From: Candidatus Omnitrophota bacterium | GTDB lineage: Bacteria > Omnitrophota > Gorgyraeia > JABMRN01 > RBG-13-46-9 | Direction of reading: 5' to 3' | DNA: 40,806 nt | NCBI GenBank assembly: GCA_016782425.1 | Contig: JADHYN010000002.1 | Span: forward strand, 1-40,806 | Part shown: positions 1-40,806 of the stretch, piece after piece | Numbering within the stretch: position 1 is the stretch's first letter | How the letters are laid out: every line of letters starts with the position of its first letter | The notes under the pieces: model-generated | Told to the model about the DNA's origin: nothing | The model's database searches: none | Seen by the model: the letters and a program-made list of their open reading frames with translations, nothing else | Position numbers and translations under genes: made by a program

Positions 1-133
1 TGAGGTAAGCTCCGAGAACAAGAACCAAAAGCGCAAAAAGAAAATGTAACCGCATGTTGCGCTGGGTTCTCAGAACATAAATGAGCCCACCTGCAGCGGA
101 ATTTAGACTTTTAACAAGCTTTCGAGGTGACAT
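1..133 (-). CDS. dgkA: Diacylglycerol kinase (DgkA family), N-terminal part; truncated by window edge
   Basis: Manual translation from ATG (complement 131-133): MSPRKLVKSLNSAAGGLIYVLRTQRNMRLHFLFALLVLVLGAYL, matching the DgkA N-terminus (GLxYxxRTQRNMRxHxxxA). Confidence 0.8.
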   Translation of the reverse strand, partial: MSPRKLVKSLNSAAGGLIYVLRTQRNMRLHFLFALLVLVLGAYL

Positions 134-159
134 AATAATTAAAATTAAAAATTAAAAAT

Positions 160-216
160 CTCCGCCAAAGACGGATCCCTGCCTGACCGGCAGGCAGGCG
201 CCTCGGGCGGAAAAAA
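160..216. repeat. GC-rich palindromic repeat (TCCGCC...GGCGGA with nested CCTGCC/GGCAGG)
   Basis: aatctccgccaaagacggatccctgcctgaccggcaggcaggcgcctcgggcgg; related to the repeat at 23611-23697. Abuts the ybeY stop codon. Confidence 0.65.
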
Positions 217-657
217 TCAAAGATTGCTCGCTTTCGTAAGAAATTTTTCCTCTAATTTTCTTATCCTAATCTTCTCTTTTTTTGTTTTATCGCCGAAACC
301 GAGAACATGCAATACGCCGTGTACAACATAAAGAGCTAGCTCTTTATGGAAGCTCGTATTGAAACGCCTTGCGTTGCTATCGGCCATGTCGGACGAGATG
401 TAAATGTCGCCAACGAGTCTCTTCTTTGCCAGGGGAGATTTCTCTTCTAGTGAAAACGAAATAACGTCTGTCGGCTTGTTCCTGTGCATGTATTTTCCAT
501 TGAGTGTTTTTATCCTTCCGTTGCTTAAAAACGTTATATCAACGAGCGCGTCGGCCTTTTTGAAACTTCTAATAACATGCAAAGCAACTTTTTCTATACT
601 CTTATAATTTATTCTTCTTCTCTTATTTAGATTCTTTACTCTTATTCTTAGAGGCAT
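217..657 (-). CDS. ybeY: Endoribonuclease YbeY (rRNA maturation)
   Basis: 146 aa; zinc-binding HGVLHVLGFGD motif and GDIYIS block. Confidence 0.95.
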   Translation of the reverse strand: MPLRIRVKNLNKRRRINYKSIEKVALHVIRSFKKADALVDITFLSNGRIKTLNGKYMHRNKPTDVISFSLEEKSPLAKKRLVGDIYISSDMADSNARRFNTSFHKELALYVVHGVLHVLGFGDKTKKEKIRIRKLEEKFLTKASNL

Positions 658-2851
658 TCTTTTTTTCTTTTTTCGGTTTTACATCCGGGTATTTCAAGCG
701 CGTATGAAATACGCCTGTCAGCACCCTTACAAAGCTTTCCGAGATCTTATTCAAGTCCTTCAGGGTAAGATCACATTCGTCTAATTGCCCGTCGATAAAT
801 TTATTATTGATTATCTTCTGTACGAGGCCCCTGATGCGCGCAGGCGTCGGGTCGCTTAACATGCGCGAGGAAGCCTCGACAGAGTCCGCCAGAAGGACAA
901 CGGCCGCTTCCTTTGTCTGGGGCTTTGGCCCGGGATACCGGAATTCTGCCTCTTTTAGCTCGTCTTCGGATTTTACTTTCTCAAGCGCTTTCTGGTAAAA
1001 ATAATAGATGAGGCTTGTACCGTGGTGTTGGCTGATAAAGTCTATGATGGCATTGTTTAACTTGTGTTTTTTGGCAAGTTCAACCCCGTCCTTTGTGTGA
1101 TTGGTAATAATCAGTGCGCTCATCGAAGGGGTAAGTTTTTCGTGCTTTGAGCGCGTGCTGACCTCGTTTTCCACAAAATACTCCGCTTTCTCCGCCTTGC
1201 CTATATCGTGATAGTAAGCCCCGACCCTGGCAAGAAGCGCGTTTGTACCGATTGCACTGCACGCTTCTTCCGCCAGGTTACCGACCAGAATGCTGTGGTG
1301 ATACGTGCCTGGTGCCTTGATCGTCAGTTCTTTTAAAAGCGGATTGCTTGAATCCGAAAGCTCCAGAAGCGTTACGTTGGTAATAAGATTAAAAGTATAC
1401 TCAAAAACCGGCAGAAGCCCTATAACTATGAAACTTGAAATAATTCCGTTTGCTATTCCGTATAGGCCTTCTCTGAAAATTGCTTCTTTTCCTAGATTGT
1501 CAAGAAGGCTTATGCCTGTTATTGCGCAGAAATTTACTATGGATACGGCAAAACCCGCAAGAAATATCTGTGAGCGCTTCTTTGCTCCGCGGACAGCATA
1601 AATGCCTGCAATGCTGCCCAGAAAAAGCATAACCGATAAACCGAGCTTGCCGCCTGATAGAAAACCTATGTACACACTTAGCACCAAACTCATGATAAAG
1701 GCAATGTTATTAGAGAGAAGAAGAACCAAGATCATGCTTATGCTGGCTAGCGGAATAAGATACGGTGCAAGCTGCGATTGTATAATTACAAGTGAAACCA
1801 AAATAGCCAGAAATGCATTTATGCTGATAAGCAGCGCATTTTTGGGCATCTGGATAAGTTTTTTTTCAGACCACCCCAGATATACCACGACGACCAGAAT
1901 AAGCCCCACAAGAAGAATAAAGAGGCCCGAGAGGTACGATGTCCTGTTAACGATGGCGTGTATACGCGTTATTTGAGTAAGTTTGATTATGTCGTCTTTT
2001 GTGAGCTTCTTGCCTTTTTCAACAATAAGTTCGTTTTTCTTTACCGTCTTTCTCCTGTAGACGGGAGGAACTTCGCTTCTTGTTTTTGCTTTCCTGCTTG
2101 AGGTTTCTTTCTCATTAAATGATGCATTTTTTACTACCTCGTTCTTGATGAGATCATAAACTGTGACTCTCGTTGCCCTGTCTTGTGTAATCAGTCTTTC
2201 TAGGGTGTTGTGAACGACTTTTCTTGCCTCTTTTTCATCGATAAGTTCTTTCGGGGCAATCATGCGTTCTATTTTGAATTGTGGGTTTCGCACCGAAACT
2301 TTTTTGACTTTGCTATGTATAAGCTTTGTTTTATCTTTTGCGTTGACTATACCGGCGAGATAGGCGTTTTCCAGCGCATCCTTTGAAAGTTTTTGAATCC
2401 TGCCCGGATTTTTTAGCTTTATGAATCTCGATAAATCCTTATCGGATAGCATGAAATTTGTTTTTGTTTTTAGAATACCAACTTTCTCCTTATCGGTGAG
2501 GGTGGGGGTATGCTTGGATTCTTTTACGCTTTCAAAGAAATTGTCTATTTTTTCAAATGCGTTTTTCTGTACGGAGCTATCGATATCGTAAACGGGTGCG
2601 ACCTTGGATTCAAACTCTGCGCGAATCTTTTGCGTCTCCTCTTCGTCAATGCTTGTGGGATATGTAAAGTTGTATGGCGCGTAGACCGTTCGGAGCGATA
2701 TGTCGCCTTCTTTAAGCTGGGAGAGTGCCGGTGCGCTTCCTATGTACAGTATGGCCAAGGAAGCAAGACAAAACACTATAACAATGACGGAGGGATAAAA
2801 ATACTTGCTTTTATTAATGCTCTCTATTCGCTTACTTTTTGGAAACTGCAT
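623..2851 (-). CDS. 7TM-HD (PgpH/YqfF-type) membrane HD phosphohydrolase
   Basis: 742 aa; N-terminal extracellular region, seven TM segments, HD domain (HHSILVGNLAEEAC...YYHDIGK). Confidence 0.92.
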   Translation of the reverse strand: MQFPKSKRIESINKSKYFYPSVIVIVFCLASLAILYIGSAPALSQLKEGDISLRTVYAPYNFTYPTSIDEEETQKIRAEFESKVAPVYDIDSSVQKNAFEKIDNFFESVKESKHTPTLTDKEKVGILKTKTNFMLSDKDLSRFIKLKNPGRIQKLSKDALENAYLAGIVNAKDKTKLIHSKVKKVSVRNPQFKIERMIAPKELIDEKEARKVVHNTLERLITQDRATRVTVYDLIKNEVVKNASFNEKETSSRKAKTRSEVPPVYRRKTVKKNELIVEKGKKLTKDDIIKLTQITRIHAIVNRTSYLSGLFILLVGLILVVVVYLGWSEKKLIQMPKNALLISINAFLAILVSLVIIQSQLAPYLIPLASISMILVLLLSNNIAFIMSLVLSVYIGFLSGGKLGLSVMLFLGSIAGIYAVRGAKKRSQIFLAGFAVSIVNFCAITGISLLDNLGKEAIFREGLYGIANGIISSFIVIGLLPVFEYTFNLITNVTLLELSDSSNPLLKELTIKAPGTYHHSILVGNLAEEACSAIGTNALLARVGAYYHDIGKAEKAEYFVENEVSTRSKHEKLTPSMSALIITNHTKDGVELAKKHKLNNAIIDFISQHHGTSLIYYFYQKALEKVKSEDELKEAEFRYPGPKPQTKEAAVVLLADSVEASSRMLSDPTPARIRGLVQKIINNKFIDGQLDECDLTLKDLNKISESFVRVLTGVFHTRLKYPDVKPKKEKKNASKNKSKESK

Positions 2852-3779
2852 ATGCTTTTATAATTTCCTGCACAAGTTCGTGTCTTACGACGTCTTCGCC
2901 TTTCAGATAAACAAATTTTATACCTTCTATCCCGTCTAAAATAGACTGGGCCTCTACAAGACCCGAGGTCCTGCCTTTAGGTAAATCGCTCTGGGTTATG
3001 TCACCCGTGATAACCGTTTTCGAGTCGAATCCCAGACGCGTGAGAAACATCTTCATCTGTTCCGGTGTTGAATTCTGGGCTTCGTCCAGAATAATAAAGG
3101 AATCATTCAGCGTTCTTCCTCTCATGTAAGCAAGCGGGACAACCTCGATAATTCCCCGCTGGAGGTAATCGTGTATCATATCGCTTTCTACCATATCGTA
3201 TAGCGCATCGTACATGGGTTTGAGATAAGGACCTACTTTATCGTGTAAATCACCCGGAAGATAGCCGAGGCTTTCCCCTGCCTCCACTGCTGGCCTTGCC
3301 AAGATGATTCTACTTACAATTTTCTTCTTCAAGGCATTAACGGCCATGGCCATGGCAAGATAGGTCTTACCCGTGCCTGCAGGGCCTATACAAAATACTA
3401 TGTCGTGCTTTCGGATGGCGTCTACATAGGCCTTCTGGCCCTTACTCTTCGGGGTGACGTAGAGCCTTTTGGATGAAACTTCTATTCTCTCTAAATAAAT
3501 GTCGTGCAGCTTTAATTTCTTGTCCTCCCTTATGGCTTTTACGGCATAGCTAAGATCGTGTTTTTTAATGAGGACTCCTTCGCGAATAATTATGAGGAGT
3601 TCTTCTATGACACGCGCAGCCTTTTCAACGTTATCGTCCTCGCCAGTTAATCGCAATATACCCGAGCGTAATACCGAATCGATACCGAAAGATTTTTCGA
3701 TCAGTTTCATGTTCTCGTCGTGTTTCCCTAAGAGGCTGCGTGCCTCCGAGTCATTGTTTAGCCGTATATCCTTTTCCAT
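2832..3779 (-). CDS. phoH: PhoH family ATPase
   Basis: 315 aa; GPAGTGKTYLA Walker A, FIILDEAQNSTPEQMKMFLTRLG. Confidence 0.95.
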   Translation of the reverse strand: MEKDIRLNNDSEARSLLGKHDENMKLIEKSFGIDSVLRSGILRLTGEDDNVEKAARVIEELLIIIREGVLIKKHDLSYAVKAIREDKKLKLHDIYLERIEVSSKRLYVTPKSKGQKAYVDAIRKHDIVFCIGPAGTGKTYLAMAMAVNALKKKIVSRIILARPAVEAGESLGYLPGDLHDKVGPYLKPMYDALYDMVESDMIHDYLQRGIIEVVPLAYMRGRTLNDSFIILDEAQNSTPEQMKMFLTRLGFDSKTVITGDITQSDLPKGRTSGLVEAQSILDGIEGIKFVYLKGEDVVRHELVQEIIKAYAVSKK

Positions 3780-3781
3780 TC

Positions 3782-4153
3782 CTATTTAATCCACTCTTCT
3801 TCGCTTTCTTCGGCTTCTTTTTTTGGTTCAAAATTTATTCTTGCAGAATTTTCACCAGCGACTGGTCCTTGGTCTTCTGCAACATATCCGATTTGGTCAT
3901 CAATGGTACTTCTTTTTGGTAAAGTTTTTACTTTTTCACCGGGTAAAATAGGGATTTCTATATCTATGCCTATCATAGTTCTCTTTGGGGTCCCCTCTTC
4001 TATTGGTGCAGGCGGAGGTGTGCCCAATATATATCCCCTATTACCTTCCCGTGTTTGGTCAACTCTGTCTTTTGTAAAAGTGTACGTCTTTACATTTGAG
4101 CAACCAGTTAAGGTTATGCTTACTAATAAAATCGCAACTAATAAAAATTTCAT
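3782..4153 (-). CDS. Hypothetical lipoprotein
   Basis: 123 aa; signal peptide plus lipobox LTGC; acidic C-terminus. Confidence 0.7.
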   Translation of the reverse strand: MKFLLVAILLVSITLTGCSNVKTYTFTKDRVDQTREGNRGYILGTPPPAPIEEGTPKRTMIGIDIEIPILPGEKVKTLPKRSTIDDQIGYVAEDQGPVAGENSARINFEPKKEAEESEEEWIK

Positions 4154-4165
4154 GACTCCTCCTTC

Positions 4166-5926
4166 TTACTTTACCTTTTTAATATGTAGCTCTTTGAGTT
4201 GTTTATCGTCAACGTCCGAAGGCGCACCTGTCATAAGGCCTATCGCCTTCTGCGTCTTCGGAAAAGCTATTACATCACGTATTGTGCTGGATTTCGTAAA
4301 AATAGTAACGAACCTGTCCAGACCGAAGGCTATTCCGCCGTGCGGCGGTGCGCCGTATTTAAAAGCCTCAATAAGAAATCCGAAACGCTTCTTTGCCTCG
4401 GCGACGCCGATTCCTATGGTCTTAAAAATCTTTTCTTGAAAATCCCTTTTATGAATTCTTATGCTTCCCGATGCAATTTCTTGCCCGTTTATTACAAGAT
4501 CGTAGGAACGCGCATGGATCTTCTCGAGATTCTTGCCGTCTAAAAGTTTAATGTCTTCTTCCTTGCAGGCCGTAAAGGGGTGATGCTCTGATTCCCATCT
4601 TTTCTCTTCTTCGTTATATTTAAAAAGCGGGAAATCCGTTATCCAGAAGAAATTGATTTTTTTATCATCTATGATACCACTCTCGGCTGCAATCTCCAGT
4701 CTCATGCTTCCCAATACGCTCTGGGCAATACTTTTTTTGTCCGCCACGATAAGCACAAGGTCATTTTCCTCGGCGCGGGTTTTATTCTTTATTGAATCGA
4801 GCTCATTCTTCTCAAAGAACTTATCGATGTTGGACGAAAGCTTGGCATTCTCGCATTTGAAATAAGCAAGCCCCATCGCCCCTAAATCTTTGGCTTTTGC
4901 TATAAAACCATCCAGTTTTGAACGGCTGATTTTGGCGTAGCCTTTCGCATTTATCGCATAAATGCTTCCTTCCTTTTCAAGGGTCTTCTTAAATACGTTA
5001 AATTTTGTATTCTTAAGTACTTCCGAGAGGTTGGCAAGTTCCATGCCGAATCTTGCATCTGGCTTATCAGTGCCAAATCGTTCCATCGCTTCATGGTACA
5101 TAAGCCTCGTAAACGGAGTCGGGATATCGATGCCCGATACTTCTTTAAATATTGCCTTCATCAGCCCTTCAGAAAGTGCGAATATGTCGTTTTCATCCAC
5201 GAAACTCATTTCAAGATCGAGTTGCGTAAATTCCGGTTGTCTATCTTTTCTTAAATCCTCATCCCTGAAGCAACGCGCTATCTGGAAGTATCTGTCAAAC
5301 CCCGAAACCATGAGGATCTGTTTAAAAAGCTGGGGTGACTGCGGCAGGGCGTAGAATTTACCTATGTTAAGCCTTGAAGGAACGAGGTAATCGCGCGCCC
5401 CCTCCGGTGTTGAACGTGTAAGAAAAGGGGTTTCTATTTCCACGAAATTTCTCTTTTCGAGGAAATTCCTTATGGAAGTGTTTGTTTTGTGCCGGAGGCG
5501 CATGTTCTTCTGCATGCGGGGCCTTCGTAAATCTATATATCGGTATTTAAGCCGCATCTCATCTGAAACCGCGATGCTGTCATCTATCTCAAAAGGCGGG
5601 GTCTCTGACGGGTTTAAAATAAGAAGTGCACTTACAAGGATCTCTACTTCGCCTGTCGGGATCTTGGTATTTACCGTACCGTCCGGTCTTTTGCGGACAA
5701 CGCCTTTTGCCCGTATTACATATTCGCTTTTTAGTTCGTGCGCCTTTTTGTGCATCTGGCGATTCTCTTTGGGGTCGAATACGAGTTGCGTTACGCCGTA
5801 AGCGTCTCTTACGTCGATAAATATGATCTCGCCGTGGTCACGCCTTTTATGCACCCACCCGGCAAGGCTAACCTCTTTCGCGATTTGTTTTGCATTAAGT
5901 TCGCCGCAGGTATGTGTCCTTAGCAT
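4166..5926 (-). CDS. aspS: Aspartate--tRNA ligase
   Basis: 586 aa; class II aaRS motifs, FRDEDLRKDRQPEFTQLDLEMSF, GIAFGLDR. Confidence 0.97.
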   Translation of the reverse strand: MLRTHTCGELNAKQIAKEVSLAGWVHKRRDHGEIIFIDVRDAYGVTQLVFDPKENRQMHKKAHELKSEYVIRAKGVVRKRPDGTVNTKIPTGEVEILVSALLILNPSETPPFEIDDSIAVSDEMRLKYRYIDLRRPRMQKNMRLRHKTNTSIRNFLEKRNFVEIETPFLTRSTPEGARDYLVPSRLNIGKFYALPQSPQLFKQILMVSGFDRYFQIARCFRDEDLRKDRQPEFTQLDLEMSFVDENDIFALSEGLMKAIFKEVSGIDIPTPFTRLMYHEAMERFGTDKPDARFGMELANLSEVLKNTKFNVFKKTLEKEGSIYAINAKGYAKISRSKLDGFIAKAKDLGAMGLAYFKCENAKLSSNIDKFFEKNELDSIKNKTRAEENDLVLIVADKKSIAQSVLGSMRLEIAAESGIIDDKKINFFWITDFPLFKYNEEEKRWESEHHPFTACKEEDIKLLDGKNLEKIHARSYDLVINGQEIASGSIRIHKRDFQEKIFKTIGIGVAEAKKRFGFLIEAFKYGAPPHGGIAFGLDRFVTIFTKSSTIRDVIAFPKTQKAIGLMTGAPSDVDDKQLKELHIKKVK

Positions 5927-7188
5927 ATGGCTCCTTTTTTAACTTCTTCTACAACACTATTAATATTTACGGATTTTTGTTCTTTCCGAGCCATATCGCG
6001 TATAACGGCTTTACCTTCTTTAAGTTCGTCTTCTCCTATAATTATTACGATCTTGGCATTATTTTTATCGGCCGTTCTCATTTGCGATTTAAGAGACGCC
6101 TCTTTCAAATCCGTAAGAACCCGCAAACCGCATTCCCTTCTTATTTCTTCGGCTATTTTCATGCCTTCGATTTTCGCCTTATCGCCCATGGTGGCTACGT
6201 ATAATATTTTTGTTGTTTCAGCACTCTTGGCCTGGCCTTTGGCTTTTAGCGCTATTATGATTCTCTCTATACCCAGGGCGTATCCTACGGCACCGAGACT
6301 TGGCCCGCCAAAATCTTTCACGAGATTATCGTACCTTCCACCTGCACCTATCGCATCCTGCCCGCCCAGTGCCGAATGCGTGATTTCAAAAACTGTCCCC
6401 GTATAATAATCCAGGCCTCTTACAAGGTTTTTTGTTTCAACGAATTTAGTCTTTGTGGTGCTTAAGATGCCTTTTAGTTTTTCAAAATGTTCCTTGCAGG
6501 AAGCACACAAGCTATCGATGAGATTCGGGGCTTCTCTCGCTACCTGGACACAGCATTCGTTTTTGCAATCCAATACCCTTAAAACATTCTTTTTTATTCT
6601 CTTTTTACAATCCCCGCATAACCGTTTTTTTCTATCTTCCAGATACTTTTTTAACTTGCCGGCAAATTCAGCCTTATCGGCCATGCAACCGAGGCTGTTT
6701 AACTTTATGGTAAAATCTTCCAATCCGAAACTCTTCAACATTTTATCAAGCTGCGCAATGATCTCGGCATCCGCGAACGGTGATCTTGTTCCGATAACTT
6801 CCACACCTATCTGGTAAAACTGTCTCGAGCGGCCCTTCTGGGGTCTTTCGCTTCTAAACATGGGTCCCATGTAATATAATCTTAATTCCGGCGAAATCTT
6901 ATCAAGGGCATGCTCTATGTAGGATCTCACAATGGGTGCTGTGCCTTCGGGCCGCAGGGTTAAAGAGCGGCCTTTTCTGTCTTTAAAGGTGTACATTTCT
7001 TTCGTTACGATATCGGTAGATTCGCCTATGCTGCGCTCAAAAAGAGAGGTGTCTTCGAGAATCGGCGTTCTTATCTCTCGATAGCCGTAAGATTCCAGGA
7101 TCTTACGCGCCGTATTTTCCAATTTCTGCCACGCCCCGATATCCCCGGGAAGTATATCCTCCATTCCTCTTATTGATTTGTACTTCAC
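5920..7188 (-). CDS. hisS: Histidine--tRNA ligase
   Basis: 422 aa; RGMEDILPGD start, LRPEGTAPIVRSY, RGLDYYTGTVFE. Confidence 0.97.
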   Translation of the reverse strand: MKYKSIRGMEDILPGDIGAWQKLENTARKILESYGYREIRTPILEDTSLFERSIGESTDIVTKEMYTFKDRKGRSLTLRPEGTAPIVRSYIEHALDKISPELRLYYMGPMFRSERPQKGRSRQFYQIGVEVIGTRSPFADAEIIAQLDKMLKSFGLEDFTIKLNSLGCMADKAEFAGKLKKYLEDRKKRLCGDCKKRIKKNVLRVLDCKNECCVQVAREAPNLIDSLCASCKEHFEKLKGILSTTKTKFVETKNLVRGLDYYTGTVFEITHSALGGQDAIGAGGRYDNLVKDFGGPSLGAVGYALGIERIIIALKAKGQAKSAETTKILYVATMGDKAKIEGMKIAEEIRRECGLRVLTDLKEASLKSQMRTADKNNAKIVIIIGEDELKEGKAVIRDMARKEQKSVNINSVVEEVKKGAIC

Positions 7189-7210
7189 GTCTTACCTCTT
7201 TGGCTTATCG

Positions 7211-7483
7211 CTATTTAGCCTTATCCTTCATAACGAGCCCGGCTTTAAATGTGACTGCCTTCTTCTCCGGTATCTGGACGCTTTCCCCGGTCTTTGGGTT
7301 TCTGCCGAGTCTTGCCTTTCTGGATTTTACCTTGAAAATCCCGAAATTGCGAAGTTCCACCGTTTCGCCACCAGACAAGCTTTCTACGATTATGTCCAGC
7401 GCCATCTGGACAACTTTTTTAACATCGATCTGCTTTATATCCGTCTGGTCGGCGATTTTTGTTACTATCTCTTTTTTCGTCAT
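7211..7483 (-). CDS. HU-family DNA-binding protein
   Basis: 90 aa; GRNPKTGESVQIPEKKAVTFKAG signature. Confidence 0.95.
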   Translation of the reverse strand: MTKKEIVTKIADQTDIKQIDVKKVVQMALDIIVESLSGGETVELRNFGIFKVKSRKARLGRNPKTGESVQIPEKKAVTFKAGLVMKDKAK

Positions 7484-7498
7484 CTCCTACCCCCTTGT

Positions 7499-7918
7499 CT
7501 ATCTAAGCTTTGTTATTCCTTTTTTAAGCACAAAAAAGAATCTGTTAAAACCTTCTATGCGCCTTTTTTTTCTTTCCAGTCTATTGAATAATGAATCCAA
7601 AAATTTCGAGGATTCCTTCCAGTCTTTATCGACAATTTTTAGCTTTTCGTCTGACATGATAGAAAGCTTTTCAAGCGACAGGACATTGTATACGAACGGG
7701 CTTATTATGAACCGCCCAAGCGGCTTCACTTCCAAAGAATCCATGAGATCCTCGTAGCGGGAGTTCACGAGACTTTTTATGGATAAAAATTCCTTTTCTT
7801 TACCTTCCGTAAGATGATTCTCGGAAATTGCATTTTTGAAAATACGGTGAAACTTATTCCATATCTCGATGAATTCTTTCGTCTTTTTTATATTTTCTTC
7901 TAATTTTTTATCTACCAT
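7499..7918 (-). CDS. Hypothetical protein
   Basis: 139 aa ORF in the operon between dnaE and HU; charged, mostly helical; no family recognised. Confidence 0.6.
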   Translation of the reverse strand: MVDKKLEENIKKTKEFIEIWNKFHRIFKNAISENHLTEGKEKEFLSIKSLVNSRYEDLMDSLEVKPLGRFIISPFVYNVLSLEKLSIMSDEKLKIVDKDWKESSKFLDSLFNRLERKKRRIEGFNRFFFVLKKGITKLR

Positions 7919-7924
7919 TTTTAC

Positions 7925-10900
7925 TTATGTTTTAAACCGTATGCTGTCGTTTCCGCACAGGTTCTCGATTTCTTCGAATAAGACCTCATCGAGTTTTACA
8001 GCGTAATTCTTGCCCGCCGATATACTGACCTTTCTGCCCGTGGGCTGTTGGAAATTCAAAAGAACCGGAATCTTTCCGCGATGCCGGGTGAGTATGTCCT
8101 TTAGGGTATCAAGCACGGGTTTCTCAAGTCCTGGGGTTGAGAGGTCTATTAATATTGCTTTAGTGAATTTTGATTTTACCTCTTCCAAAGGAATAATCTC
8201 GTCCGCAAGAAGCTTCGGTTCTTCATCCCTCAGGCTTAATTTGCCGGTTATGAATACCATGGAATCAACCCTCACAAGATTTGAGAATTTCTGGAAGGTC
8301 CTTGGAAAGACCAAGGTCTCCACAGTACCTGTTAAATCTTCCAGGTTCACTATGGCCATTTTCTCTTGTGTTCTTCGGGTCGTCGTAATCTTTGCCTTGC
8401 TTATTATCCCGCCCAAACGCATTTCCTCACCGTCTCTTAGAGTGCTAAGGTTTGCGATGGAAGAAGAGGAATAGTTGTTTAACAATTTTTCAAAACGAGC
8501 CAAGGGGTGCTTCGTAATATAGAAACCGAGCATTTCCTTCTCATAAGAAAGAAGCTGGCTCTCCGTCCATTCGGGAATATCGGGAATTTCATGAAAAGTT
8601 TTCTGGAAGCTTTCCTGCATGTCAAAGGTATCGAAGAAAGAATATTGGCCGTTTAGTTTATCCTTCTGGACCCCGCCGGCGATCTCGAGGGCCTTGTCCA
8701 ATATTGCCAGCTGCTGCGAGCGGTGCAGTTTGAGTGAATCAAAAGCGCCGCATTTGATAAGGCTTTCTACGACTCTTCTGTTGACAAGACGCGAATCCAC
8801 CCTTTGTGTAAAATCATAGATGGATTTAAACTTGCCGAATTTAGTTCTTGAAGTAATAATCGAATCTATGGCGCTTTGACCAATGTTTTTTACGGCTGCC
8901 AGGCCAAAACGTATTCCTTCTTCAACAACAGTAAAATTGGCAAAGCTTTCGTCTACGTCCGGAGGCAGAACCTTTATGCCCATCCTTATGGCTTCGTTTA
9001 TATACAAAGCAACTTTATCCGTGTTGTCGCGTTCACTTGTAAGCAGCGCCGTCATGAACTCGACCGGGAAATTCGCCTTGAGGTAGGCGGTTCTATAGCT
9101 TATCATGGCGTAAGCCGTGCTGTGAGATTTATTGAATCCGTAACCCGCGAAGTACTCTATTTGATTGAATATCTTATTCGCTGTATCTTTGTCGATGCCT
9201 TTTTTTAAGGCGCCATTTACAAAATTGTGCCTGGCTTCGGCCATGATCTCGGGCGTTTTCTTGCTGATTGCGCGCCTTAACGTATCCGCTTCGGCCAGGC
9301 TGAATCCTGCCAGGTCCGAAGCGATTTTCATGACCTGCTCCTGATATACTATAATACCGTGTGTCTCCTTAAGTATGGGTTCCAGTAACGGATGGTCGTA
9401 TCTTATATCTATTCTTTTATGCTTTCTTCCGATAAAGTCATCAAGCATCCCGCTTCCTATCGGGCCGGGCCGGAAGAGCGCCAGAAGTGCTATTGCTTCT
9501 TCGAATCTTTCCGGTTTAAGCTTTTTTAAGAGGTCGCGCATGCCCGAACTTTCTAACTGAAATATGCCTATGGATTCGGCTTTGGTTAAAAGCTCGAATG
9601 TCTTTTTATCATCGAGATTTATCTTTTCGATGTCAATGTCGATGTCTCTTGTTCTTTTCACTATTTTTACCGTCTCGTTTATGACGGTTAATGTTTTAAG
9701 CCCCAGAAAATCCATTTTCAGGAGCCCTATTTTTTCCAGAGACGTCATTGGAAAGCCGGTCGTAATCTGGCCGTCGTTGGTTTTGAAAAGCGGCACGTAA
9801 TTTGTCAGATCCTCCTGGCTTATAACTACTCCTGCGGCGTGCGTGGAGGCGTGGCGCGTTAACCTTTCGAGTTTCATCGATATATCGATGAGCTTGGTAA
9901 TACTGGGGTTACTTTTATATAAATTTTCAAGTTCTGGTTCTACCTTTAAGGCGTGTTCCAGGGTTATGTTCAGTTCGTTGGGTATGAGTTTGGCGATCTT
10001 ATCGGCTTCGGCATACGGCATGCCCATGACTCTGGCAACGTCACGCACAACGCCCTTGGCCATCATTGTTCCGAAAGTAATGATTTGTGCGACGTTGCTT
10101 TTGGAATATTTGTTTATGACGTAATCGATGACTTCGTTTCTGCGTTCGTAGCAGAAGTCAATGTCGATATCGGGCATGCTGATTCTTTCCGGATTTAAAA
10201 ACCTCTCAAAGATCAGCCCGTAGCGTAGCGGATCTACGTCCGTAATGCCGAGCGAGTAACTGACAACGCTTCCCGCAGCCGAACCCCTTCCTGGGCCGAC
10301 GGGTATGTTTCTACCTTTAGCGAAATTCACAAAATCCCACGCTATGAGAAAGTAACTTGTATAACCGCTGTTCTTTATAATCTGCAATTCGTGCCCTACC
10401 CTGTCTTCGACCACTTTATCGATTTTCTCGTATTTATTTTTTAGTCCTTCGTAAACTAACTTTTCCAGATATTTCTCGCGCGTTATGCCTTCGGGCGGGT
10501 TGTATTGCGGGAGGTGAATCTTACTGAAATCAAGTTCTACGTTACACTTCTCGGCTATTTCCATTGTGTTGCTTATTGCGGATGGTGCTATATCGCGGAA
10601 TGCCTTCTTCATGGTTTCGGGCGGTTTGAAATAAAACTCGTCTGTCTGCATTCTCATACGGCTTGGATCATCTAGGGTTGTTTGTGTTTGAATAGAGAGA
10701 AGTGCTTCGTGGGCTCTTGCATCATCCTTGTAAATATAGTGCACGTCGTTTGTTGCAACCAGCGGAATGTCGAGGTCTTTTGAGATTTTTATAATCGCCT
10801 TGTTTACTTTTGCCTGATCATCTATCCCGTTGTCCTGAAGTTCCAGATAGAAATTTTCTTTGCCAAAAATATGTCGATACTGATCGGCTGTTTTTCTGGC

Positions 10901-11383
10901 TTTATCTATTTCTCCGGAAAGAATAAGATGCGGGATTTCTCCCTTCAGGCAAGCCGAAAAACCTATGAGCCCGTCATTATGCCTTGCGAGTACCTCTTTG
11001 TCTATTCTCGGCCTGTAGTAAAAACCCTCCAGATACCCGATGGAGACCAATTTCATGAGGTTTTTATATCCGACTTCATCTTTTGCCAGTAAAACGAGGT
11101 GAAACGATGCTTCCTGAATTCCGTGGCTTGATTTTTCGAAACGGCTCTCGGGCGCGATATAAACTTCGGAACCGATGATGGGCTTGATGCCTTTATCTTG
11201 CGCCTTTTGATAAAATTCGATCGTGCCAAACATGTTGCCGTGATCCGTCATGGCGCAGGCAGGCATTTTCAAAGCCGCGGTGATATTCACCAGGTCTTGC
11301 AACCTGCAAGCCCCGTCCAGAAGGCTGTACTGGGTATGTACGTGTAAGTGTACGAAATCCGAGTGTTTCATTTTATTCGTCAT
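7925..11383 (-). CDS. dnaE: DNA polymerase III subunit alpha
   Basis: PHP domain FVHLHVHTQYSLLDGACRL, GPGRGSAAGSVVSY, PDIDIDF. The ORF track start at 11506 runs through three hairpins; the likely start is MTNKMKHSDF (11383) or MKHSDF (11371). Confidence 0.93.
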   Translation of the reverse strand: MTNKMKHSDFVHLHVHTQYSLLDGACRLQDLVNITAALKMPACAMTDHGNMFGTIEFYQKAQDKGIKPIIGSEVYIAPESRFEKSSHGIQEASFHLVLLAKDEVGYKNLMKLVSIGYLEGFYYRPRIDKEVLARHNDGLIGFSACLKGEIPHLILSGEIDKARKTADQYRHIFGKENFYLELQDNGIDDQAKVNKAIIKISKDLDIPLVATNDVHYIYKDDARAHEALLSIQTQTTLDDPSRMRMQTDEFYFKPPETMKKAFRDIAPSAISNTMEIAEKCNVELDFSKIHLPQYNPPEGITREKYLEKLVYEGLKNKYEKIDKVVEDRVGHELQIIKNSGYTSYFLIAWDFVNFAKGRNIPVGPGRGSAAGSVVSYSLGITDVDPLRYGLIFERFLNPERISMPDIDIDFCYERRNEVIDYVINKYSKSNVAQIITFGTMMAKGVVRDVARVMGMPYAEADKIAKLIPNELNITLEHALKVEPELENLYKSNPSITKLIDISMKLERLTRHASTHAAGVVISQEDLTNYVPLFKTNDGQITTGFPMTSLEKIGLLKMDFLGLKTLTVINETVKIVKRTRDIDIDIEKINLDDKKTFELLTKAESIGIFQLESSGMRDLLKKLKPERFEEAIALLALFRPGPIGSGMLDDFIGRKHKRIDIRYDHPLLEPILKETHGIIVYQEQVMKIASDLAGFSLAEADTLRRAISKKTPEIMAEARHNFVNGALKKGIDKDTANKIFNQIEYFAGYGFNKSHSTAYAMISYRTAYLKANFPVEFMTALLTSERDNTDKVALYINEAIRMGIKVLPPDVDESFANFTVVEEGIRFGLAAVKNIGQSAIDSIITSRTKFGKFKSIYDFTQRVDSRLVNRRVVESLIKCGAFDSLKLHRSQQLAILDKALEIAGGVQKDKLNGQYSFFDTFDMQESFQKTFHEIPDIPEWTESQLLSYEKEMLGFYITKHPLARFEKLLNNYSSSSIANLSTLRDGEEMRLGGIISKAKITTTRRTQEKMAIVNLEDLTGTVETLVFPRTFQKFSNLVRVDSMVFITGKLSLRDEEPKLLADEIIPLEEVKSKFTKAILIDLSTPGLEKPVLDTLKDILTRHRGKIPVLLNFQQPTGRKVSISAGKNYAVKLDEVLFEEIENLCGNDSIRFKT

Positions 11384-11510
11384 TGCTTCGGCATTGACAT
11401 CAAAGATGTCAATGCCGAAGCAATCTCTAGTTGAGATCCCTCGCCCCGCCCTTTGGCGGGGTTCGGGATGAAATTCGGCCATATGACCCCGAAACTTCGG
11501 GGTCATGGCC
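11382..11510. repeat. Cluster of three palindromes between guaB3-like gene and dnaE
   Basis: 11382-11401/11405-11424: perfect 20-bp arms (attgcttcggcattgacatc / gatgtcaatgccgaagcaat) with AAA loop; 11435-11468: imperfect GC palindrome; 11477-11510: ggccat(at)gaccccga/tcggggtcatggcc. Confidence 0.9.
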
Positions 11511-11515
11511 TCATT

Positions 11516-12679
11516 TCATTTTCCCATTCCGACGCGCTGCGCCGCCTGGAAGACTTTCCCCTCTGTCTGTATGGAAGGGGCTATAATGATTTCTACCGAA
11601 TGCATTTCTTTTAGGTTACGCGCGCCGAGGTTTCCCATGCTGGTCATGAGGGCACCCACGAGGTTTTGTGTTCCGTCGTCTGTCCGCGCAGGCCCGAATA
11701 GAATTTCTGAAAGCGTCCCCGATGTGCCTACTTTAATCCGCGTGCCACGGGGTAAATTCGGATGAGGAGTCGCCATCCCCCAGTGGTAACCCCTTCCAGG
11801 GGCTTCTTTGGCTCTCGCGAACGCGTTTCCAAGCATGACGGCATCCGCTCCGCAGGCGAAAGCCTTGCATACGTCTCCGCCGGTGGACATGCCACCGTCT
11901 GTTATTACCGAAACATATCTTTTCTTTTTCTTGAAAAAGTTATTCCTTGCTGCCACGCAATCCGTAGTTGCGGTTACCTGCGGCACGCCTATTCCCAAAA
12001 CCCCTCTTGTCGTGCAGGCGGTTCCCGGACCAATTCCTATCAAAAGACCACTGCATCCGGTATCCATAAGTTCCAATGCGACATCATAAGTTACGCAGTT
12101 CCCGATTATAACCGGTATCTTGAGTGATTTGCACAATTTCTTGAGATCCACAGCTTTATACTGCTTTGATATGTGTTTTCGCGTGGTAACGGTAGCCTGA
12201 ATTACAAATATGTCGCAACCGGCTTCTTCGGCCATTTTGCCGAATCTTTCCGCTTTTTGCGGAATCGAACTTACTATGGCGGGAACTCTTGCTTTTTTAA
12301 TTTCCTTTATCCGCTTCGATATAAGTTTTTCTTTTATCGGAGGGGCATAAACTGACTGGGTGAGCTTGGTCGCTTCCCACGCAGTAGCGTTTGCGATCTT
12401 ATCCAGTACTCCTTCCGGATTATCGTAACGCGTTTGGACTCCTTCGAGATTCAAGACAGCGATTCCTCCGAGCTTGCCCATTGCAATGGCAAAATTGACA
12501 TCGACAACGCCGTCCATCGCGGATGCCATAATGGGGACTTTGTATCTTTTCCCGCTAAATTCAAAGGAAGGATCGACTTCGGCGGGATTAATTGTCACAT
12601 TGCCAGGAACGAGCGCCACCTCGTCAAAACCGTAACAGCGCCTCGCTTTTCTATCCACTCCGATATAAAATTGCGCCAT
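11516..12679 (-). CDS. IMP dehydrogenase-like protein, GuaB3 type (no CBS domains)
   Basis: 387 aa; TIM-barrel IMPDH features (IGIGPGTACTTRGVLGIGVPQVTA, DGGMSTGGDVCKAFACGADAVMLG); too short for a CBS pair. Confidence 0.85.
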   Translation of the reverse strand: MAQFYIGVDRKARRCYGFDEVALVPGNVTINPAEVDPSFEFSGKRYKVPIMASAMDGVVDVNFAIAMGKLGGIAVLNLEGVQTRYDNPEGVLDKIANATAWEATKLTQSVYAPPIKEKLISKRIKEIKKARVPAIVSSIPQKAERFGKMAEEAGCDIFVIQATVTTRKHISKQYKAVDLKKLCKSLKIPVIIGNCVTYDVALELMDTGCSGLLIGIGPGTACTTRGVLGIGVPQVTATTDCVAARNNFFKKKKRYVSVITDGGMSTGGDVCKAFACGADAVMLGNAFARAKEAPGRGYHWGMATPHPNLPRGTRIKVGTSGTLSEILFGPARTDDGTQNLVGALMTSMGNLGARNLKEMHSVEIIIAPSIQTEGKVFQAAQRVGMGK

Positions 12680-12760
12680 GAGGTACTCCTTCTAACTCCT
12701 TATTTTTTAACTACTAACGACAAATCGCACCTTACAGTTTATACAGTTTATTGTAGAGTT

Positions 12761-12789
12761 ATGATACTATTATAAAGATATTTTGTCAA
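12761..12789 (-). promoter_or_regulatory. Sigma70-type promoter for the guaB3-like gene
   Basis: Minus strand TTGACA (12789-12784) - 17 bp - TATCAT (12766-12761). Confidence 0.75.
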
Positions 12790-12803
12790 TAATAAAGGAG
12801 GAT

Positions 12804-12838
12804 AAAAAAATGGGGCAAGGTTTTTAACCTCGCCCCAT
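12804..12838 (-). terminator. Rho-independent terminator after groEL
   Basis: Minus strand ATGGGGCGAGGTTAAAAACCTTGCCCCAT followed by TTTTTT. Confidence 0.9.
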
Positions 12839-12867
12839 TCGGCTTGCTGTTTATGGCTTAGAGCTTT

Positions 12868-14807
<1,940 letters not shown>

Positions 14808-14851
14808 ATTCGTACCTCCTTTTTCAACTGTTTAATCGTTAAAAGTAAAAA

Positions 14852-14878
14852 TTAGCACTCTACACTAAAGAGTGCTAA
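14852..14878 (-). promoter_or_regulatory. CIRCE operator (HrcA binding site)
   Basis: Exact TTAGCACTC-N9-GAGTGCTAA. Confidence 0.97.
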
Positions 14879-14888
14879 CAAATTGTTT

Positions 14889-14916
14889 ATTATACAAGAA
14901 TGCTGTTTTTTGTCAA
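14889..14916 (-). promoter_or_regulatory. groESL promoter
   Basis: Minus strand TTGACA (14916-14911) - 16 bp - TATAAT (14894-14889), just upstream of CIRCE. Confidence 0.85.
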
Positions 14917-14928
14917 GCATTTTTTACA

Positions 14929-15088
14929 AGGTCGCTGAAAAACTCCTAAAATTCTACAGCGACCTCTGATTGCACAGATTTTAGAAAAGATTACATAGAT
15001 TTTCTCGACGATAAATTTAATCTGTGTAATCTATTTTAATCTTTTAATCAGAGATTGCTGTTTTATTAAGGTTTTTTCAGCAATCTCT
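14929..15088. repeat. Compound inverted-repeat element with alternative pairings
   Basis: aggtcgctg (14929-14937)/cagcgacct (14957-14965); ctctgatt (14964-14971)/aatcagag (15046-15053) enclosing agattacatagatt/aatctgtgtaatct; agagattgctg (15050-15060)/cagcaatctct (15078-15088). Confidence 0.85.
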
Positions 15089-15151
15089 TTACAAAAAATG
15101 ATTATACAGATTTTGTTTAATAAATAAACGTATAGATTACACTAGATGTGT

Positions 15152-15886
15152 TCACACTTTTGAAAGTAGGTAGAGGCCTTTTAAGGAGAGGTCTAAATCA
15201 ACCTTTTTCATGGAAGGGGTATATCTACTTATGAGAGGGGCATCGCCTCCCGTGGCAACTATTTTTATATTCCTGCCGAGTTTATTCCTGAATTGCGCTA
15301 TTAAACCTTCGCATAAGGCGCTGTAGCCGTAAATCATTCCCCCTCTTATGCTCGTTGTTGTATTTTTTCCTATGAGGGAACGCGTTTTCTTAAGATATGT
15401 CTTGGGAAGCAACGCCGTCCCCTCAGATAGAGAGTCCAGAGACATCTTTATGCCGGGTACAATTAAGCCGCCGAGATATGCGCTTTTTTTGGAAACAACA
15501 TCAAAGGTAACGGCTGTTCCGAAGTCTATTATTAATATAGGTAAACCGTAGAGCGATTTGGCCGCAAAAGCGGTGATGAGCCTGTCCTGACCTATTTCTC
15601 TCTTTTTATATTCGCATTTAATAGGAACCTTCAGATTACTGCCGATTACGAATATTTTTGCATTCTTAAAGCTTCTTTTAAGTTTCTTTTTAATCCCTTT
15701 TGTAAGCCCGGGAACCACGGATACCATATAAATCGCGTCTATAGTTTTGTCTTTCTTAATTATATTTATAATTCGACTCAGGTTTAACTTTTTAGTCGGC
15801 TGAGAATGCCGCCGGGCTATCCTTCCGGATTTACTTATCAAACCAAAATTGATATTGGTATTTCCTATGTCAACTGCTAATAACAT
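15152..15886 (-). CDS. coaX: Type III pantothenate kinase
   Basis: 244 aa; MLLAVDIGNTNINFGL, IDFGTAVTFDVV, GGLIVPG. Confidence 0.95.
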   Translation of the reverse strand: MLLAVDIGNTNINFGLISKSGRIARRHSQPTKKLNLSRIINIIKKDKTIDAIYMVSVVPGLTKGIKKKLKRSFKNAKIFVIGSNLKVPIKCEYKKREIGQDRLITAFAAKSLYGLPILIIDFGTAVTFDVVSKKSAYLGGLIVPGIKMSLDSLSEGTALLPKTYLKKTRSLIGKNTTTSIRGGMIYGYSALCEGLIAQFRNKLGRNIKIVATGGDAPLISRYTPSMKKVDLDLSLKGLYLLSKV

Positions 15887-15898
15887 ATTTTTACCTTT

Positions 15899-15926
15899 CC
15901 CCCGTGAAAGATCCCCCGTGAAAGAT
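15899..15926. repeat. Perfect 14-bp tandem duplication upstream of coaX
   Basis: cccccgtgaaagat x2; followed by an AT-rich inverted repeat (~15927-16025) built from AAATATCAAAAATC-like units. Confidence 0.8.
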
Positions 15927-16035
15927 TAAATATCAAATATCAAAAATCAAAGATATATATTAGAAACTTAAAAATATTTTTGACTTTTAATTTGCGTTTT
16001 TGATATTTGATTTTTGCTTTTTGATTTTACTTCTG

Positions 16036-17010
16036 CTATCGTATTAATGTAACGTCGCCGGTTAAGAATGTCTCATGTGATCCGTTTTCCAGTCTTATTA
16101 CGAGCGCGCCGTTTTTGTCAATATCGACCGCTTTGCCGTGAAATTTTCTTTTGCCGCTTATTGTTATGCTAACGAATCTACCTAAAGTACAGGAATAGCT
16201 TTTTAGATCGTTCCTTATGGCTCGGAATCCGTCTTCCTTAAACTTTAAATATTCTTTTTCCAGTACTTTAAACAATACTTTCACGAATTCCACTCTTGAG
16301 AAATCAGAGGAGGATTTGCTTTCTTCCTTAATGGAGGTAGCTCCCTTTGGAAGTAGTCTCCGTGAGGTATTGATATTTAAACCTATTCCTAGTATCGCAA
16401 AATTTATCCTGTCTATCTCTGCTTTTAATTCGACAAGTATGCCGCCTGCCTTTCTATCTGAGATCAGAATATCATTAGGCCACCTTATAAGGGCTTTGAG
16501 CCCGGAAAATTGGCGAATGGTTTTTACGGCGCTTACAGCCGCGACGAGCGTAATCTTCGGGACTTCGTTCGGCAGAATATCGGGGCGCAAAACGCAGGAA
16601 ATATAAACGCCTCCTTCGGAAGGAGAAACCCACTCCCTGCCGAGCCGCCCCTTTCCTTTAGTCTGCTCGTCGGCAATGACAACCGTTCCTTCCCGCGCGC
16701 CTTCCGTTGCCAGTTCATAAGCGATGTTATTGGTAGACCCGACCGTCTCGTAGTAATGAATCTCGCTTCCTATGATTTTTGTCTTTAAATTCCACTTTAT
16801 CTCGGAAACGAGTGTTTTGTCGGGAACCTGGAGTAACTTATAACCGAGGTGCGGAACTGCTTCTATTGTGTAGCCGAGTTCCCGCAATTTTTCGATGTGT
16901 TTCCAGAGGGCCTGCCGCGAGATCGACAAAGACTGGCTTACCTCTCTGCCCGAGAGAAAGGAATCTTTATTTTTCTTGAATAATTCCAGTATCTTATCGT
17001 CTTTTTTCAT
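16036..17010 (-). CDS. birA: Bifunctional biotin--[acetyl-CoA-carboxylase] ligase / biotin operon repressor
   Basis: 324 aa; N-terminal HTH, GKGRLGREWVSPSEGGVYIS, WPNDI. Confidence 0.95.
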   Translation of the reverse strand: MKKDDKILELFKKNKDSFLSGREVSQSLSISRQALWKHIEKLRELGYTIEAVPHLGYKLLQVPDKTLVSEIKWNLKTKIIGSEIHYYETVGSTNNIAYELATEGAREGTVVIADEQTKGKGRLGREWVSPSEGGVYISCVLRPDILPNEVPKITLVAAVSAVKTIRQFSGLKALIRWPNDILISDRKAGGILVELKAEIDRINFAILGIGLNINTSRRLLPKGATSIKEESKSSSDFSRVEFVKVLFKVLEKEYLKFKEDGFRAIRNDLKSYSCTLGRFVSITISGKRKFHGKAVDIDKNGALVIRLENGSHETFLTGDVTLIR

Positions 17011-17012
17011 TT

Positions 17013-18986
17013 TTAGGCTTTTTTTAGTTTCTTATTCAGCACTTTTACCTGATCCCTGAAGAGTATTGCCTTTTCGAACTGCAGGTTTCTGGCAGCTTCC
17101 TTCATATCTTGTTCAAGGTCGCTTATAACGCTTCTTAATTCGTATTCGTCGTCGTATTCACCTGTCACATCCTGTATAAGATCTTTTGCTTTCTTGTATG
17201 ACTCGATACTTTCCTTGACGGCTTTCTTGATAGTCTCGGGAGTAATGTTGTATTTTTTGTTAAATGCAAACTGGAGTTTCCTTCTTCTTTCGGTCTCTTC
17301 TATCGCCTGTTTCATTGATTTTGTCATGTTGTCCGCATACATGAGGACGGTTCCGTTTATGTTCCGTGCGGCCCTTCCTGCAACCTGTATAAGGGATGTG
17401 CGGCTTCTTAAAAAACCTTCCTTGTCAGCGTCGAGGACCGCTACCAAAGATACCTCCGGTAAATCCAACCCTTCCCTTAACAAGTTTATACCTACAAGGC
17501 AATCGAACTTTTTCAATCTAAGGTCGCGCAGGATTTCTACCCTTTCTATGACGTCTATTTCCGAATGAAGATACCGAACCCTTATGCCCATCTCCGAAAG
17601 ATACTCGGAAAGTTCCTCTGCCATGCGCTTCGTCAGGGTCGTAACAAGTGTTCTTTCTTTTTTGCTGACCCGGCGTTTTATCTCTTCGATAAGATCGTCT
17701 ATCTGGTTTTCGATAGGTCTTACGATAATAGGCGGGTCAACCAGGCCCGTCGGGCGTATAACCTGTTCTACGAGAAATGCGCTCTTTGATGATTCATACT
17801 CGGTCGGAGTCGCAGAAACGAATATCACCTCTCTTGTAACCTCTGTAAATTCCTCGAATTTGAGCGGCCTATTATCAAGCGCACTCGGCAGCCTGAAACC
17901 GTATTCAACCAGCGTTTCCTTGCGGGCCCTGTCGCCGTTATACATTCCTCTTAACTGCGGAATCGCAACGTGGGATTCGTCAATAATGGTCAAAAAATCG
18001 TCCGGAAAATAATCAATAAGACACCACGGCCTTGAGCCGGGAGCCCTTCCGGCTAAGTGCCTTGAATAGTTCTCTATGCCGTTACAATATCCGAGCTCCC
18101 GCAACATCTCCATGTCGTATTTTGTCCTCGTTGCCAGCCTTTCCGCTTCCAAAAGCTTACCCTCGGACTTGAATTTCGCAAGCTGCTCTTTTAGTTCCTT
18201 TTCAATGGACTTTATGGCGTTTTCTATCTTATCGCCTCTGGTGACAAAATGCTTTGCCGGATAAATCGCCACTTTGTCGCACTCTCGTATGCTCCTGCCG
18301 GTAAGAGTGTCTATCTCTTTTATCGTCTTGACCTTGTCAAAGTCTAATTCTACTCTGTAAGCTGTTTCTAAGTATGCCGGAAAAATTTCTATTATATCGC
18401 CTCTTACCCTGAATTTCCCCCGCTGGAACTCGATATCATTTCTATCGTAGTGGATATCCACTAACTTCTTGAGGAGTTCCTCTCTTGTTGCCGTATCGCC
18501 CCTCTTGATGATAAGAAGTAGCTCTTTGTAGTCTTCCGGCGATCCGAGTCCGTATATGCATGAGACACTGGATATGATTATGACGTCATTTCTTGACATG
18601 AGGGAGCTTGTGGCTCTCAGTCTCATCCTGTCGATGTCGTCGTTTATGGAGGCGTCTTTCTCTATGTACATATCCGCTTGCGGAATGTAAGCCTCGGGTT
18701 GATAATAGTCGTAATAACTGACAAAATACTCGACGGCATTCTCGGGAAAGAAATCTCTAAACTCGGCGTAGAGCTGGGCAGCAAGGGTCTTGTTGTGGGA
18801 TATGACAAGGGTTGGTTTTTTGATTTTCTCGATTACGTTGGCCAAGGTATATGTCTTTCCGCTGCCCGTAACGCCGAGAAGTGTTTGGAACTGTTTCTTT
18901 CTTTGTAGGCCGTCTATTAGTTGATCGATAGCCTGGGGCTGATCCCCTTTGGGCTTATATTCGCTGACGAGCTTGAATTTACGCAT
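17013..18986 (-). CDS. uvrB: Excinuclease ABC subunit B
   Basis: 657 aa; [28 protein letters not shown]-terminal UVR motif. Confidence 0.98.
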
Positions 18987-18988
18987 TC

Positions 18989-19179
18989 AATGAGACCTGT
19001 ACTTGTGAAAATCTTTAGATTTTCGCAAGTACATCTTCTTTGAGTTTCTCCTAGGAAGGGTCGAATTGACCCCCCACCACTTTCTAAAATTACAATTTCT
19101 TGTTATTAAAGGCTTTGTCTCTATCATAATACATTCTTCACCATTTTTATACCTAGCATAGAAAGTGGTGGGGGGTAAA
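18989..19179. repeat. Structured repeat, copy 1 (upstream of uvrB)
   Basis: aatgagacc + hairpin (18998-19033) + gaagggtcgaattga + 17-bp perfect inverted repeat 19069-19085/19160-19176 around a 74-nt core; close match to 25277-25500. Confidence 0.88.
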
Positions 19180-19220
19180 GCTCCGGCTCCGGTGGACAGG
19201 CGCTCCCGTAAGTCTGGGCT

Positions 19221-20096
19221 TCATTTGATCTCCAAACTCATGTCCACAGATTCAACCGCGTCTGTGAGAGATCCTATTGAAATTCTATCTGCGCCTGTCT
19301 TGGCGTATTCCTCGATATTATCAAGATCTATACCCCCTGAGACTTCTAGAAGGGGCTTTTCTGTTGAGGCTATCTTTTTCCTTAATCCGGCGGCTTCTTT
19401 TACATCTTTTGCGCTCATGTTGTCAAGCATGATAATGTCCGGTTGCCCTCCCAACGCGGCCTTAAACTGCTCCAAGTTCTCGACTTCAATTTCTATTTTT
19501 ATATTCTTCGTAATCTTCTTCCTTATATCGCCGATAAAGTCCTTTTTTCCTTCCATTTTTGCAACCTTGATGTGATTGTCTTTCACGAGTACCTGATCCC
19601 AGAGGCCGAATCTGTGGTTGTGGCCGCCTCCCACTTCCACGGCGTATTTCTCCAAATACCTCAGAAGGGGGAAGGACTTACGGGTATCATATATTTCAAT
19701 GCCGTATTTTTTTGTCTTCTCCACGTATTTATTTACCTTCGTAGCTATTCCGCTTAAGAAACACAAGAAATTGAGTATCGTTCTTTCAGCGGAAAGCATG
19801 GCTCGCGCGTGTCCTTCGAGGAAAACAATCTCTTTCCCCTCGTAGACGTGTTGTCCTTCTTCGCACTGCGGCTTAAATCTTACGCTATAATCGATTGTAT
19901 TTATGATCCATTCCGCTATATCAATACCGCAAAGAACGCAGTCTTCATGCACCACAATGGAGGCCTTTATGCTTTCGAGTTTGGGAATTGTATTCGCGGT
20001 AGTAATATCGCCGATACCGATATCTTCTTTTAAGGCTGCTTTTATAATTTTTAGGGTTCTTTTTTTATCCAATTTCATACTAGTCACTCTCCACAC
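19221..20096 (-). CDS. nadC: Nicotinate-nucleotide pyrophosphorylase (carboxylating)
   Basis: 291 aa; DTRKSFPLLRYLEKYAVEVGGGHNHRFGLWD, VSGGI. Confidence 0.96.
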   Translation of the reverse strand: MWRVTSMKLDKKRTLKIIKAALKEDIGIGDITTANTIPKLESIKASIVVHEDCVLCGIDIAEWIINTIDYSVRFKPQCEEGQHVYEGKEIVFLEGHARAMLSAERTILNFLCFLSGIATKVNKYVEKTKKYGIEIYDTRKSFPLLRYLEKYAVEVGGGHNHRFGLWDQVLVKDNHIKVAKMEGKKDFIGDIRKKITKNIKIEIEVENLEQFKAALGGQPDIIMLDNMSAKDVKEAAGLRKKIASTEKPLLEVSGGIDLDNIEEYAKTGADRISIGSLTDAVESVDMSLEIK

Positions 20097-20809
20097 ATTT
20101 TCTTAAGCCCCGCAAGCTCACCCTCGGAAAGAGACCGGACCTCGCCTTCTTCTAAAGTTCCCAATCTCAAAGGCCCGTACGCTATGCGTCTAAGCCCTAG
20201 CACGTTATGACCGATGGCTTTGAGCATCCTGCGCACCTCTCTTTTTCTTCCTTCGCGAAGCGTAAGAACGAGGGTTGTAAACCTAGCATTCTTTGTTTCA
20301 AGAACGACTTTTTGAGCCCGCGCTAATTTTCCGTCGATCCGAACACCCTTCTCGAGACGAAGCAAATCTTCTTCTTTTACTCTTCCTTTTGCCTTAACCT
20401 CGTAAATCCTGTCGATCTCGAATTTTGGGTGTGTCAATCGATACGTCAAGTCCCCGTCGTTTGTCAGTATAATTAGACCTCTTGTATCTTTGTCGAGCCG
20501 CCCAACAGGATAGAGCCTCGCGCCCACCCATCTTACATAATCGAAAACCGTTTTTCTTCCGCGTTCGTCTCTGGCTGTTGAAAGAACTCCGGGTGGTTTG
20601 TTCAAAATATAATAATATTTTTTTTCTTTAAAAGAGATACGTTTTTCATTGAACGTTATTTCATCATTCGCGATATCTACCGCGAAACCCTTCTTTGTAA
20701 TGATTTTGCCGTTTACCTTTACGCGATTGGATTCTATGAATTCGGCGGCTTTACGTCGGCTTGTTATACCGGCTTTAGAAAGAGCGACCTGGAGCCTGAT
20801 TTTTCTCAT
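20084..20809 (-). CDS. RsuA/RluB-family rRNA pseudouridine synthase
   Basis: 241 aa; N-terminal S4 domain, YPVGRLDKDTRGLIILTNDG. Confidence 0.93.
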   Translation of the reverse strand: MRKIRLQVALSKAGITSRRKAAEFIESNRVKVNGKIITKKGFAVDIANDEITFNEKRISFKEKKYYYILNKPPGVLSTARDERGRKTVFDYVRWVGARLYPVGRLDKDTRGLIILTNDGDLTYRLTHPKFEIDRIYEVKAKGRVKEEDLLRLEKGVRIDGKLARAQKVVLETKNARFTTLVLTLREGRKREVRRMLKAIGHNVLGLRRIAYGPLRLGTLEEGEVRSLSEGELAGLKKMCGE

Positions 20810-23592
20810 AGGGCGCTTAGGTTTTTCTTAAGAGAATTTATTTCAACTTTGACAAGCTCTTTTCTTCCTTTTGCCTTCTGGACAACATCCTTCGGTGCTT
20901 TAGAAATAAATCCTTTGTTCTTCAATCTGCCCTCTACCCTTTTAAGTTCAGACTGAAGATTGTTAACCTTTTCTTCCAAGCGCTTCTTTTCCTTATCGAT
21001 ATCAATAATGCCTTCCAGCGGAATGAATATCTCTATATCATGTATAACCGAAACGGCCGAATGCTTGGGTTTTTTAATTCTGGTTGAAACATCCAGATTG
21101 CCGACGCGCGCAAGCTTATTTATATATTTGACGTTTGTATTTAAAGCTGCGAGGACTTTTTTATTTTTCACTTTTATAAATACGTCAACTTCCTTCTGGT
21201 GCTCTATGCGCCAAGTTGCTCTCAGATTCCTGACTGCCTGGATGACATCGATGAGAAGCTGCATTTCTTTGTCAACCTTCTTGTCGATAAATTCTTTTTG
21301 CATGTGCGGCCATTTCGTAACCATGACCGAAACTGTCGTGTGTTCTCTTGGAAGCCGCTGCCATATATCCTCTGTTATAAAAGGCATGACGGGATGTAGC
21401 ACTCTCAAGGATTTCTCAAGCACCTTGTAAAGCGTAATTTGCGTATGCGGCTCGTCTATGGTTAATTTTGCGATTTCGAGATACCAGTCGCAGAACTCGT
21501 GCCAGATAAATTCGTAAATTCTGTTTGCCGCGTCGTTTATCCTGTATAACTCGAGCGACTTGGTAAAATCCCCGAGTGCCTCATAGAACCTGCTCAATAT
21601 CCATCTATCCGCCAAGGTAAATTTCTCATTAGCCACTTGTCCGCCGAAGCACACTTCTTGCGATTTTCTCCCCTGGCGAAGGCGGATCTGGCAAAGATCC
21701 TTTTTCACCATGTCCTCTTTTAGATTCATGAGCACAAGCCTTGAGGCATTCCAGAGCTTGTTTGCGAAATTTCTTCCTATCTCGAATTTCTGGGGCGATA
21801 GAAATACATCCTGGCCTTGGGCCGTAATGGAGATTATGCTGAATCTTAAGGCATCGCTTCCGAATTTATCTATAATATCAATCGGGTCTATCGTGTTCCC
21901 GAGAGACTTTGACATCTTGGTGCCGGTATCATCCCTTACAGTGCCGTGGATATAGACGTCACCAAACGGTATGTCTTTCATAAATTTAAGGCCTGAGATT
22001 ACCATGCGCGCTACCCAGAAAAATATTATCTCCTGTGCGGTAACGAGAACATCCGTAGGGTAAAAATAGTCTAATTCTGCTTTTGCTTTTTCGTCTGTCG
22101 TCCGTCGTCCGTCGTCCGTCGTCTTTTCAACCGGCCATCCAAACGTCGCAAACGGCCACAGCCACGAACTGAACCACGTGTCAAGCACATCTGGATCCTG
22201 CTCGATTTCAGTCGAATTACAATGTGGACATTTTTCGGGTTTGGTCTTGGAAACAATAATCCCTGTATCTCTGGTCTGTCGTCTGTCGTCTGTCGTCTGT
22301 TCGTAGCATTTCTTACAGTAATATACAGGAATACGGTGTCCCCACCAGATCTGTCTTGAAATACACCAATCCCTTATGTTCGACATCCAATTCAGATAGA
22401 CCTTCGTCCACCGCTTTGGGTAAAATTTTATCTTTCCTTTTTCTACAGCTTCCCTGGCCTTCACGGAAAGGGGCTTCATCCTTACAAACCACTGCTTTGA
22501 AAGCCGTGGTTCGATCATGGTGTGGCAACGATAGCAATGCCCTACAGAATGCTTGTGGGGCTCTGCTTTTATGAAAAGATCCCTTTCTTTTAAGTCTTCA
22601 ATAAGCGCTTCCCGGCATTCCAGTCTATCCATGCCTTTGTAATCACCGGCGGCTTCATTCATGGTTGCGTCGTTGTTCATTACATTAACCGGCTCCAGCT
22701 TGTGGGCAATACCCAGTTCAAAGTCAACCGGATCGTGGGCGGGTGTAACCTTTAAAGCCCCTGTTCCGAAAGAAGGATCTACTTTTGAATCAAATATTAC
22801 TTTAAGTTCCCTCTGTAGGATCGGAAGAACTAGGGTCTTTCCTTTCAGACCTTTATATCTTTTGTCTTTCGGGTTAACGGCGACAGCGACATCGCCAAGC
22901 ATTGTCTCGGGACGCGTCGTCGCTACTACCACGAAACCCTTATCGTCCGTCGTCCGTCGTCCGTCGTCCGTCGTAGCGACTGGATACTTCACGTAATAAA
23001 GCATCCCGTCTATCTCGCGGTGCTGGGCTTCCTCGTCACTCAAGGCAGTCTGGCATCGCGGGCACCAGTTTATGATATAGTCTCCTCTGTAAATCAAGTC
23101 CTCGTTATATAAACGTATAAATACCTCGAGAACCGCGTCGGAAAACATCTCGTCCATCGTAAAGCGTGTCCTCGGCCAGTCGCAGGAACAACCCAGCCTT
23201 TTAAGCTGGTCAATTATCGCAGAGCCGTACTTTTCCTTCCACCTCCAGACTTCCTCCAAGAATTTGTCCCTGCCCAAGTCATAACGTTTTTTCCCTTTTT
23301 CGATAAGCATTTTTTCAACAACATTCTGCGTTGCAATGCCTGCGTGGTCTGTTCCCGGCATCCATAAAGATTCAAAACCCTGCATCCTTTTAAACCTGAT
23401 GTATATATCCTGAATAGTGTTGTTAAGGGCGTGGCCCATGTGCAATATGCCGGTTATGTTGGGCGGCGGGATCACCATGGAATACGGCTTCTTCTTGGGA
23501 TTTACCTTGGCGGCAAAGAGGTTTTCTTTTTCCCAGAAGGCATACCACCTCTTTTCTACTTCCTTAGGATTGTATTTGGTCGGGATTTCCAT
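20806..23592 (-). CDS. valS: Valine--tRNA ligase, with repeat-derived in-frame inserts
   Basis: 928 aa; PPPNITGILHMGHALNN, KMSKSLGNTIDP; contains TTDDGRR-type inserts. Confidence 0.97.
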   Translation of the reverse strand: MEIPTKYNPKEVEKRWYAFWEKENLFAAKVNPKKKPYSMVIPPPNITGILHMGHALNNTIQDIYIRFKRMQGFESLWMPGTDHAGIATQNVVEKMLIEKGKKRYDLGRDKFLEEVWRWKEKYGSAIIDQLKRLGCSCDWPRTRFTMDEMFSDAVLEVFIRLYNEDLIYRGDYIINWCPRCQTALSDEEAQHREIDGMLYYVKYPVATTDDGRRTTDDKGFVVVATTRPETMLGDVAVAVNPKDKRYKGLKGKTLVLPILQRELKVIFDSKVDPSFGTGALKVTPAHDPVDFELGIAHKLEPVNVMNNDATMNEAAGDYKGMDRLECREALIEDLKERDLFIKAEPHKHSVGHCYRCHTMIEPRLSKQWFVRMKPLSVKAREAVEKGKIKFYPKRWTKVYLNWMSNIRDWCISRQIWWGHRIPVYYCKKCYEQTTDDRRQTRDTGIIVSKTKPEKCPHCNSTEIEQDPDVLDTWFSSWLWPFATFGWPVEKTTDDGRRTTDEKAKAELDYFYPTDVLVTAQEIIFFWVARMVISGLKFMKDIPFGDVYIHGTVRDDTGTKMSKSLGNTIDPIDIIDKFGSDALRFSIISITAQGQDVFLSPQKFEIGRNFANKLWNASRLVLMNLKEDMVKKDLCQIRLRQGRKSQEVCFGGQVANEKFTLADRWILSRFYEALGDFTKSLELYRINDAANRIYEFIWHEFCDWYLEIAKLTIDEPHTQITLYKVLEKSLRVLHPVMPFITEDIWQRLPREHTTVSVMVTKWPHMQKEFIDKKVDKEMQLLIDVIQAVRNLRATWRIEHQKEVDVFIKVKNKKVLAALNTNVKYINKLARVGNLDVSTRIKKPKHSAVSVIHDIEIFIPLEGIIDIDKEKKRLEEKVNNLQSELKRVEGRLKNKGFISKAPKDVVQKAKGRKELVKVEINSLKKNLSAL
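21641..21706. repeat. Palindromic-repeat-like insert within valS
   Basis: cttgtccgccgaagcacacttcttgcgattttctcccctggcgaaggcggatctggcaaagatcc; encodes CQIRLRQGRKSQEVCFGGQ. Confidence 0.6.
22091..22123. repeat. Heptanucleotide tandem repeat (CGTCYGT)n inside valS
   Basis: tcgtctgtcgtccgtcgtccgtcgtccgtcgtc; encodes TTDDGRRTTD. Confidence 0.9.
22271..22302. repeat. Heptanucleotide tandem repeat (CGTCTGT)n inside valS
   Basis: ctggtctgtcgtctgtcgtctgtcgtctgttc; encodes QTTDDRRQTRD. Confidence 0.88.
22943..22975. repeat. Heptanucleotide tandem repeat (CGTCCGT)n inside valS
   Basis: tcgtccgtcgtccgtcgtccgtcgtccgtcgta; encodes ATTDDGRRTTDD. Confidence 0.9.
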
Positions 23593-23610
23593 TTTTGAAA
23601 TTAAATATCA

Positions 23611-23697
23611 AAAATCTCCGCCAAAGGCGGATCCGCTTTTGGCGGAGATTTTTTATTTTTTCCGCCTAAGGCGGATCCGCCTTTGGCGGAGATTTTT
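23611..23697. repeat. Two adjacent TCCGCC/GGCGGA palindromes between valS and cimA, the second inside the cimA 3' end
   Basis: aaaatctccgccaaaggcggatccgcttttggcggagattttt and tccgcctaaggcggatccgcctttggcggagattttt. Confidence 0.88.
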
Positions 23698-25266
23698 TTC
23701 GCTGTCCTTTAAAAGTTTGTATTCAACCGAGTCAACAAGGGCTTGCCAGCTGGCTTCGATGATGTTCTCGGAAACACCGATTGTCCACCAGGAATCTGTC
23801 TTATCCTGGGATTGGATAAGAACCCTTACCCTGGCTTCCGTGCCTGCTTTCTCGTCCAGAACCCTTACCTTGAAGTCGGTAAGGTGCATTTCGTTTAAAG
23901 AAGGGTAAAAGTCTTTTAGCGCTTTTCGCAGTGCATTGTCTAGTGCATTAACCGGGCCGTCTCCGAGGGATGCGGTATGTTCAAGTTTTCCGTTAACTTT
24001 AAGCTTGATTGTCGCTTCAGAAATAATCTTACCCTTCGTGCGCTTTTCCACGCTGACGCGAAATTCTTTGAGTTCGAAGAATTTCTTGAGTTTCTTCACG
24101 GTCTTTTTCATGAAAAGTTTTAAAGACGCTTCTGCAGCCTCAAAATGGTAACCCTTATGTTCTAAATCCTGGAGTAACTTTAGGATCCTCTTTGTCTCGG
24201 GCGCTTCTTTGTCAAGTTCCACATCGATCTCCTGGGCTTTCTCCAGGATACTGGACTTGCCGGAGAGCTCGGAAATAAGAAGTTTTCTCCTGTTACCTAC
24301 CCTGGCCGGATCCATGTGTTCGTATGTTCTCGGATTTTTTACGATGGCGTTTACGTGCACGCCAGCCTTATGAGCAAATGCGCTAGAGCCGACAAACGGC
24401 TGGTTGTCCCCCAGTTTCATATTGCTTGTCTCGGCGATATAATAGGCAGTTTCCGTAAGCTCTTTAATTGATATATCGGATATGCAATCGACACCAAGTT
24501 TTAGTTTAAGATTTGCTATGATAGATACGAGATTCGCATTCCCACACCTTTCGCCGTATCCGTTTATGGTTCCCTGCACGTGAACACAGCCTGCCTGTAC
24601 AGCAGCTATGCTATTTGCAACCGCCATGTCGGAGTCATTATGGGCGTGGATACCTAAAGGTGTTTTCACTTTTTCTTTCACTTCTTTTACAATCTCAAAG
24701 ACGCTAGATGTCAATGTTCCGCCGTTAGTATCGCATAAAACAATCTTCGCGGCGCCTCCTCTTTCGGCGGCCGCAAGAGTCTTTAATGCATAACTGGGGT
24801 TTTCTCTGTAGCCGTCAAAGAAATGCTCTGCGTCGAATATCGCGGTCTTACCTTTAGATTTGAGATACGTTATTGATTCTTCTATCATCTTAAGGTTCTC
24901 ATCCAGTGTTGTTTTTAATACCTCTTTTACGTGAAGATCCCAGCTTTTACCGAAAATAGTTATAACATCTACATTGGAACAGAGAAGTCCCTTCATCGTC
25001 GCGTCTTTAGCAACATCTGTATTGGCTCTTCTTGTCGCGCCAAAGGCAACGAGCTTCGAATTTTTCAATTTTAATTTCGTGGCCTTTTTAAAGAAGTCGA
25101 CGTCCTTCGGGTTTGCACCCGGCCATCCGCCTTCGATATAGTGAACCCCTAAACTATCGAGTTTTTCGGCGATTCTGATTTTATCCGAAACGGAAAACGA
25201 GATTCCCTGTGTCTGCGCGCCGTCTCTCAGCGTAGTATCGTATACTTCGACTTTCATTCGTATCAT
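23653..25266 (-). CDS. cimA: (R)-citramalate synthase (CimA type)
   Basis: 537 aa; YDTTLRDGAQTQGISFSVSDKIRIAEKLDSLGVHYIEGGWPGANPKD; LeuA-type regulatory C-terminus. Confidence 0.92.
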   Translation of the reverse strand: MIRMKVEVYDTTLRDGAQTQGISFSVSDKIRIAEKLDSLGVHYIEGGWPGANPKDVDFFKKATKLKLKNSKLVAFGATRRANTDVAKDATMKGLLCSNVDVITIFGKSWDLHVKEVLKTTLDENLKMIEESITYLKSKGKTAIFDAEHFFDGYRENPSYALKTLAAAERGGAAKIVLCDTNGGTLTSSVFEIVKEVKEKVKTPLGIHAHNDSDMAVANSIAAVQAGCVHVQGTINGYGERCGNANLVSIIANLKLKLGVDCISDISIKELTETAYYIAETSNMKLGDNQPFVGSSAFAHKAGVHVNAIVKNPRTYEHMDPARVGNRRKLLISELSGKSSILEKAQEIDVELDKEAPETKRILKLLQDLEHKGYHFEAAEASLKLFMKKTVKKLKKFFELKEFRVSVEKRTKGKIISEATIKLKVNGKLEHTASLGDGPVNALDNALRKALKDFYPSLNEMHLTDFKVRVLDEKAGTEARVRVLIQSQDKTDSWWTIGVSENIIEASWQALVDSVEYKLLKDSEKNLRQRRIRLRRKK

Positions 25267-25276
25267 CCTCTCTTTA

Positions 25277-25500
25277 ATGAGACCCAGATTTAAGAAAATC
25301 TTTGATTTTCGTAAATCTGTCTTCTGTGAACTTCTTCTCTGAACCCTGTTAGAAATATCTTATTTCTAACAGGGTGAAGGGTCGAATTGAATCCCCCACC
25401 ACTTTCTAAAATTACAATTTCTTGTTACTAAAGGCTTTGTCTTTATTATAATACACTATCACCACTTTTGTACATAGCATAGAAAGTGGCGGGGGATAAA
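25277..25500. repeat. Structured repeat, copy 2 (upstream of cimA)
   Basis: aatgagacc + hairpin 25285-25319 + extra perfect 15-bp hairpin 25343-25375 + gaagggtcgaattga + inverted repeat 25391-25407/25481-25497. Confidence 0.88.
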
Positions 25501-25552
25501 TTCGCACTTATAACTTATGTCGCATTTCATACTCCATAAGTTATGCGCTCAT

Positions 25553-26776
25553 TTATTTTCTTCCCAAGGCAAACGCCTTGTGTAAGGCCCTGACAGCCTC
25601 TTCTCCTCTTTTTTTCCTGACAACGCAGGATATTTTTATTTCGCTTGTGGAAATCATCTCTATGTTAATCTTCTTCTTGGCCAAAGCCTTGAACATCCTG
25701 GCTGCAACGCCTGAATGGCTCCTCATCCCTATTCCGACTACGGAAACCTTTGCAATGCCCCTGTCAAAGGTAAGCCCTCCTGCTTTTACGTTCTTGACGA
25801 CTTTTCTTATCGTCTTTAAGGCTCTCTCAAGATCGCTTGCTATCACGGTGAAGGAAACGTCGGTCGATCCCGTCCTCGAGACGTTCTGGATGATCATATC
25901 GATGTTTATGTTGTTTTTTGCTATTTGGCTGAAAATGCGGCCCGCAATGCCAGGCTTGTCGGGAACATCGCAAATTGTCACCTTCGCCTCATTTTTATTT
26001 AAGGTAACTCCGCTAACTAGCACATCTTCCATCGCGTTAACCTCCTTCGTTATAAAAGTACCCTGTTTCTCCGAGAAACTGCCCCTGACATGTAGCGGTA
26101 TATTGAACTTGCCCGCAAGCTCTACACTTCTTGCCTGAAGTACCTGCGCCCCTAAAGAGGCCATTTCAAGCATCTCCTCGTAACTAATTCTATCCAGCTT
26201 CCTTGCGTTTTTTACTATGCGCGGATTCGCGGTGTACACGCCGTCTACATCCGTATATATTTCGCACACGTCTGCTTTAAGCGCTTTCGCAAGTGCAACG
26301 GCAGTTGTATCCGAACCGCCACGGCCGAGAGTGGTAATATCCTGCGCCAGTGTAACACCCTGAAAACCGGCAACTATGACAATCTTGCCTTTCTTCAGTT
26401 CTTCATGGATCCTTCTGGCATTTATGGCAATAATCCTGGCCTTGGTATGAGAGGTATCGGTTATTATACCGACCTGCGCTCCCGTGAATGATATAGCTTC
26501 TTTTCCCAGTTTGTGTACTGCCATCGCCAATAAAGCCATGGAAACCTGTTCGCCGGTTGAGATAAGCATGTCGAGCTCTCTCTCGGAAGGCACCTTGCTT
26601 ATTCTTGAAGCCAGGCCAAGCAATTCGTCAGTCGTATCCCCCAGGGCGCTCACAACAGCAACAACATCGTATCCTTTCTTTTTATAAGAAATAATTTTCT
26701 TCGCGACAATCATGATTTTCTCGATGTTTTCTACGCTAGTTCCGCCATACTTTTGAACAACTAATTTCTTTGCCAT
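25553..26776 (-). CDS. lysC: Aspartate kinase
   Basis: 407 aa; VQKYGGTSV, two C-terminal ACT domains. Confidence 0.96.
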
Positions 26777-26778
26777 TT

Positions 26779-28404
26779 TCAGTATTTCCTTCCCAATATG
26801 TTTTTCTTCACTTGAAATATCCTTCTAATGGCCAAAAAGGCCTCGAATAGAACAAATGCAGCAAGGCACAATAAAACAAAAGCTACAACTAGGAGTAAAG
26901 TATTCTGTGTTTTCGCATACCCGATAAACTGCAAAATAAGGGCTCCTGTTGCTGTCGCCAGCATGAAAAGCATAGGTATTAACGTATAAAGAACCTGCTT
27001 TCTCCTGGACAAGAGCCAGCTTGTAATAACAATCAAGGCTAAAGCGGCGATGAGCTGATTGGCGGAACCGAAGATAGGCCAGATCTCGTTCCACTCCCCG
27101 CTTAAACCAAGCCATCCCGCCAGGGCTACGACTATAATTGTAGCCGCAAATCTATTCTTTATCCTGAAAAGCTCTTGGGCAAGGTATCGGGCAATCCTTG
27201 TAGCTGTATCCAGGGTAGTCAGGATAAAACTGTTAAGTATCATCATTGCAAAAACCCCGCCAAAGGTACCAAGGAAAATCTTGGTAACCTCGTTATATCC
27301 TATTCCAAAGGCGCCCACGGGGCCCGCGCCTCTCTCAACTACTTCCGCGAGAGTGTTTGTTTCTTTAAAAGCCGCCGCGATAACAAGTACTGCCATGACA
27401 GCGAGAATTCCCTCTGTTATCATTGCTCCGTAGCCTATGCGTCTAGCGTCTTTTTCGCTTTCTAGCTGCTTAGAAGTAGTACCGCTTGCGACAACAGAAT
27501 GGAATCCGCTCACGGCGCCGCATGCCACCGTAACAAAAAGAATCGGCCACAGCTTGAGATTGCGAGTACCGCCCCAACCCAAAAACGCCGGAAAACTTAT
27601 ATCAGGCCGGGTTAGTATAATTCCGACATATCCAAAAACTATACCAAAAAGTAACAAATAGCTCGAGAGATAATCCCTCGGCTGTAAAAGTATATTAACC
27701 GGGGTAACGCTTGCCAAAAAGGCATAACAAAGAAGAATCACGCCCCAGATGTGCGTAGCGTTATCACCTAAAATAATCGGGTAATGCCTGCCTAAAAACA
27801 TTGCCCCTACCAGAAGCCCAAGCCCCAAAACGGTAACAGTCGGCTGATGGAGCTTCAGGTTGTACAAAAGAAATCCGACCAGAATCGCTATAGGAATTAA
27901 GCTCAAAGAGGGAATTGCTATTTCCGGTTTTACGATAAATGTTTTGGCGCATATGTGTACAAAGACCGATATTATCAGTATAAGTGTAAGAAGCAAGAAT
28001 ATCAGAAAAACTATTTTTGCATTTTTTGAAATCGTATCCTTTGCAATGTCGGCTATGGAAGTACCGCCATGCCTTGTGGATATAATAAGAGAGCAGTAAT
28101 CGTGGATTCCGCCTATAAAGACGCTCCCGAGAACTACCCAAATCAGGGCCGGCGCCCATCCCCATATGGAAACAGCTAATATGGGACCGACAATCGGCGC
28201 GGCTCCTGCAATAGAAGCAAAATGATGCCCGAAAAGAACCGACCAGTGTTTTGCAGGGACGTAATCAACGCCGTCGTATTTTGTGTATGCTGGTGTTTTT
28301 CTCCGGGGATCTATTTTTATCAGTTTTTCTACCCGCTTGCTATAGAAGAAAAATCCAAAGAGAAAAAACCCGCCGCACAATATCATTAAGATTACCGAAT
28401 TCAC
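26779..28404 (-). CDS. Carbon starvation protein CstA family transporter
   Basis: 541 aa polytopic; [38 protein letters not shown]. Confidence 0.94.
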
Positions 28405-28407
28405 AAT

Positions 28408-29619
28408 CTATTCTGTTCCCTGTATTAGATTTTTCATTAGAAGATGGCCTTCTCCCAAAACAAGCGTGCTCGATTTTGCCGCCTGTTCCGTAAAGACGCA
28501 TGCGGTGTCAACCTCGACACCAACTCCCGCAATTACAAAAGGTATCGGATCAGTCGTATGCGTCCTCAAGGCTATCGGCGTTGCGTGGTCCGGCAGAACC
28601 ATTATCCTGAAATCCTTTCTATCCTTAAATTCTTCCCAAATGGTTCCTACAACGAACTTATCGAAATTTTCGATAGCGGTTATTTTTGCTCTTATATCGC
28701 CGTTATGACCTGCTTCATCGGCGGCTTCCACATGTACGAATACAAAGTCACCCTTCTCCAAGGATTTAACCGCATATTCTCCCTTGCCTTTAAAATTCGT
28801 ATCATAATAACCGGTGGCGCCCGGTACTTCTATAACATCCAGTCCTACGATTTTACCGATACCCTTAATCAAATCAACGGCTGAAATTATAGATCCTGTT
28901 ACGCCGTAAAGCTCCTTGAATAAAGGCATATCAGGCATTATACCTTGTCCCCACAACCATATTGAATTAGCGGGATTTTCGCCAAGATCGATTCTTACCT
29001 TATTAATATTGTGTCCGGCAAGAATCTCTTTTGATTTATTCATAAGATCTATTAAAATATCTTTACCTTCACCCTGCGGCAAATTCTTGGATATGCCTTT
29101 TCCTATAATGTCGTGCGGAGGCATGCACTTCAATTTGGAAATTTTGATAGCCTCTTCGCGCGAGGCTGTCTCAAGAACCATGAGGTGCCTGTAGCTCATG
29201 CCCGGATAGAATTTTATCTTATTGGTGCCGAGTTTTTTGTTTATTTCTTCAATGATAATTTTTGCTTCCTTCGTGGTTATGTGGCCTGCTGAGTAATCTA
29301 CCATCTTGCCTCCCGTCTGGGTCACCACATTGCATCTGAAAGCAACGTCTTTCTCGCTCAAACTTACCCCAATATTCACCGCTTCTAACGGGCCTCTGCC
29401 CGAGTAATATTTCTTGGGGTCATATCCAAGTATCGAAAGATTGGCTACATCACTTGCAGGCGTCATGCCTTTTGGTATGGTTGTGGCAATGCCGAGTCTT
29501 CCCTTTTTTACGATTTCGTCCATGTATTTTCTATCGGCAACTTCTAGAGTGGTGCGGCCGTTCAATTCGTCAAGCGGCCTCCCGCTCATCCCATCCCCAA
29601 CCAAAACTATGTATTTCAT
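28408..29619 (-). CDS. 2,3-bisphosphoglycerate-independent phosphoglycerate mutase, archaeal (ApgM) type; possible homoserine-kinase-like enzyme
   Basis: MKYIVLVGDGMSGRPLDELNGRTTLEVADRKYMD; start reset to 29619, with GGAGG upstream, rather than 29685. Confidence 0.88.
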   Translation of the reverse strand: MKYIVLVGDGMSGRPLDELNGRTTLEVADRKYMDEIVKKGRLGIATTIPKGMTPASDVANLSILGYDPKKYYSGRGPLEAVNIGVSLSEKDVAFRCNVVTQTGGKMVDYSAGHITTKEAKIIIEEINKKLGTNKIKFYPGMSYRHLMVLETASREEAIKISKLKCMPPHDIIGKGISKNLPQGEGKDILIDLMNKSKEILAGHNINKVRIDLGENPANSIWLWGQGIMPDMPLFKELYGVTGSIISAVDLIKGIGKIVGLDVIEVPGATGYYDTNFKGKGEYAVKSLEKGDFVFVHVEAADEAGHNGDIRAKITAIENFDKFVVGTIWEEFKDRKDFRIMVLPDHATPIALRTHTTDPIPFVIAGVGVEVDTACVFTEQAAKSSTLVLGEGHLLMKNLIQGTE

Positions 29620-29660
29620 ACTACCTCCATACTTTTTCAATCGAAGCCAAATCATCAGAG

Positions 29661-29890
29661 TCGGGGCGCGCGGATTCTCCCGCAAAGAGAATATTCAAAG
29701 AAGAATCTTTGCGGCATCCCGTAGAATTTCTCCTGGAGAATCTTCATACGGGAGAACCGCGGACCTCTTGCCCCGTTCCAAATCGTCCTAAGAAAGTTTT
29801 AAATAGAACTTTTGTTTTCAGCAGCTGAAAATTTTTGATATAAATTAAAATTTTTTGTGGGCGATTTGGAACGGGGCTTGCACCCCAAGC
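29661..29890 (-). pseudogene. Truncated tRNA-Pro copy (3' half) interrupted by two palindromic insertions
   Basis: 29661-29677 (15/17), 29754-29770 (17/17) and 29881-29890 (10/10) match tRNA-Pro segments 29924-29940, 29941-29957 and 29958-29967 in order. Confidence 0.85.
29771..29876. mobile_element. MITE-like element, 106 bp, inside the tRNA-Pro remnant
   Basis: Perfect 15-bp TIRs ccccgttccaaatcg (29771-29785)/cgatttggaacgggg (29862-29876); flanked by cttg at 29767-29770 and 29877-29880. Confidence 0.85.
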
Positions 29891-29920
29891 CATTCCTGCA
29901 AAAATTCTTTGACGTAAATA

Positions 29921-29998
29921 TGGTCGGGATGCGCGGATTCGAACCGCGGACCTCTTGCACCCCAAGCAAGCGCGCTTACCAAACTGCGCTACATCCCG
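29921..29998 (-). tRNA. tRNA-Pro(GGG), CCA encoded
   Basis: CGGGATG TA GCGC...; anticodon loop TTGGGGT; T arm CGCGGTTCGAATCCGCG; acceptor CATCCCG A CCA. Confidence 0.96.
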
Positions 29999-30083
29999 TG
30001 AATTTTTTGCTTTAAGAAAAATTCATCCCGAAATTGCGACCTTATGGGAGCAATTGAGGGAAATATATTTTCGCTAGAAAATT

Positions 30084-31133
30084 TCAAAAACCTATCTCTT
30101 TTACAATACCGTCCAGTTTCGCCGGAAGAACTTTGGGTTTCTCGATACTGGCTATGGCTCTCTCCGGATCCTTCAGTCCGTGTCCGGTCAAAACGCAAAC
30201 TATCTTAAGTTCCTCGCCTTTAAAGTAGTCTTGTTTTGCTTTCTTTAATACCCCGGCTACGCTCGCCGCTGAAGCAGGCTCTACGAATATGCCTTCTTTT
30301 GAAGCCAGCAGTTTATAGGCGTTTAAAATCTCCTCATCCGTAACCGCTTCGATTAATCCGCCTGATTCGTCTCTGGCAGCCTTGGCTTTTTCCCAGCTTG
30401 CAGGATTTCCTATTTTGATAGCGGTTGCAATGGTCTTCGGATTCTTTACCACATGCCCCTTGACTATCGGCGAGGCGCCTTCGGCCTGAAATCCGATCAT
30501 CCTGGGAAGACTATTTATCCTGCCTTTTTCTTTATACTCTTTATAGCCCTTCCAGTAAGCGGTAATATTACCGGCGTTTCCTACGGGAATCGCGTGGTAA
30601 TCCGGGGCTTCCGTCAGGACATCACAAATCTCAAATGCACCTGTTTTCTGGCCTTCAATCCTATTCGGATTTAATGAATTAACCAGCGTGATTGGGTACT
30701 TTTCGGTAATCTCTATTACCAATTTTAAACAGTCGTCAAAATTTCCCTTTACGGCGATCACCTGAGCGCCGTGGATAAGCGCCTGCGCAAGCTTTCCCAG
30801 TGCTATCGAGCCCTCCGGTATTAAGACAATGCACTTTATTTTAGCGCAGGCCGCATACGCTGCGGCTGAAGCCGAAGTGTTTCCGGTAGAAGCGCACATT
30901 ACAGCTTCTTGACCCTCTTCGATGGCCTTCGAAACAGCCATGGTCATGCCTCTATCCTTGAAAGAGCCTGTCGGATTGAGTCCTTCGCATTTGAAATAGA
31001 CTTCCACATTCTTGCCGGCTAAACTTCCAATATACCTTGACTTGATAAGAGGGGTATTCCCCTCTTTCAAAGAGATTATAGGGGTTTTATCCGTTACCGG
31101 CAAAAATTCTTTATATCGTCTTATTACACCCAT
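30084..31133 (-). CDS. thrC: Threonine synthase
   Basis: 349 aa; [38 protein letters not shown]. Confidence 0.96.
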
Positions 31134-31135
31134 GA

Positions 31136-32431
31136 TTATCTTTCAATCCTTATTTTTACGGTTTTTTTAGTTATAAAGGGCAGCTTATCTATCTTTTTAA
31201 GGGCTCTATTCATCTTTCCCTCGTTAGCCTCGTGGGTTAGCATCACAATCGGAACGGACTGGCCCTTCTTTCTTTCCTTCTGGGTAACAGTGGCAATGCT
31301 TATTTTATTCTGGGCCAGGATGCTTGATACGCTTGACAAAACGCCGGGCCTGTCGATCGCGGAAAACCTCATATAATACCTGGTGGACAAATCATTGATT
31401 TTTCGCACCTTTCTTACGCCGCTATCAAATTCCATCTTGAATGCGCTCTTTGGTTTTTTGAAATCATCTATTCTCTTGGCTATTTCTATGATATCGCCTA
31501 CAACAGAGCTTGCTGCTGGAAAACTACCTGCTCCCCTTCCATAAAATAAAGTCGCTCCGACCATGTCGCCTCTGACAAATATGGCATTATTCTCGTCTTT
31601 TACGCTTGCCAGAATCTTCCGTAAATAAATAAGGGTAGGGTGAACCCTCAAATCCAATTCTTTTCCTGCTTTTTTGGCTATGGCTAACAGCTTAACCGCA
31701 TAACCCCATTTTTTGGCATACTGTATATCCATTGCATCTATCCGGTCGATACCTTCGACATGGATATCCTTTGGTTTAACGCTGAGGCCGAATCCCAAGA
31801 GCGCAAGGATTGCGAGCTTGTGGCAAGAATCGACTCCGCTTATGTCTAGCCTTGGATTTTTCTCGGCTATACCCTTGGTCTTTGCCTCACTTAGGGCCTC
31901 GCGAAATGTACAATTTTCTTCCGACATTTTGCTGAGAATGAAGTTTGAGGTGCCGTTTAATATACCGTAAATCAAGTCTATTTTATTTGATACCAAGTCT
32001 CGTCTCAGCACATCAATAATGGGTATGCCTCCGCCTACGCTTGCCTCAAAACCTAAATGGCTTCTGAACCGGGACGCAGCGGTAAATATCTCTTTACCGT
32101 GTTCGGCAAGGAGAGCCTTGTTTGCGGTAACGACATGTTTGCCGAGAGCGAGCGACTTTAAAATAATCTCTTTTGCTGGATGGATTCCGCCTATGAGCTC
32201 AACTATGATATCTATGTTCCTGTCTTTTATTACGGAATTTACGTCTTTTGTAAGAAGTCTCTTGGGCACACGAACGCCTTTTCTGGATCTTAAATCTTTA
32301 TCCGCGATTCTGGCCAGATTAACGGATACACCCGAGCGCTCCTCCAGGATCTTCTTTTTTGAAAGTAGCGTTTTGACTACTCCCTTCCCTACGGTGCCAA
32401 ATCCTACAAGTCCAACGTTTACCTTTTTCAT
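31136..32431 (-). CDS. hom: Homoserine dehydrogenase
   Basis: 431 aa; [38 protein letters not shown]-terminal ACT domain. Confidence 0.96.
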
Positions 32432-33417
32432 ATCGCCTCCACTTTAAGGGATCTGGTCATCAACTCCCGAACAGCATCTTTAGGTTCTTTGTTTTCATAC
32501 AGGGCCTGGTAAATTTTTTCCGTTATAGGCATCTCCGCCTGTATCTTTTTCGACAATTCGTAAGCGGATTTAGCCGTGGTAACGCCCTCTATAATCATCT
32601 CTGTCTTTTTTAAAATGTCTTTAAGCTTTTTCCCTTTTCCTATTTCTTCGCCAAGACAGCGGTTTCTTGAATGGGGGCTCATGCATGTCGTGGCGAGGTC
32701 TCCCAGGCCGCTCAAACCAAAAAAGGTCTCTTTTTTGGCGCCCATTTTGACGCCGAGCCTGATTATTTCTACGAGCCCCCTAGTCAAAAGTGCTGCTTTT
32801 GTATTCACGCCGAAACCCATGCCATCAGAAATACCGGCTGCGATGGCTATGATATTCTTAAGTGCCCCGCCCAACTCAACGCCGATTAGATCGCAAGATG
32901 TATATACCCTGAAGTTTGTGGTAGTGAAAATATCCTGAACTTCCCTGGCAAAATTTAAGTCTTCCGAAGCTGCCACAACGGTAGTTGGAAGGTTTCTGGC
33001 TACCTCGAAAGATATGCTGGGTCCTGAAAGAACGCTTATTTTGCTATTGTCCAAGACCTCCTTTATGACTTCGGAAGGCCTCTTTAACGTTCCGGTCTCT
33101 ATTCCTTTTGTAAGGGAAATTATTTTTTCGCCGATTTTGCCTTTGAATTTGGCAACAGTTTCGCGTAAGTACCTAGAAGGTATAGCAATTACGTTAACGG
33201 CGTCCTTTGTTATGACGTCTCTATCCGATGTTAAAAGGACACCACCTGGTATTTTTATGCCCGGAAGAAATTTACGATTGACCCTCTCTTTCTTTAAAAG
33301 AGCGATATATTCCGGAAACGCTCCCCACAGCGTCACATCGTAGCCTTTGTCGGCAAGAAGAATGGCTATCGTAGTTCCCCATCCTCCGTCACCAAGAACT
33401 GTAATTTTTCTCTTCAT
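32428..33417 (-). CDS. gpsA: Glycerol-3-phosphate dehydrogenase [NAD(P)+]
   Basis: Start reset to MKRKITVLGDGGWGTTIAILLADKGYDVTLW; GFGVNTKAALLTRGLVEI, LSGLGDLATTC. Confidence 0.95.
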   Translation of the reverse strand: MKRKITVLGDGGWGTTIAILLADKGYDVTLWGAFPEYIALLKKERVNRKFLPGIKIPGGVLLTSDRDVITKDAVNVIAIPSRYLRETVAKFKGKIGEKIISLTKGIETGTLKRPSEVIKEVLDNSKISVLSGPSISFEVARNLPTTVVAASEDLNFAREVQDIFTTTNFRVYTSCDLIGVELGGALKNIIAIAAGISDGMGFGVNTKAALLTRGLVEIIRLGVKMGAKKETFFGLSGLGDLATTCMSPHSRNRCLGEEIGKGKKLKDILKKTEMIIEGVTTAKSAYELSKKIQAEMPITEKIYQALYENKEPKDAVRELMTRSLKVEAI

Positions 33418-33529
33418 ATATAGCGAAATATTAGCATATATGTAATACTTAGTCAATATTAATAAAGAGAGGCAAGAGAGACTTGCAAGGAGTGGTATTC
33501 GCAAGGAGGCAAGGGAGGCTCTCGGACAT

Positions 33530-33561
33530 AAAAAAAGGGAAGTATAGACACTATACTTCCC
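33530..33561 (-). terminator. Rho-independent terminator
   Basis: Minus strand GGGAAGTATAG TGT CTATACTTCCC followed by a T run (33536-33530). Confidence 0.88.
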
Positions 33562-33595
33562 CCAAAAGCCCCGGTTTATATTATAGTCGCGGGCT

Positions 33596-33715
33596 TTATT
33601 TATTTACAAATCTATTTTCAAGCAAACTTAACTTCCTGTCAATGACATGTACCTTGAGCAGGACGATTAAAAAGATTGCCATGTGAAATACGCTTTTGTA
33701 ATTTTCCAGATGCAT
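33596..33715 (-). CDS. Small 39-aa ORF absent from the ORF track
   Basis: AGGAG then ATG (33715): MHLENYKSVFHMAIFLIVLLKVHVIDRKLSLLENRFVNK*. Lies 13 bp past the 119-aa ORF and before a terminator. Confidence 0.5.
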   Translation of the reverse strand: MHLENYKSVFHMAIFLIVLLKVHVIDRKLSLLENRFVNK

Positions 33716-33728
33716 TTTACGTCTCCTA

Positions 33729-34088
33729 TTATGCTTTGTGTAATTTTATTTTTATCGAATGCACAAATACGATATTATATACGGACTGATCCGCAATTAC
33801 ATAGAAAGAACCCCTCATCTTGCAGATCAATTTGTCTTCTTTGGTCTCGGCTGAATATTTTCGCAAAATGTGAAAGAACTTCCTGGTTATCTCCGGGTCT
33901 TTCTTTCTGCCTCTTACCCATTCCTGTAAATCCGCGTTGGATTTTATGCGGTGCACACCCCTTACGAAATAGATCGACCGCTTCTTAGTAAAAGAAAGTT
34001 TTCCGTTTCGTTCCACGACTTCCTCTAGAGAAATGTCTTTTTTCTTTGCCTTTGTAGTCGTCAAATTTTTGAAGATTAACTCTCTCAT
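33729..34088 (-). CDS. Hypothetical protein, 119 aa
   Basis: ORF with AGAGGA SD upstream of ATG at 34088; no recognised family. Confidence 0.65.
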   Translation of the reverse strand: MRELIFKNLTTTKAKKKDISLEEVVERNGKLSFTKKRSIYFVRGVHRIKSNADLQEWVRGRKKDPEITRKFFHILRKYSAETKEDKLICKMRGSFYVIADQSVYNIVFVHSIKIKLHKA

Positions 34089-34139
34089 TTTCGAATCCTC
34101 TTGCAGAAATACTTTTTAAAACATTTAAATTACTGGAAT

Positions 34140-34168
34140 AAAAAATGGGCCTTCAGCCGCGAAGGTCT
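34140..34168 (-). terminator. Leader hairpin with U-tract (attenuator-like) upstream of the 119-aa ORF
   Basis: Minus strand GACCTTC GCGGCT GAAGGCC followed by CATTTTTT. Confidence 0.5.
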
Positions 34169-34195
34169 CCAGGCTCTTTCTTACATATCACTTTA

Positions 34196-34224
34196 AGTAT
34201 ACTTGACAATCAAGACATCGTCAA
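34196..34224 (-). promoter_or_regulatory. Sigma70-type promoter
   Basis: Minus strand TTGACG (34224-34219) - 17 bp - TATACT (34201-34196). Confidence 0.7.
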
Positions 34225-34243
34225 GGTCACCAGACTAGCTTTT

Positions 34244-35350
34244 TTATATCCTAACGTAGGCGCTGTCTTTTATGTGTTTTATAAAAGCCTTGCTTATCTC
34301 AGGATCAAATTGTGTTCCTGTGTTTCTTCTGATTTCCTCCAATGCCATTTGCAAATTCATAGGTTTTTTCCTGTACGCCCTTATGGAGGTCATTGCATCA
34401 TAGGCATCAGCTATCGCAATTATCTTTGCCCCGAGGGGTATTTTTTCATACTTTAAGTCCGGGTCTGGGTATCCGCCCCCTGCGAATTTGGCATGGTGGT
34501 GCTTGATTATGGGCGCTAAATCATCCAGGAAACCGGCTTGCTTTACGATTTTTGCGCCGATTGCAGGATGTTTTTTTATCTCCTCCCACTCCGAAAGCGT
34601 GAGAATGCCTTCCTTTTCCAAAATCGACTGAGCAATCCCTATTTTACCTATATCATGTAAAAGGGCGGCGTTCTTTATAAGATAGATCTGTCGCTTTTTA
34701 AGCCGTAAAACTTTGCATATATTGACGGCATAGCGCATGACTTTATTCGAGTGGCCATATGTATATTTGTCGTTTGCTTCCAGGACGTGGGCAATGGTCC
34801 TTATAGTATTTAAGTAATCTTGCTTGGTTCTATTTGTGAGTTCTGCGTTTTTTATGTTCGCTGCGATTTCGTCTGCCAGCCTCGACAATAATATTTTATC
34901 CGTTTGGGTAAATCTATGAAGTCTGTTTCTTGTCCCAACGGCAATTATACCCCTCTTCCTTCCGTATATGAAAATAGGACATGCCAGGAGTGACCTCAGC
35001 CCTTCATTTTCTAGATGTTTTTTAAAATCTTCCTGTCTGCAATACTTGCTTAATCTGTATATGGCTAGCGGTCGGCTTTGTTTTGCAATACATTGTAAAA
35101 CTTTAAAATTTTTCTTTGAAAATAAAAAATCTGCAAAATCAGTTTTTATTCCGTGATAGACGCGAGGTTTTAAGTTTCCTCTTTTATCTTTCAGCCATAT
35201 TCCTGAGGCATCCACCTGCATAATGTGAAGAGCTCTAATTGCTACCTTAAGCAACTGATTAGAGAGCGTGTTTCGGTTATTTATAATAGGCCTTGTGGAA
35301 TGTGTAATTTTACTTCCTTTACGATAATATGTATTTTGGCTAAACTTCAC
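34244..35350 (-). CDS. GAF + HD-GYP domain protein (putative c-di-GMP phosphodiesterase)
   Basis: 368 aa; HDIGKIGI, IKKHPAIGA, IIKHHHAKFAGGGYP; GTG start with GGTGGGAG upstream. Confidence 0.92.
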   Translation of the reverse strand: MKFSQNTYYRKGSKITHSTRPIINNRNTLSNQLLKVAIRALHIMQVDASGIWLKDKRGNLKPRVYHGIKTDFADFLFSKKNFKVLQCIAKQSRPLAIYRLSKYCRQEDFKKHLENEGLRSLLACPIFIYGRKRGIIAVGTRNRLHRFTQTDKILLSRLADEIAANIKNAELTNRTKQDYLNTIRTIAHVLEANDKYTYGHSNKVMRYAVNICKVLRLKKRQIYLIKNAALLHDIGKIGIAQSILEKEGILTLSEWEEIKKHPAIGAKIVKQAGFLDDLAPIIKHHHAKFAGGGYPDPDLKYEKIPLGAKIIAIADAYDAMTSIRAYRKKPMNLQMALEEIRRNTGTQFDPEISKAFIKHIKDSAYVRI

Positions 35351-35449
35351 CAGGCTCCCACCTTCTTAATTTTCCTTTCAATTTTTTACCTAAATATCCC
35401 TAAAAGCTGTTCTTTTCTTAACCTTTTTAAAAATTTTAAGCTAGTAAGC

Positions 35450-35550
35450 AAAAAAAAATCTTGATTTCCACGCCCAAATCCGGAACTTTGTTGCACAGCT
35501 CCTGGTACAGCAGATTATATCGCTCTATTACTCCCTATATAATAATTATA
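35450..35550 (-). promoter_or_regulatory. Promoter and short leader (possible sRNA) upstream of the HD-GYP gene
   Basis: TATAAT at 35550-35545; ~90 nt later GATTTGGGCGTGGAAATC then a nine-T run (35458-35450). Confidence 0.35.
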
Positions 35551-35635
35551 CACGATAAATCGCATAGTGAAAAGAGAAACAAGGCTTACTTTTTTATGCC
35601 TTAACAAAAGGTATGTAAGGGGGTTCCTGGCGGGT

Positions 35636-36256
35636 TTATATTAGCCTTTTTTCTTCCCCGCGCAGGAGGCGTTTTATATTGGATTTGTGCTTGTAGGTCC
35701 CGACAATAGAGAGTAGAACCGTAAATAATACGAGGTAGATGGACCGGTAGAATATAACGCTGAATACGGGTAGAAGAATGGACGCGGCGATTGAGGCTAT
35801 TGATACTATTTTAAACGCGGCGAATACCGCGCCCCAGACAATTGCGCTTCCGGCCAGCGCTTTTGGTGTTAAAATCACGAGGACCCCCGCTGTTGTAGCT
35901 ACGCCCTTTCCGCCTTTGAACTTTAAAAATATAGTCCACACGTGACCGCTGATAACGGCTATACCTATTAATATCTTATATAGCTCCGGGCCAAAAATTA
36001 TGCCTATCGTGTTATTAAAAAAGATTTCCGGAAGAAAAGCAACGCATACCGCCCCTTTAAGCATGTCAATTATCAAAACTATAATACCGGGCACCTTGCC
36101 TACCACGCGGAAAATGTTCGTAGCGCCGACATTTCCGCTTCCGTGTTCTCTTATGTCTATCTTTTTCAGGACCTTCCCGAATATGAAACCTATCGGTATG
36201 GAACCGATAATATAGGCTAACAATAAAGACATAATCAAATTCAACATATCATGCAC
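35636..36256 (-). CDS. plsY: Glycerol-3-phosphate acyltransferase PlsY
   Basis: 206 aa; GSIPIGFIFGK, HGSGNVGATNIFRVVGK, FKGGKGVAT. Confidence 0.96.
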   Translation of the reverse strand: MHDMLNLIMSLLLAYIIGSIPIGFIFGKVLKKIDIREHGSGNVGATNIFRVVGKVPGIIVLIIDMLKGAVCVAFLPEIFFNNTIGIIFGPELYKILIGIAVISGHVWTIFLKFKGGKGVATTAGVLVILTPKALAGSAIVWGAVFAAFKIVSIASIAASILLPVFSVIFYRSIYLVLFTVLLSIVGTYKHKSNIKRLLRGEEKRLI

Positions 36257-37586
36257 TCCTTTTTCTTCCCGGCTTTTTATAGAAAATCTTAAGGGGTACC
36301 CCTTTGAGGGGAAATCTTTCCCTCAATCTATTTTCTATAAAGGCTGTATGAAAATCGGTTACGCGTCCCGGATTATTTACAAATATCACAAATTCCTTGG
36401 GAAAGATCGTTATCTCGGCCATGTAATAAAACTTCGGAATACTCCTTCTTTTTGAAATCGTAACGCTTTCCGGCATTATTTCCTTTAAAAATCTTTTTAA
36501 CGTGCCGGTATCGATGAAAAGATCTAAATTTGTCTTTACGGACTTAACGAGATTGAAGGCAGAAAGCACGTTCCTGCCGGTTTTTGCCGAGACAAATGCA
36601 ACGGGAAATTTTCTTGCCTCCGGCATTTTCTTCAAAATGGCCTCCCCATACCTGGAGGTCTCTATTCCTTTTACGAGATCCCATTTGTTAACGACGACCA
36701 CGCAACCCTTTCCCTTGGTCTTTACATAATCAAAGATTTTTGCGTCATCCATTGTAATACCCTCGACGCCATCGGTTAAAAGTAAAACCACGTCCGAACG
36801 GTCGATGGAGTCTCTTGCCCTCATTATGCTGTAGACATCGACGGCGGTTTTTACCTTTCTCTTATGCCTGATACCGGCTGTATCAATAAGCAAAAATAAA
36901 ATTCCGTCTTTTTTAAAATACGTGTCTATCGAGTCTCTGGTCGTGCCTGCCTTTTCGTGAACGAGAACCCTTTCCTCATCCAGCACCTTGTTGAGAAAAG
37001 ACGACTTTCCGACGTTCGGTCTTCCGACAATCGCGATCTTTATAGGATTTTTATTTTCGAATTCGGATTCGGAATGCCGAGGAAGTAACCCCGCGATTTC
37101 ATTGAGAAGCTTCTTTATACCCAAATTGTGAAGGGCTGAAATGCCAAAAGGCTCGCCGAGTCCCAGCTCGTAAAAGTCTATCAGATTCTCTTTTCTCTTT
37201 TCATTATCTATTTTATTTATAACAAGAATTATTTTTTTGTTTGATTTGCGTAGCATCCGTCCTAAATCTACATCGAGCGGCAAAAGCCCTTTTTCGCCAT
37301 CGCATACGAATAAAAGTACATCCGAAGAAATAACGGCCTTTTCAATCTGTTTTCGGATCAAAGTTGCTATTTCGTCTTGCGGCTGCGGGAAAAAGCCTCC
37401 CGTATCTACCAATATAAGATTTTTTCCTTTAATGCTTATGGGCTTCTCTATCCTATCCCTTGTCGTGCCCTCTTTCTCTTCGACTACTGCATACCTCTTA
37501 CCTATAATCCGGTTGAAGAGGCTTGATTTACCGACGTTTGGCCTTCCGACGATGGATACGAGGGGGGTATCGTCACTATTTTTCAT
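36249..37586 (-). CDS. der: Ribosome biogenesis GTPase Der (EngA)
   Basis: Start reset to MKNSDDTPLVSIVGRPNVGKSSLFNR; two G domains (second GRPNVGKSSFLNK). Confidence 0.96.
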   Translation of the reverse strand: MKNSDDTPLVSIVGRPNVGKSSLFNRIIGKRYAVVEEKEGTTRDRIEKPISIKGKNLILVDTGGFFPQPQDEIATLIRKQIEKAVISSDVLLFVCDGEKGLLPLDVDLGRMLRKSNKKIILVINKIDNEKRKENLIDFYELGLGEPFGISALHNLGIKKLLNEIAGLLPRHSESEFENKNPIKIAIVGRPNVGKSSFLNKVLDEERVLVHEKAGTTRDSIDTYFKKDGILFLLIDTAGIRHKRKVKTAVDVYSIMRARDSIDRSDVVLLLTDGVEGITMDDAKIFDYVKTKGKGCVVVVNKWDLVKGIETSRYGEAILKKMPEARKFPVAFVSAKTGRNVLSAFNLVKSVKTNLDLFIDTGTLKRFLKEIMPESVTISKRRSIPKFYYMAEITIFPKEFVIFVNNPGRVTDFHTAFIENRLRERFPLKGVPLKIFYKKPGRKRSA

Positions 37587-38106
37587 TGAGAATTCTAGTC
37601 CCTTTGATGACATAGTCCAAGCCGGAGTAGACGGTAAGTAAGACCGTAATATTCCACAATAGAGGCGAAATGGCAAGTCTGGCGAGGATACTTACAACCG
37701 TAACCATCTGGGAAAATGTTGTAATTTTGCTAACCAAGGTAGGTTTTGTCTCGAGATGGCCTTTTATAAAATAAATAATAAGTACACCGAGAACAATAAT
37801 GGCATCACGGGAAATGATGACAATGGGCACGTATGGCGGCGGCTTTACGGCCGGTGAAAGATCCTTGGCCACGCTAAGACATATAAAAGCGCTAAGAATA
37901 AGGATTTTATCGGCTATCGGATCCAGAATCTTGCCGAGTTCGGTCCGTTGCTTGGTGGCCCTTGCGATGTATCCGTCTATCCCGTCGCTTATTGACGCGA
38001 TTACAAAGACAAAAAGCGCCATTTCCCATTTTGAATACAGGATAAACGATATGAAAAAGGGGATGAGCAGTATCCTTAAAATGGTGATCTTGTTGGCTAT
38101 GTTCAT
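37576..38106 (-). CDS. pgsA: CDP-diacylglycerol--glycerol-3-phosphate 3-phosphatidyltransferase
   Basis: 176 aa; SDGIDGYIARATKQRTELGKILDPIADKIL CDP-alcohol phosphatidyltransferase motif. Confidence 0.93.
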   Translation of the reverse strand: MNIANKITILRILLIPFFISFILYSKWEMALFVFVIASISDGIDGYIARATKQRTELGKILDPIADKILILSAFICLSVAKDLSPAVKPPPYVPIVIISRDAIIVLGVLIIYFIKGHLETKPTLVSKITTFSQMVTVVSILARLAISPLLWNITVLLTVYSGLDYVIKGTRILNEK

Positions 38107-38127
38107 CTCTTGCCTCGAAAATTAACG

Positions 38128-38200
38128 TTCAGAAAACAGAAACCAGAAGACAGAAGTCAGATTTTTCTGTCTTCTGTCATCTGTCTTCTATCTTCTGTTC
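38128..38200. repeat. Inverted heptanucleotide repeat between pgsA and lepB
   Basis: gttcagaaaacagaaaccagaagacagaagtcag-attttt-ctgtcttctgtcatctgtcttctatcttctgttc; (CTGTCTT)n units. Confidence 0.82.
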
Positions 38201-38208
38201 GTAGCATA

Positions 38209-38802
38209 TTATTTAATAATTCGTATTCGCGAAATCGGCCAGTGAATAAGAAAAACTTTACCCGCTATATTTTTTGCCGGAACAAATCCCCAGTAACGCG
38301 AATCGACTGAATTAAGGCTGTTGTCACCCAAAACAAAATAAGAGTTGACCGGAACCGTTATGGATTTTCCTGCTTTTCCGTATTCGCCCCTGTTGTAATA
38401 GGTTAAGCGTTTTAAAATTAGCGGTTCCTCAATGGGTTTTCTGTTTATCCATACATGCTGATTTTTTATCTCTATGATATCTCCCGGTTTTCCGATCAGT
38501 CTTTTTACCAGATATTTTTTCCGCTCTATCGGAGAACGGAATACTATTATGTCCCCTCTTTCAGGGTCTCTCACCTTAGGAAGTCTTATGTTGGCAAGGG
38601 GTAATTGTGCGCCGTATATAAATTTATTTACAAATATCCTATCGCGCGGCTGTAGCGTCGGGGTCATGGACGAAGTAGGGATCTTAAACGGTTGCGCTAT
38701 AAACGTCCTTATAAAAAGGGCTATAACAAGTGCATACAAAATCGGTTTTACCCATTCATCGCGCCAATATTGCCAGGTTTTGTATCTTAAGTTCATCTTC
38801 AC
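38209..38802 (-). CDS. lepB: Signal peptidase I
   Basis: 197 aa; KIPTSSMTPTLQPRD, VKRLIGKPGD, GDNSLNSVDSRYWG. Confidence 0.96.
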   Translation of the reverse strand: MKMNLRYKTWQYWRDEWVKPILYALVIALFIRTFIAQPFKIPTSSMTPTLQPRDRIFVNKFIYGAQLPLANIRLPKVRDPERGDIIVFRSPIERKKYLVKRLIGKPGDIIEIKNQHVWINRKPIEEPLILKRLTYYNRGEYGKAGKSITVPVNSYFVLGDNSLNSVDSRYWGFVPAKNIAGKVFLIHWPISRIRIIK

Positions 38803-38803
38803 C

Positions 38804-40597
38804 TCATGCCTTCAAGGCGGCAAAAAACGCTTCCTGCGGGATCTGGACCTTCCCGAACTGTTTCATGCGCTTCTTGCCCGCTTTTTGTTTGGACCACAGC
38901 TTTCTTTTCCTGGTTATGTCTCCGCCGTAACACTTGCCGGTAACATGCTTACCGAGAGAACTTATGTCTTCCCTTGCGATTATGTGGCCGCCTATGGCTG
39001 CCTGGACGGCGATCTTAAAAAGATGCCGCGGTATCGTTTCTTTAAGCTTTTTGACGAGGGCTCTCCCTTTCTGCTGGGCTTTTTCTTTATTCACCAGACA
39101 CGAAAGCGCATCTATTATTTCCCCGTTTATAAGAACATCGAGTTTGACCACCTCGGCGCTTCTATAATCTATGATTTCGTAATCAAGCGAACCATAGCCT
39201 CTTGTAAGAGACTTTATTTTGTCGTAAAAATCGGTTATGATTTCGGCTATCGGCATCTCATAGACGAGCCTTACCCTCTCTTCATCCAGAAACTCGGTGC
39301 TCTTGTAAATTGCGCGCTTTGACTCTGTCAATTCCATCACGTCGCCTATGGATTCTTTCGGAATAATGATAAAAACGCGCGCGTAAGGTTCTTCAACACC
39401 TGTTATGAGCTCGGGAGGCGGGAATTTGGAGGGGTTGTCCACATTCATGATCTCGCCCTTTTTCATTATAACTTCATATATAACGCTCGGTGTGGTAGCT
39501 ACGAGGTTCAGATTATACTCTCTTTCGAGCCGCTCCTGGATGATTTCCATGTGGAGAAGACCTAAAAATCCGCATCGGAATCCCATGCCAAGAGCAACTG
39601 AAGACTCCGGTTCAAATATAAAGGAAGCATCTGATAATTTCATCTTCTCGACGGCATCCTTTAAAACCGGGAAATCCTTGGGTGTAATGGGATATATCCC
39701 ACAATACACCATGGGATTGACCTTTCTGTATCCCGGAAGTAAACTCGAAGCCGGGGCGTGGTTATTTGTTACTGTATCGCCTATAACAACTTCCCGCGCG
39801 TCTCTTATATTGCAGGAAAGATAGCCTACTTCTCCGCAGGTAAGCTTGTCTATCTGGGTCGGCTTTGGCCTGAATACACCCACTTCTTTTACTTCGTAAA
39901 CCATGCCTGTATTCATCATTTTTATGTTCATACCGTTTTTTATAACACCGTTAACCACCCTTACAAAAAGGACTGCCCCTTTGTACGTGTCAAATCTCGA
40001 ATCAAAAATAAGCGCCTGAAGGGGATTTGAAAGATCCCCGCTCGGCGCAGGAATCTTTTTTATGATCTTTTCCAGGATCGCCTCAGTGCCCTTGCCTTCC
40101 TTGGCGCTGGCAAGTATGATCTCGCTTTCCTCGAGTCCTAGAATATCTATTATCTGCTTTTTGACTTTTTTTACATCCGCATTCTGCAGGTCAATTTTGT
40201 TGATGATGGGGACAATGCTGAGATTGTGCTCAAGTGCTAAATAGAGGTTAGCCACTGTCTGCGCCTCTACACCCTGGGAGGCATCTACCAAGAGCAACGC
40301 ACCTTCGCAGGCGGCTATGGACTTCGAAACCTCGTATGTAAAATCGACGTGACCGGGCGTATCGATTAGGTTAAGGCAGTAGGTTTTTCCGTCTTTTGCC
40401 TTGTAATCTATTCTGACGGCACTCGCCTTTATGGTTATTCCGCGCTCTCGTTCGAGCTCCATGTCATCTAGGAGCTGGTCGTGAAATTCCCTTTCGGAAA
40501 CGGCCTTGGTAAATTCTATTATTCTATCCGCAAGCGTGGATTTTCCGTGGTCTATGTGGGCTATTATCGAAAAGTTCCTTGTTAAGTCTTTCTCCAT
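38804..40597 (-). CDS. lepA: Elongation factor 4 (LepA)
   Basis: Start reset to [26 protein letters not shown]-terminal [23 protein letters not shown]. Confidence 0.97.
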
Positions 40598-40604
40598 ATT
40601 TACC

Positions 40605-40806
40605 TTACAGCTCGAATGCCTCCCACCATGCCTCCTCTGGTGTAATTTTCCATATATGTTCAACGTCCGCATTCTTGATATAACATTTGATTAAAGACAG
40701 GATTATGCCTCCGGATACGAGGCATGTATCCTCGCCCTTGTGTTTATCGACTATTTTATGCATGATGCTTATCGCTCTGTCGTAGGCATCTCTTATGGAT
40801 TCACCC
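40605..40806 (-). CDS. Histidine phosphatase-like protein, C-terminal part; truncated by window edge
   Basis: Manual translation: [66 protein letters not shown]. Resembles the phosphoglycerate mutase/histidine phosphatase C-terminal half. Confidence 0.55.

Follow-up and report, generated by a model that had tools for sequence, protein, structure and literature searches.

Next to an intact tRNA-Pro(GGG) gene of a Candidatus Omnitrophota bacterium lies the 3′ part of another such gene, broken into three pieces by two palindromes. Which of the two copies is the original, and what could have produced this arrangement? We analyzed a 40,806-nt stretch of DNA containing the locus (the window; contig C35 of genome G000). 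Eight genomes of one family (G000–G007) were compared, together with loci (designated by L numbers) fetched from the compared Omnitrophota genomes. Those compared genomes whose titles were seen are MAGs, and G007 is a single contig. Since this single-contig genome has copies of the 76-bp palindrome described below (E2) and, at locus L006, a remnant of tRNA-Arg split by a palindrome and adjacent to the intact gene, assembly error is no general explanation of such structures.

Gene order around the tRNA is conserved in the family. Its downstream neighbor is an apgM-type phosphoglycerate mutase gene (28408..29619, minus strand), whose protein product has 71–80% identity in seven relatives; the nearest named hits to this protein are from Omnitrophota MAGs. 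A tRNA-Pro(GGG) gene was found upstream of apgM in six of the seven; in the remaining one, G002, the locus is at a contig end. The upstream neighbor (30084..31133, minus strand) is a putative threonine synthase gene, thrC, assigned on the basis of its translation and the conserved gene order. In G001, G003, G004, G005, G006 and G007, thrC and apgM enclose a single intact tRNA-Pro(GGG) gene.

In the window, the intact tRNA-Pro(GGG) gene occupies positions 29921..29998 (minus strand); it was identified by ARAGORN and by Rfam (RF00005, 67.6 bits) and has the acceptor stem CGGGATG/CATCCCG and an encoded CCA. A spacer of 30 bp (29891..29920, minus strand), with no tRNA similarity, extends from it to the remnant; the old tRNA lacks its 5′ half here. 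The remnant, at 29661-29890, was described in the initial annotation as three tRNA-Pro(GGG) pieces arranged in order and matching the intact tRNA at 42 of 44 positions, with palindromic insertions of 76 and 106 bp, a CTTG duplication and no D arm or 5′ acceptor side. All of this was reproduced, the pieces to the base. Listed in the direction of the tRNA (minus strand), piece 1 comprises the anticodon loop and 3′ anticodon stem (GCTTGGGGTGCAAG, 29877..29890, including one copy of the CAAG duplication). Piece 2 contains the variable loop and 5′ T-arm (AGGTCCGCGGTTC, 29754..29766). Piece 3 contains the 3′ T-arm and 3′ acceptor strand (GAATCCGCGCGCCCCGA, 29661..29677) and is followed by the ancestral 3′ flank.

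The direct-repeat families shared by remnant and intact tRNA (21, 18 and 14 nt long, with 95, 89 and 100% identity) put the similarity well beyond chance. It might have been confined to positions common to all tRNAs; it is instead specific to tRNA-Pro(GGG), as it includes the anticodon loop TTGGGGT and extends to a complete match with the orthologs of five relatives. The remnant was called as a tRNA by neither ARAGORN nor Rfam.

With the inserts excised, the joined 44-nt remnant is identical (44/44) to the tRNA-Pro(GGG) of G001, G004, G005, G006 and G007, compared with 42/44 for both the intact copy of the window and the tRNA of G003. The flank downstream of the remnant (TGATGATTTGG) has its counterpart downstream of the tRNA in relatives (TACTGATTTGG). 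The intact tRNA of the window has its closest family member in the more distant G003 (95%; locus L030). Among the family members read, only these two have the acceptor stem CGGGATG/CATCCCG; the others have CGGGGCG/CGCCCCG. Because the remnant carries both the ancestral acceptor sequence and the ancestral 3′ flank, it represents the remains of the resident tRNA-Pro(GGG) gene. The intact neighbor is the second copy, either a newcomer or a duplicate; two of its acceptor pairs differ from those of the remnant, so it was not simply copied from it. Thus, the earlier picture of a decayed tRNA-Pro colonized by small palindromic mobile elements stands, while the notion of a truncated copy of the intact gene is contradicted by the 44/44 match to relatives.

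The two inserts are unrelated and differ in their ends: the 106-bp insert is flanked by the 4-bp sequence CAAG, whereas the 76-bp insert is located at TTC^GAA without a duplication. The 106-bp palindrome, E1 (29771..29876, no strand assigned), has the terminal inverted repeat CCCCGTTCCAAATCG and a copy of CAAG on either side, seen as CTTG on the plus strand at 29767-29770 and 29877-29880. Its terminal inverted repeats have 33-nt arms with 85% complementarity, the outer 15 bp being perfect. Relatives of E1 were found in G001 on contigs C16 (86% identity, duplication CGAG) and C31 (duplication CAAG), and a shorter form in G010, where one short E1-like palindrome is located ∼50 bp from a tRNA-Val gene. 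Judged by its ends and target duplications, E1 appears to be a small transposon. It resembles MITEs in its size of 106 bp, the perfect 15-bp terminal repeats and the 4-bp duplication at three sites; it differs from them in being single copy in G000 and in having no autonomous partner found. The E1 end motif was present in 6 of 384 genomes, where the loci read contained short palindromes or single ends, and no long autonomous element with E1 ends was detected among the 384 genomes. Weak Rfam matches of E1 to microRNAs were dismissed as reflecting the long hairpin only. In G058, two tRNA-Ala genes (L057 and L059) have E1-like 49-bp palindromes directly at their 5′ ends, with the first tRNA bases, GGGGC, repeated on the far side of the palindrome.

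The 76-bp insert, E2 (TCCCG..CGGGATGCCG..CGGGA, 29678..29753, no strand assigned), is located in the T loop. The bases TTC and GAA on its two sides were assigned to the target rather than to the element, given the empty site. E2 consists of two hairpins with the common consensus TCCCG..CGGGATCCCG..CGGGA, and model R1 matched the window copy twice, on opposite strands (60.8 and 27.7 bits). An E2 covariance model was built from 11 copies; matches, often in opposite-strand pairs, were observed in 43 of 197 Omnitrophota genomes of the class. G000 has about four E2 copies. A weak match in the window at 9417-9453 (16.3 bits, E 0.009) could be a further hairpin copy or chance.

Paired short imperfect palindromes in inverted orientation, dispersed in genomes without target duplication, are also characteristic of REPIN/REP-RAYT systems, and genes of Y1 (HUH) transposases exist in seven of the eight family genomes. 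Unlike REPINs, E2 has a low copy number and is placed in tRNA loops far above expectation; moreover, two family genomes have Y1 genes yet no E2, and no E2 was found within reach of 10 Y1_Tnp loci or of the two in G000. The double-hairpin elements of fungal and yeast mitochondrial DNA are reported to be likewise small and mobile with two adjacent hairpins; E2 differs from them in sequence, in its bacterial host and in its association with tRNA loops. Searches of viral contigs for E2 or the 5′ part of the intact tRNA-Pro gave no match, nor did a search of plasmids for the window locus.

To characterize E2 placement, we took 102 further copies from the best-scoring matches, irrespective of tRNAs and excluding the window copy. 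Many are outside tRNAs, but 15 of the 102 are situated in tRNA-derived sequence, nearly all in the D, anticodon or T loop (binomial P = 4e-8, with the tRNA share of intergenic sequence assumed by us to be 2.5%). These 15 cases come from nine genomes (G005, G038, G040, G043, G060, G078, G120, G144 and G192) and affect tRNAs for Leu, Gly, Pro, Ser, Thr, Arg, Glu and Ala; 13 of them have an intact gene for this kind of tRNA no more than 300 bp away. A general tendency of E2 to insert at the tip of any palindrome was rejected: flank complementarity for the 102 copies was 3.77 pairs in 12, vs 3.63 ± 0.14 in permuted data. The only target preferences left after this comparison are YTN^NAR and tRNA loops.

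Fourteen E2/tRNA cases, including the window, could be mapped against the intact neighbor. The E2 junction is in the T loop in six, in the anticodon loop in five, in the D loop in two and at the foot of the D stem in one; the motifs are TTC^RAA (T loop), TTC^CAA or TTTG^CAA (anticodon loop) and GTTG^AAAG (D loop). All 14 have the same polarity: the tRNA half facing the outer flank is retained, while the one facing the intact copy has been cut away, so that a remnant upstream of the intact tRNA keeps the 5′ part (9 of 14) and a remnant downstream keeps the 3′ part (5 of 14). The inner-side piece usually measures 5–15 nt (it is longer in the window and in L152) and in many cases stops close to the foot of the arm that is interrupted. 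Outer pieces are in some cases identical to the neighbor (65/65 nt in L205, 38/38 in L169 and 22/22 in L107); a missing half next to such a piece was therefore not lost by slow decay. Inspection by eye of L205, L159 and L107 did not reveal a spacer that is a tandem copy of the upstream flank.

The layout, i.e. an outer tRNA half, a hairpin in its loop, a break usually a few nucleotides inward, a spacer and an intact tRNA, was found at genes of tRNAs for Gly, Glu, Ser, Arg, Ala, Leu, Thr, Asn and Pro, and it recurs across about 14 families of one Omnitrophota class.

E2 is not the only palindrome found in such positions. A third palindrome family (CCTGCCTGCC..GGCAGGCAGG) splits 5′ tRNA remnants in the D loop at L006, L224 and L264 (sites TTGGTA^GAG and TGGATA^GAG), upstream of intact tRNA-Arg or tRNA-Asn, in three different families. 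Double hairpins TCCGCC..GGCGGA are present in D loops of tRNA-Gly-like remnants at L111 and L193; E2 is in the anticodon loop there.

In several cases, the spacer encodes a protein. At L169, E2 and the intact tRNA-Glu are 256 bp apart, and this interval codes for a GIY-YIG domain (PF01541, Pfam E 6.9e-13); the ORF starts ∼14 nt past E2 and reads into the tRNA. At L258, L259, L264, L276, L224 and L255 the order is 5′ tRNA remnant, GIY-YIG ORF, intact tRNA; the remnant is palindrome-split in five of the six, and in L255 a short palindrome follows it. Hairpin-bearing 3′ remnants are also present on the opposite side in L276 and L169; in L258 that side contains a bare 3′ fragment and another GIY-YIG ORF. 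In G002 (L143), a GIY-YIG ORF is flanked by two direct copies of a unit formed by a tRNA 5′ fragment and E2, and another tRNA start lies downstream. Most of these ORFs display the usual GIY-YIG motifs when aligned. The frame at L169, L258, L276 and L264 runs stop-free into the intact tRNA, which provides the stop codon.

Proximity to tRNAs is a frequent property of these genes: 28 of 74 small GIY-YIG ORFs (39 genomes) have a tRNA within 450 bp. By locus, a tRNA is present at 27 of 70 GIY-YIG loci vs 0 of 10 Y1-transposase loci and 0 of 20 UvrC loci, the latter control being strict on one side only as the UvrC gene fills much of its region. In G005, the locus orthologous to that of the window has a GIY-YIG ORF after the thrC stop codon, with palindromes between this ORF and tRNA-Pro; in G000 itself, contig C30 carries a GIY-YIG gene close to tRNA-Glu. 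The majority of remnants carrying E2 have no adjoining GIY-YIG gene. The nearest solved structures to the L169 ORF product are single-domain GIY-YIG proteins of the UPF0213 type (PDB 1zg2 and 1ywl, E 1.5e-8 and 1.3e-5), free-standing bacterial proteins deposited as hypothetical; a link to tRNA invasion is new here.

A precedent comes from phage. SegB belongs to the GIY-YIG enzymes; it is implicated in the cleavage of tRNA-bearing sequences, and it duplicates segments of tRNAs (PMC13096335). The genes of SegB-type homing endonucleases of T-even phages are likewise small, free-standing and statistically enriched beside tRNAs of many isotypes, and the tRNA segments duplicate by recombination near the tRNA 5′ end and the segB 3′ end (PMC13096335). 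In contrast, the Omnitrophota ORFs are chromosomal and single-domain (∼80–110 aa) with a putative tRNA-cutting function, the displaced tRNA halves bear double-hairpin inserts in their loops and the window locus has no nuclease gene.

For the window itself we infer, with a probability slightly better than even (about 0.55), a derivative of a tRNA-invading element that displaced part of its target, left an intact tRNA and is devoid of a GIY-YIG gene. In such a mechanism, the endonuclease would cut the tRNA gene in or near a loop, and repair would insert element DNA and duplicate part of the tRNA around it; one full tRNA would remain, with the old half pushed outward. The hairpin elements might either take part in this process or settle in the displaced half once it is no longer needed. 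The window shows a partial tRNA copy beside an intact one with the outer part kept, as well as a hairpin in the remnant loop (E2 at TTC^GAA). No GIY-YIG gene was found at the locus or elsewhere on contig C35, and the nuclease could have acted in trans or its gene could have been lost later.

tRNA genes are essential. To our knowledge, invasion of bacterial tRNA genes has mostly been described for integrases, which target the 3′ end, and for self-splicing introns. The recurrent layout points to an undescribed way for mobile DNA to invade these genes: in ∼14 families, tRNA loops have been hit repeatedly, with an intact copy nearly always at hand and a homing-type nuclease gene sometimes in between. 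A more speculative proposal, to which we give rather low credence, is an Omnitrophota selfish element whose GIY-YIG nuclease cleaves a tRNA gene within or close to its loops, which supplies or regenerates an intact copy and whose hairpins disable the displaced original. This would be a natural cleave-and-rescue system, with the window as its nuclease-less remnant. If confirmed, invasion of this kind would give mobile DNA a new route for living in essential genes, explain the presence of many of the small GIY-YIG genes in these genomes and provide a testable bacterial counterpart of phage SegB. We found no literature that joins GIY-YIG, tRNA genes and candidate phyla; Omnitrophota and GIY-YIG are joined in the literature.

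The main rival is plain duplication, which we consider a serious though less favored possibility. Here, tRNA-Pro(GGG) would have been duplicated in tandem, two palindromes (MITE- and REPIN-like) would have inserted independently into the redundant copy and its 5′ half would have been deleted afterwards. Both inserts do belong to mobile-element families, and the difference between intact copy and remnant at two acceptor pairs fits as well. If insertion into a single-copy tRNA is lethal, insertions would be seen only in duplicated tRNAs, and selection alone would yield the association with an intact copy. Locus L152, where a tRNA-Thr that is interrupted but nearly full length adjoins an intact one, is explained equally well. 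What duplication followed by random decay does not explain is the uniform polarity (14 of 14), which extends to remnants identical to the intact copy (L205, L107 and L169), or the GIY-YIG genes in the spacer of several cases. Of the 21 tRNAs at tRNA-Pro loci of the eight family genomes, taken as a control, only that of the window had a partial copy within 450 bp.

Much less probable is the att-like scar put forward in the initial annotation, in which an element integrated at the 3′ end of tRNA-Pro was lost and the partial duplication it left was later hit by palindromes. The remnant is indeed a 3′ part of the tRNA located downstream of the intact copy, and att-like duplications of the tRNA 3′ end (19–21 nt, from the T loop) do occur at L112, L161, L207, L277 and L278. 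The window locus, however, has no integrase, integrated element or cargo, and only 30 bp lie between the copies. The duplicated stretch, which begins within the anticodon loop, is interrupted at two loops, and the ancestral sequence is in the remnant, not in the intact copy. Elsewhere, upstream 5′ remnants are as common as downstream 3′ ones, and integration at the 3′ end does not produce them.

It is highly improbable that the remnant is a functional non-coding RNA, or a split or intron-containing tRNA whose hairpins are removed after transcription: the predicted fold is strong (z −4.55) and the inserts are at loops, including the anticodon loop, the usual position of tRNA introns in archaea, but the mobile palindromes themselves explain the fold, the 5′ half and D arm are missing, neither program calls a tRNA there and the relatives have a single uninterrupted tRNA instead of the same interrupted structure with compensatory changes.

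Duplicates of the tRNA 3′ end form a distinct group of loci. An exact 19–21-nt duplicate, from the T loop to CCA, is present ∼100–300 bp further on at L161:422-660, L207:441-680, L112, L122 (second tRNA), L277 and L278. At L161, L207, L112 and L122, the stretch between the tRNA and the duplicate is a common element, TTCGAAG.GA.CGAGCGCCGA ... GAGGAAAAG ..., inside which E2 or a similar double hairpin is at times nested.
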